DNA of 64,000 nucleotides from Paenibacillus sp. MAEPY2 (GTDB lineage Bacteria; Bacillota; Bacilli; Paenibacillales; Paenibacillaceae), in contig NZ_AWUK01000010.1 of the NCBI RefSeq assembly GCF_000499205.1, positions 310,001 through 374,000 of the forward strand. Reading direction: 5' to 3'. Positions 1-64,000 of this stretch are shown here, one piece after another (position 1 is the first letter of the stretch; every line of letters starts with the position of its first letter). The translations under genes were made by a program, and so were the position numbers. Under the pieces are notes generated by a model. It saw only the letters and a list, made by a program, of their open reading frames with translations, ran no database searches and was not told the DNA's origin.

Positions 1-1
1 T

Positions 2-253
2 AACCTTGGCATTCTAAGGGAAGGTGAGCACATCGTCATTCAGGTTCAGGATGATGGAGTGGGCATACCCCCTGAACGTTTGGCTCAGGTACATTCCGGG
101 CGAACGGAAGGTCCTGGAGGTGTAGGGCTGCAGAATATAAATCGGCGTCTGTTGTCCTTGTATGGTCACGGACTGGAGATTCAGAGCCATTCGGGAAAAG
201 GAACGATAATACGGTTCCGCATACCTGTGAAGGAGGGGCTCATCTCCAAATAA
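2..253 (+). CDS. Sensor histidine kinase, C-terminal fragment (LytS/YesM-like)
   Basis: Only the last 83 codons lie in the window; the frame is open from base 2. The fragment is the end of a HATPase_c ATP-binding domain. A DDGVGIP motif (G1 box) is followed by GPGGVGLQNINRRL (G2 box) and a closing strand ending in GTIIRFRIP. The G-x-GLxNINRRL form of the G2 box is typical of the LytS/YesM kinase class, which phosphorylates a partner regulator. The response regulator gene begins 99 bases downstream on the same strand and is the likely partner. The sensor domain lies outside the window, so the signal is unknown. Confidence 0.9.
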   Translation, partial: NLGILREGEHIVIQVQDDGVGIPPERLAQVHSGRTEGPGGVGLQNINRRLLSLYGHGLEIQSHSGKGTIIRFRIPVKEGLISK

Positions 254-352
254 TGAGCCTGTTGAGTTGAATCTGGTTAAAAAAGGAATAAGCGGATGCC
301 AGTATACGCGGTATTCCCATTGAATATTTCATGGCAGGAGGCTGGAAGAGCG

Positions 353-1513
353 ATGAAAGCCATTGTAATCGATGACGAGAAACCGGCGCAGCTTCATCTG
401 GAGCGCCTGTTAAGATCGGATGGGCGGATTACCCCCGTGCAGTGTTTTTCGACAGCCCGTGCCGGTCTGGATTTTCTGGCAAATGAGCGTGTGGACGTTG
501 TGTTTCTCGACATTGGCATGCCGGAAATGAATGGACTGGAAGCGGCTGAATATATACAGCAATTGGACAGCAGTATTCGCATTATATTTATAACGGCTTA
601 CGCCGATTATGCGGTTGATGCATTTGAGCTTGAGGCGCTGGATTATGTGCTGAAGCCGGTAAGTTCAGTAAGACTTGCCAAAACGATTGATCGCATTGCT
701 GCAGGAATGATATCGTCATCCTCTCAGGTTGCTGCAACTGCTGAGGATCAAGAATCTGAGGCCGCGGGAGTGGATACCCATGTACCTGGATTGCTTACTT
801 TCAAACATCTGGATATCTATAGAAGCCTGGAGCCGGAAGCACAGAAGCACAAGTGGCGCACAGCCAAATCGCAGGAACTGTTTGCGTTTTTGTTTCACCA
901 TAGAGGGGATTGGGTAAGCAAAGAGATTCTGCTCGATCAGTTGTGGGCAGATGTCTCACAAGAGAAAGGACTAACACATCTGCATACTTCCGTATATCAG
1001 ATCCGCAAACTGCTGAAGGAATGGAGCATGACAGGCAAGCTGGAATACAACATGAACCGTTATCGTCTGTTATCGGGTAATCTGGTCAGTGATGTAGAGC
1101 AATTCGAGCAAAGGACGGCATACGCTGCCGTTACGTCAGACAATGTGAATCAGTTGAGGGATATTATCCCGCTCTATCGTGGTGATTATCTGGAGGAGCA
1201 TGATTATCGCTGGGCTCAATCCAAAGCGAGAGATCTGAGACGTAAATATGTGGGGCTGGTTATGGATATCGCCGAATGGGACATGAAGCATGGACGTGGC
1301 AAGGAAGCGATAGAGCAATTGAGCGAACTACAGGAACGGGAGCCCTATGCCGAGGAGATCTGCCGATTAATGATGAGAGTATATGCATCCATGGATGATC
1401 AGCAAGCTATACTCAGAATATATCATTCATTTACGTTGACCCTGCTTGAGGAACTGGGACATCAACCGGAGTCGGAGACAAGCAGACTATATGAAGAATT
1501 AACAGCAAAGTAG
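353..1513 (+). CDS. Response regulator: receiver + winged helix + BTAD (SARP-like)
   Basis: A 386-aa regulator. Residues 1-120 form a receiver domain with acidic pocket DDE near residue 7, phospho-acceptor D53 (VVFLDIGMP) and the conserved K in LDYVLKPV. After a variable linker comes a winged-helix DNA-binding region (about residues 165-235, SKEILLDQLWAD). The C-terminal 140 residues are helical and TPR-like, as in bacterial transcriptional activator (BTAD/SARP) domains. The ATG at 353 was preferred to an in-frame ATG at 296: AGGAGG lies 11 bases upstream and the receiver fold starts right there. It probably pairs with the kinase ending at 253. Targets are unknown. Confidence 0.85.
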   Translation: MKAIVIDDEKPAQLHLERLLRSDGRITPVQCFSTARAGLDFLANERVDVVFLDIGMPEMNGLEAAEYIQQLDSSIRIIFITAYADYAVDAFELEALDYVLKPVSSVRLAKTIDRIAAGMISSSSQVAATAEDQESEAAGVDTHVPGLLTFKHLDIYRSLEPEAQKHKWRTAKSQELFAFLFHHRGDWVSKEILLDQLWADVSQEKGLTHLHTSVYQIRKLLKEWSMTGKLEYNMNRYRLLSGNLVSDVEQFEQRTAYAAVTSDNVNQLRDIIPLYRGDYLEEHDYRWAQSKARDLRRKYVGLVMDIAEWDMKHGRGKEAIEQLSELQEREPYAEEICRLMMRVYASMDDQQAILRIYHSFTLTLLEELGHQPESETSRLYEELTAK

Positions 1514-1540
1514 GCAGAAGTTCACGCAGGAGGATGAAGC

Positions 1541-2893
1541 ATGAAGTTATTCATACATCGCAAAGATTTGCGTACAGATGATCTGGTCGCATTCGATTAT
1601 TTGCGGAATCAGGATGCGGAGAGTCTGCATGTGCTCATTTATGATCCTTTCCTGCTGCGGCAGGGGCGTGATCAGGAACATAGCGGAGTGAACTTTCTAC
1701 AGCATGCTGTAGAGCTTGGTAAGCGGTATCGGGAGTCAGGCCGCAAGCTGCACGTGGCTTATGGCAAACCAGCTGAGGTGATTGATTACATCCTCGAACA
1801 AATGCAAAGTCGTGTAGATGAAGTTATTGTTCATCGGGATATGACCCCGTATGCAATCGAACGGGATCGTGGAATACGCAAGGTAACCGAGGAACGAGAT
1901 GTCACATTTACGCAGCTGACGGACCATTTGCTGATGGATCTGCCGGGGTTCGCTGATTTTACGGGCAAGTCCGAGCCATATAAAGTTTTTGCCGCTTTCC
2001 ACCGGCGCTGGGTGGAATTCATGAATGAGCATCCCAATCCAGCATCAACCACTACGGTTGCGGATATGAAGGTCAGTGATCAGCAGATAGAGTGGCCGGA
2101 GACCTTCCAGGTACCCCCACATTTACTGGCATTTAATAGTTCGGATTTGAATGATCCTCATCTCGTATTGGACTGCTTTTTGTCCGATAGGATTGCCGAT
2201 TACGGAGACCATCGGGATGAATATGAAGCGTATGAACCGAGCCGCCTCAGTTCTTATGTAGCTGTGGGGGCTGTATCCATCCGCAAGATGTATGATGCTG
2301 CGAAACGCACGGACTATTCGGACGAGTGGATCAGACAATTGTGCTTCCGTGACTTCTACCTGTATCGGGCAGTATATGAGAGTCATTATTTTACATATGA
2401 GAAAAGTTACGATCTGTCGCCGCTCAGTGATTACTACTTCGAACGGTGGTGCAAGGGCGAAACGGGTATTCCGATTATCGACGCAGCGATGACGGAACTG
2501 AATGAGACGGGACATATGCCGAATCGGCTTCGTATTCTAACCGCGATGTTTCTTACCAAAAATCTGCAATGCCCGTTTACGCTGGGTGAAGCGTATTTCA
2601 GACGCAAGCTCAGTGACTATGACAACATTCAAAACCGGGGAAACTGGCTGTGGTGTGCATCACTTGGAGAGAATGCAGCTCCATACTTTCGGGTGAACAA
2701 CCCCGTGACACAGTCAGAGAAGTATGATCCTCAAGGGGATTATATCCGCAAATGGCTGCCTGACCTGAAGGATTTGCATAGCAAAGAGATTCATCAGCCC
2801 CGCCAGGATGCGATTGTTGATCTGAAAACATCACGTCAGTCGGCTATTGATGTTTATAAACAAATTCTGGCGAGTCGTCAGACCAATGGTTAA
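1541..2893 (+). CDS. phrB: Deoxyribodipyrimidine photolyase (cryptochrome/photolyase family)
   Basis: A 450-aa cytoplasmic flavoprotein that uses light to split UV-induced pyrimidine dimers. The N-terminal Rossmann-like antenna domain starts MKLFIHRKDLRTDDL. The C-terminal FAD domain carries RLSSYVAVGAVSIR, LCFRDFYLY, GIPIIDAAM, MPNRLRILTAMFL and NRGNWLWCASLG, the hallmark FAD- and DNA-contact motifs of class I photolyases. Length is normal for the family (about 450-480 aa). An AGGAGG sits 7 bases before the ATG. It follows the regulator gene by 27 bases and may share its transcript. CPD specificity is assumed from family resemblance; a (6-4) or cryptochrome role is less likely. Confidence 0.92.
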   Translation: MKLFIHRKDLRTDDLVAFDYLRNQDAESLHVLIYDPFLLRQGRDQEHSGVNFLQHAVELGKRYRESGRKLHVAYGKPAEVIDYILEQMQSRVDEVIVHRDMTPYAIERDRGIRKVTEERDVTFTQLTDHLLMDLPGFADFTGKSEPYKVFAAFHRRWVEFMNEHPNPASTTTVADMKVSDQQIEWPETFQVPPHLLAFNSSDLNDPHLVLDCFLSDRIADYGDHRDEYEAYEPSRLSSYVAVGAVSIRKMYDAAKRTDYSDEWIRQLCFRDFYLYRAVYESHYFTYEKSYDLSPLSDYYFERWCKGETGIPIIDAAMTELNETGHMPNRLRILTAMFLTKNLQCPFTLGEAYFRRKLSDYDNIQNRGNWLWCASLGENAAPYFRVNNPVTQSEKYDPQGDYIRKWLPDLKDLHSKEIHQPRQDAIVDLKTSRQSAIDVYKQILASRQTNG

Positions 2894-3194
2894 GAAGCTC
2901 ACCTTAACATATAGGTTGATATAGGAAAGATCCATTTTAGTAGTGGAGTTTACCATTTTCATCCCTGTGACCCAACATTATTTTGGACCCACAGGAATAT
3001 GCTCACAGGCCGCGTCATAGCGGTCTTTTTTACATATATAGACATGAGAGGACTGTGAAAATTGTTGAAAATTTAGGAACTTTTAAGAAATTGGACTACC
3101 CTTCTTAAGCATTATGCTTTTTAATAGATAGTGAGCTTAACGTACTAAGTCACATTAGACATATCAACGAACATAGTAAGGAGAAACGCTAATT
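2894..3194. other. Gene-free spacer before the acyltransferase gene
   Basis: About 300 bases without a credible gene. The first part holds the terminator at 3008-3031. The rest is AT-rich and leads to the AAGGAG ribosome binding site of the gene at 3195. No clear -35/-10 pair was recognised. Confidence 0.6.
3008..3031 (+). terminator. Rho-independent terminator after photolyase
   Basis: A 6-bp stem GGCCGC/GCGGTC (one G-U pair) with loop GTCATA is followed by six T residues. It lies 115 bases after the photolyase stop. Confidence 0.7.
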
Positions 3195-4370
3195 ATGAGT
3201 GAAACCATCAAAAGAGAGCGAATTCCAGAGCTGAATCTCGTACGGGCAATGGCCATCATCGGCGTGCTGTGTGTGCATTCCACTTCATACGCTACGGTGG
3301 ACATGACAGGTTCAGGGTATTACTGGCTGTACAATTTTATTAATATTTTTATGAAATATGGTACACCCACGTTTATTTTCATGAGCAGTTTTGTGCTGTT
3401 CTATAACTATTATTCTCGCCCGCTCGATAAGAAGCTGGTTAGTAACTTTTACAAAAAAAGATTTGTTTATATTTTGCTGCCGTATTTCATATTTTCATTA
3501 ATGTATTTTGTGATTCTGCACTTCACGCATTATCAGGGCCGTCCGTTCGGTGAATCAGCCGTAAGTTTTATAACGAAACTGTTCACGGGCAAGGCGTATA
3601 CGCATCTGTACTTTGTATTTATCAATATGCAATTTTATCTGTTATTCCCACTGGTCTTGTGGCTGCTCAAGAAATATCCCTCAGTCGTCAAATGGTCAGT
3701 ACCGATTGGGCTGCTCATTCAGTGGGCATTTATCGTAAGTAACAAATATGGATTTCAGGTGCCGAACAAAGGAAGCTGGGCATTCTCGTACTTTTCCTAT
3801 TTCATGCTGGGTGCTTTTATCGGGGTATATTTTCCGAAGATTAAACAATGGTTTGTCATTAGTCGGGCCAATGCAACCAAAGCTCGTGTAGTTTCATGGA
3901 TTGTGCTGTGGGCAGTATGGATTTTTGCCGGACTCGGTCATGTGTACATTTATTATCTGCTGCGCATGAAGATTGCGACCTATAACACGCTGTGGTATGA
4001 GTTCTTCTGGAACTTGCATACGTTCGCCTGTGCGCTGGTGCTCATTCAGATCGCGTACCTGCTCTATCGCAAAGGACCATCGCTGATCGTCAAGCCGCTC
4101 AATCGGCTGGGGGCACTGTCCTTCGGTATTTATCTGATCCATCCATTTTTCCTGCTGGTCTATCGGAACTTCCCACCACAAACCGGGGTTTCCTGGTTGA
4201 TTCACCTGTGGTACGCCGGAGGTTTTGGTGTGGCGCTAATTGCATCGTGGATTGTGGTTGGACTCACGGCAAGATTCATTCCGTTTGCATGGGTGATTTT
4301 CGGCAATTTGCCCAAACCGAAGCCAAGGTTGGTACCGCAACAAAACTCGGGACAACTCGACGTTCGTTAA
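3195..4370 (+). CDS. Acyltransferase 3 family membrane protein
   Basis: A 391-aa integral membrane protein with about ten hydrophobic segments. The N-terminus, ELNLVRAMAIIGVLCVHS, has the arginine and histidine placement (R..A...V...H) that marks acyltransferase family 3 (OafA/WecH-like). These enzymes transfer acetyl or other acyl groups to sugars of the cell envelope or to exported glycans. An AAGGAG precedes the ATG. The gene stands alone between two terminators. No glycan biosynthesis genes are adjacent, so the acceptor cannot be named. Confidence 0.85.
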   Translation: MSETIKRERIPELNLVRAMAIIGVLCVHSTSYATVDMTGSGYYWLYNFINIFMKYGTPTFIFMSSFVLFYNYYSRPLDKKLVSNFYKKRFVYILLPYFIFSLMYFVILHFTHYQGRPFGESAVSFITKLFTGKAYTHLYFVFINMQFYLLFPLVLWLLKKYPSVVKWSVPIGLLIQWAFIVSNKYGFQVPNKGSWAFSYFSYFMLGAFIGVYFPKIKQWFVISRANATKARVVSWIVLWAVWIFAGLGHVYIYYLLRMKIATYNTLWYEFFWNLHTFACALVLIQIAYLLYRKGPSLIVKPLNRLGALSFGIYLIHPFFLLVYRNFPPQTGVSWLIHLWYAGGFGVALIASWIVVGLTARFIPFAWVIFGNLPKPKPRLVPQQNSGQLDVR

Positions 4371-4399
4371 AAAATATTTATGCCAACAAAGGAATAATA

Positions 4400-4446
4400 A
4401 ACCGTTTCTTGGTCGACCATTAGGGTTGAGCGGGGAACGGTTTTTT
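4400..4446 (+). terminator. Rho-independent terminator after acyltransferase
   Basis: The arms AACCGTT (4400-4406) and AACGGTT (4436-4442) are perfect complements separated by a long loop and run into a T6 tract. Confidence 0.6.
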
Positions 4447-4577
4447 GATTGCTGGTTGGAATCATATATGGGGAACGGATGTTTCTTTTTCATATGCGAA
4501 GGGTAATGAGAAGACGGAACACTATTTAAATAGTTTGATAAGCAGAGAACTTTAAGAACAGGATTAAGGTGAGAACA

Positions 4578-4727
4578 ATGACAACATGTGAACAATGCGG
4601 GAAACCGATGCAAGATATATTGGAATACGTGGAACATATCCTTCATGAATGCGTGGGGCAGACGCAGGAGTACAAGACAAAAGACTATGAGACATCTGGC
4701 TATGAGTGTGTTAGCGAGCAGATGTGA
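4578..4727 (+). CDS. Possible 49-aa zinc-finger-like peptide
   Basis: A short frame of 49 codons beginning MTTCEQCGKPM. C4 and C7 form a CxxC pair, and a HILHEC cluster follows about 13 residues later, so a single zinc site (C-C-H-C or similar) is plausible. AAGGTGAG lies upstream at usable distance. It ends 44 bases before the zinc-ribbon/HNH gene on the same strand and could be co-transcribed. It could also be chance coding: there is no family match I can name. Confidence rests on the Cys/His pattern, the ribosome binding site and the position. Confidence 0.45.
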   Translation: MTTCEQCGKPMQDILEYVEHILHECVGQTQEYKTKDYETSGYECVSEQM

Positions 4728-4771
4728 TACAATAGAAAGAAACCGGATTCATACGGAACCGAGGTGACAAC

Positions 4772-6439
4772 ATGGAGACGGGCTTGGCCCCTTTCCGGCA
4801 GGAAATGACGGAACATGAAGCGCAACTGACCAAGACATGTATGTATTGCGGGCAAAAGCGACCTTTGTCCGAATTTCGACGAAGAACCGGAAAGCGGGCT
4901 GGCCCCGGAGCCAGACGCGGCGCTTGTCGCCGCTGTCGTCAGCTCGGTGGACAAGCGGATAACGATAGTGCCCATAACGTCTCAATTCGGCAGCCGGATG
5001 AGCGTACGGGGAATCAAAATAGTGCCACACCAGCCCGGCGGCATATAGCTGCCGACGCTTCTGCGTCTGTAAACCACGCAGCAGACCTGATCGCTGATGC
5101 GGTGGACAGGGATTCAGGTTCTGTGTCTGCGATAGACAGACGTGTGGATGCTCAGCCTTCAGTGAATTCAACTTCTCCGAGAGAGCGGGACTCTGCTGAT
5201 TATGGAGAAAATGTTGTCGCGGCTTCTGCTGTTACCCCTTCGTCTCCTTCAGGCAACAGGAAGAAGAAGCGGAGAAGAAGGAGAAAAGCGAAGCGTACTG
5301 ACGTGCATCCGGTTCATGAGCCGATGGAATTGATTTCGCAGACGAACCCCACGAGCGACATTGCAGATCTTCCACAGACCGATGTACTCCAACAACAAGA
5401 CAGGGATTCGCAGGTGCATACAGCGAGTGCTGATTCATCTGCGAAGCGTGCCCGCGCGCGTATAGCCGCTGGCACGGATCAGGCCGCCGAGCAGGAAATG
5501 GCGGCGGCCAAGGCTCTGCTGCCAGCCAAGCCGCAAGGCCCGGCAGCAGAGCCAGGGGCTGCGGATCAACCGACCGCAGCCAAGCGCAAACGCAAGCGGC
5601 GCCGCAAACGTGCTGCCGCGCTGCCGTCCGGCGCAGAACAGGCCCGCAGCATAGCTGAGGCCAGTGCGCCGGGCCAGAGCGACCGTGGCGATGCCAATAC
5701 GGTCGCTGGACCCACAGCGGCAGCACAGCCTGCCGCTGCTGCACGGCTCGCGCCCGGCCAAGCATCGGGCGCGGCTATAGAGGCTGCGCCTCCTGCACCC
5801 GTGCGCCAGCCAGGCTCGCCCGGGTCAAAGCCGCGCCCGGCACGCAAGGAGCGTGCGCCCAAGGCGGGCAGCGAAGACACCGCCCGTGTCGGCTCATCCG
5901 GGCAGCGGGCGCCTGCACATTCCAGCCGCAGTCACGGGGCTGGAACGGAAAGCCGTCCCCGCCGTCATACTCCGGCGGCTCCTGTAGCAATTGACCCGGA
6001 AGATCCGTCATCGCTTCGGACAAACCGGCAAGGCATGGTGCGCATGCGTGGCAAGACAGACAAAGGGCGGCGCTGGCATCAGGAAGTGGATATGGAGCTG
6101 GCGGTCACGCTGGTCAAGGAAAAAGCCGCTGTTGTAGTTAATCGGTACACGATCCGCCGATTGTTCAGTAACAAGGACTTCAAGCGGTTTATTTTGACTC
6201 GGGATAACTATACCTGTTATTTCTGTGGCTCGTACGGAGACACAATTGACCATCTTCTGCCGCGAGCCAAGGGTGGGCATACCACTCCGCTCAATTGTGT
6301 CTGCGCCTGCAATCTGTGCAACCAGTCCAAAGCAGCAATGGATGCCGAGGAATTCATGCGTTCTGGTATTCCCGAGTGGAATGCTGCGCATCAGGAAGAG
6401 CTGAATGAATTAGCCATACAGGAAGCTCAGCTAGAATAA
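4772..6439 (+). CDS. Zinc-ribbon / HNH endonuclease protein with long disordered linker
   Basis: 555 aa. Near the N-terminus C23, C26, C52 and C55 form a zinc-ribbon-like pair of CxxC knuckles. Residues about 60-410 are low-complexity, rich in Ala, Pro, Arg and Ser, with two basic tracts (KKKRRRRRK near 170 and KRKRKRRRKR near 270). The C-terminus is an HNH domain: C482/C485, I-D-H at 492-494, P497, GG at 501-502, N508, then CxxCN..K (513-520). HNH domains of this type are metal-dependent nucleases. Base composition of 5430-5990 is markedly GC-richer than the flanks, as expected of Ala/Pro/Arg-rich disorder. GAGGTG precedes the start. The cellular target is unknown. Confidence 0.8.
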   Translation: METGLAPFRQEMTEHEAQLTKTCMYCGQKRPLSEFRRRTGKRAGPGARRGACRRCRQLGGQADNDSAHNVSIRQPDERTGNQNSATPARRHIAADASASVNHAADLIADAVDRDSGSVSAIDRRVDAQPSVNSTSPRERDSADYGENVVAASAVTPSSPSGNRKKKRRRRRKAKRTDVHPVHEPMELISQTNPTSDIADLPQTDVLQQQDRDSQVHTASADSSAKRARARIAAGTDQAAEQEMAAAKALLPAKPQGPAAEPGAADQPTAAKRKRKRRRKRAAALPSGAEQARSIAEASAPGQSDRGDANTVAGPTAAAQPAAAARLAPGQASGAAIEAAPPAPVRQPGSPGSKPRPARKERAPKAGSEDTARVGSSGQRAPAHSSRSHGAGTESRPRRHTPAAPVAIDPEDPSSLRTNRQGMVRMRGKTDKGRRWHQEVDMELAVTLVKEKAAVVVNRYTIRRLFSNKDFKRFILTRDNYTCYFCGSYGDTIDHLLPRAKGGHTTPLNCVCACNLCNQSKAAMDAEEFMRSGIPEWNAAHQEELNELAIQEAQLE

Positions 6440-6506
6440 TTGTTAAGTGATACACTGCCCTGGGCTTGTTCCACAACCCGTTTCAGGCGGGGCATTTGAT
6501 AAAGAG

Positions 6507-6545
6507 AGCACACCAAGACTGAACAGGTCCAGGTGTGCTTTTTTG
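6507..6545 (+). terminator. Rho-independent terminator after HNH gene
   Basis: A perfect 8-bp stem AGCACACC/GGTGTGCT is followed by a T-rich run. Confidence 0.8.
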
Positions 6546-6716
6546 TTTTTCAGCGCAGTGGGTGAAATTTCTTCAAATTGACAACGGTACAGCGTTCATA
6601 TGTACGTTATACTGGGGGGAGTGAGTAGAGATATTTCAGCATCCTTATATTTGAAAGCGGATTGGTTAACACACATCATAGAAGAAATATTGGACTTATA
6701 GATTGGAGGGAAGCAG

Positions 6717-7376
6717 ATGAACCCGGCATCCTTGGACATCATGTCCTATATTACGGAAGAGAATATTCGTTTTTGGCTGGAGAAGTTTCGCTCCCTGGGC
6801 CCGCTACCGGGCATTTTGCTTACCTTTATGAAGTCATTCGTGCCCCCGCTTCCCACGCTGCTGATTGTTGGGGTTAACGGTGCAGTGTACGGGTTATGGG
6901 CAGGGTTTTTATATTCATTGATCGGGATGGTACTCGGTTGCACCGTTACATTCCTGATCGTACGGGAGATTGGGAAATCGGCTTTTGTGGAACGTTGGGC
7001 CAACAAACCACGTGTGCAGCGCAGCATGGTATGGATTCGGCGGAATGCGTTCAGTTATGTGTTTTTGCTGAGTATTTTTCCGGTGGGTCCGTTCGTCATT
7101 ATCAATGTTGCCGCAGGTATTGCACGAATGAGATTGCTGTCTTTCCTGCTTGCGGTGAGCTTTGGTAAAGCCATTATGATCTTCTGTGTGACGTATATCG
7201 GTTCCAATGTAGCTCAGTTTATGGAACACCCTGTGCGGTGGGGCGGCGTTTTGTTGTTTATTGCTGCATCCCTGTGGGCAAGTCGGAAGCTGGAGCGTCA
7301 CTTTACCCGTTCGTCATCAAATCGTGAGGAAATGGATGATCTGAGTCACTCCTCTGAAAAGTCTATTTCTTCGTAA
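6717..7376 (+). CDS. TVP38/TMEM64 (DedA-like, VTT domain) membrane protein
   Basis: A 219-aa protein with five or six hydrophobic segments. The central part (FMKSFVPPLPTLLIVGVNGAVYG, then AGFLYSLIGMVLGCTVTFLIVREIG and PVGPFVIINVAAG) carries the proline- and glycine-rich re-entrant loops of the VTT/SNARE-associated family. Relatives act in membrane homeostasis and in some cases as lipid scramblases or flippases. GGAGGG precedes the ATG at 6717. It is followed 75 bases later by the DUF1835 gene. The substrate is not determinable here. Confidence 0.85.
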   Translation: MNPASLDIMSYITEENIRFWLEKFRSLGPLPGILLTFMKSFVPPLPTLLIVGVNGAVYGLWAGFLYSLIGMVLGCTVTFLIVREIGKSAFVERWANKPRVQRSMVWIRRNAFSYVFLLSIFPVGPFVIINVAAGIARMRLLSFLLAVSFGKAIMIFCVTYIGSNVAQFMEHPVRWGGVLLFIAASLWASRKLERHFTRSSSNREEMDDLSHSSEKSISS

Positions 7377-7451
7377 ACTTAGGGAAAATACGAATACGCT
7401 CGATTTGAATGGTTTTGTTGGAGATGACCATCCGTATAGAGGGGGATAAGT

Positions 7452-8525
7452 ATGATTGACAATGTCTTTGATTTTGATCAGGAGCTGCACCGTATGAATG
7501 AGGACGAGCTGCGTTCATTACTGCGTTTGCTTTATCTCAGCGCAGACAGGGAAGTCAGTGTTCAGTCAGCGGAAGAACATTCTGTTCATTTTGCAGCGAA
7601 AGTACAGTCGATATTCAAAACATTGGACGAGGATCGGAATCGTGTGAAAGCTGAGCAACAGGCATTGGAGGCACAGAAACCACGTGAAATTCACATTGCG
7701 ATTGGTGAATCGCCGCTAGGCAGCATTAAAGTTGCGATGAGCAAAGTTCCCGGACGCTCGGAGCGACGTTTTTACTCAATGAATGACTACTATGCCATCG
7801 GTCCATTGGGCGACTTGACTAACAAGGTGGATTTACAACGCAGGCACCTTTGGCTACTCGAAAAACTCTATTTGAGTGAACATGGAAGCTATGCCGTCCA
7901 AGGTATGGATGAGCTGCTTCGATTAAACAACGTAGTGAGTTCGATAGATGAAGATACGCAAATCACTATCTGGTATGCGAATAATGCTCATGAGAAAACG
8001 GGACTTTTATATGCCATGCATTTGCTGCGTAACCGGCTTGCCCCTGTTTATTTGATCGAGACAAGTGCATTATATCAGGAATTATTCAATACTTCTGAAG
8101 TTCAGTATGATGTTCTTAGAACAGGTGAAGTTTGTTCTGAGAAGTTGCTAGCGATGTGGAAACACTGCGTGAATGCCGATCCGTTGTCTTTGGAGGAACG
8201 CAGACAAATGGAGCAAGAGTGGGTGAATCTGGCTATACAGCCTGGACTTCTGCGGTTAATGAAGGATGGCGTGATTCAAAGCGTGTCCGAAGACGGGATA
8301 GATGAGTTTATTATGCAAAAGGTCAGAGAGCTTACGTTAACCAGACAGCCTGGTGAATTCATAAAATCAGCCCGTATTGTAGGTGAGGTACTGGGTCATC
8401 TCGAACAATCTGTCGGGGACGATTTTATTCAATACCGATTAAGGCATCTGGTATTACAGGGACGGCTTGAGATGGAGGGGAAACCTCATGCCATGAGGTT
8501 TTACAGTATCCGGCTCAGTCCTTAA
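7452..8525 (+). CDS. DUF1835 / DUF3658 domain protein
   Basis: 357 aa. An N-terminal helical region of about 80 residues is followed by a DUF1835 domain starting near IHIAIGESPLGSIKVAM and running to about residue 215. A DUF3658-type C-terminal domain comes next (LSLEERRQMEQEWVNL onward). Proteins of this architecture are common in Bacillales but uncharacterised. GAGGGGG lies before the ATG. Possibly co-transcribed with the preceding membrane protein. No catalytic residues can be assigned. Confidence 0.8.
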   Translation: MIDNVFDFDQELHRMNEDELRSLLRLLYLSADREVSVQSAEEHSVHFAAKVQSIFKTLDEDRNRVKAEQQALEAQKPREIHIAIGESPLGSIKVAMSKVPGRSERRFYSMNDYYAIGPLGDLTNKVDLQRRHLWLLEKLYLSEHGSYAVQGMDELLRLNNVVSSIDEDTQITIWYANNAHEKTGLLYAMHLLRNRLAPVYLIETSALYQELFNTSEVQYDVLRTGEVCSEKLLAMWKHCVNADPLSLEERRQMEQEWVNLAIQPGLLRLMKDGVIQSVSEDGIDEFIMQKVRELTLTRQPGEFIKSARIVGEVLGHLEQSVGDDFIQYRLRHLVLQGRLEMEGKPHAMRFYSIRLSP

Positions 8526-8530
8526 ATGAA

Positions 8531-8580
8531 ACAGACTGTTAATCGACACATCGTTCTGTCGGTCAACAGTCTGTTTTTTT
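8531..8580. terminator. Bidirectional terminator between convergent genes
   Basis: A perfect 10-bp stem ACAGACTGTT/AACAGTCTGT with T-tract on the plus side. It sits between the DUF1835 gene (plus) and the cupin gene (minus), whose stop is at 8584. Confidence 0.75.
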
Positions 8581-8583
8581 ATA

Positions 8584-9123
8584 CTATTTTTGGTCAGATC
8601 GGCTTTTTGAGTGATCCGGCCCCCATATTTCCAACAGCGGCCCCTCTTGTCCATAGACCGGATCAGTATCTGGAACCGGGACCTCCTGAATCTCTCGCAG
8701 AACTTCAGGTCGTTCTCCCGGTTCACCAGTTCGGGTATTGTAACTCATGCCACCCGGATAGGCCCCGGCTATGCGGAAATCAAGGCTCGCACTGAGCCGC
8801 TTATGTCCGGTCCCCGCAGGAAGTACAACGACATCTCCAGCCTGAAGGCGAACAGTCTGTCCATGTTCCCCGCCAAGAATGAGCTGAACCCAGCCGCTGA
8901 CCACGGCAAGTACTTCATGAGCATTGCTGTGGTAATGATGATAATCAAACACACCGTTAATCCAGCTATTTCCCCATCCGTTACGGTTTAGTAACGACTC
9001 CGCACGAGAGGAATCTTTTGCCCAAATCCCTTTATACAGAAGTACAGGCAGGCTCGGATGATTGGGAATCACACCATCGTCTTGAAATAACATCGTCTGT
9101 ACATCATTCATTCGATCCTTCAT
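8584..9123 (-). CDS. Cupin-domain protein (YjlB-like)
   Basis: A 179-aa single-domain cupin. Metal-site motif 1 is HHYHSNAHEVLAVVSG and motif 2 is GDVVVLPAGTGHKRL. The opening (FQDDGVIPNHPSLPVLLY) resembles the B. subtilis YjlB family, whose function is unknown. Start choice: GAGAGGTG at 9140-9133 is 9 bases upstream of the ATG at 9123, whereas the in-frame GTG and ATG further up overlap or abut it. The gene stands alone and points toward the shared terminator. A role in binding a small carboxylate or sugar is possible but not shown. Confidence 0.8.
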   Translation of the reverse strand: MKDRMNDVQTMLFQDDGVIPNHPSLPVLLYKGIWAKDSSRAESLLNRNGWGNSWINGVFDYHHYHSNAHEVLAVVSGWVQLILGGEHGQTVRLQAGDVVVLPAGTGHKRLSASLDFRIAGAYPGGMSYNTRTGEPGERPEVLREIQEVPVPDTDPVYGQEGPLLEIWGPDHSKSRSDQK

Positions 9124-9278
9124 CGTAAACATCACCTCTCTATGACATTACCCGTTTATTTCTGGAGAAGAACAAAAAACAATGGTAAAATGATACAAAA
9201 TGTATCACTTTAAGGTTATACTCAGAACATAGACTCTCTTTAGTGAACTTGTTGTATAAATCGCAAGGGGGAATGTGC

Positions 9279-10280
9279 TTGAACATTGTTATTACAGGGG
9301 CTTCTGGATTTGTAGGCTTTAACCTTTCGCAGTATTTGGCGCAAAAAGGACATCGGATCACCCTGTTGGATCGGGATGATTATTGTCAGAGGCTTGTTCA
9401 CAGCTCCCCACTTCATGACATGGCCTTCATCTGTTGTGACCTCGCTACAGACAGAATCAGCTTGCCACACGAAACAGATTATATTATTCATCTGGCAGCG
9501 ATGCCACACGTAGACTATTCGTATCATCACCCCGGAGAAGTGTTTCGTAACAACACCCTCAGTACACAGGCCATTCTGCAATATGCATCCGATCATCATA
9601 TTCCCGTCGTACTGGCTTCATCTGTGGAGGTATATGGAGGGGAGATGGGCAGAGTGTATCATGAAACGGATGATTATGCTCCGGTATCCCCGTATTCCGC
9701 GTCCAAGGTAGCCTGTGAGATGCTTGCGCTATCCTACGCTCAATGTTATCAACTTCCTGTCAAAATATTTCGGTTGACCAATCTCTATGGTCCCTGGCAG
9801 CTGCCGGATCGGATTATTCCGCGTAATTTTGGGCGAATCATGGACGGCCTGCCGCTGGATATTCAGGGATCGGCGGTACGTGATTTTCTGTATGTGGATG
9901 ATGCGCTGCGAGCGATTGAACAGATTATGCTGAATGGACAAGATCAGCAGATCTATAACATTTCGACGGGGCAAGGAACGACCATGCAAGAGATAGGGGC
10001 GCTTTTGCAAACCATACATGGTTCCCATGGAACGGCGCAGATTCGGGAGCAGGAACCTACCCAATCCAGGGGCTCGAGCCTGGTCGTTCACTCTGGAAAG
10101 CTGCGAGCAGAGCTCGGATGGTTCCCCAAGACAACGCTGGAACAGGGGCTAGAGCAGACCTTTCGATGGTATCAGGAACATCCCGATTGGGTAAGGCAAT
10201 TCAGCCGGGAATATCATACGACAAGGGAGACACGCAGTTTTATTATTGATATGGCCAGATACGCAGTTCCAGCTGTATAA
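9279..10280 (+). CDS. NAD-dependent epimerase/dehydratase (extended SDR)
   Basis: 333 aa. It starts at a TTG giving MNIVITGASGFVG, the glycine-rich NAD-binding loop at the very N-terminus. AAGGGGG sits 7 bases before this TTG; the ATG two codons earlier is only one base from it and is disfavoured. The active-site pair is YSASK, with the Ser of ASSVE upstream. Extended SDRs of this sort act on nucleotide sugars (UDP-glucose/GlcNAc epimerases, dehydratases). It is not in a polysaccharide cluster, so the sugar is unknown. The C-terminal part RFGWYQEHPDW-like region fits the family. Confidence 0.82.
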   Translation: MNIVITGASGFVGFNLSQYLAQKGHRITLLDRDDYCQRLVHSSPLHDMAFICCDLATDRISLPHETDYIIHLAAMPHVDYSYHHPGEVFRNNTLSTQAILQYASDHHIPVVLASSVEVYGGEMGRVYHETDDYAPVSPYSASKVACEMLALSYAQCYQLPVKIFRLTNLYGPWQLPDRIIPRNFGRIMDGLPLDIQGSAVRDFLYVDDALRAIEQIMLNGQDQQIYNISTGQGTTMQEIGALLQTIHGSHGTAQIREQEPTQSRGSSLVVHSGKLRAELGWFPKTTLEQGLEQTFRWYQEHPDWVRQFSREYHTTRETRSFIIDMARYAVPAV

Positions 10281-10291
10281 ACCAGAACAAG

Positions 10292-10337
10292 AAAAGCCAG
10301 GGAAGGGTGTAGGGAATAACACCTTCCTTGGCTTTTT
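10292..10337 (+). terminator. Strong terminator after epimerase gene
   Basis: A long stem of AAGCCAGGGAAGG-type sequence against its complement CCTTCCTTGGCTT, with one bulged base, followed by T6. Confidence 0.85.
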
Positions 10338-10441
10338 TGCGCTCCCGTACAATTCCAAATGTTCATTCAGCCTGAACGGTAGGCAGCTTACCTATATCTA
10401 CTGCACGAATCGTCGTGCGTTTTCACGTTAAACGAATGGAT

Positions 10442-10615
10442 CTAGTGATGTTTTTTCACATCGGCAATTTTATCCTGCACAGCACCTTTGGCCTTATCTT
10501 TCTTGCCTTCAGCCTGAAGGGATCTGTTGTTAGTTGCATTACCGACCTGATCCTTCACTTCGCCTTTGGCTTTGTTTACGCCTGCTTTGATTTTATCGCT
10601 AGTTGAATTACTCAT
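10442..10615 (-). CDS. csbD: CsbD-like small stress protein
   Basis: A 57-aa gene on the minus strand reading MSNSTSDKIKAGVNKAKGEV and ending IADVKKHH. The repeated KxKG motifs (NKAKGEVKDQVGN, KDKAKGAVQDKI) are characteristic of the CsbD family, small hydrophilic proteins induced by general stress in bacilli. AAGGAG (10631-10626) is correctly spaced before the ATG at 10615. It stands alone between the terminator at 10337 and the plus-strand gene at 10808. Biochemical function is unknown for the family. Confidence 0.85.
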   Translation of the reverse strand: MSNSTSDKIKAGVNKAKGEVKDQVGNATNNRSLQAEGKKDKAKGAVQDKIADVKKHH

Positions 10616-10807
10616 AATCGAACATCTCCTTCGTTTCTGGTGTAGTCCTTATTAACCGGGAAATCCATAGTCTAAACTTCCGCTTTTGGACAGGGGGCAA
10701 AAATTCTGCTGCATATTCTGTCAGAAATGCTCTGAACGAAGAGTCAGTATAAGTACAGGCACTGCATAATGGCGTGCTTCATTAAAGGAATGAGAGGATG
10801 TTATGAT

Positions 10808-11761
10808 ATGAGCAATTATATTGGAAATGGTGCGTATTGTTACGCCAATTCAGCAGCGATGCTACTGTCGTCCATTGGAGAAAAGGTGGACCCGAGTCTC
10901 CTTGAAGCTATAGGTGGCTTTTCCCTGGGAGCTTTCCGTACGCAGGAAGACCTTCTCTTTTTTGATAACTGTACCTCTAGTCCGGATCTGGCCATCAGCA
11001 AAGCGATGAGTATTCTGGGATTCAGTGTGCGCGAGCGTGTGGAATCACGGGGAACAGAGATGCCTGTAGATGATTTGAAAAAAGCATTGCAGCAGGGTCC
11101 TGTAATGATGGGTCCTCTGGATATGGGCAAACTCGTCTACAACCCCAATTCTCCGAACCTTGGAGGTTGCGATCATTATGTAGTGGCGTTGAGCATGGAG
11201 GGCAATGAAGTATGCCTGCATGACCCGGCTGGATTCCCGAATGTCTTTCTGACACTAGATAAACTTGAGGAAGCATGGAAGTCTGAATTCCCGTGGAGTA
11301 GCGGTGTGTATCGACGTTGGTGGAGTCCTGAACGTATTGAACAGCCTGATCTGGATGAGATTAACCGTCGCGCTTTTACATGGTTCAAATCAACAATTAC
11401 AGAACAGATCCATGATACTGCCGCACACGAAGGGCGAACGGGAGCTTCAGCGATTTCGCACAAGGCGGAACAGGTTCGTGCTGGAGCAATCGATGGCAGT
11501 GAGTGGGCTCATTATGTGTATTTTGCTCTGCCCGTAGGTGCGCGTCGTGCCCATGATTATGGCTTGTATTTTAAAACACTCCATCCCGATCTTTCTGCTT
11601 TGAAGTATGCTCAGTCCCGTCAATTCGGGGAATGCCAATCCCGTCTTGTCTCCCGGAACTGGGAGGCTGCTGCGACAATCATGTTGGCAATCGCGGAGAC
11701 GGAAGCTATGATCGAAGCCGCTATTTTGAAGTTCGAAGCCGCTATTTTGAAGTTGGATTGA
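10808..11761 (+). CDS. Papain-fold protein, BtrH_N / C39-like
   Basis: 317 aa. The first half resembles BtrH_N/C39-type cysteine domains. A Cys in NGAYCYANSAAMLL could be the nucleophile, GGCDHYVVAL supplies a His and VCLHDPAG an Asp. The second half is helical (INRRAFTWFKSTITEQ onward). The ATG at 10808 (MSNYIGNG) is chosen because a GAGAGGA lies about 9 bases upstream. A 21-base tandem duplication at the very end gives EAAILKF-EAAILKL. The next gene, 37 bases on, encodes a sigma factor carrying a related domain. BtrH itself is an acyltransferase in antibiotic synthesis; peptidase or amide chemistry here is inference. Confidence 0.65.
   Translation: MSNYIGNGAYCYANSAAMLLSSIGEKVDPSLLEAIGGFSLGAFRTQEDLLFFDNCTSSPDLAISKAMSILGFSVRERVESRGTEMPVDDLKKALQQGPVMMGPLDMGKLVYNPNSPNLGGCDHYVVALSMEGNEVCLHDPAGFPNVFLTLDKLEEAWKSEFPWSSGVYRRWWSPERIEQPDLDEINRRAFTWFKSTITEQIHDTAAHEGRTGASAISHKAEQVRAGAIDGSEWAHYVYFALPVGARRAHDYGLYFKTLHPDLSALKYAQSRQFGECQSRLVSRNWEAAATIMLAIAETEAMIEAAILKFEAAILKLD
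11712..11753 (+). repeat. 21-bp perfect tandem duplication inside a coding end
   Basis: Bases 11712-11732 are repeated exactly at 11733-11753. The copies are in frame and add seven residues to the C-terminal helix just before the stop codon. Confidence 0.95.
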
Positions 11762-11798
11762 TGCAAGTGAAGCAATGCTATGAGAAAGGAGTTACACC

Positions 11799-13577
11799 AT
11801 GGGGAAAATAGCTGATCATCGCCTGAACAGGCTAGTGGAGAGTGAGACATTTGAGGATCGGCAAAAGGAGCCGGACATCGCGCTTATTCAGCGAGCTCAA
11901 ACAGGGGATACAGAGGCCTTTGGTGAGTTAATTCAGCGTTACCGGGGGCAATTGTTCCGCTATGTACGTGCGCTTACACATGACTCTTTTCTCGCAGAAG
12001 ACATTTTACAGGATGGGCTTATTCGTGCGTTCATTCATTTGGGACAGCTTCAGGATACCGACCGTTTTCTGGCCTGGATGCAGAGGATTGTACGTAATCA
12101 GGCTTACTCGCATATGAAACGCCGAGAGCAGCAGCGGGAACAACATTTTTCTTCTTTCCTAGCATTTGGAGCCGATGACGCATCATGGAGCGAACAAGAC
12201 TCGCTCGACAAGACGCTGAATCATCTGCTGAGTGACGCCGATCGGAGATCGCAGGAAGCAGGCTATGACCCGCATCAAGCTGTTGCTCAGCAGGAACTAT
12301 GGAACAGTCTCCATCAGCTGCTGGGTTGTCTGAATGAGAGAGAGCAACAGGTCTTCACATCGTATTGGATAGAACAGCTGTCACCGCAAGAAATTGCCTG
12401 CCGATTCAACCTGACTGTTGCCAATGTGTATCAAGTTCTGTCCCGTTCACGTAAAAAAGTGTCCCAGGTTCATATTCAATTATCTGTAGAAGAAATGCTG
12501 GCAGAGTGGAATTCACTCGGACAAAATCGAGTCATTCTGGAAGAACCCCGATCATTTCTCCATCCTCATACCTGGAATTCGGCTGCAGCCTGCATTTACG
12601 AGATGTTAAGTTATATTGATCAATCTCCATCTCTGCCCATGGTTATGGGGATGAGTGGCTTGGCTTTTCGTCTGACCATCCTGCCCCAGGATATACATAT
12701 CGCCGGACCCACCGCCTATAACTTTAAAGAGGTGCTTACCAGAGGATTGCAACATTTGGGTTATCGTTCCCATGCGGTTGAGGCTTTGGCAAGCGAAGCG
12801 GGACTCAATGCCAATCTGGTGGACCCTTCGATGCTAGAGGAGAAGGCGAAGGGGAAAAGGTTGCTAAATCCAAGGCTGGTTCGGGCCCTGTCCTTGATCC
12901 GATACTCCATTCACCGGGGAATTCCGGCTGTGGTATGGGATCTGAATATTCCCGAGTTCGGATTAATTTATGGCTATGATGATGCTGATCGGACCCTATA
13001 CGGTTTAGATTTCATTAAATCAGGAGCATTTCCCTATGACCATGTAGGCCGGGGTGTGAACCAGGAAGTATTTGTATTGGCAGCGGAATCGGATCGCTTG
13101 ACCCGAGAAATGGACTTGCACGCGGCATTGACCAATGTTTTGGCTCACTATGGTGGAGAGGACCCGTATACCTTGCCGAACACAGTTAGTGGTCTGGCTG
13201 CCTATGCGGTCTGGAGAGAAGCTTTGGAAAATAGACGGGTAGAACCAAATGGTCATGCCTATAACATTGCGATTTTGTGGGATGCAAGACGTTATGCTGG
13301 TGAATTTTTCAAAGAACTTTCTCTAAGTTGGGCTTCGATCCCTCGATACACCAATTTGATGCCATTCTGTCGCCAGGCTGAAGAGTTATATCGGATCATG
13401 ACCGACAGGCTAAACGTTCTCAAGCAATGTTTCCCTTTTCCAGAAGGAGGAAAGCCTAACGAGAAAGTCCAGGGGGATACGGCCATCTCGATCCTCATGG
13501 AGGTAGAGAAATTGGAGCGAGACGCTGTTGTTGCGATAGAAGCATTGCTAAAGGAGTGGTCTTACATTACCCGGTAA
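11799..13577 (+). CDS. ECF-type sigma factor fused to a BtrH_N/C39-like domain
   Basis: 592 aa, about three times a normal ECF sigma factor. Residues 25-100 are region 2 (DTEAFGELIQRYRGQLFRYV, AEDILQDGLIRAF) and 165-225 are region 4 (LNEREQQVFTSYWIEQLSPQ, AVNVYQVLSRSRKK-like). Residues about 250-592 resemble the preceding gene product: HTWNSAAACIYEMLSYI against YCYANSAAMLLSSI, and FGLIYGYDDADRTLYGLD against DHYVVALSMEGNEVCLHD. The aligned Cys and His appear lost, so the domain is probably a ligand-binding or regulatory pseudo-enzyme. AAAGGAG precedes the ATG. The two genes form an operon. No anti-sigma factor is adjacent. Confidence 0.8.
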   Translation: MGKIADHRLNRLVESETFEDRQKEPDIALIQRAQTGDTEAFGELIQRYRGQLFRYVRALTHDSFLAEDILQDGLIRAFIHLGQLQDTDRFLAWMQRIVRNQAYSHMKRREQQREQHFSSFLAFGADDASWSEQDSLDKTLNHLLSDADRRSQEAGYDPHQAVAQQELWNSLHQLLGCLNEREQQVFTSYWIEQLSPQEIACRFNLTVANVYQVLSRSRKKVSQVHIQLSVEEMLAEWNSLGQNRVILEEPRSFLHPHTWNSAAACIYEMLSYIDQSPSLPMVMGMSGLAFRLTILPQDIHIAGPTAYNFKEVLTRGLQHLGYRSHAVEALASEAGLNANLVDPSMLEEKAKGKRLLNPRLVRALSLIRYSIHRGIPAVVWDLNIPEFGLIYGYDDADRTLYGLDFIKSGAFPYDHVGRGVNQEVFVLAAESDRLTREMDLHAALTNVLAHYGGEDPYTLPNTVSGLAAYAVWREALENRRVEPNGHAYNIAILWDARRYAGEFFKELSLSWASIPRYTNLMPFCRQAEELYRIMTDRLNVLKQCFPFPEGGKPNEKVQGDTAISILMEVEKLERDAVVAIEALLKEWSYITR

Positions 13578-13649
13578 TGGTTGTGGTGGGATCCAAATGT
13601 AACGGTCAGATCGTGAAATAGCGAAATAGCGAACAGTGAAATAAACCTC

Positions 13650-13691
13650 AGGAGGCAGAACGATTGGTCAGGCCTTCTTTGTGTCTTTTTT
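13650..13691 (+). terminator. Probable terminator after the sigma-factor operon
   Basis: Stem AGGAGGC/GCCTTCT (one G-U) with a 15-base loop; a T-rich run follows after a few bases, so termination may be partial. Confidence 0.5.
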
Positions 13692-13963
13692 GCTTTCAAG
13701 CCACGATAGGTTCATACTAAGGTAAGAAATGATGTCAATTCAGGAATAAGGCTGTACCCCTAGCTGCATAATAACGACAGTGACCAATTTCGTTGCATGA
13801 AATTCATGGTTTTGGAAAACAATTCCTGAAAAATTAAGTTGAAAAATCCTCCCTTGTGTACATATCGCGCATATGGCCGTATGGGATCTTGTCTTCATAC
13901 CACATATGGTAGGATTACGGATCTGGGACAGGATGAAGAACGATTGTAATTCGATTGCAATGC

Positions 13964-13991
13964 TTGACAAAAAAATCGATTTTGTTACAAT
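13964..13991 (+). promoter_or_regulatory. Sigma-A promoter for DUF1641/NDH-2 operon
   Basis: TTGACA (13964-13969), 16-base spacer, TACAAT (13986-13991). Two direct copies of TTCACAA (13993-13999 and 14004-14010, 11-bp period) overlap the expected start of transcription and may bind a regulator. Confidence 0.75.
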
Positions 13992-14288
13992 GTTCACAAT
14001 ATCTTCACAAGTGTAAAAAATTTCTTTTTCATGTTCATGTGTAAGAGGTGTAATATAGGGGTATAGAGTTCGGTTTCGGCCTGCTTGTCGTTTTGCGTCA
14101 ACACATGTTGTCCGCAATAGACCCAAGATACAATACATGATGTGGGAGCGGCCCATGGGCTATGCTCATTCTATTGTGTGAAATTTGGTACATTTAGTTG
14201 TATTGGATGTATTTGTGGTTCGGCTCTGCTTGACAGGCATCATGAAAGTCGCGGACTTCTATCCCAAAGTAAAGGAGGACTTTCTCTT

Positions 14289-14735
14289 ATGTCACAATCG
14301 CCTACTCAACAAGAGGTGCCGGTTACAGAAGGTGCCGACGTTTCCCAACGCCAGTCCTTGGACGTACTGGATCAACTGATGAAGCCTGAGGTACAGGAGT
14401 CTTTGACCGTTCTGGTGGAGAACCTGCCTAAACTGGCTGAAATGGTCACTGCAATGACCAAAGCTTATGACTTTGCACAAAGCGTAGCTACAGACAAAGT
14501 TCTGATCAGCGACACAATGAGCGCAATGGGTGAGTTTGCTAAACCTGTTGTAGACAAAGCTAAAGGTGTAGCTTCTGCTGCCATCGAAGCGAGTGATCGT
14601 GCGCAAGCCGAGCAAACTTCGGTTGGTTTGTTCGCTATGCTCAAAATGCTTAAAGATCCAAACGTACAACAAACGCTGCGTTTTGCTCAATCATTCTTGA
14701 GCATCCTGAACGAGCGTCAACAACAGCAACGTTAA
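14289..14735 (+). CDS. DUF1641 protein
   Basis: A 148-aa mostly helical protein. The region LDVLDQLMKPEVQESLTVLV to LKMLKDPNVQQTLRFAQSFL matches the DUF1641 pattern (two copies of a D-P-x-VQ-x-TL helix motif). DUF1641 genes in bacilli sit beside FAD-dependent NADH/quinone oxidoreductases or formate dehydrogenase components (YrhD). AAGGAGGA is placed ideally before the ATG. The next gene, 23 bases on, is such an oxidoreductase. Codon choice is strongly biased compared with neighbours, suggesting high expression. The molecular role is unknown. Confidence 0.8.
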   Translation: MSQSPTQQEVPVTEGADVSQRQSLDVLDQLMKPEVQESLTVLVENLPKLAEMVTAMTKAYDFAQSVATDKVLISDTMSAMGEFAKPVVDKAKGVASAAIEASDRAQAEQTSVGLFAMLKMLKDPNVQQTLRFAQSFLSILNERQQQQR

Positions 14736-14758
14736 GATTAGAAGAACGGAGGATGGAT

Positions 14759-15940
14759 ATGTCGAAGCAAATTTTGATCTTGGGCGGAGGTTACGGCGGT
14801 CTGTTGACTGCGCTGACTGCGCGTCAATACCTGACACCGGAAGAAGCGACTATTACAGTCGTGAACCGTTACCCTACGCACCAAATTATTACGGAACTGC
14901 ACCGTCTTGCAGCGGGAAGCATTGCTGAAAAAGCAGTGGCCCTTCCACTCGAAAAATTGCTGAGTGGTAAAAACGTGAACTTGAAAATCGATACGGTGGA
15001 TACAATCAAGCCGGACGAGAAAAAAGTTCTCATGACAAGTGGTTCTACTTACTCTTACGATGCGCTCGTTGTTGCCTTGGGCAGTGAAACGGCATTCTTC
15101 GGAATCCCAGGATTGCAGGAGTACAGCTTCACGCTGAAATCCGTTAGCGATGCTAACCGCATTCGTGCACACGTGGAAGCTCGTCTGGATGCTTACAAAC
15201 AATCCGGCAACAAAGCAGACGCTACGTTTGTTATTGGTGGCGGCGGTTTGACAGGGATTGAGCTTGTTGGTGAATTCGCTGACCTTCTTCCGGCTGTATG
15301 CCAAGAAAAAGGTATCGACTTCAAAGAAGTTTCCCTGTACACGGTTGAAGCAGGTCCTTCCATCCTGGCAGGATTCCCGCCAGAACTGGTTGAGCGTGCT
15401 AAATCAAGTCTGGAAAAACGTGGCGTTAACTTCATCGTTGGCGTAGCGATTACCGAAATGAAAGAAAATGAAGTTCTGCTGAAAGACGGAAGCTCGATCC
15501 CTACGAACACACTCGTATGGACTGGCGGCGTTCAAGGTAATGCAGTTGTTGCGGGCAGCGGAATTGAAGTGGATCGTGGCCGTGCGAAAGTTACGGAAGT
15601 ACTGCAATCCACATCCCATAAAGACGTGTTTGTTGCTGGTGACAGCGCAGTGGTCTTCCCTAGCGAAGGCGCTCGTCCATACCCCCCAACAGCACAATTG
15701 GCTTGGCAAATGGGTGAAACCATTGGTCACAACCTGGGCGTAATGTTCAAAGGTGGCGCAATGGAATCCTTCACACCAGTATTCTCCGGTACACTGGGAA
15801 GTCTGGGTCGTAAGGATGCTGTCGGCATGATCGGTGGCAACCAGACTCGTCTGAAAGGTCTGCCTGCAACCATGATGAAAGAAGCAAGTAACATCCGTTA
15901 CCTTGCTCATATTCACGGATTGTTTGCACTGGCTTACTAA
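14759..15940 (+). CDS. ndh: Type II NADH dehydrogenase / FAD-dependent oxidoreductase
   Basis: A 393-aa flavoprotein. It starts MSKQILILGGGYGG (FAD-binding GxGxxG). A second dinucleotide fold, FVIGGGGLTGIELVGEF, lies near residue 160, and the FAD-ribityl contact VFVAGDSAVV near 295. This is the two-fold plan of NDH-2 enzymes, which pass electrons from NADH to the quinone pool at the membrane surface without pumping protons. The ATG at 14759 is 6 bases after GGAGG; the ATG at 14753 abuts it. It forms an operon with the DUF1641 gene. Sulfide:quinone reductase is less likely because the paired redox cysteines are not evident. Confidence 0.85.
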   Translation: MSKQILILGGGYGGLLTALTARQYLTPEEATITVVNRYPTHQIITELHRLAAGSIAEKAVALPLEKLLSGKNVNLKIDTVDTIKPDEKKVLMTSGSTYSYDALVVALGSETAFFGIPGLQEYSFTLKSVSDANRIRAHVEARLDAYKQSGNKADATFVIGGGGLTGIELVGEFADLLPAVCQEKGIDFKEVSLYTVEAGPSILAGFPPELVERAKSSLEKRGVNFIVGVAITEMKENEVLLKDGSSIPTNTLVWTGGVQGNAVVAGSGIEVDRGRAKVTEVLQSTSHKDVFVAGDSAVVFPSEGARPYPPTAQLAWQMGETIGHNLGVMFKGGAMESFTPVFSGTLGSLGRKDAVGMIGGNQTRLKGLPATMMKEASNIRYLAHIHGLFALAY

Positions 15941-15965
15941 GATCTGTTCGCCATGCAGCACACAA

Positions 15966-15994
15966 AGGTACCCCTCTGGGGGTGCCTTTTTTTT
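15966..15994 (+). terminator. Strong terminator after NDH-2 gene
   Basis: A 9-bp stem AGGTACCCC/GGGGTGCCT (one G-U) with a tight loop, followed by T8. Confidence 0.9.
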
Positions 15995-16275
15995 GTTGTA
16001 TCCAGAATTAGCCCAGGCATAATATGCATTTCCTGACAGTAGGAGATGTATCCATGTTGCTTATCATAAATATCGAGGACCAAAGGTGCTCAGTATAACT
16101 GTATTGGGAGTATGGTATATTAAAGGAGTGCGTGTTATACGCATCACAGGATGCATTGAATGGTAGTAATACATAGCAGCCGGCGCTTAGAAGCGTCGGC
16201 TTTCGTTTAAATGAAAGAGAAGTCTGATTTATCAAAAGCTGGTTACAAAAAGGAAAACCGAGAGGAGAATGATAT
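15995..16275. other. Gene-free region with a 10-bp hairpin
   Basis: The main feature is a hairpin with arms AGCCGGCGCT (16178-16187) and AGCGTCGGCT (16192-16201) and loop TAGA, followed by TTCGTTT. AAAGGAG at 16122 precedes a GTG that would encode only 14 residues, with poor spacing. The hairpin may be a terminator or an attenuator for the gene at 16276. No gene is called. Confidence 0.5.
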
Positions 16276-16920
16276 ATGAACGTATTAGTTATTGGAGCGA
16301 ACGGACAAATCGGCAAATTTCTGGTGCAGCAGCTGGCGCAGGAAGGGAAACATCAGGTCACTGCGATGATTCGAAAACCGGAGCAGGCTGATGCATTAAA
16401 GCGGCTCGGTGCCAATGTCGTGATTGGCGATTTGGAAGGCAGCGTGGAAGATCTGGCCGAGGCGATGAAGGATCACAATGCCATCGTGTTTACAGCGGGT
16501 TCTGGCGGATCTACAGGAGCGGACAAAACGCTGCTCATTGATCTGGATGGTGCAGTGAAAACGATGGAGGCCGCACAGCAGCAGGGGATTACCAGATATA
16601 TTCTGGTCAGTGCGTTTGGGGCCGATCAACGGGAGAAATGGTCGGATGCCATTAAGCCGTATTACGTGGCGAAGCATTATGCCGATCGAGCGTTGTTCGC
16701 AAGTGATCTGAATTACACCATTATCCGTCCTGGTGGTTTGAAAAATGAGCCAGGCACTGGCAAAATCTCTGTAGGAACAGATCTAAAACCGGGAAGTATT
16801 CCACGTGAAGATGTGGCCCGTGTAATCGCTGCTTCCCTTCAGGAGGAGAAGACGTATCGCATGGCTTTTGATCTGATCGCCGGGGATGACTTGGTAGAGG
16901 ATGCCTTAGGTAATTTGTAA
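16276..16920 (+). CDS. NAD(P)-binding SDR-like protein (atypical, YhfK-type)
   Basis: A 214-aa single Rossmann domain. It starts MNVLVIGANGQIGKFLVQQL with the GxxGxxG NAD(P) loop at residues 7-13. The catalytic Tyr/Lys region is degenerate (YYVAKHYAD), as in atypical SDRs that reduce or only bind the cofactor. The C-terminal IPREDVARVIAASLQE is typical of the family that includes B. subtilis YhfK. GAGGAGAATGATAT precedes the ATG. It is monocistronic as far as can be seen. The substrate is unknown. Confidence 0.8.
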   Translation: MNVLVIGANGQIGKFLVQQLAQEGKHQVTAMIRKPEQADALKRLGANVVIGDLEGSVEDLAEAMKDHNAIVFTAGSGGSTGADKTLLIDLDGAVKTMEAAQQQGITRYILVSAFGADQREKWSDAIKPYYVAKHYADRALFASDLNYTIIRPGGLKNEPGTGKISVGTDLKPGSIPREDVARVIAASLQEEKTYRMAFDLIAGDDLVEDALGNL

Positions 16921-17308
16921 TTCGTATTGTAATAGAACGGGAGAATGGAATGGCTGAATGAAGGAGAGCTCAGCAGGATTGATTCCGTACAGGTGATCAA
17001 GGGTGAGCGCAAAGCTCAACTAAAGAGAGAGTTTACATGATAGAGTTAAGCCATGTGCAGCAGGGCGCTTCGAATGAAGCGTCTTATTTGCTGTTCACTC
17101 GCAAGTTCAGTGTGTAATCGTACATGTTCCGCCGTATTGTTCACTATTCGAGCAGGGGCTTGGCGGATACAATCGTAACCAGGAGGTGAGTGCCGATCCA
17201 GTCTGAGAAGTAAGTATTTGATGAAATGCATCATCGATCGGAGGAAGAAGAGACGTATCGATTTTATTGTAAGCGCTCTACAAATAAAGTGCGGAGGTGT
17301 ATTGTTCT
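16921..17308. other. Gene-free region before the GH43 gene
   Basis: It contains a possible 31-codon frame (16945-17040, weak ribosome binding site), a hairpin at 17064-17083 with 8-bp stem GGCGCTTC/GAAGCGTC, and a near-palindrome TGTAAGCGCTCTACA (17268-17282) just upstream of the GH43 ribosome binding site. The last resembles a CcpA or LacI-type operator with one extra base. Confidence 0.45.
17268..17282. promoter_or_regulatory. Candidate cre/LacI-type operator upstream of GH43 gene
   Basis: TGTAAGCGCTCTACA is an almost perfect dyad centred on AGCGCT, one base longer than the ideal catabolite-responsive element. It ends 26 bases before the start codon. Confidence 0.4.
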
Positions 17309-18811
17309 ATGAATGAGGATTGGTTGAAAAAGAAAACAAATTCACATCGGTTCACTCGTCGCCTTTGTTATCTGCTTGCTCTGATCTTGGCGCTACAATC
17401 GCTAGCTATGCTGGTCGCTCCAGGACAACAGGCTTCCGCTGCTCCACTCAGTGTGACTAATGGGGTACAGTTCAAGGATACAAGCGGTAATGTCATTCAT
17501 GCTCATGGGGGAGGGATGATTAAGGCTAACGGATACTACTACTGGTTTGGAGAGAACCGCAATCCGAATGGAACGTTCAAGGCGGTGTCCGTATACCGTT
17601 CAGCGGATCTGAAAAACTGGGAGTATCGCAATGATGTGCTCACCAGCAGCTCAGCTGCCGAGCTGAACATTTCCAACATCGAACGCCCGAAAGTCATCTA
17701 TAACAGTACAACAGGTAAATATGTTCTTTGGATGCACAAGGAAAACGGGGTCGATTATGGTGAAGCCCGAGTGGCTGTAGCAACCTCCAGTACAGTGGAT
17801 GGCAATTATACGTATGTGGGCAGCTATCGTCCGCTTGGCTACGATTCGAGAGACATGACGGTCTACAACGACAATGGCACGGCTTATCTCATCTCAGCGA
17901 CCAAAGTAAATGCCGACCTGAATATCTACAAGCTGACTCCGGATTTTCTCGGGGTGGAATCACTCGTAACGACGCTGTGGCCGGGGCAATATCGTGAAGC
18001 ACCTGCCATGTTCAAAAAGGACGGCGTCTACTTCCTGATCACATCCGGGGCTACGGGATGGAATCCGAATCAGGCCAAATATGCGACTGCCTCCAGCATA
18101 ACTGGTACGTGGAGCGGCCTGAGCAACTTTGGGGATAGTACAACCTATGGTTCCCAATCAGCATACGTGCTTCCGGTTGAAGGATCACAGACAACATCCT
18201 ATCTCTATATGGGTGATCGCTGGGCTGGCGCCTGGAGCGGGCCAGTGCAGGACTCCAAGTATGTGTGGCTGCCACTCTCTTTCCCAAGTGCAACCAGTCT
18301 GGCGATGAACTGGGCAAGCAGTGTTACCATTGATGCAGCTACAGGTTCCGTAACCGGAGTGGATACGCCTGACGTATGGGACCCCAATGCTTCATATCAG
18401 TTGATTAGTCGTAAAAGCAATAAACTGCTTAATGTCATCGGCGGTTCTGCGGATAACGGTGCCGATCTGGAGCAGCGGGCAGATGGCGGCACGACCAGTC
18501 AGCAGTGGCAGATCACGGATGCGGGTGGCGGTTATGTCAAAATCATCAACCGATCCAGCAGCAAGCTGATCGGTGTGGAAAATGGCTCCACAGCAGATGG
18601 AGCTGTGATTGAGCAGTGGAACGATGGCGGCTGGGCCAGTCAGCAATGGCAGCTCGTTAGTGTGGGCGGAGGTTACTATAAATTGAAAAACCGCAGCACA
18701 GGCAAGCTGCTTGATATTTCTGGACAATCCCTGGCAGACGGGGCCGCCGCAATCCAGTGGACAGATAATGGCGGTACGAATCAGCATTTTCAGATTGTTA
18801 AGGTTCAATAA
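17309..18811 (+). CDS. Secreted GH43-family glycosidase with CBM13 (ricin B) domain
   Basis: 500 aa. A signal peptide with a basic n-region and hydrophobic stretch CYLLALILALQS ends near ASAAP. Residues about 45-355 are a GH43-like five-bladed propeller opening HAHGGGMIKANGYYYWFGEN, closest in style to exo-beta-1,3-galactanases (subfamily 24). The last 130 residues hold three QxW-type ricin-B repeats (SQQWQI, SQQWQL, NQHFQI), a CBM13 trefoil that binds galactose or xylose residues. GGAGGTG is 10 bases before the ATG. It probably trims arabinogalactan outside the cell. Exact specificity is inference. Confidence 0.82.
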   Translation: MNEDWLKKKTNSHRFTRRLCYLLALILALQSLAMLVAPGQQASAAPLSVTNGVQFKDTSGNVIHAHGGGMIKANGYYYWFGENRNPNGTFKAVSVYRSADLKNWEYRNDVLTSSSAAELNISNIERPKVIYNSTTGKYVLWMHKENGVDYGEARVAVATSSTVDGNYTYVGSYRPLGYDSRDMTVYNDNGTAYLISATKVNADLNIYKLTPDFLGVESLVTTLWPGQYREAPAMFKKDGVYFLITSGATGWNPNQAKYATASSITGTWSGLSNFGDSTTYGSQSAYVLPVEGSQTTSYLYMGDRWAGAWSGPVQDSKYVWLPLSFPSATSLAMNWASSVTIDAATGSVTGVDTPDVWDPNASYQLISRKSNKLLNVIGGSADNGADLEQRADGGTTSQQWQITDAGGGYVKIINRSSSKLIGVENGSTADGAVIEQWNDGGWASQQWQLVSVGGGYYKLKNRSTGKLLDISGQSLADGAAAIQWTDNGGTNQHFQIVKVQ

Positions 18812-18856
18812 GGATTTATGTTGAGGTATATGTGTATTCATTAAAAAGATCTTGCG

Positions 18857-18899
18857 AAGCCCTTGTCCCGCACCTACCTATAGGCGGGACAAGGGCTTT
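18857..18899. terminator. Hairpin terminator after GH43 gene
   Basis: A perfect 14-bp stem AGCCCTTGTCCCGC/GCGGGACAAGGGCT. The T-run is short (TTTG), but the stem is very stable. Confidence 0.65.
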
Positions 18900-19065
18900 G
18901 TGATGTTGTTACCATTGTGCGTGATGCTAGCACAGAGATGATATCCAGACGATTTTTCGCATCGTGATGTAGTTTCAATTATTCTTTAATCATTCTTATT
19001 CCAAACTGTGGTAAACTAGTAGAATTGTAGAAATATATACATAGAGACAGGAGCTGGATAACGAA

Positions 19066-19854
19066 GTGAGTGATAACCAAGTGCTGTCAATTGAAGGCTT
19101 GCGGATGAGGTATAACGGCCGTTATGTGCTGAATGGTATTGATCTGGAAGTGAATCGGGGCGAAATGATCGGATATATCGGCCCGAACGGTGCGGGTAAA
19201 AGCACGACGGTCAAGATTTTGCTCGGACTGGTTGAGGGGTATGTGGGTACGGTTCGGATTTTTGGCAAGGATATCGCGGACGGTGACGTGGAATATAAGC
19301 GCAGAATCGGTTATGTGCCAGAAGTGGCGGAATTATACGAACAATTAACCCCGGCAGAGTATCTGACGTTTACCGGAGAATTGTATGGGTTGTCCTATGA
19401 AGATGCCGATTATAAGGCGAAATTGCTGATGGACTGTTTTGGACTGGAGAAATCATATCATTCCCGCATCGCTTCCTTCTCCAAAGGCATGCGTCAGAAA
19501 GTGCTGCTGATCTCCGCGCTGCTGCATGACCCGGATCTGTTGTTTCTGGATGAACCGCTCAGTGGACTGGATGCTAACAGCGTGATGGTCGTGAAGGAGA
19601 TTTTGACGCAGCTGTCTGCCAAAGGCACAACCATATTCTATTCGTCACACATCATGGATGTGGTGGAGAAGATCAGCAGCCGAATCGTCCTGATTGCCGA
19701 AGGTCGCGTGATGGCGGATGGTACGTTCAGGCAGCTTCAGCAGCAATCCATGGAGGGTTCACTGGAGGAAGTATTCAATCAACTGACGGGCTTCAATGAG
19801 CATCAGGCGATTGCGGAACGCTTTGTGTCCATCGTGCAGGAGGAGGTGTACTGA
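19066..19854 (+). CDS. ABC transporter ATP-binding subunit (ABC-2 type)
   Basis: 262 aa, starting at GTG with an AGGAG upstream. It has Walker A GPNGAGKST, signature FSKGMRQK, Walker B LLFLDEPLSGLD and the switch His in YSSHIMD. The sequence groups with drug/lipid-type and EcsA-like exporters that pair with a separate permease. The stop codon is one base before the permease ATG, so the two are translationally coupled. The substrate is unknown. Confidence 0.88.
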   Translation: MSDNQVLSIEGLRMRYNGRYVLNGIDLEVNRGEMIGYIGPNGAGKSTTVKILLGLVEGYVGTVRIFGKDIADGDVEYKRRIGYVPEVAELYEQLTPAEYLTFTGELYGLSYEDADYKAKLLMDCFGLEKSYHSRIASFSKGMRQKVLLISALLHDPDLLFLDEPLSGLDANSVMVVKEILTQLSAKGTTIFYSSHIMDVVEKISSRIVLIAEGRVMADGTFRQLQQQSMEGSLEEVFNQLTGFNEHQAIAERFVSIVQEEVY

Positions 19855-19855
19855 T

Positions 19856-21523
19856 ATGGCGGAATCCTCCGACTTTCGCACGCTGAAGATTCTGGATCGT
19901 TTTCGACATATCATCGCCAGAACAGGCGCGGATTATGATGTGCTGCGTCTTATTCTACGGGTGAAATTTCAGATGGATCAACGCAGGGTGCCGACGGTAT
20001 TGTCAGCGCGTAATGGCAATAAGGAGCAGAAAGAAGGCAATCTGTATTTGCGTTCCCTCTGGTTATACGCACTGATGGGGCTGATTTTGGTTCCTTTTGT
20101 GATTTGGGATACGGGGCACTATATGCTTCAGATGGGTCTTGTGGCCGCCATGCTGATGTTTATGATCATGACATCCATGATCTCTGACTTTTCTTCGGTA
20201 TTACTCGATATTCGGGATCGTAATATCATCATGACCAAGCCGGTAAACGGACGTACCGTTGGTATGGCTCGTGCCATCCACGCAGGCGTCTATCTGCTGC
20301 TGTTGACAGGTTCCCTGACGGCTGGGCCGCTGGTAGCGGGATTGATTGCCCACGGAATCGGATTTTTCCTGCTTTTTCTGGTGGAGCTAATTCTGATAAA
20401 TATGTTGATTCTGGTGACCACGTCCCTGATCTATCTATTCATGATGAAGTTTCTGGATGGCGAGAAGCTGAAGGACATGATTAATATGGTGCAGATCCTG
20501 CTCTCCATCGGGATTGCCGTAGGTTATCAGCTGGTTATACGATCGTTCAGCATTATCGATTTTAATATGGTGTTCACACCTGCCTGGTGGCAGTTGTTGC
20601 TGCCTCCGGTATGGTATGCAGCGGCATTTGAGCTGCTGTTCGGCGGTGGTGGAGGCGCCTGGCTGTATGTTTTCTCGGCGCTTGCATTGATTGTGCCAAT
20701 GGTAAGTCTGTTGGTGTACGTGAAGCTGATGCCTTCCTTTGAATTGTATTTGGAGAAAATGGCACATGCAGGTCAAGCCTCTGGACGAAGACGTGGGGGA
20801 TGGGATCGCATCATGGCGAAGGTATTCTCTCGTTCGAGAGAAGAACAGGCGTGTTTTCGGTTGTCTGCCAGTATGATGCGAAATGAGCGGGAATTTAAGC
20901 TCAAGGTGTATCCGTCCATGGGATTATCCTTCGTATTGCCGTATGTGTTCTGGTTCACCGAACTACAGAATTCCACATGGGCAGAGTTCAGAGAAAGCTC
21001 TTTCTTTTACACGCTGTATATTGTTCTCTTACTGATTGTGACGGTGGTAACCATGCTGAAGTACTCTGGACAATACAAGGCGTTTTGGACGTTCCGGGCG
21101 GCTCCTCTGGCTAATGAGAGCGTGCTATATAGCGGAGCGCTGAAGGCTTTCTTATGCAATATGTTTCTGCCCGTATTTATATTAAACGTTATTGTATTTG
21201 TGTGGACCTTTGGTCTACGGATTCTCCCTGATCTGGTCATTATATTGTTGGTAGCAACTGCACTTATTCCGTTGTCTGGAAGGCTGCTGCTGCGAAAACC
21301 GCCGTTTTCCCAATCTTTCAGTGTGGCCGGGCAGAGTGACGGCTGGCTCATATTTGCCTTCTTTCCTCTAATGGCACTGTTATGGGGATTACATGTATTC
21401 ATCCGCACCATACCAGCAGGGATCTGGATTTATACTGGGCTTCTGGTGGTGACCAATGTGCTGTTCTGGACGATGCTGCATCGCCATCGGGTGAAGCGAG
21501 CACCTGTAACGGTTGAAGGGTAA
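19856..21523 (+). CDS. ABC transporter permease partner
   Basis: A 555-aa membrane protein with about ten to twelve hydrophobic segments in two groups, separated by a charged loop near residues 285-330 (GRRRGGWDRIMAKVFSRSREE). The ATG at 19856 follows AGGAGGTG, which overlaps the end of the ATPase gene. An in-frame upstream start inside the ATPase gene was rejected. It forms the transmembrane half of the exporter with the preceding subunit. Length and layout suit large ABC-2 permeases, but no substrate-specific motif is visible. Confidence 0.85.
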   Translation: MAESSDFRTLKILDRFRHIIARTGADYDVLRLILRVKFQMDQRRVPTVLSARNGNKEQKEGNLYLRSLWLYALMGLILVPFVIWDTGHYMLQMGLVAAMLMFMIMTSMISDFSSVLLDIRDRNIIMTKPVNGRTVGMARAIHAGVYLLLLTGSLTAGPLVAGLIAHGIGFFLLFLVELILINMLILVTTSLIYLFMMKFLDGEKLKDMINMVQILLSIGIAVGYQLVIRSFSIIDFNMVFTPAWWQLLLPPVWYAAAFELLFGGGGGAWLYVFSALALIVPMVSLLVYVKLMPSFELYLEKMAHAGQASGRRRGGWDRIMAKVFSRSREEQACFRLSASMMRNEREFKLKVYPSMGLSFVLPYVFWFTELQNSTWAEFRESSFFYTLYIVLLLIVTVVTMLKYSGQYKAFWTFRAAPLANESVLYSGALKAFLCNMFLPVFILNVIVFVWTFGLRILPDLVIILLVATALIPLSGRLLLRKPPFSQSFSVAGQSDGWLIFAFFPLMALLWGLHVFIRTIPAGIWIYTGLLVVTNVLFWTMLHRHRVKRAPVTVEG

Positions 21524-21588
21524 TGCAGTAGCGGTTGAGGTTCCATGATGAAGGTTGGAAGATGAACGCGTTAAGATAAAGTTGCTTT

Positions 21589-21625
21589 AAGCCACTCCGG
21601 GTCATTGAACCGGAGTGGCTTTTTT
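21589..21625 (+). terminator. Strong terminator after ABC-2 operon
   Basis: A perfect 12-bp stem AAGCCACTCCGG/CCGGAGTGGCTT, loop GTCATTGAA, then T4-5. Confidence 0.9.
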
Positions 21626-21780
21626 ACGGTTTTCAAATTCTTTCAGGTTCTCTGGGGCGCTATGCTGGATCTTAATGATGGAGAAAATGAAATGACCAAA
21701 GTAACCGTAATCTCCATTTAGGAATATGGATCGCTGGAGACATTGGAGTGTAGTGTTCAATTAGTTGATCAATCGGTATG

Positions 21781-23064
21781 TTAAGCTTGGGATTTCCCGC
21801 TTTGCAGGACAGCTTCTGCGAGTTGATCGGCTGCATCTGCTGTAGATATGGCAGACTGCTTCGCTCTCGCATAGACCTTGGATAGCGTGCCCGCAATCCC
21901 CGCCACCTTTTGGCGGATCAGGTCGGGCCCCGCGCCCTCCAGCTCGCAGGCGGTGCTGATGATTCCGCCTGCGTTGAGCACATAGTCAGGCGCGTACAGT
22001 ATGCCGCGCGCCCGCATGCGGCGAACAACCAGCTCCCGCTCACTGAGCTGGTTGTTCGCCGCCCCGGCAACGATGGAGCAGCGCAGCTCCTCCACCGTTG
22101 CCGGGGTCAATACGCCCCCTAGGGCACAGGGGGCGAACACCTTGCAGTCAGCGGCGTGAATATGGGCCGGATCGGCCGAAATGGCGCCGCTGAACTGCAC
22201 AAGGGCACGTTGTACACGTTCGGGTACAACGTCTGCCACGATGAGCCGTGCCCCGGCTGCATGCAGGTAACGGCACAGGGCATACCCGACCTTGCCCAGT
22301 CCCTGGACGGCAACGGAAATGCCCTGCAAGGCGCCGATGCCCTGGTGACACAGCGATGTCACAATGCCGGTATACACACCGTAGGCGGTCATCTCGGCTG
22401 TGAAGTCATCCTGTGCGCCAAGCGATCCGGTCGTATCCGTCACATGGGCCGTTTCCAGCCGGATCTGATCCATGTCCGCCGCCGTAGTGCCTAGATCAAG
22501 CCCAGTGACATAGCGGCCGTTCAGTCTTTCCAGAGAACGACCAAGCGCTCGGAAAATCGCTGCACGTTTGGAGGCTTGTAAGCTCAAGGCGATGCTATCC
22601 GAAGGTTCCGGATCTCTATTTGTACGTATCACGGAAGTATTTAACGGTCCGTCATTTATGTTGTTTCCGATATCTTTTTTCGTTCCTGCTTCGATTCCCG
22701 CAGCCTCTTGACCCCCATGTGTTTGCCCCTTGGTTTTCTCGTTATTTTTCTTGAGGATTTCGCTGCCTGGACTGTTGCCACCTGTTATACCTCTCAGCTC
22801 GGTTGGCACATCCCATACCACAGCTTTACCACCACCATATGGCAGGCCGGATACCGCCGATTTGTAGGTCATGCCTTTGGCGAGTTTGATGGCGTCCCGA
22901 ACAGCGTCCTCTTCCGATGCATACGTCCAGCAGCGACATCCTCCAAGTGCGGGACCCAGTACCGTACTATGAATGGCAATGACGGCTTTGAGCCCGCTGC
23001 GTGGATCATGGCAAAATATGAGTTCTTCCATAGCTTCCCGTTCCATCTCGTGCCACAACTGCAT
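21781..23064 (-). CDS. bcd: Leucine dehydrogenase (Glu/Leu/Phe/Val family) with ~70-aa insertion
   Basis: 427 aa; the usual length is about 360-370. It oxidatively deaminates branched-chain amino acids with NAD. K68 (MTYKSAVSG) and K80 (LPYGGGKA) occupy the known catalytic positions, the second half has QGLGKVGYALC for NAD, and the Asp of LDLGTT is kept. Between WDVP (87) and RAAIFRALGRS (167) lies a polar, Gly/Asn/Lys-rich stretch of 79 residues where relatives have about ten. It starts at ATG 23064 (MQLWHEMERE) behind a GGGGGAAAGG-type site; an earlier in-frame start adds 17 residues. Alone on the minus strand. Activity probably survives, since the insertion sits on a surface loop. Confidence 0.8.
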   Translation of the reverse strand: MQLWHEMEREAMEELIFCHDPRSGLKAVIAIHSTVLGPALGGCRCWTYASEEDAVRDAIKLAKGMTYKSAVSGLPYGGGKAVVWDVPTELRGITGGNSPGSEILKKNNEKTKGQTHGGQEAAGIEAGTKKDIGNNINDGPLNTSVIRTNRDPEPSDSIALSLQASKRAAIFRALGRSLERLNGRYVTGLDLGTTAADMDQIRLETAHVTDTTGSLGAQDDFTAEMTAYGVYTGIVTSLCHQGIGALQGISVAVQGLGKVGYALCRYLHAAGARLIVADVVPERVQRALVQFSGAISADPAHIHAADCKVFAPCALGGVLTPATVEELRCSIVAGAANNQLSERELVVRRMRARGILYAPDYVLNAGGIISTACELEGAGPDLIRQKVAGIAGTLSKVYARAKQSAISTADAADQLAEAVLQSGKSQA

Positions 23065-23404
23065 GGCCTTTCCCCCTTTTAGTAGCCGTCGTTTCGCGAA
23101 TCTGCTGCCTAACATTTCGTTCTCATTGCTGATGACTCAGCATATTCAGTCCCGCAGGTTTTCGCCCCTGGGTCTCAGGCCGGGTTGATAATGAGCAGAA
23201 AGGGCTCTATAATGGCAGTTCCGGCATGCCTGTGGGCAGAAAATGCAGCCGATTGTTATTCAACCGTTTAAAATGACCGTATAACGTCCAATGATGGAGA
23301 TAGAGTAGACGTACAGACGCGTAAATGACGTGCAGAGGAAACGGAATGAAGGCGCACAACAAACAGCCCGTTCCGGTGTGAAAGTCAGGAAAGAGGGATG
23401 GCGA
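23065..23404. other. Divergent promoter region, leucine dehydrogenase / UPF0316
   Basis: About 340 bases. The plus-strand promoter is at 23185-23213 and leaves a leader of about 185 bases before the UPF0316 gene. No structured leader was recognised. Confidence 0.5.
23185..23213 (+). promoter_or_regulatory. Sigma-A promoter for the UPF0316 gene
   Basis: TTGATA (23185-23190), 17-base spacer, TATAAT (23208-23213). The -10 is a perfect consensus and the -35 has one mismatch. Confidence 0.75.
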
Positions 23405-23920
23405 TTGTTTAAAATACTGGTATTTATCTTTTTAATCCAGATTGTGTATGTATCCGCGTATACACTTCGGATGATTTTGACGCTCAAAGGACAGAAATAT
23501 ATTGCTGCGCTCATCAGTATGGGCGAGATTGTAATCTATGTACTTGGCCTGAATTTGGTACTCAAATATCTGACTCAGCCTTCTGCGTTGATTGTGTATG
23601 CCGTTGGTTACGGGCTAGGGGTACTGCTGGGTGCCTGGATTGAAGAGAAGATTGCGCTCGGTTACGTTACCGTTAAGGTGATTTGTAACCAGATGGGCGG
23701 GGATGTGGCGAATGCCTTGCGGGATAGAGGCTACGGTGTTACCGCCTGGGTTGGCAGTGGGCGTGACGGAGATCGACTGGTTATGGAGATTTTGGCGAAA
23801 CGCAAAAACCAGAAACTGCTGTATCAGACGATTCTGGCGCTGGATCCCAAAGCATTTGTCATTACCGTCGAACCCAAACAGTTCCATGGCGGGTTCTGGA
23901 CACGTTCGATCAAAAGATAA
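23405..23920 (+). CDS. UPF0316/DUF2179 membrane protein (YebE-like)
   Basis: 171-172 aa. Three N-terminal membrane segments (LVFIFLIQIVYVSAYTLRMI, ALISMGEIVIYVLGLNLVL, ALIVYAVGYGLGVLLGAW) are followed by a soluble DUF2179-type domain (EEKIALGYVTVKVICN...VITVEPKQFHGGFW). This matches the B. subtilis YebE/UPF0316 plan. The TTG at 23405 is chosen because AGAGGG is 7 bases upstream and homologues begin just before the first membrane segment; in-frame GTG starts up to 25 codons earlier cannot be excluded. Function is unknown. Confidence 0.75.
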   Translation: MFKILVFIFLIQIVYVSAYTLRMILTLKGQKYIAALISMGEIVIYVLGLNLVLKYLTQPSALIVYAVGYGLGVLLGAWIEEKIALGYVTVKVICNQMGGDVANALRDRGYGVTAWVGSGRDGDRLVMEILAKRKNQKLLYQTILALDPKAFVITVEPKQFHGGFWTRSIKR

Positions 23921-23944
23921 TTAAGGAATATTCGAGATAATAGT

Positions 23945-23965
23945 AAGCCCCTTCGGGGGCTTTTT
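23945..23965 (+). terminator. Terminator after UPF0316 gene
   Basis: AAGCCCC/GGGGCTT stem closed by a TTCG-type loop, followed by T5. Confidence 0.9.
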
Positions 23966-24166
23966 CTCATGTACATAAGTTGAAATTGGAATGCTCCAGG
24001 TTAAATTGGGTGTTGTATATCGGCTGATGTCAAGATCACGAAACGACCTGAGATAAGGATTATTGTCGTAATCGCTTCCAGCATTTACATTGAGGACATG
24101 TCCTTCGTGACATGCGATGGCAGAGATGGACGTGCGTAATCATTATCATTAGGGAGGAATGGTTTT

Positions 24167-25594
24167 ATGAAAAGCAAGATTCGAACATGGTGCAGTGCAG
24201 CACTGGCTCTGACGTTGGGTTTTACCCTCCTGTCTGGACCGATAAGTGTACAGGCAGCGGGAAATGCAGATTACAATCTTACAGGTTTCTCCCAAGGGAA
24301 TACGGGTGGAGGCACCATCAGCGAATCGGATACGTCCAAGTATAAGAAGGTGTACAATGCAACGGATCTGGCTGCCGCTCTGAAAAAGAATTCCGGTGTC
24401 AAAGTCGTCGAGATTATGAACGACCTGAACTTGGGATGGAATGAAATTCCGAGCGCTGCTCAGACCTCGCCTTTTGCCAAGCATAATGATGCACTGACTC
24501 ACCCCGTGCTGAAACAAACGGGCGTCAGCAAGCTGACGATCGACAGCTTCAATGGCCTGACCATTTTCTCAGCCAATGGGGCCAAGATCAAACATGCGGC
24601 CTTCAGCGTCAAACGCAGCTCCAACGTCATCATCCGCAACCTTGAATTCGATGAATTATGGGAATGGGATGAATCAACCAAAGGTGATTATGACAAAAAC
24701 GACTGGGATTACATTACCCTTGAAGAGAACAATAACGTATGGATTGACCACTGTACATTCAATAAAGCCTATGACGGGCTTGTCGACTCGAAAAAAGGAA
24801 CCAGCGGTGTGACCATCTCCTGGTCCCTCTTCAAAGGAGATGACGGCAGCTCGAACAGCTGGGTCACCCAGCAGATTAACGAGTTGGAAGCGAATAAGGC
24901 TTCCTATCCAATGTACAACTACCTGCGCAGCAGCGCTGTTGGGCTCAGCAAAGCCGATATCATTGCCATTTCGTCTCCTCAGAAAAAAGGCCATCTGGTT
25001 GGTTCGACCAGCTTCGAATCAGCTAACGCCAATCTGTCCATGACCCTGCACCATAACCTGTACAAGGATATTCAGGATCGGATGCCGCGTCTGCGCGGAG
25101 GAAATGCGCACGCCTACAATATCGTGATGGATGCGACTGGGGCACGTGCGGCCAAATCCAGAATCACTTCTGCAATGGCAACGGCGATTTCGTCCAAAGG
25201 GTACCATTTTGATATTATCGGTAATGGAGCGATCTCCACCGAAAGCGGCGCAGTGCTGGTCGAAAAGTCGGTGATCAAAGACGTGCAGTTCCCGGTCCGC
25301 AATAACCAGACAGATCCGGCCGATGCCACATATACCGGTAAAATTCAGGTGACGGACACGATGTATTCCCTGGATGGAAGCTCATTCCGTGGAAACAGTG
25401 ATACGTCCGGCAGTCCGCTTAGTCCGGTTCCGGCCGCAGTGAAAGCTTTTTCCTGGAACGGATTCTCTTCCCTTCCTTACAGCTACACTACGGATGATCC
25501 AGCGACGCTGAATGCACGTCTTACCGGTTCAAGCGGAGCAGGTGCGGGCAAATTAACCTGGTCCAAAGACAACTGGCTGAAGACGAGTTACTAG
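24167..25594 (+). CDS. Secreted pectate lyase (polysaccharide lyase family 1)
   Basis: 475 aa with a signal peptide (MKSKIRTWCSAALALTLG... ending near VQAAG). It is a beta-helix lyase that cleaves polygalacturonate by calcium-dependent elimination. Family 1 landmarks are NNVWIDHCTFNKAYDGLVD, GVTISWSLF and DRMPRLRGG, the last carrying the catalytic Arg region. GGGAGG lies before the ATG. It is monocistronic, with a strong terminator at 25673. Product and extracellular location fit the plant-polymer lifestyle suggested by the GH43 and mannan genes. Confidence 0.9.
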   Translation: MKSKIRTWCSAALALTLGFTLLSGPISVQAAGNADYNLTGFSQGNTGGGTISESDTSKYKKVYNATDLAAALKKNSGVKVVEIMNDLNLGWNEIPSAAQTSPFAKHNDALTHPVLKQTGVSKLTIDSFNGLTIFSANGAKIKHAAFSVKRSSNVIIRNLEFDELWEWDESTKGDYDKNDWDYITLEENNNVWIDHCTFNKAYDGLVDSKKGTSGVTISWSLFKGDDGSSNSWVTQQINELEANKASYPMYNYLRSSAVGLSKADIIAISSPQKKGHLVGSTSFESANANLSMTLHHNLYKDIQDRMPRLRGGNAHAYNIVMDATGARAAKSRITSAMATAISSKGYHFDIIGNGAISTESGAVLVEKSVIKDVQFPVRNNQTDPADATYTGKIQVTDTMYSLDGSSFRGNSDTSGSPLSPVPAAVKAFSWNGFSSLPYSYTTDDPATLNARLTGSSGAGAGKLTWSKDNWLKTSY

Positions 25595-25672
25595 GTTACA
25601 ACAAGAGTAGGGTGTTGAAACGAGTGGCCGTGATCTACAGGATTCCTGCTGCTTCCTCGTTTTTTCATAAGC

Positions 25673-25715
25673 AAAGAGTGCTCCTGCAGCCATAATGGCC
25701 GGGAGCACTCTTTTT
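25673..25715. terminator. Bidirectional terminator, pectate lyase / lacI-type gene
   Basis: A long stem (AAAGAGTGCTCC against GGAGCACTCTTT, with a mismatched middle) has T-runs on both strands and separates convergent genes. Confidence 0.85.
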
Positions 25716-25742
25716 GTATAAACAGGGAAACCCTGTTTCTTT

Positions 25743-26774
25743 TTAGATAGACGCTTCCTCCGAAAGGGCTGGTGCAGCACTCACCGAGTCACGATAAATG
25801 ATGTTGCCCTTCACGTGTACGCGACCGAAGCTGCGACTCGGGTTATCAATCTTTTTGAGCATGGAATGAACCGCGGTCCGCGCCATCTGTTCCACATCCA
25901 CCTCAACCGTAGTTAATTTGGGTTCGGAAAGCGTGGCATAGATATCATTATCGAATCCAACGACGGAGCATTGTGCAGGCACCTGGATACCCAGGGAAGT
26001 CAGTTTCTGAACGAGCAAATGAGCGACCTGATCGCAGTTGCATACAAACGCCGTTGGCAGCTGTTCCGGCAGATCAATTTCAATAAACGTACCTCGCTCA
26101 TCGCGGTCATTAAGCACAAGATTTTGATCCATCGGCAACCGATGTTCCAGCAATGATTTGTAATAGCCGAGGAATCGGTCCTGAATGCTGCTGGTAGAAT
26201 AGAGATTCCCGACATAAGCGATACGGCGGTGTCCCTGTTGAACCAGAACGTTGGTCAGCTCATAAGCAGCGTAAAAGTTATCAGTGACGACAGAATCGAT
26301 ATCCGAATGCTCATCGTAGAAATCGAGAAACATTTTGGGAACGTCCATCGACTGGACCAGCTCGATATATTCTTTACTGATCTGTCCAAGCACAATGAAA
26401 CCATCCACCTTGTTGTCACTATAGAGCTTCGGCAGAATTAATTCCTCTTCGTCCTCAACATTCAAAATATGAAGAATACCGTAGTACCCCTGATCCTCCA
26501 GATGTTTGGTGATGCGCTGGAATACACGTACATAGAACGATTGGGTAGGCCCGGTAAAACGCTCCGGGATAATAACGCCAATATTATGAGTCAAGCCTTC
26601 CTTCATTGAACGGGCCGCAGCATTATATCGATAGCCCATCTGAACGGCAAGCACTTTAATTTTTTCCTTTAATTCGCCACTGACGCCATCTTTATCATTT
26701 AATGCTTTCGAGACCGTCACACTGCTAACTCCGAGCTTGTCGGCGATATCCCGCATGGTGATATTGTTCTTCAG
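25743..26774 (-). CDS. LacI-family transcriptional regulator, probable CTG start
   Basis: 343 aa if started at CTG 26774. The N-terminal helix-turn-helix is TMRDIADKLGVSSVTVSKALN, followed by the hinge and a periplasmic-binding-protein-like sugar domain (HNIGVIIPE to the end). AAGGAGG (26790-26784) is 9 bases before the CTG, which would give MKNNITMRDIADKL, a classic LacI opening. The first ATG (26756) lies 27 bases from that site and cuts into the DNA-binding domain. The gene follows the epimerase and phosphorylase genes and presumably controls the mannan locus. The effector is unknown. Confidence 0.85.
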   Translation of the reverse strand: MKNNITMRDIADKLGVSSVTVSKALNDKDGVSGELKEKIKVLAVQMGYRYNAAARSMKEGLTHNIGVIIPERFTGPTQSFYVRVFQRITKHLEDQGYYGILHILNVEDEEELILPKLYSDNKVDGFIVLGQISKEYIELVQSMDVPKMFLDFYDEHSDIDSVVTDNFYAAYELTNVLVQQGHRRIAYVGNLYSTSSIQDRFLGYYKSLLEHRLPMDQNLVLNDRDERGTFIEIDLPEQLPTAFVCNCDQVAHLLVQKLTSLGIQVPAQCSVVGFDNDIYATLSEPKLTTVEVDVEQMARTAVHSMLKKIDNPSRSFGRVHVKGNIIYRDSVSAAPALSEEASI

Positions 26775-26822
26775 CTTTGGTCGCCTCCTTCAAGCCGGTT
26801 TACGTACAATGTGCTGTCATTA

Positions 26823-26837
26823 TGGTTAGCGCTTCCT
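26823..26837. promoter_or_regulatory. Candidate LacI-type operator, proximal copy
   Basis: TGGTTAGCGCTTCC shares GGTTAGCGCT with the copy at 26899, lies 33-47 bases upstream of the regulator's ribosome binding site and is centred on the AGCGCT dyad usual for LacI-family operators. Confidence 0.45.
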
Positions 26838-26898
26838 TCAAATCATAACAACAATCCATATTAGTATACATCGTTACCCACATGGAATAAAGAAATTC

Positions 26899-26912
26899 TG
26901 GTTAGCGCTCCG
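26899..26912. promoter_or_regulatory. Candidate LacI-type operator, distal copy
   Basis: TGGTTAGCGCTCCG is the second copy of the GGTTAGCGCT motif, 76 bases from the first, upstream of the lacI-type gene. The pair could support autoregulation by looping. Confidence 0.45.
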
Positions 26913-26959
26913 TTAATTTTTCACATGCTGCATTTTCCGTTGAAGGCTATTCGTCGGAT

Positions 26960-28144
26960 TTAAGCCATCTGCTTTTGGAGAAGCTTCTCATTCCGCTCAA
27001 TCAGATCCCCGCGCTGGCTGGCGCAATCCAGGGAACGATACGGATCGGCCGGGGTATTAAAGGTGTAATCGACCAGTTTATCAAGCGTTGTAGTAGCTAC
27101 ATGACAGCGGGTATCACTGGACGCGTAATAGATGAAGACCACACCCTGTTCGTTGACTACTGCACCATTGCAAAAAATAACATTGGACACATCACCTACG
27201 CGCTCATCGTCATAAGGAGCAATGAAGTGTCCGCCCGGCTTGGCGATGATACGTGCCGGATCATTCAGATCCGTGGCGAACGTGTACAGCACATAACGCA
27301 GCCCAGCTGCAGTGTTGCGTACCCCGTGGGCAATGTGAATCCAGCCGCGATCCGTCTTGAGCGGAGCAGGACCCTGACCATTTTTCACTTCATATACCGT
27401 ATGATATTTGCGTTCATCGATAATGGTTTCTTCATCAATAACTGGATTCAGAATATCATCGCACAGACCAAAAGCGATCCCGCCACCGCTGCCAGTGGAG
27501 ATAAATCCATCTTGTGGACGTGTGTAGAACGCATATTTGCCATCCACGAATTCCGGGTGCAATACAACATTCCGCTGTTGAGGGGAGTTGGTCGTGATGT
27601 TGGGCAGACGCTCCCAGCTGACCAGATCACGCGTCCGGACAAGTCCGGCCTGGGCTACGGCACTGGATGTATCAAAAGCTGGAGCTTCCGGGTCTTTACG
27701 TTCTGAACAGTAGATACCGTAGATCCAGCCATCCTCGTGCTGTACCAATCGCATATCATACTGGTTGGTCTCGTCGGCATCGATATCTTCCCATACTAAT
27801 GGTTTGCCTTTGAAGCGGAATCCGTCAATGCCGTTATCACTCTCAGCCAGGGCAAAGATGGATTTGCGGTCCAAGCCCTCGGTTCGGATGACCATCACAT
27901 ATTTACCGTTGAAATAGATGGCCCCCGGATTAAGCGTAGCGTTAATGCCCAGACGCTCCATGAAGTGGGGATTTGTCGTTTCATCCAGATCAAATCTCCA
28001 GTGCAGCGGCACATGATGGCGTGTGATTACCGGATATCGGTACCGATCATAAACGCCATTGTAGAAGGTGGGATCAATTTCATTTTGACGCGTAAGCAGC
28101 TGCTCCTGTTGCTCCAATAATTCATTGTATTTGGGGTGTATCAT
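26960..28144 (-). CDS. GH130 phosphorylase, 4-O-beta-D-mannosyl-D-glucose phosphorylase-like
   Basis: 394 aa, a five-bladed propeller of family GH130. Landmarks are [18 protein letters not shown] and [14 protein letters not shown], with catalytic Asp D130 in NQYDMRLV, the position expected for mannosylglucose phosphorylases. The reaction is mannosyl-glucose plus phosphate to mannose 1-phosphate plus glucose, in the cytoplasm. There is no signal peptide. The gene starts 2 bases after the cellobiose 2-epimerase gene, the enzyme that makes its substrate from mannobiose, which supports subfamily 1. Confidence 0.87.
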
Positions 28145-28146
28145 CG

Positions 28147-29328
28147 TTATCCCATCCTCTCAATTAGTTCAATGCAGAATCGGCTATTGTGATACGGGCA
28201 TTTCCACGGTCCGGCGATTTCATTTTGATCCGGTGTACCGTTCCCGTCTACTGACCAGTACCACTCCCCGCCAGCACGGTGATCGATAATATGTTCCTTC
28301 GTATATGTCCACAAACGTTCCACTCTCTCCAGAAACAACGGATCACCTGTACGCTGATAGGCGTTGTAGAAGCCGACCATCGCCTCGGCCTGAACCCACC
28401 AAATGCGCGTCTCATCTACAAGGTCACCCTCTTGTTCATTCAACAGCGAACCGTCTGTATTCACGGCCACATTGGAAATGTTATAGGCAATATCCGTAAC
28501 CATTGCGGAATACTCCGGGTGTTGATCCAGACCTAGCACTTTCAATGTTTCGTCGATCAGCCAGCTGGCTTCAATGTCATGCCCGAACGAGCGCAGATTG
28601 ATAATGGAATTCCACTGTTTGTCGAAAAACACCCCGAGAAACTTCGTGTCTTTGTCATACACTCGTTCATACAAAATCCCAAGCAGGCGCTCCAGCGCCG
28701 CTTTCACCTGCGGATCCGGCCATACGCGGTAGAGCGTGGTGTAGGCCTCCAGCACATGAATATGCGTATTCATTGTGTAATCCGCAATCACACCATTTTC
28801 GCTCAGCATTTCATTGGGCTGTTCATTCCAGAAGCGGTCGAATTGTTCCTTGTATGCAGGTAATTCGGCATTCAGGCCTTGATCCTCAATCAGGGCAAAA
28901 AGCGTTTTCGCTAGTTCCAAAGCTGATGCATCCCCGGTTGCGCGATAGTATTCACTTAGTGAATACACTCCAAAGGATTGCGTATATACATGTTTACTTG
29001 TGTCCAGCGGTTCCCCTTTGGCATCCACCATCCAGTACAAGCCTCCATGCTCGGCATCCAGCACATGATCCGCAAGAAAACGGTAAGCGTGTTCGGCGTG
29101 ATCCCGCCAGATTTCATTTCCGGTAACGCGGTATGCTGCTGCAAAGGACCAGAGCTGCCGTGCCGTGGCGATGCCGCCTTTGGGAGCGAGGCGATCCACC
29201 TGAAGGTCATTGCCGACCCGGCCATAGAAGCCGCCGTTGTTATGATCTTTGAGGGCAGACCAGAATGGCAATATATGTGCTTCCCAGTGTTCCTTTATTT
29301 CCGTTTTGATGTCATTCGTGTAAGTCAT
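28147..29328 (-). CDS. Cellobiose 2-epimerase (AGE superfamily)
   Basis: A 393-aa (alpha/alpha)6-barrel enzyme. It starts with [24 protein letters not shown]; conserved histidines occur in [23 protein letters not shown] and [12 protein letters not shown], the catalytic layout of cellobiose 2-epimerases. It converts the reducing-end mannose of mannobiose to glucose. First gene of the leftward operon, downstream of the promoter at 29394-29422. N-acylglucosamine 2-epimerase is the alternative in the same superfamily, but the neighbouring mannosylglucose phosphorylase favours this assignment. Confidence 0.87.
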
Positions 29329-29361
29329 AAGTTAGGGCTCCTTCAAAGTACAGGATTCGAA

Positions 29362-29381
29362 TTAATTTAAGTTATCGTTAA
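29362..29381. promoter_or_regulatory. Operator arm, leftward mannan operon
   Basis: TTAATTTAAGTTATCGTTAA is the exact reverse complement of 29510-29529. It starts a few bases after the predicted leftward transcription start, so a bound repressor would block it. Confidence 0.7.
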
Positions 29382-29393
29382 CTTTATTAAATA

Positions 29394-29422
29394 ATATTAG
29401 TGTCGGATAATAGCATTGTCAA
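29394..29422 (-). promoter_or_regulatory. Sigma-A promoter, leftward (epimerase operon)
   Basis: On the minus strand TTGACA (29422-29417), 17-base spacer, TAATAT (29399-29394). Confidence 0.8.
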
Positions 29423-29467
29423 CGAGTCGTCAAAGAAAAACTTTTTGTTAAGTAATAAATAATTTAA

Positions 29468-29496
29468 TTGACAGGTAAGCGTTACCATAATAAAAT
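29468..29496 (+). promoter_or_regulatory. Sigma-A promoter, rightward (mannan ABC importer), with cre-like site in spacer
   Basis: TTGACA (29468-29473), 17-base spacer, TAAAAT (29491-29496). The spacer holds the palindrome GGTAAGCGTTACC (29474-29486), one mismatch from the CcpA cre consensus, placed where binding would shut the promoter. Confidence 0.75.
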
Positions 29497-29509
29497 TCAT
29501 TTTGTAACC

Positions 29510-29529
29510 TTAACGATAACTTAAATTAA
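29510..29529. promoter_or_regulatory. Operator arm, rightward mannan operon
   Basis: TTAACGATAACTTAAATTAA, the perfect inverted copy of 29362-29381, lies at about +7 to +26 of the rightward transcript. Confidence 0.7.
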
Positions 29530-29551
29530 CTTAGAAAAGGGGTAGAATCAA

Positions 29552-30865
29552 TTGAGAAAAAACAAAGGTTGGATACTGCTGCTTACCATGCTACTCATTA
29601 CTTCTCTGCTCGCAGCTTGCTCTTCCGGCGGTGGCTCTTCACAGGCAGGAGAGGAAATTAGCACAGATCCGGCGGACATCAAGGGTGAAATTACCGTCCT
29701 TACGCAGCGTACAGATATTGTGGATACCGTGTTCAAAGACTATGCTGCGGAGTTCAATAAGGAATACCCGGATGTCAAAGTAAACTTTCAGGCACTGGCC
29801 GACTATGAGGGACAAGTGAAGATCCGTATGAGCACCAAGGATTACGGCGATGTGCTGATGATCCCCACCAGCGTACCAATTGCGGACATTCCGGATTTTT
29901 TTGAACCGCTGGGCACGTACGATGAGCTGAAAGATAAGTACACAGGCATTGAGGAACGTATGGTGGACGGTCAGGTATATGGCATTCCAACGGTTATTAC
30001 GTTCTCCGGTATCATTTATAACAAACAGGTATTCAAAGATGCTGGCATTGCGGAAGTTCCGAAAACACCCGAGCAATTCCAGGCTGCGCTTCAGTTGGTC
30101 AAAGATAATACAGATGCGGTTCCACTGTACACCAACTATGCATCCGGCTGGGCTTTGACACAATGGGAAGCGGATCTGCCGACGGTTGCAGGCAGTGTCG
30201 ACTACGTTAACATTGATCAACCGAATACGGATGAGAACTTTGTGGCTGGCAAGCCGCACTACGAGTTGTACAAAGTGCTTTATGATGCAGCCAAAAATGG
30301 CTTGATCGAGAAAGATCCAACGACAACCGACTGGGAAAGCTCCAAGGCGGATCTGGCGAATGGCAAAATTGCAACGATGGCACTAGGATCATGGGCAATT
30401 ACACAAATTCAAGGTTTGACGGATACACCGGATAACATCGGATTCTTGCCATTCCCTACGAATGCAAGTGATGTGGTCGTTCCGCTGGCGGCAGACTATA
30501 ACATTGGCATGAACGTAAACAGCGAGAACAAACCTGCTGCGAAAGCCTGGATTGACTGGTTCCTGGCCAAATCGAACTACGCGGTTGAGCAAGGTGGAGG
30601 CATGAGCGCAGACAAAAATGCTGAATTGCCACCCATTCTGGACCAGTACAAAGATGTTCAATTTTCCACACTGACTCCAGCCAAAGAAGGACAGGAAGGT
30701 CTGGTTGACAAAATCGACAACGAAGGCGAGATCGGTCTCTGGCAGCCTGACTTTAAGAAACGCATTATCGAAGCAGGCATCGGTAACCGCAGCGAATCGT
30801 ATGACGACATCATGAAGGACCTGAATGACAAATGGGTGAAAGCGCGGGCAGAACTCGCGAAATAA
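29552..30865 (+). CDS. Sugar ABC importer, lipoprotein solute-binding subunit (mannan locus)
   Basis: 437 aa, starting at TTG with AAAGGGG upstream. A lipoprotein signal ends in SLLAACSSGGG, so the mature protein is anchored by a diacylglyceryl cysteine. The rest is a family 1 extracellular sugar-binding protein (GEITVLTQRTDIVD, YGIPTVITFSGIIYNKQVF, MALGSWAI). By position it binds manno-oligosaccharides released outside the cell. First gene of the rightward operon; two permease genes follow but no ATPase. Confidence 0.9.
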   Translation: MRKNKGWILLLTMLLITSLLAACSSGGGSSQAGEEISTDPADIKGEITVLTQRTDIVDTVFKDYAAEFNKEYPDVKVNFQALADYEGQVKIRMSTKDYGDVLMIPTSVPIADIPDFFEPLGTYDELKDKYTGIEERMVDGQVYGIPTVITFSGIIYNKQVFKDAGIAEVPKTPEQFQAALQLVKDNTDAVPLYTNYASGWALTQWEADLPTVAGSVDYVNIDQPNTDENFVAGKPHYELYKVLYDAAKNGLIEKDPTTTDWESSKADLANGKIATMALGSWAITQIQGLTDTPDNIGFLPFPTNASDVVVPLAADYNIGMNVNSENKPAAKAWIDWFLAKSNYAVEQGGGMSADKNAELPPILDQYKDVQFSTLTPAKEGQEGLVDKIDNEGEIGLWQPDFKKRIIEAGIGNRSESYDDIMKDLNDKWVKARAELAK

Positions 30866-30882
30866 GCCAGTTACGGCGGATG

Positions 30883-30918
30883 GGTCGGCCAATAAAGACA
30901 CGATATATGTGGCCGACC
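30883..30918 (+). other. Intercistronic hairpin after the binding-protein gene
   Basis: A perfect 9-bp stem GGTCGGCCA/TGGCCGACC with an 18-base loop and no T-run. A smaller hairpin (AAGCGG/CCGCTT, 30974-30990) follows just before the next ribosome binding site. Such structures commonly protect the 3' end of binding-protein mRNA so that it outnumbers the permease message. Confidence 0.6.
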
Positions 30919-31005
30919 ACCGTTGACATGCAGCGAAATACCGGGTACTGGATGGAGTCTTCTTTTGATATAAAAGCGGCAGAACCGCTTGGAGGTGTGG
31001 AGAGC

Positions 31006-31893
31006 ATGAAATACTTGAAGATTTCGAATTGGGGCTATTCAGCGCAACGCATATTTATTATCTGTGCCTTCTCAATGATTCCGCTGGCACTGCTGTTCAC
31101 GTTTGCTTATTTACCGGTCATTAACATGTTCAAATACAGCTTCACGGATTGGAACGGATATAGCAAAAGGTTTGATTATGTCGGATTTGAAAACTACACG
31201 CGGATATTCAGTGACCCTGAGTATTTTAAAGTGTTTATTGTCAGTCTGTATTATTTTGTGGCTACCTTCGTACAAATGGGTCTGGCCCTCTACTTTGCAA
31301 CAATTCTGAGCTTCAAAATCCGCGGCAAAAACTTTTTCAAAGGCATATTGTTCTTCCCTTATCTGCTGAATGGCGTGGCCATCGGATTTATCTTCCTCTT
31401 TTTCTTCAAACCAGATGGCACCCTCGACACACTTATGCAGGCCGTAGGGCTTGGACAATACACCCAGCTCTGGCTGGGGAATCCGAACATTATTAACGTG
31501 TCGCTCGCGGGCGCATCGGTATGGAGATACATGGGCTTTAACTTCATCATCTTCTTGGGTGCGATCTCATCCATTCAGAAGGATGTTTATGAAGCTTCGG
31601 ATATTGACGGGGCCAATCGCTGGCAGCAGTTCCGGCATATCATCCTGCCGAGTATTACGCGCATCCTGCAGCTCAACCTGATTTTGGCGATTAGCGGCGC
31701 AATCAGTGCGTTCGATATTCCATATATTATGACCGATGGTTCCAATGGCAGTGAGACATTTGTCATTCAGACCGTTCACTTGGCATTCAAGTACGGCAAG
31801 CTGGGCTTGGCATCGGCGATGGCTGTTGTGCTGCTGTTTATTGTCATTCTTGTTACGCTGGTTCAGCGTGTCACCATGAAAGGGGAGGAATGA
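31006..31893 (+). CDS. Sugar ABC importer permease 1 (mannan locus)
   Basis: A 295-aa inner-membrane permease with six hydrophobic segments, MalF type. The EAA loop is EASDIDGANRWQQFRHIILP, the docking site for the ATPase. The ATG at 31006 follows GGAGGTG. An in-frame upstream extension to 30832 was rejected because it overlaps the previous gene and the hairpin. It works with the next permease and an ATPase encoded elsewhere. Confidence 0.9.
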   Translation: MKYLKISNWGYSAQRIFIICAFSMIPLALLFTFAYLPVINMFKYSFTDWNGYSKRFDYVGFENYTRIFSDPEYFKVFIVSLYYFVATFVQMGLALYFATILSFKIRGKNFFKGILFFPYLLNGVAIGFIFLFFFKPDGTLDTLMQAVGLGQYTQLWLGNPNIINVSLAGASVWRYMGFNFIIFLGAISSIQKDVYEASDIDGANRWQQFRHIILPSITRILQLNLILAISGAISAFDIPYIMTDGSNGSETFVIQTVHLAFKYGKLGLASAMAVVLLFIVILVTLVQRVTMKGEE

Positions 31894-32729
31894 ACGTGCA
31901 CCAATTCAAATACACCCTTGCGAGCATCTTCAAATATGCTTCACTCATTCTCGCCGCGTTCATTGCGTTGGTACCCATCGTTGTGGTGCTGTTTGCATCG
32001 CTCAAAACCAATGCCGAATATGCGACCAGCAGTCCGCTTGCCCCACCTGCCAACTGGCTGAACTTTGCGAACTATACGAAGGCTTTTGTGGACGGCAACA
32101 TGCTGGTCGGTTTCAAAAATACAATTATCATCCTGATCATCTCCATCGTGGGTGCCACTTTAACAGGTTCCATGATCGCGTATGTGCTGGATCGTTTCAA
32201 ATTTAAGGGCAAAAAAATTATGGTCGCAGCTTTCCTGCTCGCTACCCTCATTCCGAGTGTCACAACACAGGTAGCCACTTTCCAGATCATCAACGCACTC
32301 GACCTGTTCAACACCCGCTGGGCGGCCATTGTAATGTACCTGGGTACAGATATCATTGCGGTGTATATTTTCCTGCAATTTCTGGGCTCCATCTCCAACG
32401 CACTGGATGAATCCGCCATGCTGGATGGCGCATCCTACTTCACGATCTATTGGAGAATCATTCTGCCACTGCTGAAACCGGCGATTGTAACGGTCATTAT
32501 CGTGAAGGGCGTCAACATCTACAACGACTTCTACACGCCGTTCCTGTACATGCCCAAGACAGACTTGCAGGTCATATCCACGGCTCTTTTCAAATTCAAG
32601 GGACCGTTCGGATCACAGTGGGAGGTTATCAGCGCAGGGATTATGATCGCCATCATTCCAACGATGATCATTTTCCTGCTGCTACAGAAGTACATCTACA
32701 ACGGCTTCGCACAAGGCTCGGTTAAATAA
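31890..32729 (+). CDS. Sugar ABC importer permease 2 (mannan locus)
   Basis: A 279-aa permease of MalG type with six hydrophobic segments and the EAA loop (DESAMLDGASYFTIYWRIILP). It overlaps the preceding permease by four bases (ATGA), indicating translational coupling. The C-terminus YIYNGFAQGSVK is the standard ending of this family. No ATP-binding subunit follows, so a shared MsmX/UgpC-type ATPase elsewhere is implied. Confidence 0.9.
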   Translation: MNVHQFKYTLASIFKYASLILAAFIALVPIVVVLFASLKTNAEYATSSPLAPPANWLNFANYTKAFVDGNMLVGFKNTIIILIISIVGATLTGSMIAYVLDRFKFKGKKIMVAAFLLATLIPSVTTQVATFQIINALDLFNTRWAAIVMYLGTDIIAVYIFLQFLGSISNALDESAMLDGASYFTIYWRIILPLLKPAIVTVIIVKGVNIYNDFYTPFLYMPKTDLQVISTALFKFKGPFGSQWEVISAGIMIAIIPTMIIFLLLQKYIYNGFAQGSVK

Positions 32730-32762
32730 AAAACGAAGGCTATATGAAATTAATATGAAAAT

Positions 32763-32947
32763 ACACAGGAACGGAGAGGGCAGAAAAAACCTGGAGAAAC
32801 GGAGTGTTCGCCTAAAAGCTTTCTGAAAGAAAGCTCGCTCCGTAAGCATATGCTATCACCGGATTTTACCCTTTTCATGAGGGAATCAAAAAATCTGGGG
32901 ATAACAGCGATCGGAAGGTTGTTCTGCCATCGGAGTGGACTCGTGTA
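32763..32947. repeat. Intergenic repeat, copy A (about 185 bp)
   Basis: It shares long stretches with copy B at 34072-34216: the GAAACGGAGTGTTCGC region, GGATTTTACCC...GGGAATCAAAAAATCTGG, GGGATAAC, GCGATCGGAAG and the end GTGGACTCGTGTAA. It carries an extra 40-base hairpin, with AGCTTTCT/AGAAAGCT nested in ACGGAG/CTCCGT. It lies just upstream of the GH130 gene. Confidence 0.75.
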
Positions 32948-32998
32948 AGTTTAACAGTTTATTTCATATAGCCTACCACCGAAGGGAGAAATGAAACG

Positions 32999-34036
32999 AT
33001 GACAGTTGTCGATACGAAACACGTACACATTGTTGGGGATGCATTGCCGAATATACCTTGGGAGGATAAACCGGAGGGAACAGAAGGACCGGTCTGGAGA
33101 CACTCAGCCAACCCAGTCGTGCCGCGTAATCCGGTCAAGGGAGTTGCCCGTATTTTCAACAGTGCAGTCGTTCCTTATGAAGGGAAATTCATCGGGGTAT
33201 TCCGCGCCGAAACGATTAACGGACGTCCGCACCTGCATATGGGATCGAGTGAGGATGGGCTGGAGTGGAGTATCGAAGAGGAACGCATTGCCTTTGTGGA
33301 TGAAAACGGCGATGCCTTCATGCCGAATTATGCATATGACCCACGTCTGGTAAAAGTGGAAGATACGTATTACATCATCTGGTGTACCGATTTCTACGGC
33401 GCTGCACTTGGTTTGGCGAAAACCGACGATTTCAAAACGTTTGTGCGTCTCGAAAACCCGATGCTGCCGTTCAACCGCAATGGCGTGTTGTTTCCACGTA
33501 AAATCAATGATAACTATGTGATGTTGTCCAGACCAAGCGACAGCGGACATACGCCGTTCGGGGACATTTTCCTCAGTGAAAGCCCGGATCTTGTGTATTG
33601 GGGCAAACACCGTCATGTCATGAGCAAAGGCGGTCAAGGCTGGTGGCAATCGGTCAAAATTGGCGGCGGTCCTGCTCCGATTGAAACATCCGAAGGTTGG
33701 CTGATGTTCTACCACGGTGTAACTGGTACGTGCAATGGTTTTGTTTATAGCATGGGTGCGGTCATTCTGGATCTGGATGAGCCATCAAAAGTAAAATATC
33801 GTTCCTCTAACTTCGTGCTGACACCGGAAAAATGGTATGAGGAGCAAGGCTTTGTGGACAATGTCATCTTCCCGTGCGCCACATTGCATGATGCGGAGAC
33901 AGGACGGATCGCCATCTATTATGGCGCAGCCGACACCTACGTTGGTGTGGCGTATACAACCGTCGAAGAGATCGTGAACTACGTGATTGAGACAGACGAA
34001 GTCATTGCCGGAGACCGTGAGGAAGGAAAGCTGTAA
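32999..34036 (+). CDS. GH130 beta-mannoside phosphorylase (second copy)
   Basis: 345 aa, another GH130 propeller but clearly different from the one at 26960. It opens GDALPNIPWEDKPEGTEGPV, typical of the subfamily that phosphorolyses beta-1,4-manno-oligosaccharides (or mannosyl-GlcNAc). The catalytic Asp is D114 in NYAYDPRLVKV. There is no signal peptide, so it acts in the cytoplasm and yields mannose 1-phosphate. GGGAGA precedes the ATG. It is flanked on both sides by copies of the same intergenic repeat and sits between the importer and the GH113 gene. Confidence 0.85.
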   Translation: MTVVDTKHVHIVGDALPNIPWEDKPEGTEGPVWRHSANPVVPRNPVKGVARIFNSAVVPYEGKFIGVFRAETINGRPHLHMGSSEDGLEWSIEEERIAFVDENGDAFMPNYAYDPRLVKVEDTYYIIWCTDFYGAALGLAKTDDFKTFVRLENPMLPFNRNGVLFPRKINDNYVMLSRPSDSGHTPFGDIFLSESPDLVYWGKHRHVMSKGGQGWWQSVKIGGGPAPIETSEGWLMFYHGVTGTCNGFVYSMGAVILDLDEPSKVKYRSSNFVLTPEKWYEEQGFVDNVIFPCATLHDAETGRIAIYYGAADTYVGVAYTTVEEIVNYVIETDEVIAGDREEGKL

Positions 34037-34071
34037 TTGAAGTGAAACAATTTTAAATAAAGCTGAAATTC

Positions 34072-34216
34072 ACACAAAAACGGGGAGTGCAGAACCGATC
34101 TGAAGAAACGAAGTGTTCGCATTTATCCTCGGATTTTCCCTTTCATCAGGGAATCAAAAAAATCTGGGGATAACGGCGATCGGAAGATGGTACTGCAATC
34201 GTAGTTGGACGTGTAA
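34072..34216. repeat. Intergenic repeat, copy B (about 145 bp)
   Basis: Imperfect copy of 32763-32947 lacking the 40-base internal hairpin. Shared blocks include AATCTGGGGATAAC and GCGATCGGAAG. It occupies almost the whole spacer before the GH113 gene. Confidence 0.75.
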
Positions 34217-34265
34217 CATTCGGTCATTCATTTTACATTAAGTGAAAAAGGAGCATTGCGGAACA

Positions 34266-35213
34266 ATGCATATGGAATACATCAAGGGATTTACATTTGG
34301 CTGGATGAGCGGCAGGGGAGACTTCCGCAAGCCAGAAGCGAAAGAATCCTTGCGTCTGATGGCTGAACGCACAGGCAGTTCGCATGTTATTTTTGCATTG
34401 GCGGCGCAGCAGGATCATCCGCAGGCTGTAGAGGTCAAATATGAGGGTGAACATATGGTGGAAGACGATGAATTGGTGGACATGATACGCTACGCCCGTA
34501 CGCTCGGACTGCGGGTCATTCTGAAACCAACTGTCAATTGCACCGATGGCACATGGCGGGCACACATTAACTTCTTTGATATCGATGTGCCGTGTGAGCC
34601 GAAATGGAAGGACTGGTTCCGAAGTTATACCACGTATCAGAAGCACTATGCATCCATTGCAGAGCGCGAGAATTGCGAGATGTTTATTGTAGGTTGTGAG
34701 ATGGTGCAGTCCGAGCGCCGGGATCAGGAATGGCGTGAAGTGATTGCGGGAGTACGTGAAGTGTACACGGGTCTCGTATCGTACAATACGGACAAGTACC
34801 AGGAAGGACATGTGAAATGGTGGGATGCCGTGGACGTCATCTCGTCGAGTGGTTACTATCCCATCGGAGACTGGGAAGCGCAGCTGGATCGGATTGAACA
34901 GGTCATTGCACCCTATGGCAAACCTTTCTTCTTCGCGGAAGCGGGTTGCCCTAGCCGCAGCGGATCGGCGCAGGTACCGAACGACTGGGGGTTAACAGGT
35001 GAGGTCAGCGCGCAAGAACAGGAGCAGTTCTATGAAGCCATGTTCCGTCATGCAAGTAAGCGGGAGTGGGTACGCGGGTTTGGACTGTGGGACTGGAGTG
35101 CCCATCTGCATCAGGAGCAGGATGCCCTGAGCAACGATGGATACGGCGTTTATGGTAAACCAGCGGAGAAAATCATTCGCCGTTTCTATGAAGGCATTGC
35201 AGTGGAAGTCTGA
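34266..35213 (+). CDS. GH113 family beta-mannanase/mannosidase, cytoplasmic
   Basis: A 315-aa (beta/alpha)8 barrel. It opens YIKGFTFGWMSGRGDF. Acid/base Glu E145 lies in FIVGCEM and nucleophile E225 in PFFFAEAG, the GH113 arrangement in clan GH-A. The strand LRVILKPTVNCTDGTW is also diagnostic. There is no signal peptide, so it should cut imported manno-oligosaccharides inside the cell to feed the epimerase and phosphorylases. The start at ATG 34266 lies 12 bases after AAAGGAG; ATG 34272 is an alternative. Last gene of the rightward locus. Confidence 0.87.
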   Translation: MHMEYIKGFTFGWMSGRGDFRKPEAKESLRLMAERTGSSHVIFALAAQQDHPQAVEVKYEGEHMVEDDELVDMIRYARTLGLRVILKPTVNCTDGTWRAHINFFDIDVPCEPKWKDWFRSYTTYQKHYASIAERENCEMFIVGCEMVQSERRDQEWREVIAGVREVYTGLVSYNTDKYQEGHVKWWDAVDVISSSGYYPIGDWEAQLDRIEQVIAPYGKPFFFAEAGCPSRSGSAQVPNDWGLTGEVSAQEQEQFYEAMFRHASKREWVRGFGLWDWSAHLHQEQDALSNDGYGVYGKPAEKIIRRFYEGIAVEV

Positions 35214-35265
35214 CTTTCCTTGAAATTGAATCATCCCCATCCACTTGAATAGCTCTTATATAGAT

Positions 35266-35302
35266 AAAGATACTGTCGTGTCCATACACGCAGTATCTTT
35301 TT
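35266..35302. terminator. Terminator at end of mannan locus
   Basis: AAAGATACTG/CAGTATCTTT stem with an inner CGTGT/ACACG stem, followed by T5. Confidence 0.9.
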
Positions 35303-35416
35303 GATTAGTTCTAATATTATATTTATCAAATTGAATATCGAATACAGATTGTTAGAGGAATAAATTTTTAATTGGTGATTACATGATGAATGTTTTTTAT
35401 AGAGCGAGCTATCCAG

Positions 35417-35995
35417 TTACCCCATCTTCCGCCCAAGCTGCTCGATCTTATCCAACCATTTCTTTCTCTGTTCCTCGGACTGTTTACCCACCAGATCTAC
35501 AGGTGTTATGCGCACAGGTTTGATGCCTGTCAGAGCAAAGGTGGAGATCTTCATCATTTTGTGTGCGGGCTCACCCTGGAACCATTTGTAGTACCAGTTC
35601 GGACCATCCATGGTGGTGATCATGCGAGCCGTACGGCCTTTGAGCAGCTGATCCGGGAAAAGTTTACCTTTGTGATATTTGAAGGCATAACCTGGCATAA
35701 AGATGCGGTCGATGAATCCTTTGAACAAAGCTGGCGGTCCTCCCCACCAAATCGGGAATATCCATACCAAATGCTCTGCCCACTTTATTGCCTCTTGGGC
35801 TTCTAGCAAGTCCGGTTCAAGCGGCAGTTTATTACGATAGCCTCCCTCTAAATTCATGTTGAATTCCAGTTCGTTTAGGGTGATCATGCGAACCTCGGCA
35901 CTTGCCTGCACAGCACCTTTACGATAAGCCTCGGCGATTGCGCCATTGTAACTTGGGGAAACGGGATTGCCCTGGATGATTAATATTTTCTTCAT
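35417..35995 (-). CDS. NAD(P)H:quinone oxidoreductase, flavodoxin fold (KefG/MdaB-like)
   Basis: 192 aa. It opens KKILIIQGNPVSPSYNGAIAEAY, the FMN/FAD phosphate-binding start of flavodoxin-like quinone reductases; HLVWIFPIWWGGPPALFKGFIDRIF is the family hallmark near residue 75. It reduces quinones or nitro/azo compounds by two electrons. A dyad at 36020-36037, upstream of its start, resembles one in the promoter of the TetR gene next door. It is therefore probably repressed by that regulator and induced by electrophiles. Confidence 0.87.
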   Translation of the reverse strand: MKKILIIQGNPVSPSYNGAIAEAYRKGAVQASAEVRMITLNELEFNMNLEGGYRNKLPLEPDLLEAQEAIKWAEHLVWIFPIWWGGPPALFKGFIDRIFMPGYAFKYHKGKLFPDQLLKGRTARMITTMDGPNWYYKWFQGEPAHKMMKISTFALTGIKPVRITPVDLVGKQSEEQRKKWLDKIEQLGRKMG

Positions 35996-36019
35996 GATGA
36001 CGACACGTCCTGTCTATTT

Positions 36020-36037
36020 TAGTTAATGAACACTAAC
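36020..36037. promoter_or_regulatory. Candidate TetR operator upstream of quinone reductase gene
   Basis: AGTTAATGAACACTAACC has the core TTAnTGnnCAnTAA dyad and matches the site at 36723-36740 at most positions. Confidence 0.5.
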
Positions 36038-36045
36038 CTCATGTG

Positions 36046-36068
36046 CAAAAGAAAAGGTCACGAATGAC
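36046..36068 (-). terminator. Terminator after the TetR gene
   Basis: On the minus strand, GGTCA-TTCG-TGACC is followed by TTTTCTTTT. It separates the regulator from the reductase gene. Confidence 0.75.
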
Positions 36069-36123
36069 CCGGTAATCACATCAGAATGTTCTGACGGTTT
36101 GTTGATGATAATTCTTTTTCTTT

Positions 36124-36714
36124 TTATTCCAACGGAAGCTGCCCCAACATCGACGACAGGCGATGAACGGTTTCCCCAGTGTACGGAACAAGCAGCTCGG
36201 GCAGCTCACCTTGCATACTGGAGACGCCCATGCGTGTAATGGCGCCAATAACCAGAACAGCCGTGAGACGTGAATCCTGATCTGGCAGCTCCCCCCGCAT
36301 AATTCCCTGATCGATCAGGTCAATTAACGCATCCAGCGGCTGACGGTAATCTTCGCTGCTTCCAGCTTCAATGAAAATCTCGTGATTCTGTGAGATCAAC
36401 AGCAGTCCGTAAGGATCTTCATCATGCAATTGAAGAACCTCGGTAATCAGTTGCCGGAAGCGCTCCAGCACCGGACCTTCCTGGTGAACATAACCGTCAA
36501 TCAAGGCGGTATAGTCCGCGCAATATTGGGTGAAGGCTTCGAGAGCAACAGCATCTTTGTTCTTAAAATGTTTGTAAATCGCCGCATCGGTTACACCAGC
36601 GGCGTCACCGATCTCTTTGACGGAAATGCCGTCAACGCCTTTAGTTGCGAACAAGCGCATTGCCGCTTGTAGGATGTCTTTCTTTTTGCTGTCTACATGA
36701 GGTTTGTTCTTCAT
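36124..36714 (-). CDS. TetR-family regulator, apparently leaderless mRNA
   Basis: 196 aa. The N-terminal TetR helix-turn-helix is ILQAAMRLFATKGVDGISVKEIGDAAGVTDAAIYKHFKNKD; the rest is a helical ligand domain. No ribosome binding site precedes the ATG. Instead TTGCAA-N17-TACTAT on the minus strand (36749-36721) puts the transcription start at or one base before the ATG. An operator-like dyad sits in the spacer, so autorepression is likely. The neighbouring quinone reductase is the probable target. Confidence 0.85.
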   Translation of the reverse strand: MKNKPHVDSKKKDILQAAMRLFATKGVDGISVKEIGDAAGVTDAAIYKHFKNKDAVALEAFTQYCADYTALIDGYVHQEGPVLERFRQLITEVLQLHDEDPYGLLLISQNHEIFIEAGSSEDYRQPLDALIDLIDQGIMRGELPDQDSRLTAVLVIGAITRMGVSSMQGELPELLVPYTGETVHRLSSMLGQLPLE

Positions 36715-36720
36715 GATTGT

Positions 36721-36749
36721 ATAGTAAGTGATCGCTAACTAAATTGCAA
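36721..36749 (-). promoter_or_regulatory. Promoter of tetR-type gene with operator in spacer
   Basis: TTGCAA (36749-36744), 17 bases, TACTAT (36726-36721). The dyad AGTAAGTGATCGCTAACT (36723-36740, plus strand) overlaps spacer and -10. Confidence 0.65.
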
Positions 36750-36998
36750 GGGTAATTTATGAATTGCTTGATATTCTGCATCCAGAGTGCTGCTGTTCAA
36801 AAGCTTGCAGCTTGGTAGGTGTCAACGTATGATGAATAGAAATAAGCACTTTACATCATTACCGATTACGTTTTACAAACTGCAAGATATAGAGGGATAC
36901 GCCTGTTCAACGGGAGCTTTGTCCCTGCGGGTATGGCGGAAGCTAATGATGCAAAATGCCGGCGTTTTCATTCGGACTAATTACGGAGGGCACGGAGT

Positions 36999-37982
36999 AT
37001 GGTTAACCAGGGGAATGCAGAATTACATGTTTCTTGCTGGGTGACCCCGCAAGGAATGTTGAATGACCGTTATGTATGCAAACGTGAACGGCTGTACAAA
37101 GGCATGAACGGCAGATATGTCGAGCGATTCACAGCCCCGGGTGGAGAGAGCTATATTTTTAAGCCGTTGACCCATCAAGGGCAGCATGGGCGTGAACAAT
37201 GGATAGCAGAGCATGTGCTGGTGCATTTACCGCCGATCTATCCCCGGCTCATCGCTGCATCAGTCAGAGACGCTACACCGGATCAGAGCTGGCTAATCTA
37301 CGAGGATCTGGGACAACTGGTGCATGATTCGCGGGAAAATACGCTGTCAGCTGCTGCTGTAAACATGGCCGAATGGCACACGATACCTGTTTCCGGCTGG
37401 GGCGAAATGCCTCATGAAGGTCAGAAACCACCCATTCGGAACATGCTGGACGAGCTGCTCGGGCAGGCGAGAGCTACCGAGGATCTGCTATTCAAACTGG
37501 GAATGACGCTGTCTCCAATCGATTGGAACAGCATCATCACGTTAATTTGCAAGGCAGACGAAGAACTTCCACGAGTTCTGTGTCATGGTGACCTGCATCC
37601 CGGTAACATGGCGGATGTGAATGGCAGACTGGTCATCATCGATTGGGAGCATGCCCATCTCAACACGCCGCTTTGGGACATATATCATCTGGTGGATCTA
37701 TCGCATCCGCTGTACCCGAGAAACGTTACGCCTGAGCTGCGGGAGCGAATCATTAATGTTTATCTGGACGGGCTGGAGCGCCATAGCGTTCAGGTTGACC
37801 GGGTTACTTTTAAAAGCTGGTACAGTGCATATGCCATTGTATTCTCGCTCTGGATGCTGCGTCTGATTGATGGGGATCTGAGAAGTGCAGACTGTGTATG
37901 GCCCGAGGAACAGCTGCGGAACCAGTGGCATGAGACGGCAATGACGCTGGAACAGTGCATGAACCGATTGTTCACGGAATAG
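36999..37982 (+). CDS. Aminoglycoside phosphotransferase-like kinase (APH family)
   Basis: 327 aa. Protein-kinase-like fold with the Brenner motif VLCHGDLHPGNMADV (catalytic Asp) and IIDWEHAHLNTPLWDIYHLV (metal-binding DxD-like) near residues 195-225. The family phosphorylates small molecules such as aminoglycosides, choline, homoserine or sugars. GGAGGG is 8 bases before the ATG. A glycosyltransferase gene follows after 18 bases in the same operon, so a sugar or cell-wall substrate is as plausible as an antibiotic. Confidence 0.8.
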   Translation: MVNQGNAELHVSCWVTPQGMLNDRYVCKRERLYKGMNGRYVERFTAPGGESYIFKPLTHQGQHGREQWIAEHVLVHLPPIYPRLIAASVRDATPDQSWLIYEDLGQLVHDSRENTLSAAAVNMAEWHTIPVSGWGEMPHEGQKPPIRNMLDELLGQARATEDLLFKLGMTLSPIDWNSIITLICKADEELPRVLCHGDLHPGNMADVNGRLVIIDWEHAHLNTPLWDIYHLVDLSHPLYPRNVTPELRERIINVYLDGLERHSVQVDRVTFKSWYSAYAIVFSLWMLRLIDGDLRSADCVWPEEQLRNQWHETAMTLEQCMNRLFTE

Positions 37983-38000
37983 AAATGAGGGGTGCAGAAC

Positions 38001-38999
38001 ATGCGTAAAGTAGGACTCGTAATGCGTAAAATTCAATTCACCGAGGCGCAGGGCCCGCGCGTATTTGCGGATCGGCTGAAGCAAATTGGGCTGGAGCTGG
38101 GTGTAGAGATTGTGTTCATCTCACCGGAGCGCCATGTGAGCGGGTATGACTGGTTGCCGGGTTATGAGCATGAGAAAGGCGACCTGGTGAACTATGATAT
38201 CGTACTGGACCAGATATATAGCCAAAATATAGAGCATGTCATCTACACCGTATCCGGGTTTACGTTTTTGAAGATGTTTTTACCGAAAAGCGTGTTGTTC
38301 CCGCACAGCTTTCCCGACCCGGCGCTGACGGGTTACGAAATGATGAAGCCATTCTATACAATGGTGGATAAAGCGATTGTGCAGACGGAGTTTTTGAAAA
38401 CAGAGCTGGGCCGCAATTTCGGGGTACATGACGTGAACGTCATTCCGATTGGCTTTAGTGAAGAGCTGGCGAACCGACATTACGACCCGAGTCAGGTCGT
38501 GCATAATCGCGTGCTCTGGATCGGTCGGGATGAGGCGAATCGCCGTCCGGATCTGGTGCTGGAATATGCCCGGCAGAACCCGGACAAGGAAGTGTACATG
38601 GTGTTTGGGGGCAGACGATACGAAGAAAGCATGAAGAAATACAGCATTCCGGACAACGTAAAACTGCAATTCGCGCTGACGCAGGATGAAGTATTCACCC
38701 TGATGAATTCGTCCAAGGTATATTGGAGCTGTTCGGCCTTTGATACGTTTGCGATGCCGCTGACAGAAGCGATGGCAATGGGCAAAATGGTGGTAAAACC
38801 CGAGCATGCCTGCTACGGACACATCCGTTCTACGCATGCCTTTGCAGGCAATGAGGATAACTGGTTTGAATTGGTGAACATGGCGGCTGCCGCGCCGCGC
38901 AGTGTGTCGGAAGACAACCGGGACTATGCGTTCGGTGCTTTCTCACGCACGATCATGAAAGAGGGATACCGAAACTTTTTCGCGAACTGGTTGAAGTAA
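38001..38999 (+). CDS. Glycosyltransferase (GT4-like, single-gene)
   Basis: 332 aa. The C-terminal half shows the GT-B nucleotide-sugar domain: NRVLWIGRDEANRRPDLVLEY, YMVFGGRRYEESM, then SSKVYWSCSAFDTFAMPLTEAMAMGK with the E-x7-E type motif of GT4 enzymes. No membrane segment is present. GAGGGG precedes the ATG. It is in one operon with the upstream phosphotransferase and probably the small membrane protein downstream. Donor and acceptor are unknown. Confidence 0.75.
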   Translation: MRKVGLVMRKIQFTEAQGPRVFADRLKQIGLELGVEIVFISPERHVSGYDWLPGYEHEKGDLVNYDIVLDQIYSQNIEHVIYTVSGFTFLKMFLPKSVLFPHSFPDPALTGYEMMKPFYTMVDKAIVQTEFLKTELGRNFGVHDVNVIPIGFSEELANRHYDPSQVVHNRVLWIGRDEANRRPDLVLEYARQNPDKEVYMVFGGRRYEESMKKYSIPDNVKLQFALTQDEVFTLMNSSKVYWSCSAFDTFAMPLTEAMAMGKMVVKPEHACYGHIRSTHAFAGNEDNWFELVNMAAAAPRSVSEDNRDYAFGAFSRTIMKEGYRNFFANWLK

Positions 39000-39053
39000 T
39001 ACGTGGTCTGTAACAACGGGTTCTAACCATTCAGCAAGAAGGAGGATAACCTT

Positions 39054-39338
39054 ATGGATGTACTCATCCTGTGGACGGTCGGTATGTGGGCGGTGCTGCT
39101 GCTGATTGAATGGCTCATCTATCGGATGCAAGGACGCCGAATGACCTGGGTTCAATATATACTGCCATGTGTGGCCTTGCTCGGCGGAGCTACTGTGATC
39201 ATGATTAGCATTGATATTGGCGGGTGGAACGGCATCGGATATGCCTTGCTTGGCGCATCGCTCGGTACATCGGGAATGTTGACACTAATTACGGTGGCAA
39301 TTACGGATGTGGTGTTCCGGCGTCGGGGAAGGTATTAA
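39054..39338 (+). CDS. Small membrane protein, function unknown
   Basis: 94 aa with three hydrophobic segments: LILWTVGMWAVLLLIEWLIY, YILPCVALLGGATVIMISI and ALLGASLGTSGMLTLITVAI, ending in a basic tail RRRGRY. An excellent AAGGAGG lies before the ATG. It resembles small YesK-type proteins of bacilli in size and layout, but no family is certain. Probably co-transcribed with the glycosyltransferase 54 bases upstream. Confidence 0.7.
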   Translation: MDVLILWTVGMWAVLLLIEWLIYRMQGRRMTWVQYILPCVALLGGATVIMISIDIGGWNGIGYALLGASLGTSGMLTLITVAITDVVFRRRGRY

Positions 39339-39388
39339 TCGTAACGGTTAAACTGCTGTACAGTAAGGATGATTAGGCGATCAGACGG

Positions 39389-39418
39389 TTGCAGGAATGC
39401 ATTCGTCTGTGATATATT
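39389..39418 (+). promoter_or_regulatory. Promoter of ABC-F leader region
   Basis: TTGCAG (39389-39394), 18-base spacer, TATATT (39413-39418). Transcription would start near 39425, 26 bases before the leader frame. Confidence 0.55.
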
Positions 39419-39450
39419 GGCATTAATTATGACAAGGGAGGTGAAGACAG

Positions 39451-39612
39451 GTGAATCACGCGATGCTTAACAACCGTATTAGCCAGCTGCCAATTGCTAT
39501 GGCTGGCATTGTTCATACTTTTTCAACTAACGGGAGAAGTCTGTCCAAATTTGAATATACGGAAATTAACATTTGTGAGAAGATGCCTGCCTTGACCTCA
39601 TTCGGACGATAA
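39451..39612 (+). CDS. Leader ORF (uORF) upstream of ABC-F gene
   Basis: 53 codons starting GTG (MNHAMLNNRISQLPIAMAGI...), with GGAGGTGA at ideal distance. It ends 21 bases before an intrinsic terminator that itself precedes the ABC-F gene. A hairpin with stem GCCAGC/GCTGGC (39482-39507) lies inside the frame. This promoter-uORF-terminator-gene order is that of ribosome-mediated attenuators in which a stalled ribosome allows read-through. The peptide matches no family I know; translation is inferred from the ribosome binding site. Confidence 0.6.
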   Translation: MNHAMLNNRISQLPIAMAGIVHTFSTNGRSLSKFEYTEINICEKMPALTSFGR

Positions 39613-39633
39613 GCAATTTTGCTTGAATTCTGA

Positions 39634-39667
39634 AGAGCCGCGGAGCTAACCTCCTGCGGCTCTTTTT
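39634..39667 (+). terminator. Intrinsic terminator/attenuator between uORF and ABC-F gene
   Basis: AGAGCCGC/GCGGCTCT with an inner GGAG/CTCC extension and loop CTAA, followed by T5. It lies 44 bases before the ABC-F start with no promoter visible between, so read-through must be controlled. Confidence 0.85.
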
Positions 39668-39710
39668 GTGTTGCGGTCAGGATCTTCCAATCCATAGGAG
39701 GAACCTTATT

Positions 39711-41645
39711 ATGATGATTATTAGCGCACAACAACTGACCCAATACCACGGAGCACATCTGGTGCTGGACGGCATTACGTTTGAAATTATGGAAGGCGAC
39801 AAGGTCGCCCTGATCGGCCGCAACGGGAGCGGTAAAACAACATTGATGCGCCTGATGGCACGACAGAATCAACCGGATGAAGGGCAATTGATGATCAAGA
39901 AGGATACACGTATCGGGTACGTGGCTCAGGTGCCGGAAGGAATGGATGATTATACGGTGCTGGATGTGCTGAGTCTTGGATTCAGGGAGCTTATGGCGTG
40001 CCGGAGCCAAATGAAGGAAATGGAGCAGCAGATGTCCGATCCGGACTGTGCAGCCGATCCGAACCAATTGGAGCGCCTGTTGAAGCGGTATGCGGCGTTG
40101 CAGGAACAGTTTGAGCGTGAGGGCGGATATGAGATGGATGCCCGGATCGATCAGGTCGCGGACGGTCTGGATATTGCGAAGGAGCATTACGGATGGCGTT
40201 TTGGTTCGTTGTCTGGTGGTGAACAGACACGGGTTGTGCTGGCTTCACAGCTAATTGTAAGGCCTGATCTGTTATTGCTGGATGAGCCGACCAACCATCT
40301 TGATCTGGAGCGGGTGGAATGGCTGGAAGGATTTTTGCGCGAGTATACAGGTACGATTATCCTGATCTCACATGATCGCTACTTTTTGGACCGTGTGGCA
40401 TCTAGGACGTTGGAGCTGGAAGATGGAGAAGCGCAAACGTCTGATGGCGGTTATACGGAATATATGAAGGTGAAGGAACAACGACTGCTGCAGCAATTTG
40501 AGGAGTTCAAGGAGCAGCAGAAGGTGATCAAAAAAATGAAGGAAACGATCCGCCAATTGGAGGAATGGGGCCGAGTCGGGGGCAACGAAAAGTTCTTCCG
40601 GCGTGCGGCTTCCATGCGCAAGGCTATTGAGCGGATGGAGCAGGTAAAGCGGCCAGTACTGGAGCGGCGTAACGCAGACTTCGATGTACGTCCTACGGAT
40701 CGTACGGGAAAACGGGTGGCCGTTATGGAACAGGTCGAAAAGGCTTATGGAGAACGCCCAATTCTGCGAGGTGTCTCGGGATTACTCGAATATGGCGACA
40801 AAATTGCCCTGATTGGACGCAATGGTTCAGGCAAAACGACATTGTTCAAACTCTTGTTGGGCGAGGAGCAGCCGAGTGCAGGCAGCCTGGAGTGGGGTGC
40901 ACGTGTGGATGTCGGCTATCTGGCCCAGCAAGAGGAGCCTTCCAATCCGAAGCTGAACGTGCTGGAATACTTCAGGTTGGAAGCGGGCGTGGAAGAAGGA
41001 GAAGCACGCGGCATTTTGGCCCGATATTTGTTCTATGGAGCAGATGTGTTCCGCTCGGTAGGACAGCTGTCTGGAGGGGAGTGGACACGGCTAAGGCTGG
41101 CTCTTCTGGTTCAGCGCAAGCCGAATGTGCTTTTGCTGGATGAACCGACCAACCATCTGGATATCGCTTCAAGGGAAGCGCTCGAAGAGTCGCTCGTTGA
41201 TTTTGAAGGGACGGTGCTGGCCATCTCACATGACCGCTACTTCGTCAATCGACTCGCTTCCCGTGTATGGGAACTGGAGAACGGGCGGATGATCGCCTAT
41301 CTGGGAGACTATGAAGCCTATCGCGAGAAGAAGCTTGATCTGCAAGCACGTGCAGCGGCAGCAAATCAGCAGATAGCAGGTGTAGCGACTCCAACACGTG
41401 GGAGTGCCAAACCGCCACAGGAGACGAGGTCCGCTGCAACGCCTGATACAACGTCCACATCCAAGAAGCTTTCCGCTGAACAATTGGAGCAAAGACTGGC
41501 TCGACTGGAAGAGCAAATTCTGGTGCTGGATCATCAGCTTGAATCTGCGGAGAACACGCCAGATGAGCTGGAGCAAATATGGAACGAACGCGAGCGACTT
41601 TCTGGCGAATACAATGAAATGTTGGCCCAGTGGGCAGAGCTGTGA
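39711..41645 (+). CDS. ABC-F family ATPase (ribosome-associated, probable antibiotic resistance type)
   Basis: 644 aa with two ABC cassettes and no membrane segments. Walker A is GRNGSGKTT in both; signatures are LSGGEQTRVVL and LSGGEWTRLRL; Walker B is LLLLDEPTNHLD and LLLDEPTNHLD. The linker between them (about residues 245-330, EEFKEQQKVIKKMKETIRQL...) is the P-site tRNA interaction arm. A 100-residue C-terminal extension ends in a coiled coil. ABC-F proteins bind the ribosomal E site; leader-controlled ones usually displace antibiotics. The resistance role is inferred from the attenuator; the drug class is unknown. AGGAGG precedes the ATG. Confidence 0.87.
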   Translation: MMIISAQQLTQYHGAHLVLDGITFEIMEGDKVALIGRNGSGKTTLMRLMARQNQPDEGQLMIKKDTRIGYVAQVPEGMDDYTVLDVLSLGFRELMACRSQMKEMEQQMSDPDCAADPNQLERLLKRYAALQEQFEREGGYEMDARIDQVADGLDIAKEHYGWRFGSLSGGEQTRVVLASQLIVRPDLLLLDEPTNHLDLERVEWLEGFLREYTGTIILISHDRYFLDRVASRTLELEDGEAQTSDGGYTEYMKVKEQRLLQQFEEFKEQQKVIKKMKETIRQLEEWGRVGGNEKFFRRAASMRKAIERMEQVKRPVLERRNADFDVRPTDRTGKRVAVMEQVEKAYGERPILRGVSGLLEYGDKIALIGRNGSGKTTLFKLLLGEEQPSAGSLEWGARVDVGYLAQQEEPSNPKLNVLEYFRLEAGVEEGEARGILARYLFYGADVFRSVGQLSGGEWTRLRLALLVQRKPNVLLLDEPTNHLDIASREALEESLVDFEGTVLAISHDRYFVNRLASRVWELENGRMIAYLGDYEAYREKKLDLQARAAAANQQIAGVATPTRGSAKPPQETRSAATPDTTSTSKKLSAEQLEQRLARLEEQILVLDHQLESAENTPDELEQIWNERERLSGEYNEMLAQWAEL

Positions 41646-41715
41646 GACAGGTCAGGTCAGGGAGCTGATCGTAAGTTAGATCTTGAAATAGATTTGAAAT
41701 AGATGAAGAAAGGAA

Positions 41716-41745
41716 GAGGGCTGGAGAATATTCTCTGGCCTTTTT
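41716..41745 (+). terminator. Terminator after ABC-F gene
   Basis: An imperfect stem (AGGGC...GGCCT with AGAAT/ATTCT core) is followed by T5. Confidence 0.6.
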
Positions 41746-41797
41746 GCTTTTAAAAACTAACATACGAATAGATTCATTTCGATCTATATCTTGCTGA

Positions 41798-41826
41798 TTG
41801 AAAAACGCTCTTGGGATTTATATAAA
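41798..41826 (+). promoter_or_regulatory. Promoter of the ygiBC/yjf-like operon
   Basis: TTGAAA (41798-41803), 17-base spacer, TATAAA (41821-41826). Confidence 0.65.
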
Positions 41827-41873
41827 ATGCTTTTTTACATGTCAGCGGGAATAGTGTAACTTTTTTCCTTCTC

Positions 41874-42422
41874 ATGCGTTTAATACGTTTGTGTGTAATG
41901 AAACGGCTCCTCTTAGAGCTTACAGAAAGGCAGGTTATCGTTATTTATTATTCATTGACTTATCGGAACTGGTCGGATGACCGGCAGGTGGAGACGGGGG
42001 TATTGGAGCAGGCTTCGGTCACTCGTGATGAACTGTTCATGCGCAAGTTGGTTGATGCTACTCTGATGAAAAATAAGCTCTGGGCGCATCTGTCCAATGA
42101 ATGCGAGGATCGTCGGGAGCATGCAGTCTACTTGACCGACTACAACAATCAAAAGCCTGCGGAATACGGTACAGCGATTGCGGACGCTGCGCTGGCGATG
42201 TGCAAAATGTCCTCCATGTTCAGCGCGGAATACATGCTGTGGAATGGGAGTGCATTTCAGGAATTGGACTTGGCGGAATCCTCCTCTTACACGATGGAGC
42301 TTGCCGAGCAGCTACTGGACCATTACATGGTCCGTGGCGGTATAACCTATGAATTTGTGTATTCCGTGCTGGATACGGATCGCAAGAAAGTGTTGTTTTT
42401 TATGAAGGAGGTGGATCTGTAA
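41874..42422 (+). CDS. Hypothetical protein, first gene of ATP-grasp/DUF350 operon
   Basis: 182 aa if started at ATG 41874; an ATG at 41898 (MKRLLLELTERQ) is also possible and neither has a good ribosome binding site. The sequence is mixed alpha/beta with no membrane segment and no family I recognise. It ends at 42422, overlapping the next start by one base, so it belongs to the operon with a lipoprotein, an ATP-grasp ligase and a DUF350 protein. Whether it corresponds to the unrelated accessory genes of the E. coli yjf cluster cannot be told by eye. Confidence 0.65.
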   Translation: MRLIRLCVMKRLLLELTERQVIVIYYSLTYRNWSDDRQVETGVLEQASVTRDELFMRKLVDATLMKNKLWAHLSNECEDRREHAVYLTDYNNQKPAEYGTAIADAALAMCKMSSMFSAEYMLWNGSAFQELDLAESSSYTMELAEQLLDHYMVRGGITYEFVYSVLDTDRKKVLFFMKEVDL

Positions 42423-42697
42423 TGGCCGAAAATCCCACACCCAAACCCGGCTCACGTGCCAAGCTGGTTGCCTTCTCGCTCATGCTTGCGGTTCCAGCCG
42501 TATTATCCGGTTGTGGCAGCAATAGCGATGAATGCGACCCGGAATACGATACCGGATGCGAGTATAACTCCAGCAGCGGGCACTATTACTATGGTGGCGG
42601 ATCGTCCTATCGGAGCAACAAGGACAGCAGCTCCTACAGCAAATCCAGTTCCAAATCGAGCGGCTTTGGCAGCTTCTTCCGCAGTACGGGAGGTTAG
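42422..42697 (+). CDS. Small lipoprotein, YgiB/YjfM-like position
   Basis: 91 aa. A basic start, a hydrophobic segment (LVAFSLMLAVPAVL) and lipobox LSGC with C31 indicate a lipoprotein. The mature part is Ser/Tyr/Gly-rich and low in complexity (SGHYYYGGGSSYRSN, then Lys/Ser repeats). GGAGGTGG precedes the ATG, overlapping the end of the previous gene. In E. coli a DUF1190 lipoprotein (YgiB or YjfM) likewise precedes an ATP-grasp ligase; homology here is suggestive, not proven. Confidence 0.75.
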   Translation: MAENPTPKPGSRAKLVAFSLMLAVPAVLSGCGSNSDECDPEYDTGCEYNSSSGHYYYGGGSSYRSNKDSSSYSKSSSKSSGFGSFFRSTGG

Positions 42698-42703
42698 AAC
42701 CTG

Positions 42704-44107
42704 ATGAGGCATATATACGAGCTGCCGTTCAGCCATGAAGAAGTATTCAGGGGCGAAGCAGGGCAACAAGTCCCGTATCACCGAATGTATGGCAAGCAAT
42801 ATTGTGTGCCTGCGTTAACGGTCTATACCCCTGCGGAGATGCAGGAATTGCGTGCAGCAGTTGAGGCTGTAGACGGGATTTATTGCAAGGTGATGCGTTT
42901 TATCCAGCAATACATGCCCGACTCTTTTCTGGAGCATCAATTGGGTATTCACCCCGGCCTTATTCCAGCGGCTCGCATGGAAATGGTGACTGGCGGGATC
43001 ACTCGACAGGACTGGATTATTGGGGAAACGGGTCCCAAATGCATTGAAAATAACACTGATACCCCAACAGGCATACCAGAAGCAGCTGCGTTGGAAGGTA
43101 TCTTGGTTGGGATGGCTGAAAAAACATCGCTCTATCCTCCATCTAAAGGCATGGATGAGTGTATCCGAGAATGCTTTCGCAGCTGGCTGGGTGCTTATGC
43201 ACAGCAGGGACTTAAAGGCGCGGTGACCTTTACTTCGTTCGGAGATCATGTGGAGGATCGGACCAATACGGAGTATCTGATGAAGCTGTGTCAGGAGGCG
43301 GGGTATGAAACTTTCTATGCTCCACTGGAGGAATTGGAGATTATCCCCGGGGATTCACTTTACCATCAAGGGCGCGAGATCAACCTGCTGTACCGTCTCT
43401 ATCCCCTGGAGTATCTGATCGATGACCGAGACGAGACGACGGGGGTGGACATCGGCGCTGCGCTTCTTGAGCTGGTACAGGAAGGACGACTCGGTCTGAT
43501 GAATCCCGTACAACATGTGCTGATGCAGAGCAAAGGCTTCATGGCCGCCATCTGGTCGCTCTATGAACGCAATGAACAGACCCCGGAATATTGCGGATTT
43601 CGGCTGTTTAACGATGCAGAGCTGGAAACCATTTCACGGTATTTGCTGCCAACTTATTTCGAAGCAGGACCCTTTGAGCTGGATTCCATGCCCTATGTAG
43701 CCAAAAGCTATTGGGGACGCGAAGGCCGAGGGACCTCACTGCTGGGTGACGAAACGTTGCAGACTATGGGCAAGCCGAATACGTATCCACCTGTGAGCGT
43801 TCAGACGCCATCAAACTCGAACGAAACAGGCACAGTGGATGAAGAAGAGGAGCTTGCCGCCTATTATAATAATCAGCCCAAGATTTATCAGCAGCTCGTT
43901 CCAATGGAACAGGCCGTGATTCAGACTGAGGATGGCGAATACAGAGGTTATTTGCTTACAGGAGTATTTGTCATTAATGGACGTTTTGCCGGTGTGCTGC
44001 CGCGAATCGGGGAGAAAGTGACAGGAGATATGGCCTATTATTGCGCGGCCACGGTCAATGAACGGATGGATGATGAGGAGGAGAAGGAATGGACAATTTG
44101 GGATTGA
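42704..44107 (+). CDS. Glutathionylspermidine synthase-like ATP-grasp ligase (YgiC/YjfC family)
   Basis: 467 aa. The N-terminal MEMVTGGITRQDWIIGETGPKCIENNTDTPTG segment and C-terminal YLLTGVFVINGRFAGVLPRIGEKVTG match the GSP-synthase ATP-grasp family. SYWGREGRGTSLLGDE supplies the nucleotide loop. No amidase domain is present, unlike true bifunctional glutathionylspermidine synthases. It is expected to form an amide bond on an unidentified amine or peptide substrate. A GGGAGG lies before the ATG, 6 bases after the lipoprotein stop; the DUF350 gene overlaps its end. Confidence 0.88.
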   Translation: MRHIYELPFSHEEVFRGEAGQQVPYHRMYGKQYCVPALTVYTPAEMQELRAAVEAVDGIYCKVMRFIQQYMPDSFLEHQLGIHPGLIPAARMEMVTGGITRQDWIIGETGPKCIENNTDTPTGIPEAAALEGILVGMAEKTSLYPPSKGMDECIRECFRSWLGAYAQQGLKGAVTFTSFGDHVEDRTNTEYLMKLCQEAGYETFYAPLEELEIIPGDSLYHQGREINLLYRLYPLEYLIDDRDETTGVDIGAALLELVQEGRLGLMNPVQHVLMQSKGFMAAIWSLYERNEQTPEYCGFRLFNDAELETISRYLLPTYFEAGPFELDSMPYVAKSYWGREGRGTSLLGDETLQTMGKPNTYPPVSVQTPSNSNETGTVDEEEELAAYYNNQPKIYQQLVPMEQAVIQTEDGEYRGYLLTGVFVINGRFAGVLPRIGEKVTGDMAYYCAATVNERMDDEEEKEWTIWD

Positions 44108-44493
44108 ACCTGCTGAATGTAGCGGTAGGTGTGGGCATTTTACTGGTTGTGTTGGTATGCGGGTATTTCGCTTTTAGCCAATTGACCCGGTATAACGATA
44201 GTGAGGAAATTGCGAAAGGCAACGAGGCGGCAGGCATGTACATGGGTAGCAAATTGTTGGGCCTGTGTATTATTGTGGGCATGGTGTCCTTCTCCACGCA
44301 CTCGTGGCTGGATATGCTGCTCTGGTCGGCGCTGGGAATCATTATTTTGTGTCTGGTCTATATTATATTTGACTTCCTGACCCCCAAGATGCGGGTATGT
44401 GAAGAAATTGCACGAGGGAATATGGCCGTGGCACAGCTGCTGCGTTCCATTATCATCGGCGTTTCCATCGTCATCGGTACATTTTTGATGTAA
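44089..44493 (+). CDS. DUF350 membrane protein (YjfL-like)
   Basis: 134 aa with four hydrophobic segments arranged as two DUF350 repeats. Each contains an EEIA(K/R)GN motif (SEEIAKGNEAAG near residue 40 and CEEIARGNMAVA near 105) before a membrane helix. Such proteins accompany YjfC/YgiC ligases in E. coli and other bacteria. It overlaps the ligase gene by 19 bases and is the last gene of the operon. Function is unknown. Confidence 0.85.
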   Translation: MDNLGLNLLNVAVGVGILLVVLVCGYFAFSQLTRYNDSEEIAKGNEAAGMYMGSKLLGLCIIVGMVSFSTHSWLDMLLWSALGIIILCLVYIIFDFLTPKMRVCEEIARGNMAVAQLLRSIIIGVSIVIGTFLM

Positions 44494-44556
44494 AATAAAT
44501 GCTAGCGATAAACGATAATTTAGAATAAATTTTTTGCCAAGAAGGAGCGCGGCATC

Positions 44557-45504
44557 ATGAGAAAAGTCATCATTGATACAGATACAGCAGGAGACGATAC
44601 GATTGCGATCCTGACGGCACTGCACCATTTCCAGGTGGAGGGTATCACGATTACAGGTGGGAACGTGCAGTTTGACCAAGAGGTAGAAAATGCACTGTAC
44701 ACCGTGCAGGTTGCAGGACATGGCGGCAAGGTACCTGTGTACAAAGGATGCGAACGCCCGTTAATGGCCTATGGCAAGGCCCAACACCGCACGGTGGAAG
44801 ATGTGCATGGTGATGACGGAATGGGCGGAGCTCATTTCCCGAAGGCGGACCAGCGTCCCGAGGCAGGGCATGCAGTTGATTTTATCATTGAAAAGGTACA
44901 CGCACATCCGGGCGAAATCTCGCTTCTTGCTATTGCACCGCTGACCAACATTGCGATGGCCATTCAGAAAGACCCGACTATTATTCCAGAGATTGCACAT
45001 CTCTACATCATGGGTGGAACGAATAATGCACTGGGCAATATTACGCCAGCCGCGGAGTATAACTTCTATGTTGATCCGGAAGCAGCCAAAATTGTATTAC
45101 ACGCGGGCATTCCGATTACCATGGTTGGCTGGGAGATGTGTACTCAGTATTCCGTTATGGATGATGACGATCATGCGGAGATTGCAGCGCTAGGTACATC
45201 TGGTGCGGATTTCTTCACGGCCATCAACAAAGTGGTTATGCAGTTCAACAAATCGGTACATAAACTGAACGGCACCACTCATCCGGATACGTTGCTAATG
45301 GCTGTTGCCGCAGATGAGTCGCTCATGACCAAATCCGGTCAGTATTACGTGGATGTGGAAGCAGCAGGAGAATTAACGCGCGGATATAGCGTGGTGGATA
45401 TCAACGGACGTTTCGGCAAAGAACCGAACGTACGCGTCTGCGAGGCCATTGACCGTCCGAAATTCAAATCGATGCTGCTGGACGTGCTCTCCGCTATTCA
45501 ATAA
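44557..45504 (+). CDS. Ribonucleoside hydrolase (IunH/URH family)
   Basis: 315 aa. N-terminal DTDTAGDDTIAIL is the calcium-binding DxDxxxDD motif of nucleoside hydrolases; LLAIAPLTNIAMAI and the YIMGGTNNALGNITP strand also fit. The enzyme splits the N-glycosidic bond of ribonucleosides for purine/pyrimidine salvage. AAGGAGCG precedes the ATG. It lies 63 bases after the DUF350 gene and may be read from the same transcript. The preferred base is not predictable. Confidence 0.88.
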   Translation: MRKVIIDTDTAGDDTIAILTALHHFQVEGITITGGNVQFDQEVENALYTVQVAGHGGKVPVYKGCERPLMAYGKAQHRTVEDVHGDDGMGGAHFPKADQRPEAGHAVDFIIEKVHAHPGEISLLAIAPLTNIAMAIQKDPTIIPEIAHLYIMGGTNNALGNITPAAEYNFYVDPEAAKIVLHAGIPITMVGWEMCTQYSVMDDDDHAEIAALGTSGADFFTAINKVVMQFNKSVHKLNGTTHPDTLLMAVAADESLMTKSGQYYVDVEAAGELTRGYSVVDINGRFGKEPNVRVCEAIDRPKFKSMLLDVLSAIQ

Positions 45505-45725
45505 TTTTGAGAATTGTCCCTCATTCCGTATAAGACGGCTGGGGGCTTTTTTCATTTGAGACGGAAACGAGAGAACGTGTGAGCACAGGTTTGACAGCTC
45601 ATTTGGATTCAATACTGCGGCTGTGTTAAAGTGGAGGAAACATTACGTTAAACCGGATGGTACGGTAGAAGACTGAAGGGTTAACATAGGCTAGGCTATA
45701 GCAGTCTGGCAGGAGGAGAGGCAAC

Positions 45726-46217
45726 ATGTTGTTTTATTTTATAGCACTGCTGGTTACCTTGGTAGATCAGGGCACCAAAATGGCGGTGAGGATGTATATG
45801 GAAGTTGGCGACACGATGAGACTTGGCGATTCGGGTATGCAGCTGCAGCATTATGAGAACAGTGGGATGGCCGGCAGCCTGTTTCAGGGGAACGCGCGTC
45901 TGTTCGGCGTGGTCGCCATTCTATTTATCGCAGGTATGATGTATTATCGGAGAAAAGGTGAAATTCGCGGTTTCTGGATGCAGGCAGGTGCCGGCTTCAT
46001 GGTCGGTGGGGCTTTGGGGAATGCAATCGATCGCTTTATTTACGCACGGGTAACGGATTTCCTAGTGTTTCCGTCGGGACGCGGAATACTCAATTTGGCG
46101 GATGTCGCGATAAATGTTGGTGTGGTTATGCTGGTCATCGGTATGTTAATTCGTGCATTTCAGAGCTATCGGGCGAAGCGGTTGCGAAATGCATTGCCCA
46201 AAATTGAACGTTCATAA
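45726..46217 (+). CDS. lspA: Lipoprotein signal peptidase (signal peptidase II)
   Basis: A 163-aa protein with four membrane segments. Residues known to matter in B. subtilis LspA are present at matching numbers: D14 (VDQGTK), N99 and D102 (LGNAIDR), and ILNLADVAIN with D126 as the second catalytic Asp. HYENSGMAGSLF corresponds to the usual NxGxAF motif but is divergent. It cleaves lipoprotein precursors; many in this window (SBPs, 42422, 61809) would be substrates. AGGAGG precedes the ATG. It may be a second copy beside the usual chromosomal lspA, which is not in this window. Confidence 0.87.
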   Translation: MLFYFIALLVTLVDQGTKMAVRMYMEVGDTMRLGDSGMQLQHYENSGMAGSLFQGNARLFGVVAILFIAGMMYYRRKGEIRGFWMQAGAGFMVGGALGNAIDRFIYARVTDFLVFPSGRGILNLADVAINVGVVMLVIGMLIRAFQSYRAKRLRNALPKIERS

Positions 46218-46265
46218 TGAAACAACAACAGCTTTGCTGTAGGCCATTATAAGTGAATAAATAAG

Positions 46266-46296
46266 AGACATTGGATATCATCCGATGTCTTTTTTT
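46266..46296 (+). terminator. Terminator after lspA
   Basis: AGACATTGG/CCGATGTCT stem with one G-U, followed by T7. Confidence 0.85.
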
Positions 46297-46412
46297 GTTA
46301 TGTCGATGACCGGACTCACGCTCAGTGGGCCTGATTCAATTTTACCGAAACCGTTTTAGGAATAATAGGACACATTATAGTCAACGCTCATAGTAGGAAT
46401 CAGTGGAAGGAT

Positions 46413-46426
46413 TAACCACGTGGTTA
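46413..46426. promoter_or_regulatory. Perfect 14-bp palindrome upstream of sugar ABC operon 2
   Basis: TAACCACGTGGTTA, 55 bases before the binding-protein start codon, has the size and symmetry of a repressor operator. Confidence 0.5.
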
Positions 46427-46480
46427 CTTCACTAATTTAATGGGTAAATCTTAACGTATATAAGCTGAGGGAGGTACAAC

Positions 46481-47719
46481 ATGAGAACATCGCTTACCAA
46501 GGCACTCGGGATAATGCTGCTTTGTGGAATAACGGCTGTACTGCTGTCTTCCTGCACCAGCGGGAATCATGCCAACGGCAAAGTACAGGTTGAATTTTTT
46601 CAGAACAAACCCGAAGCCAAAGGAACCTTTGATGAATTAATCAAAACATTTAACGCCGAACACTCCGATATTCAGGTCACTCAGGTGAATCCACCAGACG
46701 CGGAGACGGTGCTGAAGACACGTGTGGTGAAGAACGATGTGCCAGACATTATGGCGATGGGGGCAACGGATACCTATTCCATTCTTGCACAGAGTGATAT
46801 TTTCGCCGATCTGACCAACAGTCCACTGTTAAAAACAATCGATCCCAACTACATACAGATGCTGAAGGATGTCACGGGCATGGATGAAGTAACAGGTGTT
46901 CCTTACGCAACAAATGCAAACGGCATCATGTACAACAAAACGTTGTTTAAGGAAATGGGTCTGGATGTACCCAAAACCTGGGACGAGCTGATTGCTACAG
47001 CCAAAAAAATTAAGGATGCGGGTAAAATTCCGTTTTACTTCACATACAAGGATGACTGGCAGACGAATTTGCCGTTCAATGCGCTCGGACCTAACTTGGT
47101 TGGTATTGATTTCTATCTGGAGCGTCGCGAGAACAAGGTGACCTTCAAGGAGAAATACCGCGAGGTCGCTGAGAAGCAGTTGGAACTGATGAATTATGGT
47201 CACGGCGACAACTTCGGTAAAGCATATTCGGATGGTAACCGTGCCTTTGCCAATGGCGAAGCTTATATGTACATCCAGGGTACCTGGGCGATCTCCGAGA
47301 TTCGCAAAGCGAACCCGAATGTGGACATTGGTTTCTTTCCATTCCCTACAGGCAATGACCCGAGCCAGATTAAGCTGGTGAACGGAATCGACTCCCTGTT
47401 TACCATTGCAGCGGATACACCGAACAAGGAACAGGCCGAGCAGTTCATCGCATTTCTGCTGGAGTCTGAAAATATAGGCAAGTACATTAAGGAACAAACG
47501 CTGTTCTCTGCGGTGGAAGGTGTAAAACAAGATGATCCTGCTGTACAGGAACTGACACCTTACATTGAGCAGGGCAAGGTTATCGACTTTGCCGATCACT
47601 ATATTCCGGCTGCGGTGCAGCTGAATTCCATCGTACAGTCCTTTTTGCAGAACAAGAACATCGACAACTATCTGGATACACTCGACAAAGAATGGGACAA
47701 GGTAGCGAATCGGCGATAA
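46481..47719 (+). CDS. Sugar ABC importer 2, lipoprotein solute-binding subunit
   Basis: 412 aa with a lipoprotein signal (LLSSCTSGN lipobox). It is a family 1 extracellular binding protein; VEFFQNKPEAKGTFDELIKTF, GVPYATNANGIMYNKTLF and MYIQGTWAISEI are typical. First of three importer genes, followed by two permeases and then a kinase/regulator pair. GGGAGG precedes the ATG. The ligand is an unknown oligosaccharide. Confidence 0.9.
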   Translation: MRTSLTKALGIMLLCGITAVLLSSCTSGNHANGKVQVEFFQNKPEAKGTFDELIKTFNAEHSDIQVTQVNPPDAETVLKTRVVKNDVPDIMAMGATDTYSILAQSDIFADLTNSPLLKTIDPNYIQMLKDVTGMDEVTGVPYATNANGIMYNKTLFKEMGLDVPKTWDELIATAKKIKDAGKIPFYFTYKDDWQTNLPFNALGPNLVGIDFYLERRENKVTFKEKYREVAEKQLELMNYGHGDNFGKAYSDGNRAFANGEAYMYIQGTWAISEIRKANPNVDIGFFPFPTGNDPSQIKLVNGIDSLFTIAADTPNKEQAEQFIAFLLESENIGKYIKEQTLFSAVEGVKQDDPAVQELTPYIEQGKVIDFADHYIPAAVQLNSIVQSFLQNKNIDNYLDTLDKEWDKVANRR

Positions 47720-47744
47720 CGCCTTGTCCGAAGGAGGATGGAGT

Positions 47745-48611
47745 ATGAACAAGCGCATCGCGCCCTATTACTGGATGACGGTTCCGGCGGTAGTATTGTT
47801 CTTCGTATTTATGACGCTGCCGGCCCTCCAGGGGATCTATTATTCATTTACGAACTACAACGGATTTGGTAATGGTTATGATTTTGTTGGATTCAAAAAC
47901 TATTTCAATCTGTTTCAGGATGACAATGTAGGCAATGCCTACTGGTTTACCTTCAAGTTTGCGATCGTTGTAACGATCCTGACGAATATTCTAAGTCTGC
48001 TCATTGCACTCGGGCTGAATGCCAAGATCAAGTTCCGTAACTTTTTCCGGGGCATCTACTTCTTGCCGAATATCCTGAGTGTATTGATTGTAGGTTACAT
48101 ATTTAACTACCTGTTCTCCAACGTATTTCCGATCTGGGGACAAAATCTCGGGATCAACGCCCTATCCACCAACATTCTGGGCAGCGAAAGCCTGGCATGG
48201 ATCGGGATCGTGATTGTGGCCGTATGGCAATCCGTTGCGTTGAATACGATTCTGTATTTGGCGGGATTGCAAACGATCCCTACGACATTATATGAAGCAT
48301 CAAATCTGGACGGCGCCGGCAAATGGCGTGAGTTCTGGAGCATTACATTCCCGCTCATTGCTCCATTCTTCACGATTAACATGGTGCTGGCGATGAAAAA
48401 CTCATTGATGGTCTTTGACCAAATCGTGGCCTTAACCAATGGTGGACCGGGACGGGCAACACAGTCCATCTCCCATCTGATCTATACTGGTGGATTTGAA
48501 GGCGGCGAATATGCATATCAATCTGCGAACTCGGTTATCTATTTCATCGTTATCGCGGTGATTTCGATTCTGCAAATCCGCTTCCTGCAAAGAAGGGAGA
48601 CGGATCTGTAA
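47745..48611 (+). CDS. Sugar ABC importer 2, permease 1
   Basis: A 288-aa MalF-type permease with six membrane segments. The EAA loop is EASNLDGAGKWREFWSITFP. The ATG at 47745 follows AAGGAGGA; a longer frame to 47724 was rejected. The stop overlaps the next start by one base. Confidence 0.9.
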   Translation: MNKRIAPYYWMTVPAVVLFFVFMTLPALQGIYYSFTNYNGFGNGYDFVGFKNYFNLFQDDNVGNAYWFTFKFAIVVTILTNILSLLIALGLNAKIKFRNFFRGIYFLPNILSVLIVGYIFNYLFSNVFPIWGQNLGINALSTNILGSESLAWIGIVIVAVWQSVALNTILYLAGLQTIPTTLYEASNLDGAGKWREFWSITFPLIAPFFTINMVLAMKNSLMVFDQIVALTNGGPGRATQSISHLIYTGGFEGGEYAYQSANSVIYFIVIAVISILQIRFLQRRETDL

Positions 48612-49438
48612 TGAGAAGCCGTTTACGTACCAACTGGCCTGTTATGTTGTTGATTGTTCTGGGTACCTTGTTCATTCTGTTCCCTTTATATATGACGGTT
48701 ACCATCGCATTGAAAAATCCGGAGCAAATGGCCCAATCGGTATTTGCCATTCCGACAACGCTTCACTGGGAGAACTTTGCAAGTGCAATAGACATGACTA
48801 ACTTCTTCCAATCATTCCGTAACAGTGCCATTGTTACTGCATCAACAGTCATTCTGACCTTGCTCAGTAACTCTATGGTTGCTTACGCCATTGCGCGAAA
48901 TATGGAGAAACGGAAGTTTTTCAAAGGGCTGTACTACTACTTCGTCAGCGCGATGTTCATTCCGTTTCCAATCATCATGCTGCCGATTGTTAAGCTGACT
49001 GCATCATTGGACATGACGAATCTGTTGGGTCTAATCCTGTTGCACACGGTATATGGACTCGCCTTTAACGTATTTGTATACGTCGGATACATTCGGTCCA
49101 TTCCGGTAGCACTGGAGGAAGCGGCCTTCGTAGATGGAGCGACAACCTGGGGCACGTTCTGGAAAATCATTTTCCCATTGATGGCGCCGATCAGTGCCAC
49201 AGTTGGTATCCTGACCTGTCTGTCCACTTACAATGACTTCCTGCTGCCACTCATTATCATTAGTGATCCGGCACAATACACGCTGCCGCTTGTGCAGTAT
49301 GTATTCCAGGGTCAATTCAATACCGACTTTAACCTGGCGTTTGCTTCATACTTGCTGGCATTGCTGCCGATGATCATCATCTATCTGTTCGCGCAGAAGT
49401 GGATTATCAACGGGGTGACACAAGGCTCGGTAAAATAA
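48611..49438 (+). CDS. Sugar ABC importer 2, permease 2
   Basis: A 275-aa MalG-type permease with six membrane segments. The EAA loop is EEAAFVDGATTWGTFWKIIFP and the ending WIINGVTQGSVK is standard. Translationally coupled to the preceding permease. No ATPase gene follows; a terminator lies at 49447. Confidence 0.9.
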   Translation: MRSRLRTNWPVMLLIVLGTLFILFPLYMTVTIALKNPEQMAQSVFAIPTTLHWENFASAIDMTNFFQSFRNSAIVTASTVILTLLSNSMVAYAIARNMEKRKFFKGLYYYFVSAMFIPFPIIMLPIVKLTASLDMTNLLGLILLHTVYGLAFNVFVYVGYIRSIPVALEEAAFVDGATTWGTFWKIIFPLMAPISATVGILTCLSTYNDFLLPLIIISDPAQYTLPLVQYVFQGQFNTDFNLAFASYLLALLPMIIIYLFAQKWIINGVTQGSVK

Positions 49439-49446
49439 TAAATGAG

Positions 49447-49477
49447 AGGTTGGGCTCATGGAGCCCGCCTTTTTTTG
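49447..49477 (+). terminator. Terminator after ABC operon 2
   Basis: Stem GGGCTC/GAGCCC with outer AGG/CCT pairs, then T7. Confidence 0.85.
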
Positions 49478-49610
49478 TTTTTATGGCTCTTTTGCTTGCT
49501 TGGACAGGATGATAGATATAAGTGATTGATTAACAAGGGGAACTGTGCTATTTTTTAGTCTTTAGTTTAATCGATAAACAAAGCGCAGAGAAAAGGAATA
49601 ATCAGCCATT

Positions 49611-49625
49611 ATGTAAACGCTTTAA
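49611..49625. promoter_or_regulatory. cre-like element upstream of kinase gene
   Basis: ATGTAAACGCTTTAA fits the cre consensus with one mismatch and recurs, inverted and with one base changed, at 52344-52360. Confidence 0.5.
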
Positions 49626-49724
49626 TTATTGCTGATGCTGGATTCGGCATAGCTTGTACACCATCGTCACCCAGCATAAGATTCGGGTGACGATTTCTTT
49701 TACTTGCAGCGAGGAGGATGGGTC

Positions 49725-51515
49725 TTGCGAGGGAAAATGGGCAGATGGAATTCATTACGCAATCAGATCTTTGTTGGTTTTGTACTGGTGATGCTGATGG
49801 TCTTGTTCATTGCAGGCATTGTTGCCTATGATCGGGTATCCGGCCTGCTGAAGACCAATGCGGAGAAGCATATTTATCAGACGGCTGTTCAGGCCAACGG
49901 CAGATTGGATGCCCTTATTTCACAGGTGAACTCCCTGACAGCCCAAGTGGCAGATGATCCTTACGTTCAGCGTTTGCTGAGCAATGAAAAAAGCGGAGAA
50001 TCGGCTACATTCAATCAGCGTCAGGCCCTTCTGCAGATCGTGGGCAGCTATCAATCCTTTATGAATGGCGTGCAGAGCATGGAAATCTACACCACCAATT
50101 ACAGCCGGATTTTCCCCATGGATGACCGCTCCCTGGATGTGAGGCTGGACCGGAACTGGATTACGGAAGCGGACAAGGAAAAAGGACGGCTGATCTGGAC
50201 TGGCCCCGATCCGGAAGATCCCGGCGTGATTATGGCTATTCGGCGTGTCAGCTTGATGGACCGGGCCTTTGAACATGGAGGCTACGTTGTAGTGCGGATG
50301 CAGCGCAGTTTCTTTCAGTTGAATGACCTGGATGATGCGGACGATACGCTGGACTCGATTCTGTTGGTGGATGCCAATGGGAGCGTTGTGACTTCCAATC
50401 TGGAAGCAGACCTGAATGTGGAGGCATTGCTGAGCAGTGATCGCTCCATCGTTCAGACCCGGGATGAGCCCTATATCGTGGTCAGACAGCATTCCGAAAT
50501 TACGGGTTGGACCCTGGCTGTCCTTACTCCTGTGAGTGAAACAACGGAGGGAGTATCCATCCTTCGTACGGCGCTGCTCATATCCGGATTATTTGGCGTC
50601 GTTTTATTTCTAATCATGTCCTTTCTCTTGTCGACCATGATTACACGTCCGATCAGGCGACTAATGAGGGCCATGCGCAGTGCGCGTCCGGGAGCAATGG
50701 AGCCCAATATTATGGTGAGTTCAACAATGGAGATACATAAGCTCAATGAAGTATACAATCAGATGGTATACAGGCTGAACGAGTTGACCCAGGAAGTGTA
50801 TGAGAAGGAAATTATACAGTCTCGAACGGAACTAAAGGCACTTCAGTCGCAGATTAATCCTCATTTTCTGTTCAACACGCTGGAGGCGTTCTATTGGTCA
50901 CTTGAGGACAAAGGAGACGAGGAAATGGCACATATGGTTGTCGCGATGTCCCGTTTATTTCGCTATATTATCTCCAGTCCGAATCAGAATGAATGGGTTA
51001 CGCTTGCCGATGAATTGGAACACGCCGAACGTTATCTTCGGATCATGGAGATGAGACTTGGCGACAGATTGACATGGGAGATTCAACTAAGTGATAGCAT
51101 GCGAATGGTAAAAATCCCCAAACTGCTCATCCAACCGTTGGTGGAAAATGCCATTCTTTACGGAGTGGAGAGCAGAATCGGACCTGGAAAGGTAAGTGTT
51201 CGTGTCGATGCATCGACAAAGGAGGGGCTTGTTCACATTGAAGTTCGGGATGACGGACCTGGTATGGATGATCAAAGGCTTCAATCTGTCGTCCACGCAT
51301 TGAATGGGGGACCTGCAGTTTCCGACAAAGGAACAGGCGTGGGTCTGATTAACGTCGATCGTCGGCTGAAGCTCTATTTTGGCAATCAGCTCGGTAAAGC
51401 TTGCGGGTTGTCCGTGAAAAGTGATATGGGTGAAGGAACCATCATTGGCTTTGATATTCCGAAGGATACGGAGGGCGCATATGATTCATGGCAAAACGAT
51501 TCTAATCGTCGATGA
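49725..51515 (+). CDS. YesM-type sensor histidine kinase
   Basis: 596 aa starting at TTG, 7 bases after AGGAGG. A membrane segment at 15-37 is followed by a Cache-like external sensor (about 38-280), a second membrane segment (ALLISGLFGVVLFLIMSFLL), HAMP, a His_kinase domain with H380 in INPHFLFNTLEAF, and a HATPase (DDGPGMDD, GTGVGLINVDRRL). It senses an extracellular cue, probably a sugar or a binding protein, and phosphorylates the AraC-type regulator whose gene overlaps its 3' end by 35 bases. Confidence 0.9.
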   Translation: MRGKMGRWNSLRNQIFVGFVLVMLMVLFIAGIVAYDRVSGLLKTNAEKHIYQTAVQANGRLDALISQVNSLTAQVADDPYVQRLLSNEKSGESATFNQRQALLQIVGSYQSFMNGVQSMEIYTTNYSRIFPMDDRSLDVRLDRNWITEADKEKGRLIWTGPDPEDPGVIMAIRRVSLMDRAFEHGGYVVVRMQRSFFQLNDLDDADDTLDSILLVDANGSVVTSNLEADLNVEALLSSDRSIVQTRDEPYIVVRQHSEITGWTLAVLTPVSETTEGVSILRTALLISGLFGVVLFLIMSFLLSTMITRPIRRLMRAMRSARPGAMEPNIMVSSTMEIHKLNEVYNQMVYRLNELTQEVYEKEIIQSRTELKALQSQINPHFLFNTLEAFYWSLEDKGDEEMAHMVVAMSRLFRYIISSPNQNEWVTLADELEHAERYLRIMEMRLGDRLTWEIQLSDSMRMVKIPKLLIQPLVENAILYGVESRIGPGKVSVRVDASTKEGLVHIEVRDDGPGMDDQRLQSVVHALNGGPAVSDKGTGVGLINVDRRLKLYFGNQLGKACGLSVKSDMGEGTIIGFDIPKDTEGAYDSWQNDSNRR

Positions 51516-52275
51516 TGAGCCGCGCACACGAGAGGGCATCCGCAAGACGCTGGAAGGCTGGTCGGCTGGCCGCAATGAGATCAGAACGGCAGCTAGTGGA
51601 GTCGAGGCAGCTGAATGGCTCAAGGAACAGTCAGCGGACCTGCTGATCACAGATGTTCGAATGCCGGAGTTCTCCGGCCTGTCTCTGGTTGAAGCGGTAC
51701 AGGATTATCCGAGTAAACCTGTTGTACTGATCATGTCGGGACATGCCGATTTTCAATATGCCCAGCAGGCCATCAAGCTTGGGGTGGTGGATTATCTGCT
51801 CAAACCGATTGAGAAGGAGCAGCTGATCCAGACCGTTGAGAAAGCCCTGGAACTTGGTGAACAGCAGCGGCGCATTCAAACGATGCAGAAGCTCGTTGAT
51901 CCGAAGCTGCTGGATGCCAGGGAGCGAGGAGATCAGCGACTTAATCCCCAGATCAGCGAAGCTATTGCTTATGTGGAAGCCCATCTGGGCGAGCCAGTCA
52001 CCATGCGGGAAATCGCTGAGCTTTTGCATTTGAACTCAAGTTATTTCAGCGTGCTGTTCAAGGAGCAGATGGGAATTAATTTCAGTGAATATCTGACTCG
52101 GAAACGTGTTCAGCGAGCCAAGGAATTGCTCGTTCAGACCGCCATGCCCATCTCGGAGATCGCCGAGCAGGTAGGGTATCAGACGGATAAATATTTTATT
52201 AAAGTGTTTAAGAGCCTCGAAGCGATCAGCCCAAGCAAATATCGTCATTCCATTACCAATCAAGAGAATAAATAA
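51481..52275 (+). CDS. YesN-type response regulator, REC + AraC
   Basis: 264 aa. The receiver carries ILIVDDEPRTR and phospho-acceptor D58 (LLITDVRMPEFSG). A two-helix-turn-helix AraC domain fills the last 100 residues (MREIAELLHLNSSYFSVLFKEQ, ISEIAEQVGYQTDKYFIKVFK). The ATG at 51481 follows GGAGGG. Paired with the overlapping kinase gene, it likely activates the flanking sugar importers (46481-49438 and 52393-55542). Confidence 0.9.
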   Translation: MIHGKTILIVDDEPRTREGIRKTLEGWSAGRNEIRTAASGVEAAEWLKEQSADLLITDVRMPEFSGLSLVEAVQDYPSKPVVLIMSGHADFQYAQQAIKLGVVDYLLKPIEKEQLIQTVEKALELGEQQRRIQTMQKLVDPKLLDARERGDQRLNPQISEAIAYVEAHLGEPVTMREIAELLHLNSSYFSVLFKEQMGINFSEYLTRKRVQRAKELLVQTAMPISEIAEQVGYQTDKYFIKVFKSLEAISPSKYRHSITNQENK

Positions 52276-52343
52276 CCATAAAATAGTGGAGTTTTCCCAA
52301 ATCATCCTGGTCTTATGGGGGCGGTGTACCCATGTTAGAATTT

Positions 52344-52360
52344 AATTAAAGCGGTTACAT
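52344..52360. promoter_or_regulatory. cre-like element upstream of ABC operon 3
   Basis: AATTAAAGCGGTTACAT; its complement ATGTAACCGCTTTAATT differs by one base from the element at 49611. Confidence 0.5.
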
Positions 52361-52392
52361 CAACCGAATAACGAATACAGGGGGTTGGGAAA

Positions 52393-53712
52393 ATGAATAA
52401 AAAGCCCATAGCAATGCTTCTGACATTGACGCTTATCTTCACCATATTTTTAACCGGATGCAGCAGTTCGGATTCCGGTGAAAAGGGTGAAGCAAGCGGT
52501 AGCGGGTCCGATGGAAAGGTGACCCTCAAGTTTATGCACCTCTGGCCAGCGGGCAGTTCAGCACAGCAGAACAAGCTGGTTAACGACATCATCAAGCAGT
52601 ATCAGACTGATAACCCGAACGTAACGATCAAGCAGGAAGTACTGGAGAATGAGCAATATAAAAACAAGCTTAAAATTCTATCCGCTTCCAATGAACTTCC
52701 CGATGTAGGGGTAACCTGGGCCGCGGGATTCCTTGAGCCTTACGTAAAGGGAAACCTGTTCGCGCCGGTGGATGACCTGCTAAGTGGTCCACTTGAAGGC
52801 AAGTTCATTGCTGGAACGACCGAAGCGTATGCAGTAGAGGGCAAAACCTACGCGCTCCCGATTGAGTTGAATATATCTCCGATCTACTATAATAAGGCCA
52901 TTTTCGCCAAGTATAATTTGCAACCGCCAACAACATATGATGAGTTCCTGAATGTGGTGAAAACGCTGACAGATAATGGGGAGGTCCCCATTGCTCTTGG
53001 CAACAAGGACCGCTGGACCGGTTCACTCTGGTATATGTATCTGGCGAACCGTCTGGGCGGGGATGCACTGGAGAAGGCTATCCAAGGCACAGGTAAGTTT
53101 GATGATCCCGCTCTGATCGAGGCCGCTGCCGAAGTACAGAAGCTGGTGGACATGAACGCGTTCAACAAGGGCTTCAACGGTTTGTCCAACGATGAAGGCA
53201 AATCGGAATTCATGAATGAGAAGGCCGCGATGTATCTGATGGGCACCTGGGAACTGCCGAACTATACAACCAACCCGGATGTACCACAGGAGTTCAAGGA
53301 TAAGATTGGATTTTTCAAATTCCCGACGATAAAGGACGGCAAAAGCGACATTAACAGTTGGGTCGGCGGCCCGGGCGTAGGTCTGTTCGTCGCACAGAAC
53401 TCCAAGGTGAAGGATGAAGCACAGAAGTTCGTGCAATATTTCGTGGAAAAATGGGGTGAGAGCTCTGTAACTGAGGCGGGCGTCATTCCGGCAACGAAAG
53501 TGGATACGGCGGAAGTCCAACTGCCGCAGCTCTATACTGACCTGCTGAACGAATTAAATCAGGCCAGCAGCCTGACCCTGTTCGCAGATGTACAGATGAA
53601 ACCAGCGGCAGCCCAGGTCCATCTAGACATGATTCAGGCCCTGTTTGGAAAAGCAGTGACTCCAGAGGAGTTTGTGAAGAATCATCAGGCAGCCATTGAT
53701 AAAGGCAATTAA
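52393..53712 (+). CDS. Sugar ABC importer 3, lipoprotein solute-binding subunit
   Basis: 439 aa with a lipoprotein signal ending in FLTGCSSSD. It is a family 1 sugar-binding protein: VTLKFMHLWPAGSS, YALPIELNISPIYYNKAIF and YLMGTWELPNY. First gene of a three-gene operon immediately after the REC-AraC regulator. The ligand is unknown but differs from the other two importers, as the three binding proteins are dissimilar. Confidence 0.9.
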   Translation: MNKKPIAMLLTLTLIFTIFLTGCSSSDSGEKGEASGSGSDGKVTLKFMHLWPAGSSAQQNKLVNDIIKQYQTDNPNVTIKQEVLENEQYKNKLKILSASNELPDVGVTWAAGFLEPYVKGNLFAPVDDLLSGPLEGKFIAGTTEAYAVEGKTYALPIELNISPIYYNKAIFAKYNLQPPTTYDEFLNVVKTLTDNGEVPIALGNKDRWTGSLWYMYLANRLGGDALEKAIQGTGKFDDPALIEAAAEVQKLVDMNAFNKGFNGLSNDEGKSEFMNEKAAMYLMGTWELPNYTTNPDVPQEFKDKIGFFKFPTIKDGKSDINSWVGGPGVGLFVAQNSKVKDEAQKFVQYFVEKWGESSVTEAGVIPATKVDTAEVQLPQLYTDLLNELNQASSLTLFADVQMKPAAAQVHLDMIQALFGKAVTPEEFVKNHQAAIDKGN

Positions 53713-53742
53713 CGGTACAACGCACAAGGGGAGGATATTCTG

Positions 53743-54624
53743 ATGGACAAAGTCATGTCCAACCGTTTAGTCGCTGCGTTGTACGTGCTTCCCGCGCTGC
53801 TGCTGTTATTGGTCCTGATCTATGTACCGATCGTACTGACCGGATATTACGGATTGATGCAGTGGGACGGGATTGGCGCAATGACCTTTATCGGTTTAGA
53901 AAATTACACACGATTGCTTCACGACGCAACGTTCTGGCAGAGTGCCTATCATACTTTTTTGCTGGCGCTGTTCTCCGCACTGAGTCTAATCGGCTATCTT
54001 GCGATAGCACTTGTGCTGTCAGGCAAAATCAAGGGAGCCAATCTGTTTCGCAAAATATATCTTATTCCGATGCTTCTGTCATCGGTGGCTATAGCCCAGC
54101 TATGGCTTAAGATTTATCACCCAAGCAATGGCGTGCTTAACTCCTTTCTGGAAGGAATCGGGATTGCCAATCCGCCAGCCTGGCTGGCAGAGCCATCGCT
54201 GGTGTTGTATGCGCTGTTCGTGCCGATTTTGTGGCAGTATGCCGGATTCTATATTTTGATTTATTATGCTGCGCTTAAAAATATCCCGGAATCACTGGTG
54301 GAAGCCGCCCGGATTGATGGAGCGAACCCTTGGCAGATTGCTTTTCGCATCAAGCTGCCCCTGATCACGGAAGTGATCAAAGTGACGATTGTGCTGGCAG
54401 TTGTCGGCTCGCTGAAATACTTTGATCTAATCTATGTGATGACGGATGGTGGGCCGAATGGCTCCAGTGAAGTAATGGCCTCTTATATGTATCATCAGGC
54501 TTTCCGGGGATTCGACTTTGGTTATGGGAGTGCTGTCGGTTTCTTCCTGTTGGTCATCTGTCTGGTCGTCACCTGGCTGTTACGGAAAGCTACGGCATCC
54601 AAGGACACCATTCAGTACTCTTGA
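53743..54624 (+). CDS. Sugar ABC importer 3, permease 1
   Basis: A 293-aa MalF-type permease with six membrane segments. The EAA loop is EAARIDGANPWQIAFRIKLP. GGGGAGG precedes the ATG. It is 30 bases after the binding-protein gene. Confidence 0.9.
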   Translation: MDKVMSNRLVAALYVLPALLLLLVLIYVPIVLTGYYGLMQWDGIGAMTFIGLENYTRLLHDATFWQSAYHTFLLALFSALSLIGYLAIALVLSGKIKGANLFRKIYLIPMLLSSVAIAQLWLKIYHPSNGVLNSFLEGIGIANPPAWLAEPSLVLYALFVPILWQYAGFYILIYYAALKNIPESLVEAARIDGANPWQIAFRIKLPLITEVIKVTIVLAVVGSLKYFDLIYVMTDGGPNGSSEVMASYMYHQAFRGFDFGYGSAVGFFLLVICLVVTWLLRKATASKDTIQYS

Positions 54625-54654
54625 TACAAGTGAAATGAAAGGAGGTCCATCCCT

Positions 54655-55542
54655 GTGAAGACGGATACCGTGGTTCGGTTGCCAGCCTATCCGGGAACAG
54701 GTCCGGGCTCGACATTGCTGAGAAGGATCGGATATTTTCTGCTCTACAGCCTGTTGATTCTGGTCGCATTGCTGCAGATTCTGCCCTTGATTTGGCTGCT
54801 GCTGTTCTCACTCAAAAATAATCAGGAAGTATTCGATATGGCTCCGTTCGCCCTTCCCGCAACGCCGCGATGGGAGAATTATGTGAAAGTGTGGACGGAA
54901 GGCAACATCAGTTTATATTTCTTTAATAGCGTCTGGATTACGGTTGTTTCTGTCGTGTTTACCGTGTTGTTCGCGAGTCTGGTTACCTTTGCCATCACTC
55001 GCATGCGCTGGAAAGGACGTTCACTGGTGTTGGGGTTGTTCATGGTGGGTCTGATGATCCCTGTGCATTCAACGCTGATCCCGCTGTTTAGTCTGTTCCT
55101 GAAGCTTCATCTTACGGATCATCCATTGTCAGTCATCCTGTCCTACATCGCCTTTAACATGCCGATTACCATTATGATTTTGCTCGGCTTCTATTACGCC
55201 CTTCCACGGGAAGTCGAGGAAGCCGCCGTGATGGACGGATGCTCGGTCCATCGGATTTTCTTCCGTATCGTCTTGCCGATGACCGCTTCGGTGATCGCTA
55301 CGACGGCGATTATCAACATGATTTATGACTGGAACGAGTTTATTTTCGTGAATACGTTCATCAGCACAGACTCGTATAAGACTCTAACCGTTGGGGTACA
55401 GAACTTTATTGGGCAGTACACCACGGATTGGGGCGCGATTGGTGCAACGCTGATGATCAGCATTCTGCCTATCCTGATCGCATTCCTCGTCCTGAGCAAT
55501 CGAATCGTGGAAGGCATCGCTGCCGGATCGGTAAAAGGTTAG
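54655..55542 (+). CDS. Sugar ABC importer 3, permease 2
   Basis: A 295-aa MalG-type permease starting at GTG with AAAGGAGG upstream. Six membrane segments, EAA loop EEAAVMDGCSVHRIFFRIVLP, ending EGIAAGSVKG. Again no ATP-binding gene follows. Confidence 0.9.
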   Translation: MKTDTVVRLPAYPGTGPGSTLLRRIGYFLLYSLLILVALLQILPLIWLLLFSLKNNQEVFDMAPFALPATPRWENYVKVWTEGNISLYFFNSVWITVVSVVFTVLFASLVTFAITRMRWKGRSLVLGLFMVGLMIPVHSTLIPLFSLFLKLHLTDHPLSVILSYIAFNMPITIMILLGFYYALPREVEEAAVMDGCSVHRIFFRIVLPMTASVIATTAIINMIYDWNEFIFVNTFISTDSYKTLTVGVQNFIGQYTTDWGAIGATLMISILPILIAFLVLSNRIVEGIAAGSVKG

Positions 55543-55579
55543 AACATGTGCGTATAGGGTATTTCGCTGCCATGCCTTA

Positions 55580-55624
55580 AAGGCTCCTACACCCCTTTCT
55601 AAGAGGGATGTAAGGGGCCTTTTT
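55580..55624 (+). terminator. Terminator after ABC operon 3
   Basis: A long stem (AGGCTCC-TACA... against ...TGTA-AGGGGCCT) with mismatches, followed by T5. Confidence 0.8.
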
Positions 55625-55840
55625 GCATTCAAGCATGCTATCCGTTCGGACCGATGCGTGCTCAACTGGGTTGAAATTTACATTCCAATTGACAGGCATC
55701 AAGCATAAATAAGAAAGATGAAAATACCTATTATTGGAATTTCAAAAAACTTTCAAGTTTTTTCGCAAAACTACTGCATTTTCAAACTACCTGTGCTAAC
55801 ATACCCTAAGAATTAAAGCCCACATGGGAAAGGTGAGAAA

Positions 55841-57250
55841 ATGACAGCAATATCCTCAACCAAAGAGTCCCTGCGTTCGGATGCCAAGGATCTGAATCTG
55901 ATTCGGCTAACATGGCCTATCTTCCTGGAACTCTTCTTGTTTATGTTGATGGGGAGCGTGGATACGTTCATGCTCAGTTCGGTGTCCGATAATGCAGTAT
56001 CCGGGGTCGGAGCAGCCAACCAGATTATTTCCATTGCGATTCTTGTACTGGAAGTCATTGGACATGGCGCTGCTATTGTTGTGGCACAATATATTGGTTC
56101 GAAGAAGTTAAGTGAGGCGGCACAGGTCACGGGTAATGCGATTACATTGAATCTGATTGTCGGACTGGTCCTGAGCGGAGGCTTTCTTCTGTTCGGAGGA
56201 CAGCTGTTGACACTGCTGCATATTCAAGGTGAAATATACGATTTTGCCCGTTCTTATATAAGTATCGTCGGAGGCGGGATCTTCCTTCAGGCGCTTATTA
56301 ATGCGCTGGCCGCTACGATTCGTACACATGGTTACACCAAAGAAACGATGTATGTTTCCGTTCTGATGAACGTGATTCACGTCATTGGTAACTACGCTCT
56401 TATTTTTGGCCATTTTGGTCTGCCGAAGCTTGGTGTGGAAGGGGCAGCGATCTCCACAGTCGGCAGCCGTCTGATCTGTCTGATCATTTTCTTCTGGCTG
56501 CTCTATCGTGTTATGGACGTAAGGGTGGAGTTTAGCTATTACATCAACCTGTCGAAGAAGTTTATTGGCAAAATATTGCGGATTGGGATTCCGTCTGCGA
56601 TGGAATCCATGGTATATCATTCCTGCCAGCTCGTGTTCACGCTGTATGTGACCTATCTGGGCGCAGAAGCCATGGCAACCAAGCAGTATGCGGGCAACAT
56701 TTCAAGCTACATCTATCTATTCAGCATGGCGATTGGAATGGGAACATCCATTATTGTTGGTCGTCTGGTCGGTGCGCGACGCAAGAATGATGCATACAAA
56801 CGTGTTTTTGACAGTGTGAAATGGGCCCTTCTGGCTACGGTTATCATTGACGTGATCATCATTCTGTTCCGCGTACCGCTGATGAGCATATTTACGGATA
56901 ATCCGGAAATTATCAAGCTGGGGGCTCAAGTGATTCTGCTCAGTCTTTTGCTCGAAACCGGACGTACCTGCAATATTGTGATAATTGGTTCCCTGCGTGC
57001 GGCAGGGGATGCAAAGTTTCCGGTATACATGGGTCTGATCTCCATGGTCTGCATGAGTCTGCCGCTAGGGTACCTGCTCATATTCCAGCTTCATCTGGGG
57101 CTCGCTGGTGTGTGGCTTGCCATTGCAGCTGATGAGTGGACCCGTGCGGTCATTATGTACTTCCGCTGGAAGAGTAGAGCTTGGGAGAAACATGAACTGG
57201 TGGAGCATGATGACGAAGAGGTTGGTGCACAGCCGGTACCGGCTGTCTAA
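55841..57250 (+). CDS. MATE-family multidrug/organic cation exporter
   Basis: A 469-aa protein with twelve hydrophobic segments in two halves. It starts LIRLTWPIFLELFLFMLMGSVDTFML, the standard MATE N-terminal half, with SVSDNAVSGVGAANQI next. Such pumps export drugs or metabolites in exchange for sodium or protons. AAAGGTGAG precedes the ATG. Monocistronic with a terminator at 57337. Substrates are unknown. Confidence 0.88.
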   Translation: MTAISSTKESLRSDAKDLNLIRLTWPIFLELFLFMLMGSVDTFMLSSVSDNAVSGVGAANQIISIAILVLEVIGHGAAIVVAQYIGSKKLSEAAQVTGNAITLNLIVGLVLSGGFLLFGGQLLTLLHIQGEIYDFARSYISIVGGGIFLQALINALAATIRTHGYTKETMYVSVLMNVIHVIGNYALIFGHFGLPKLGVEGAAISTVGSRLICLIIFFWLLYRVMDVRVEFSYYINLSKKFIGKILRIGIPSAMESMVYHSCQLVFTLYVTYLGAEAMATKQYAGNISSYIYLFSMAIGMGTSIIVGRLVGARRKNDAYKRVFDSVKWALLATVIIDVIIILFRVPLMSIFTDNPEIIKLGAQVILLSLLLETGRTCNIVIIGSLRAAGDAKFPVYMGLISMVCMSLPLGYLLIFQLHLGLAGVWLAIAADEWTRAVIMYFRWKSRAWEKHELVEHDDEEVGAQPVPAV

Positions 57251-57336
57251 CGAAGAATGTTGTGCGAATAGATAAATGAACCTGTTGTAGATCAATGGAG
57301 TGCCTCTACAGGAGCCACGGAGCAACAGTTTCCCAG

Positions 57337-57381
57337 GAGAGTCAATTACGGAAAGGATTTAATCCGTGATTGGCTCTCTTT
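57337..57381. terminator. Terminator after MATE gene
   Basis: A 16-bp stem GAGAGTCAATTACGGA/TCCGTGATTGGCTCTC with two G-U pairs; the following T-run is short. Confidence 0.75.
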
Positions 57382-57484
57382 GCATTCCGGCAGAGGTCAG
57401 TAGAAGTGAGGATAGCAATAATGATCAAAACGGCGATGACATCATTCACGTATAGTAAGGATATGGAAGGGGGCTTTTCCTCAG

Positions 57485-58381
57485 TTGAGCCGTTACCGTG
57501 CAATGATTCAGCAAAGTTTGTTCTATATTGAAACCCATCTGCATGAGGAGATCGGGTTGGAAGAAGTGGCGTCCGAGGCGTTGTTGTCGCCGTATCACTA
57601 CCACCGGGTTTTCCGTAATGAGGTTGGCATGACCGTGGTGGATTATATCCGAAACCGTCGGATGAGTCTGGCGTCCACGGCCCTGCGATCGACGGATGCA
57701 GGCATTCTGGACATCTCCCTGGCTTGTGGATTTGAGAGTCAGGAAGCCTTCACCCGCGCATTCCGCAAATTATATGGCATGCCACCAGGACGTTTTCGCA
57801 AATTGTTCGATCTGAAATTATTCGAAGGAAGAACCAGAGGAGGAGAATTACAGATGAATCAGACGTCAACGATTACAGGTTGGATGTTAACCGGAAGTCA
57901 TCCGCAAAATTATGAGATGGGTATTGATCCTGCCGAAGTGCATCAGGGGAAAGCTTCAGGATATTTGAAGGCAGTTACGCCGATGGAGCCTAACGAGTTC
58001 GCAACAATGATGCAGCAGTTCAGAGCGGACAAGTATGTGGGTAAGCGGATGAAATTATCGGGATTCGTGAAGACCGAGCTTGTGGATGCGTTCTGCGGAT
58101 TATGGATGCGTGTGGATAATAACGTCCATGATGTACTTCAATTTGATAACATGCACGATCGGCCGATTACTGGCACCCAACCGTGGAATCAGTACAATAT
58201 TGTATTGGATGTGCCGAAGGACAGTGCGGTTATCTCATTCGGGGTTATTTTGAACGGCAAAGGAAAAGTATGGGTCGACAGCTTCCGCTTTGAAGAGGTT
58301 GATCCCGATACACCGTTAACTCATATGGAGACGGAGTATGAGATGTCGGATGAGCCAATGAATTTGTCTTTTGAGGAGTAA
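57485..58381 (+). CDS. AraC regulator with C-terminal carbohydrate-binding-like domain
   Basis: 298 aa starting at TTG with AAGGGGG upstream. Residues 5-105 are a complete AraC DNA-binding domain (IGLEEVASEALLSPYHYHRVF, ILDISLACGFESQEAFTRAFR). The rest is a beta-rich jelly-roll-like domain (YVGKRMKLSGFVKTELVDAF, WNQYNIVLDVPKDSAVISFG, GKVWVDSFRFEEV) resembling CBM4/9-type or related ligand-binding folds. Here DNA binding is N-terminal, the reverse of classic AraC. The inducer may be a sugar. It stands alone; targets are unknown. Confidence 0.8.
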   Translation: MSRYRAMIQQSLFYIETHLHEEIGLEEVASEALLSPYHYHRVFRNEVGMTVVDYIRNRRMSLASTALRSTDAGILDISLACGFESQEAFTRAFRKLYGMPPGRFRKLFDLKLFEGRTRGGELQMNQTSTITGWMLTGSHPQNYEMGIDPAEVHQGKASGYLKAVTPMEPNEFATMMQQFRADKYVGKRMKLSGFVKTELVDAFCGLWMRVDNNVHDVLQFDNMHDRPITGTQPWNQYNIVLDVPKDSAVISFGVILNGKGKVWVDSFRFEEVDPDTPLTHMETEYEMSDEPMNLSFEE

Positions 58382-58410
58382 TCAGATAAGAATGCAGGTT
58401 CAATGCTAAG

Positions 58411-58440
58411 CTGAAGGGTGTATGGGAATTATGATATAAT
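58411..58440 (+). promoter_or_regulatory. Possible promoter of the PD-(D/E)XK gene
   Basis: TATAAT (58435-58440) with CTGAAG 18 bases upstream; the -10 is perfect and the -35 weak. Confidence 0.4.
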
Positions 58441-58467
58441 ACTGGTGAAGAATGGAGCTGATGCTGG

Positions 58468-59319
58468 ATGACGGATTTGCTCGATCCACGAGTGGATTTT
58501 GTATTCAAACGTATTTTTGGAAGTGAGCAAAGTAAAGATGTTTTGTTAGCTTTCCTTAACAGCACGTTTATTGAAACCGGTGAGTCGCCTCTTACGGAGA
58601 TTACACTTATTAACACGTTTACGGACAAAGATAGTCCGGAAGATAAACAATCCATTTTGGATATCAAAGCGCGTACGGTGGAGGGCAAGTTAATCAACAT
58701 TGAGATGCAGCTGTTCAATCCGTATAATATGGAAAAAAGGACGCTGTTCTACTGGAGCGAAATGTACTCTCACCAGATCAAGAAGGGCGAAAACTATAAT
58801 CTTTTGAAAAAATGCGTGACAATTAATATTTTAAATTTCTCATGTCTGGATAATGAACGATATCACAATGTTTTTCATTTACGCGAAGATCATACAGGTA
58901 TTGGTTTGACAGATGATATAGAAATTCATGTGATGGAATTGACCAAACTGGATCAACACCCTGTCCCCATGGACAAAGGCGGACTGGTGAACTGGCTTTT
59001 ATTCTTAAAAGGGATTGATCCATCAAACTGGGAGGTGCTGGCGATGAATGAACCGATGCTAAAAAAGGCAATGGACACGCTGGAATTTCTGAGTCAGGAT
59101 GCGGCTACGAGAATGGCTTATGATGCACGGATGAAGGCACTAAGCGATGAAAAGTCGATGATAGAAGGTGCACGTGCTGAGGGAGAAGCCAAAGGGAAAG
59201 TAGAAGGTAAAGTGGAAATGGCTCGTGAGCTGCTTGCACTTGGCGTAGACATGTCTGCTGTGGTGAAAGCCTCTGGACTCTCTGAAGAGGAAATTAAAAG
59301 GCTGCTACCTAAGCAGTAA
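58468..59319 (+). CDS. Rpn/PD-(D/E)XK nuclease family protein (transposase-like)
   Basis: 283 aa. It opens LLDPRVDFVFKRIFGSEQSKDVLLAFLNS, the conserved start of the Rpn/TIGR01784 family; nuclease motif ILDIKARTVEGKLINIEMQL supplies the D..ExQ active site. The C-terminus has an EGxAxGxxEG run and a helical tail. E. coli Rpn proteins are recombination-promoting DNases, often present as multiple copies. No inverted repeats or target duplication flank it, so it is not evidently part of a mobile element. Confidence 0.85.
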   Translation: MTDLLDPRVDFVFKRIFGSEQSKDVLLAFLNSTFIETGESPLTEITLINTFTDKDSPEDKQSILDIKARTVEGKLINIEMQLFNPYNMEKRTLFYWSEMYSHQIKKGENYNLLKKCVTINILNFSCLDNERYHNVFHLREDHTGIGLTDDIEIHVMELTKLDQHPVPMDKGGLVNWLLFLKGIDPSNWEVLAMNEPMLKKAMDTLEFLSQDAATRMAYDARMKALSDEKSMIEGARAEGEAKGKVEGKVEMARELLALGVDMSAVVKASGLSEEEIKRLLPKQ

Positions 59320-59342
59320 CTAAAATTGAATTTACACTTTCC

Positions 59343-59375
59343 AGAGCTGATCCCATTGCGGGTTGGCTCTTTTTG
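59343..59375 (+). terminator. Terminator after Rpn-family gene
   Basis: Stem AGAGC/GCTCT with inner CCC/GGG, followed by T4. Confidence 0.7.
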
Positions 59376-59540
59376 TTGCGTTTAGGGTATACAAAAAGTA
59401 GAGCGAAGTCCAAGCTGAGAAGAGGATACAGGCTTTTTCCCTATTAATCCCGTTGTTCTCGATAGCTAATCGGGCCATACCTTGTTAACATAGATCCAAA
59501 GAATACTATAAATTCATGACATATATAGAGGATGATTCCG

Positions 59541-60251
59541 ATGAATAAAAAAGTGCTTGTGGTGGATGATGAATCAAGTATCGTCAGTGCCATTGCTTAC
59601 GCGCTGCGGCGCGAAGGATATGAAGTAGAGACAGCCAATGACGGAGAGGAAGCGCTGGTGAAGGTGGCGTCATTCCATCCCCAGGTCATGATTCTGGATG
59701 TGATGATGCCCAAGCTGGACGGATACGGCGTATGCCGCAGACTGGAGGACCGGGAAGATATCGGGATTATTTTGCTGACCGTCAAAAATGATATCGTGGA
59801 TAAGATCGTCGGCCTGGAAATGGGCGCGGATGATTATATGACCAAACCGTTTGAGATCCGAGAACTGCTCGCCCGGGTAAAGGCGCTGATGCGGCGTGTG
59901 GAAAAAAGCAGCCCATCTCCTGACGATCCTAAGAATCAGGCCATTGTCAATGGAACACTACGCATCCATATCGCTCACCGCACGGTCATGGTGAATGAGG
60001 AGAAGCTGGATTTGACACCAAAAGAGTTCGACTTACTCACCATTCTGATGTCCAATCCTGAGCGTGTATACACGCGGGATGATCTGCTGGACCGGGTGTG
60101 GGGTATGGAATATGCCGGGGGTACACGCACGGTGGATATTCATATTCAGCGCCTGCGCAAAAAAATTGGGGATACCGACCAGCAAAAATTGCAGACGGTA
60201 TATGGAATTGGCTATAAAGCATCAGCCCCTGGTCCGGGCCTTTCGGTATGA
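59541..60251 (+). CDS. OmpR/PhoB-type response regulator
   Basis: 236 aa. The receiver has VLVVDDESSIV, phospho-acceptor D53 (VMILDVMMPKLDG) and K in DDYMTKPFE. A winged-helix output domain follows (LDLTPKEFDLLTILMSNPERVYTRDDLLDRVWG, RTVDIHIQRLRKK). The ATG at 59541 is 8 bases after AGAGGA; an ATG three codons earlier abuts it. The kinase gene overlaps by four bases. Confidence 0.93.
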   Translation: MNKKVLVVDDESSIVSAIAYALRREGYEVETANDGEEALVKVASFHPQVMILDVMMPKLDGYGVCRRLEDREDIGIILLTVKNDIVDKIVGLEMGADDYMTKPFEIRELLARVKALMRRVEKSSPSPDDPKNQAIVNGTLRIHIAHRTVMVNEEKLDLTPKEFDLLTILMSNPERVYTRDDLLDRVWGMEYAGGTRTVDIHIQRLRKKIGDTDQQKLQTVYGIGYKASAPGPGLSV

Positions 60252-61753
60252 GAGTCAGTATAAAACTGAAGTTCAGCGTCTTTCTGGCGGCGCTGCTGAT
60301 TCTGACCGTGGTTGTACTCAGTTCCCTTGTATTGCGCGGGATTGAGCGCAACCAGCAGACACAGATTGAGACCATTCTGTCCCAGCAGACCCGTTTGGTC
60401 AATCTGAATGTGCGGCAGTCTTACTATACCGAGTCCGTTCGTCTGGAGCAGGAGGTTTTTTTACAGCAAAATGGCCGCAGGCTGGCTCAGGAGCTAGCGA
60501 GCTCCACAGGTTTGCCCATCGCGCTTTATGATATGAAGGGGCAGCAGGTCGGTTCATCCATTGCGTCTGAGGAAAGTGCAGATATCAAAGAGACGCTAAG
60601 CTATGCGCTGCAAAATAAAATTGCCTATCACGAACAGGGGGATACGCTGCTGTATGCTGCGCCCCTGGACGGACCGGATGGACAGATGGGTGCTGTGCGT
60701 ATGCAATATCCGGTTCAGAGCTATCATGAGTTCTATGCTCGTATCCTTCAGCTGTTCATGTGGGCGGGTATTGCCGTGGTTGGGCTTAGCTTTATTCTGG
60801 GATACCTCTTCTACAATCGTTTTGCCGTCGCCATAACTCGCTTGAAGAAGTCCGCTGATTCCATCCGTGAGGGGCATTATATTGCCGAATCGCCTGTGAG
60901 ACGCAAGGATGAATTAGGTGAGCTGGGACAGGGCATTTATTATATGAGCACATCGATTCAGCAGAATATTGAAGCCATGCATGATGAGCAGCAGAAGCTC
61001 CAGCTCGCAATTGAGAAGCTTCAGGCACTGGAGCAGCAGCAGAAACAATATATCGGGAATATTAGCCATGAGTTCAAAACGCCGCTTACATCGATCAAGG
61101 CGTATGTTGAACTGCTGGATATGTATAAGGATGATCCGCAATTGCTGGATGATGCCACGAACAACATCGGCAAAGAAACCGAGCGTTTATACGAAATGGT
61201 TGAAAAGGTTCTTCATCTGTCTGCTCTGGAAAAATATGATTTTGAGAATCAGGCGGAGGATGTGGAGGTACGTGCTTTGCTGGAGGACGCCTGTGGCCGA
61301 ATGCGGGGCAAAGCCGAGAAGTTTGCGCTCACGATGGAGCTGGACCTGCATCCTGCGATCATTCGCAGCGATCGGGAGAGCCTGATGCATATTTTCATTA
61401 ACCTGCTGGATAATGCCATTAAATATAACGTGCCGGGAGGTGTCATCCGTGTACGAAATGAACTGCAAATGCAGGAGCGACAAGCGGTTATTCGCATCTT
61501 TAACTCGGGTACGCCCATTCCGGATGAGGCGCGGGAGAAAATCTTTGAACCCTTTTACACCGTCAACAAAGACAGGGCCAGAAAAACCGGGGGAACCGGG
61601 CTGGGACTATCACTCGTCAAGCAATTTGTAGAGAAGCAGGGCGGTACGATTACATTGCTGTCTAACGATCCGAAGCATAAGGAAGGAACGACGTTCCAGT
61701 TGATTTTTCCTCTGGCGGATTCGAGTTTACAAGTTGGAAACAAGTCTGAATAA
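60248..61753 (+). CDS. Sensor histidine kinase, HAMP type
   Basis: 501 aa. A membrane segment near 8-30, an external domain of about 140 residues, a second membrane segment (MWAGIAVVGLSFILGYLF), HAMP, then HisKA with H274 in ISHEFKTPLTSIKAYVELLD, and HATPase (NLLDNAIKYN, GGTGLGLSLVKQF). The partner regulator gene overlaps it by four bases. The signal is unknown; the lipoprotein encoded next may take part in sensing. Confidence 0.92.
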   Translation: MRVSIKLKFSVFLAALLILTVVVLSSLVLRGIERNQQTQIETILSQQTRLVNLNVRQSYYTESVRLEQEVFLQQNGRRLAQELASSTGLPIALYDMKGQQVGSSIASEESADIKETLSYALQNKIAYHEQGDTLLYAAPLDGPDGQMGAVRMQYPVQSYHEFYARILQLFMWAGIAVVGLSFILGYLFYNRFAVAITRLKKSADSIREGHYIAESPVRRKDELGELGQGIYYMSTSIQQNIEAMHDEQQKLQLAIEKLQALEQQQKQYIGNISHEFKTPLTSIKAYVELLDMYKDDPQLLDDATNNIGKETERLYEMVEKVLHLSALEKYDFENQAEDVEVRALLEDACGRMRGKAEKFALTMELDLHPAIIRSDRESLMHIFINLLDNAIKYNVPGGVIRVRNELQMQERQAVIRIFNSGTPIPDEAREKIFEPFYTVNKDRARKTGGTGLGLSLVKQFVEKQGGTITLLSNDPKHKEGTTFQLIFPLADSSLQVGNKSE

Positions 61754-61808
61754 CTTTGGAAGTATGCGGTGTGTATGCTTGGTCTATAGAAAGCAATCAG
61801 GAGGGACC

Positions 61809-62918
61809 ATGATGAATTGGAAACAGGCGGCTATGGGCACACTCGGGGCAATCGTCCTATTGTCGGCAACAGCATGCGGGGGAGCAACGGAGCCAGGGGG
61901 CAATACACAGAACGGGAAATCAGGCACGGATATTACGGTAAAGGATAATACAAATACGTCGGTGTACCAGAGCTTTAAGCTGGAGAAAATCGATAAACTG
62001 CCGAATATGCGCGGGGTAGCGTGGCTAAGCAATGACTGGATTTTGTCGGATAAAGTAAACGAGTCCATGAAGCCTGTCACTGTAGAGGGTGAGAAACGTT
62101 ATCCGCATAACTTATACATGTATGATTTGACGAAGGGCACCGATTCACCTGTAAAAGAAAGTGAAGTGAGTCTGGGCTCACCACTCGTGTCCCCGGATAG
62201 TCAGTATATTTTCTACAGAGAACCAGAGGAATCGACAGGCAAAGGCTTTATTCTGAACCTGCACAATGGAGAAGTGATTCCGGCAGGCAAGGACGACGGC
62301 TTTGTATTTGAAGGTGCATGGCTCGATAAGGAGCATGTCGTCTTTCCGAATATGAATGGGGATATCGTATCGGCGAGTGTGGATGGAACGACGAAGGTAC
62401 TGGTCAAGACGGGGAACTTCAATGTAGGGAGCGTTAGCGTTTCGGGTAGTGTGATTTACTACATCACAGGCACAGACGGACAGCTGAATGCCTACGATAC
62501 CAAGACCGGTGAAGAGAAGCAGGTGTTAAAAAGTGTGGAGTGGGTGATTCCGTCCAACGATGGTTCAAGACTGGCAATTGTGAAAAAAACAGCCGATACC
62601 AAACGGGCGCTGGTGTTGACCGATCTCGATGGAAATGAGAAAGCCACGCTCGCCAGAGGCACGCAAATTTTCGGTACGAGTTGGTCTGGTGACGATTCCA
62701 AAATCGCCTATACAATCAATTCGGAGAGTGATGATGAGAAGGGGCTGTTCGTCTCCAATACGGAATCGGCGGAGCAGTTCCAGATCTCGGCTGATATGGA
62801 TAACGCATCTGATCCGCTGAGCTGGAGTCCGGAAGGCAACCGGATTTTGCTGTCACAGTCTGTGCAGGAAAATGAATCATACCACTTTGTTACCTCGGTC
62901 ATTACGATCTCACAGTAA
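61809..62918 (+). CDS. Lipoprotein with beta-propeller (TolB/WD40-like) repeats
   Basis: 369 aa starting MMNWKQAAMGTLGAIVLLSA, with lipobox ATACGG. The mature part has repeated blades of TolB style (SPLVSPDSQYIFYREP, NDGSRLAIVKKTAD, WSGDDSKIAYTINSE, WSPEGNRILLSQS). AGGAGGG precedes the ATG. It lies 55 bases after the kinase gene and probably forms an operon with the two-component system. Possible roles are ligand binding for the kinase or an output protein at the cell surface; neither is shown. Confidence 0.82.
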   Translation: MMNWKQAAMGTLGAIVLLSATACGGATEPGGNTQNGKSGTDITVKDNTNTSVYQSFKLEKIDKLPNMRGVAWLSNDWILSDKVNESMKPVTVEGEKRYPHNLYMYDLTKGTDSPVKESEVSLGSPLVSPDSQYIFYREPEESTGKGFILNLHNGEVIPAGKDDGFVFEGAWLDKEHVVFPNMNGDIVSASVDGTTKVLVKTGNFNVGSVSVSGSVIYYITGTDGQLNAYDTKTGEEKQVLKSVEWVIPSNDGSRLAIVKKTADTKRALVLTDLDGNEKATLARGTQIFGTSWSGDDSKIAYTINSESDDEKGLFVSNTESAEQFQISADMDNASDPLSWSPEGNRILLSQSVQENESYHFVTSVITISQ

Positions 62919-62950
62919 ACATCATTGAACAGAAGCAGATCTGCAGAGCG

Positions 62951-62979
62951 AGCCTGACTCATAATGAGTTGGGCTTTTT
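62951..62979 (+). terminator. Terminator after lipoprotein gene
   Basis: A 12-bp stem AGCCTGACTCAT/ATGAGTTGGGCT with two G-U pairs, then T5. Confidence 0.8.
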
Positions 62980-63044
62980 CTGCACCTTTAACGCAGGTGT
63001 TCTGGGTTATACTGAGGAGACGAGAAGTGAAGGGGGACATGATC

Positions 63045-63953
63045 ATGGATGAAAAAGACTGCCGTTTGCTGTTGAGCATTTCGGAAGAGAGTAGTCTGAC
63101 CAAGGCTGCGGAGCGCATGTTTATGACCCAGCCGGCTTTGACATACCGTTTGCAGCAATTGGAGAAGGCATTTGGCGTACCACTCATCGATAAAACGTTA
63201 AAAGGTGCCAGATTTACTCCCGAAGGAGAGCATCTGGCCAGCTATGCTCGTAGAATGCTCCATGAGCTTAATCAAGTCAAGGAACAGCTGTCGAACATTC
63301 GTAATGAGGTTAAGGGAACACTGCGCCTCGGGATTGCCAATCATTATTCATTGTACAAGCTTCCTCCGTTGTTAAAGCAGTTCAAGGAGCTATACCCAGA
63401 GGTTCAGTTTGCTGTGACCTGCGCTCTGAGTGTAGAGGTTATGGAGCTATTGATGCGGGATGAAATTCAGGTGGGTGTCATTCGGGGGGAGCATCCATGG
63501 TATGAAGGGAAACATCTGCTGCACGATGAACCAGTCTGCATTGTATCCCGTGAACCCATTGACTTGGAACAGCTTCCAGAGCTTCCGCAAATCGCATTTC
63601 AGGAACCCTTGACGAAAACAGGCGGTTCTCCCGTGAGCCCATTCCGAGAAGGCGTAGCGGCCTGGTGGTATGAGCGTTATGAATGTGCACCAACCGTAGC
63701 GATGCGTGTAGACAGCTATGAGACCTGCAAGGAGATGGTGCGGTATGGCCTTGGCTATGCGATTATCCCGGGCATCTTCGTGTCATCTTCGGATGGCCTC
63801 CACCAGCAGGAACTGATCCGTCGAAACGGACAGGCAGTGAGGCGGAATACGTGGCTTGTGTATAAGGAAAGTGTGCTGCAACAGGCAACAGTGGGCCGCT
63901 TTGTGGACTTGATGAGAACGGCAGGGACACAGCATGTTGTGGATGGAGGTTAG
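63045..63953 (+). CDS. LysR-family transcriptional regulator
   Basis: 302 aa. The N-terminal winged helix is LLSISEESSLTKAAERMFMTQPALTYRLQQLEKAFGVPL; an effector domain begins near GTLRLGIANHYSL. The ATG at 63045 lies 8 bases after AAGGGGG; the ATG at 63039 is too close. LysR regulators usually control a divergent neighbour, but the upstream gene points the same way and the window ends 47 bases after the stop, so targets are unknown. Confidence 0.9.
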   Translation: MDEKDCRLLLSISEESSLTKAAERMFMTQPALTYRLQQLEKAFGVPLIDKTLKGARFTPEGEHLASYARRMLHELNQVKEQLSNIRNEVKGTLRLGIANHYSLYKLPPLLKQFKELYPEVQFAVTCALSVEVMELLMRDEIQVGVIRGEHPWYEGKHLLHDEPVCIVSREPIDLEQLPELPQIAFQEPLTKTGGSPVSPFREGVAAWWYERYECAPTVAMRVDSYETCKEMVRYGLGYAIIPGIFVSSSDGLHQQELIRRNGQAVRRNTWLVYKESVLQQATVGRFVDLMRTAGTQHVVDGG

Positions 63954-64000
63954 ATACAGGCATAAGAAGTAAATGGATTGCTTTATGCATAATTATCCGT

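Follow-up and report, generated by a model that had tools for sequence, protein, structure and literature searches.

The spacers on either side of a GH130 gene in the window (the whole stretch of 64,000 nucleotides analysed here) hold a two-layer repeat, made of an inner structured core and an outer pair of IS630-family terminal inverted repeats (TIRs). Most sampled genomes of its own family, the Paenibacillaceae, have the core, as do some from other families of the order. The TIR layer, among the matches listed, was found on about half of the copies of one type (type I) tested in the genus. We consider it probable (roughly 60%) that the repeat is a co-transcribed intercistronic RNA element, which was captured between IS630 ends by one lineage and then spread, and whose molecular function would lie in processing, stability or polarity. 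An earlier note on the window had offered an RNA element and a dispersed repeat as alternatives, and each half finds support. Dispersal is borne out, together with IS630-type ends. The marks of an RNA element are covariation, sense orientation in co-directional gene pairs and an excess of G-U over A-C exceptions, to which the tools contribute in part.

The surrounding genes (window positions 26960-35213) encode, according to Pfam, two GH130 proteins, a GlcNAc 2-epimerase-family protein, a solute-binding protein and a permease of the ABC type, and a GH113 protein, and likely form a cluster for utilisation of beta-mannan or mannosides as putative substrates. Blocks common to both spacers and kept in order, described in the earlier note, were recovered in an alignment of the two copies (A and B, Table 1), and the extra nested hairpin noted in copy A is present and measures roughly 40 nt. 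With up to three mismatches allowed, the window contains the shared block ATCTGGGGAYAACNGCGATCGGAA twice, compared with a mean of 0.00 in 100 shuffles, and the spacers fold better than their shuffled versions (z -3.71 and -3.86; 0 of 200 shuffles were equally good). The limits first given for the spacers, 32763-32947 and 34072-34216, proved too short: alignment with other copies places TIRs beyond them, and the coordinates were therefore extended outward, to 32740-32971 and about 34048-34241.

Table 1. Repeat copies and adjoining genes in the window.
Feature	Position	Strand	Evidence
ABC transporter permease gene, upstream of copy A	31890..32729	+	Pfam PF00528; ORF
Copy A, long form, type I element, TIR to TIR (CTATATGAAAT...ATTTCATATAG)	32740..32971	+	Covariance model R1 match 32760-32950, E 4.8e-20
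Copy A left TIR, inferred TA target dinucleotide within	32740..32758	+	Sequence reading; same family TIR on IS630 transposons
Copy A optional extra hairpin module (TAAAAGCTTTCTGAAAGAAAGCTCG...AAGCATATGC), limits approximate	32813..32853	+	39-column gap in A/B alignment; module census
Copy A right TIR	32953..32971	-	Sequence reading and family TIR
GH130 gene between copies A and B	32999..34036	+	Pfam PF04041, E 1.3e-80
Copy B, short form, type I, decayed TIRs, limits approximate	34048..34241	+	Alignment with other copies
Copy B hairpin core per R1	34069..34218	+	R1 match, E 5.1e-36
GH113 gene, following copy B; start codon possibly further in	34242..35213	+	Pfam PF22612, E 9.7e-138

A simple local duplication was rejected as the origin of the pair. 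When copy B served as the query, for which 40 of 105 candidates were scored, 45 BLAST matches were listed and copy A was only the 41st of them, a low rank that argues against A and B being a recent local duplication. Further copies and compensatory changes, both raised in the earlier note as tests of a local duplication, were found in large numbers. The window gave no Rfam match at the gathering score and, at E up to 5, one chance-level match outside the repeats. A simple consensus scan found no terminator-like site on either strand and no promoter-like site inside either window copy.

The repeat is abundant in its own genome (7.5 Mb), where a 21-base block matched 98 times with up to three mismatches and the reversed pattern 0 times. 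A covariance model, R1, built from 27 copies with 152 positions and 39 pairs, gave 110 rows in the same genome (150 of 2825 candidates scored); 10 of them repeated a palindrome already counted, on its reverse strand, and were removed, leaving 100 distinct places when both types of the repeat are counted. The types differ in letters: type I, to which both window copies belong, reads TTTATC...GATAAC, and type II reads TTTGTC...GACAAC. Complete elements measure about 195 bp in the short form and about 236 bp in the long form.

In draws from wider groups, 10 to 20 candidates were scored per genome, so that the following counts show presence and not copy number. R1 matched 160 of 197 genomes of the Paenibacillaceae, including all 23 genus genomes drawn, and 101 of 149 genomes of the order, with four families represented. 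In a draw from the phylum, 5 of 299 genomes matched, all in the own family, and none of the 294 genomes outside it did. A pattern scan identified at least 117 named loci, all titled Paenibacillus save one; the pattern used to retrieve them lies within the 3' arm, and their conservation there is thus partly by choice. The exception, labelled Bacillus sp. FJAT-27264 (L129), carries the element, and this label may be wrong, since the other titles are Paenibacillus. Among 72,556 plasmid records a single one matched (a 2.7 Mb replicon of P. cellulosilyticus, over 45% of the query), and the repeat was found in none of 50,697 phage records. We found no earlier description of it in the open-access literature on Paenibacillus repeats, MITEs, IS630 and structured RNAs (a coverage that leaves out most subscription journals), and a term search of the available part of a 2024 MITE review (PMC10969869) gave no mention of Paenibacillus or IS630.

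The core, of about 150 nt, consists of a predicted long hairpin with conserved internal loops and a mini-hairpin at a junction. The arms fall into subtypes, between which both sides change together. Distant copies have the apical core in common (CTGNAGNAGCG.AGCGTYCGCCTTTRTC ... GAYAACAGCGRYCGGAAG); their outer arms diverge in sequence and remain complementary. RNAalifold, applied to 34 copies from the own genome, predicted 38 pairs, 11 of them with double changes and one of them split between A-U (17 copies) and G-C (15 copies). A MAFFT alignment of 27 copies (A4), which is independent of structure, contained double changes at 11 pairs and in 37 cells, versus 4.0 and 9.6 in shuffles; for further pair types, A4 gave no excess over shuffles (331 of 500). 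The larger alignment A6 was fitted to the R1 model; its 108 matches come from 100 named loci, 17 of the 117 listed having been left out. Among the matches listed, 93.5% of its cells are paired, versus 82.1% after shuffling and 35-45% with one side slid; double changes affect 26 of 39 pairs (19.4 in shuffles) and 464 cells (120.7 in shuffles), and several pairs occur in five or six pair types.

Where pairs are not canonical, G-U exceeds A-C. The counts are 37 versus 8 in A4, a single column pair providing 19 of the 37 G-U, and 144 versus 60 in A6, or 89 versus 60 without one column pair, among the matches listed. The excess is partly built in, because both RNAalifold and the covariance model favour G-U. 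With this qualification, it suggests that the sense RNA is the strand that folds, as G-U over A-C would then be expected. The strong covariation of the core, as read from the alignments, supports a conserved secondary structure.

The mini-hairpin at the junction has the form GC-GNA-GC. Its inner pair is almost constant and only the outer pair varies much: in 152 distinct contexts, the latter was G-C in 120, A-U in 20, G-U in 11 and A-C in 1. Both pairs could form in 98% of cases, versus 87% in shuffles; the search demanded a G..A loop, and the loop type is therefore no evidence. A hammerhead-like reading, suggested by CUGANGA beside GAA, was dropped because the junction has no third long stem. 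The optional hairpin module of about 40 nt was found after the mini-hairpin in 22 contexts, after TTCGCC in 34, before the mini-hairpin in 3 and elsewhere in 7. In this census 77 rows without a core within 140 bases downstream were left unclassed, many of them being taken as the reverse strand of the palindromic module. All three cases before the mini-hairpin are from P. daejeonensis (L122, L132 and L145), so that one module can occupy three positions within one fold.

The outer layer was identified by its relation to transposons. Copies in the own genome end in a 19-nt TIR with the left consensus CTATATAARTTGAACTAAA and its complement on the right. A search with the inverted repeat alone led to a truncated transposase gene of the own genome that lies beside this sequence (L192, G000:C11:157226). 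This IS630-family gene is the sole match to the transposase start in that genome, and its first 78 residues, used as a query, gave some match in 12 of 75 genus genomes. In the related genomes reached in this way, complete IS630-family transposons of about 1.17 kb close with the same TIR. Both ends are exact in L224 and L231, L220 and L222 have one difference at one end, and L221 has four differences at the right end. The NCBIfam model for IS630 transposases (NF033545) was matched above its cut-off by each of the two frames of L221 and by the second one of L224, and DDE_3 was matched by the second frames. The repeat shares the 19-nt ends and the genus with these insertion sequences and differs from them in having no transposase gene itself; it is short and present in many copies. 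Because the TIRs are shared with IS630 transposons, the copies show most of the features of an IS630-type MITE, and those in the window answer to the definition of an IS630-family MITE, clean target duplication excepted.

IS630 elements use TA targets, often CTAG, and the ends read C-TA...TA-G in several copies. In alignments with empty sites, the flanks were off by a few bases, two 'empty' relatives at one site kept TIR remnants, and predicted pre-insertion sites agreed only approximately with real empty sites. In view of this approximate agreement, we infer the TA duplication from the IS630 ends.

The two spacers beside the GH130 gene were compared by eye in 30 genus genomes, the own included (the best 30 of 48 matching among 60). 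At the copy A spacer, 11 genomes have a full element (6 long and 5 short), 4 a remnant and 15 none; at the copy B spacer, 9 have a full or nearly full element, 4 a remnant and 16 none, and 1 is not syntenic. In spacers without copy A, the permease stop and the GH130 start can be as little as 23 bases apart (L162), as would be expected within a single transcription unit. Copy A is flanked by CGAAGG repeats, and some of the element-less sites may be deletions between them. Since the search of the own genome met only a broken transposase gene, mobility there may now be low.

The IS630 ends are not distributed evenly between the two types. In a test that demanded ends on both sides with up to 6 mismatches, and used a reversed TIR as control, 33 of 67 named type I copies were positive (control 5), versus 2 of 35 named type II copies (control 0), among the matches listed in both cases. 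Two genomes of another genus, G013 and G029, chosen from the R1 phylum-draw list, gave 1 of 13 type II copies (control 0) and 1 of 10 copies with type I letters (control 2), or 2 of 23 copies overall (control 2). Thus, most of the tested copies that are of type II or from the other genus have the core but no IS630 ends, and the ends follow the genus more than the letters, as copies with type I letters in the other genus also do without them. One copy from another genus (L283) has clear IS630-like ends.

For the analysis of orientation, neighbour genes were called with a codon-usage script. Among copies lying between co-directional genes, 58 of 66 are in sense in the named set (one palindrome duplicate removed; among the matches listed), 49 of 55 in the own genome (type I 39 to 6, type II 10 to 0; 16 of the 100 places were left out as partial, low-scoring or at a contig edge) and 14 of 16 in the two other-genus genomes (10 reverse-strand rows dropped). 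The remaining copies are divergent (16), convergent (5), overlapping (6) or at edges (14) in the named set, among the matches listed; the corresponding numbers are 9, 8, 7 and 5 in the own genome, and 4, 2, 1 and 0 in the other-genus set.

A palindrome inserting at random should be in sense half of the time. The pooled count of 121 of 137, with 16 exceptions, gives p values of 2e-21 against 0.5, 5e-10 against 0.65 and 0.001 against 0.78, although orthologous sites and tandem copies common to the sets mean that it overstates independence. The values 0.65 and 0.78 were assumed for partial and complete coupling to replication, the latter on the supposition that 78% of gene pairs are on the leading strand. 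Taken separately, the sets give p values against 0.78 of about 0.03 (named), about 0.03 (own) and 0.28 (other-genus), and own type I copies alone give 0.11. Own type I copies of at least 160 bits (n=24) are already oriented 13 to 1 in sense. In nine genomes, 56 of 73 copies lie on the presumed leading strand, with the origin assumed at base 1 and only the highest-scoring copies counted. The orientation bias suggests that an RNA copy of the repeat, and not the DNA alone, does something.

In bacteria, MITEs are generally regarded as selfish DNA whose effects are incidental. The repeat could likewise be only a MITE, i.e., a selfish IS630-derived palindrome, with arms kept for the transposase or a cruciform and an orientation bias left by the purging of insertions that harm transcription. 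The TIRs shared with autonomous IS630 elements and the presence/absence polymorphism speak for this, and strong base pairing is usual in MITEs according to the available parts of Croucher (2011; PMC3049150). We nevertheless think it rather unlikely. IS630 ends are found on half of the named type I copies listed but hardly on type II or other-genus copies, the covariation spans the core as well as the arms, G-U exceptions outnumber A-C, and the type II copies of the own genome are all in sense.

If the repeat is instead a co-transcribed RNA element, several steps can be proposed. Its IS630 ends would let the transposase of IS630 relatives move it in trans, in the manner of a MITE. Transcribed within an operon mRNA, it would fold and act as an RNA in cis, most likely as a folded joint between genes of the polycistronic message that a protein or RNase could recognise. 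The outcome would be a changed stability or expression on one side of the joint relative to the other. As the conserved loops are asymmetric, the antisense fold would probably escape recognition by the RNase or RNA-binding protein, and wrong-way insertions would be removed by selection or never kept.

For the 49 sense copies of the own genome, the preceding gene ends at a median of 68 nt before the core and the next gene starts at a median of 50 nt past it, at no more than 100 nt in 38 cases. We compared 20 of 47 downstream genes with NCBIfam; they were hand-picked with a preference for complete genes with a recognised start, and may be biased accordingly. Fifteen matched above the cut-off (pyrimidine-nucleoside phosphorylase, RF2, arabinose isomerase, cytidine deaminase, PcrA, Cof-type phosphatase, PurC, CarA, Upp, XylB, ArgB, FabZ, MurI, EF-P and HtpG), 2 more weakly and 3 not at all, and the 20 genes have no pathway in common. 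The gene argB is immediately preceded by a copy in 5 of 5 genomes of the genus, including the own, versus 1 of 25 other-genus genomes with loci compared, which indicates that this site persists in the genus genomes compared and undergoes turnover from one genus to another.

A stable hairpin between operon genes could also reduce the expression of the genes behind it, as an intercistronic attenuator or terminator. This is improbable, given that neither window copy has a terminator-like site on either strand and that several copies precede genes such as those for RF2 or EF-P. A riboswitch or leader that senses a ligand or tRNA and controls the gene after it, as the upstream placement and the conserved internal loops might suggest, is very improbable for an element with about 100 places in one genome, no terminator-like platform in the window copies and sites that turn over between genera, and a riboswitch or regulon was rejected as the main reading because the 20 hand-picked downstream genes lack a common pathway.

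By analogy, the repeat may work like the BOX, RUP, ERIC and Correia elements; it would be nearest to RUP by the proposed IS630 connection and to BOX by the optional module. The following comparisons are by description and rely on the available parts of Croucher (2011; PMC3049150). RUP of Streptococcus pneumoniae is a short MITE-like repeat, for which transposition in trans by IS630-Spn1 has been proposed; like the Paenibacillus repeat, it is short, interspersed and IS630-linked. In the pneumococcus, BOX, RUP and SPRITE are all found in excess between convergent genes, and for RUP no such sense bias is reported in those parts, whereas the Paenibacillus repeat is mostly in sense in co-directional pairs and its core spans genera mostly without IS ends. 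BOX, with 86 copies in two contexts of Table 1 of that paper, has an optional internal boxB module, is predicted to fold upon transcription and differs in length at one site between strains. The Paenibacillus repeat resembles it in its many copies and its modularity, the module of about 40 nt being present or absent among the full elements of the copy A spacer. BOX differs in its excess between convergent genes and in TIRs that are said to resemble those of ISSpn2.

ERIC and Correia elements, as cited in the same source (Croucher, 2011; PMC3049150), are MITEs that are active as RNA when transcribed. Within operons, ERIC in one of its orientations may make the upstream mRNA less stable by way of a putative RNase E site, and RNase III acts on Correia elements. 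Both have other hosts and other sequences than the Paenibacillus repeat. ERIC is a precedent for orientation-dependent RNase action (PMC3049150), which for the Paenibacillus repeat is only proposed.

A bolder extension of the RNA-element reading, which we put forward tentatively and with more doubt than belief, is that the core represents an undescribed cis-acting RNA class at the level of the order. With a dedicated protein or RNase partner, it might tune operon genes at about a hundred sites per genome. Captured between IS630 ends in one Paenibacillus lineage, it might have become a self-spreading regulatory part that was acquired, kept in sense and lost again. A core that occurs with and without transposon ends, has a compensated fold across many species and is mostly oriented with the genes offers a testable case of a mobile element spreading a functional RNA part through operons.

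The RNA-element reading would also supply a missing annotation for about 100 structured spacers in the own genome without an Rfam family (as checked for the window), some of them at contig ends. Several copies are located at the ends of contigs such as C14, C25, C28, C37, C38, C6 and C7, and the repeat may thus break assemblies. Another spacer of the own genome (L252, G000:C4:111379-111788) holds one copy of each type at a distance of about 100 bp, a hint that copies cluster or insert into one another. In P. xylanexedens (L058:1234-1749), P. cellulosilyticus (L086:7222-7854) and G029 (L297:2522-3196), three copies stand in tandem, and the spacer between them is repeated as well.
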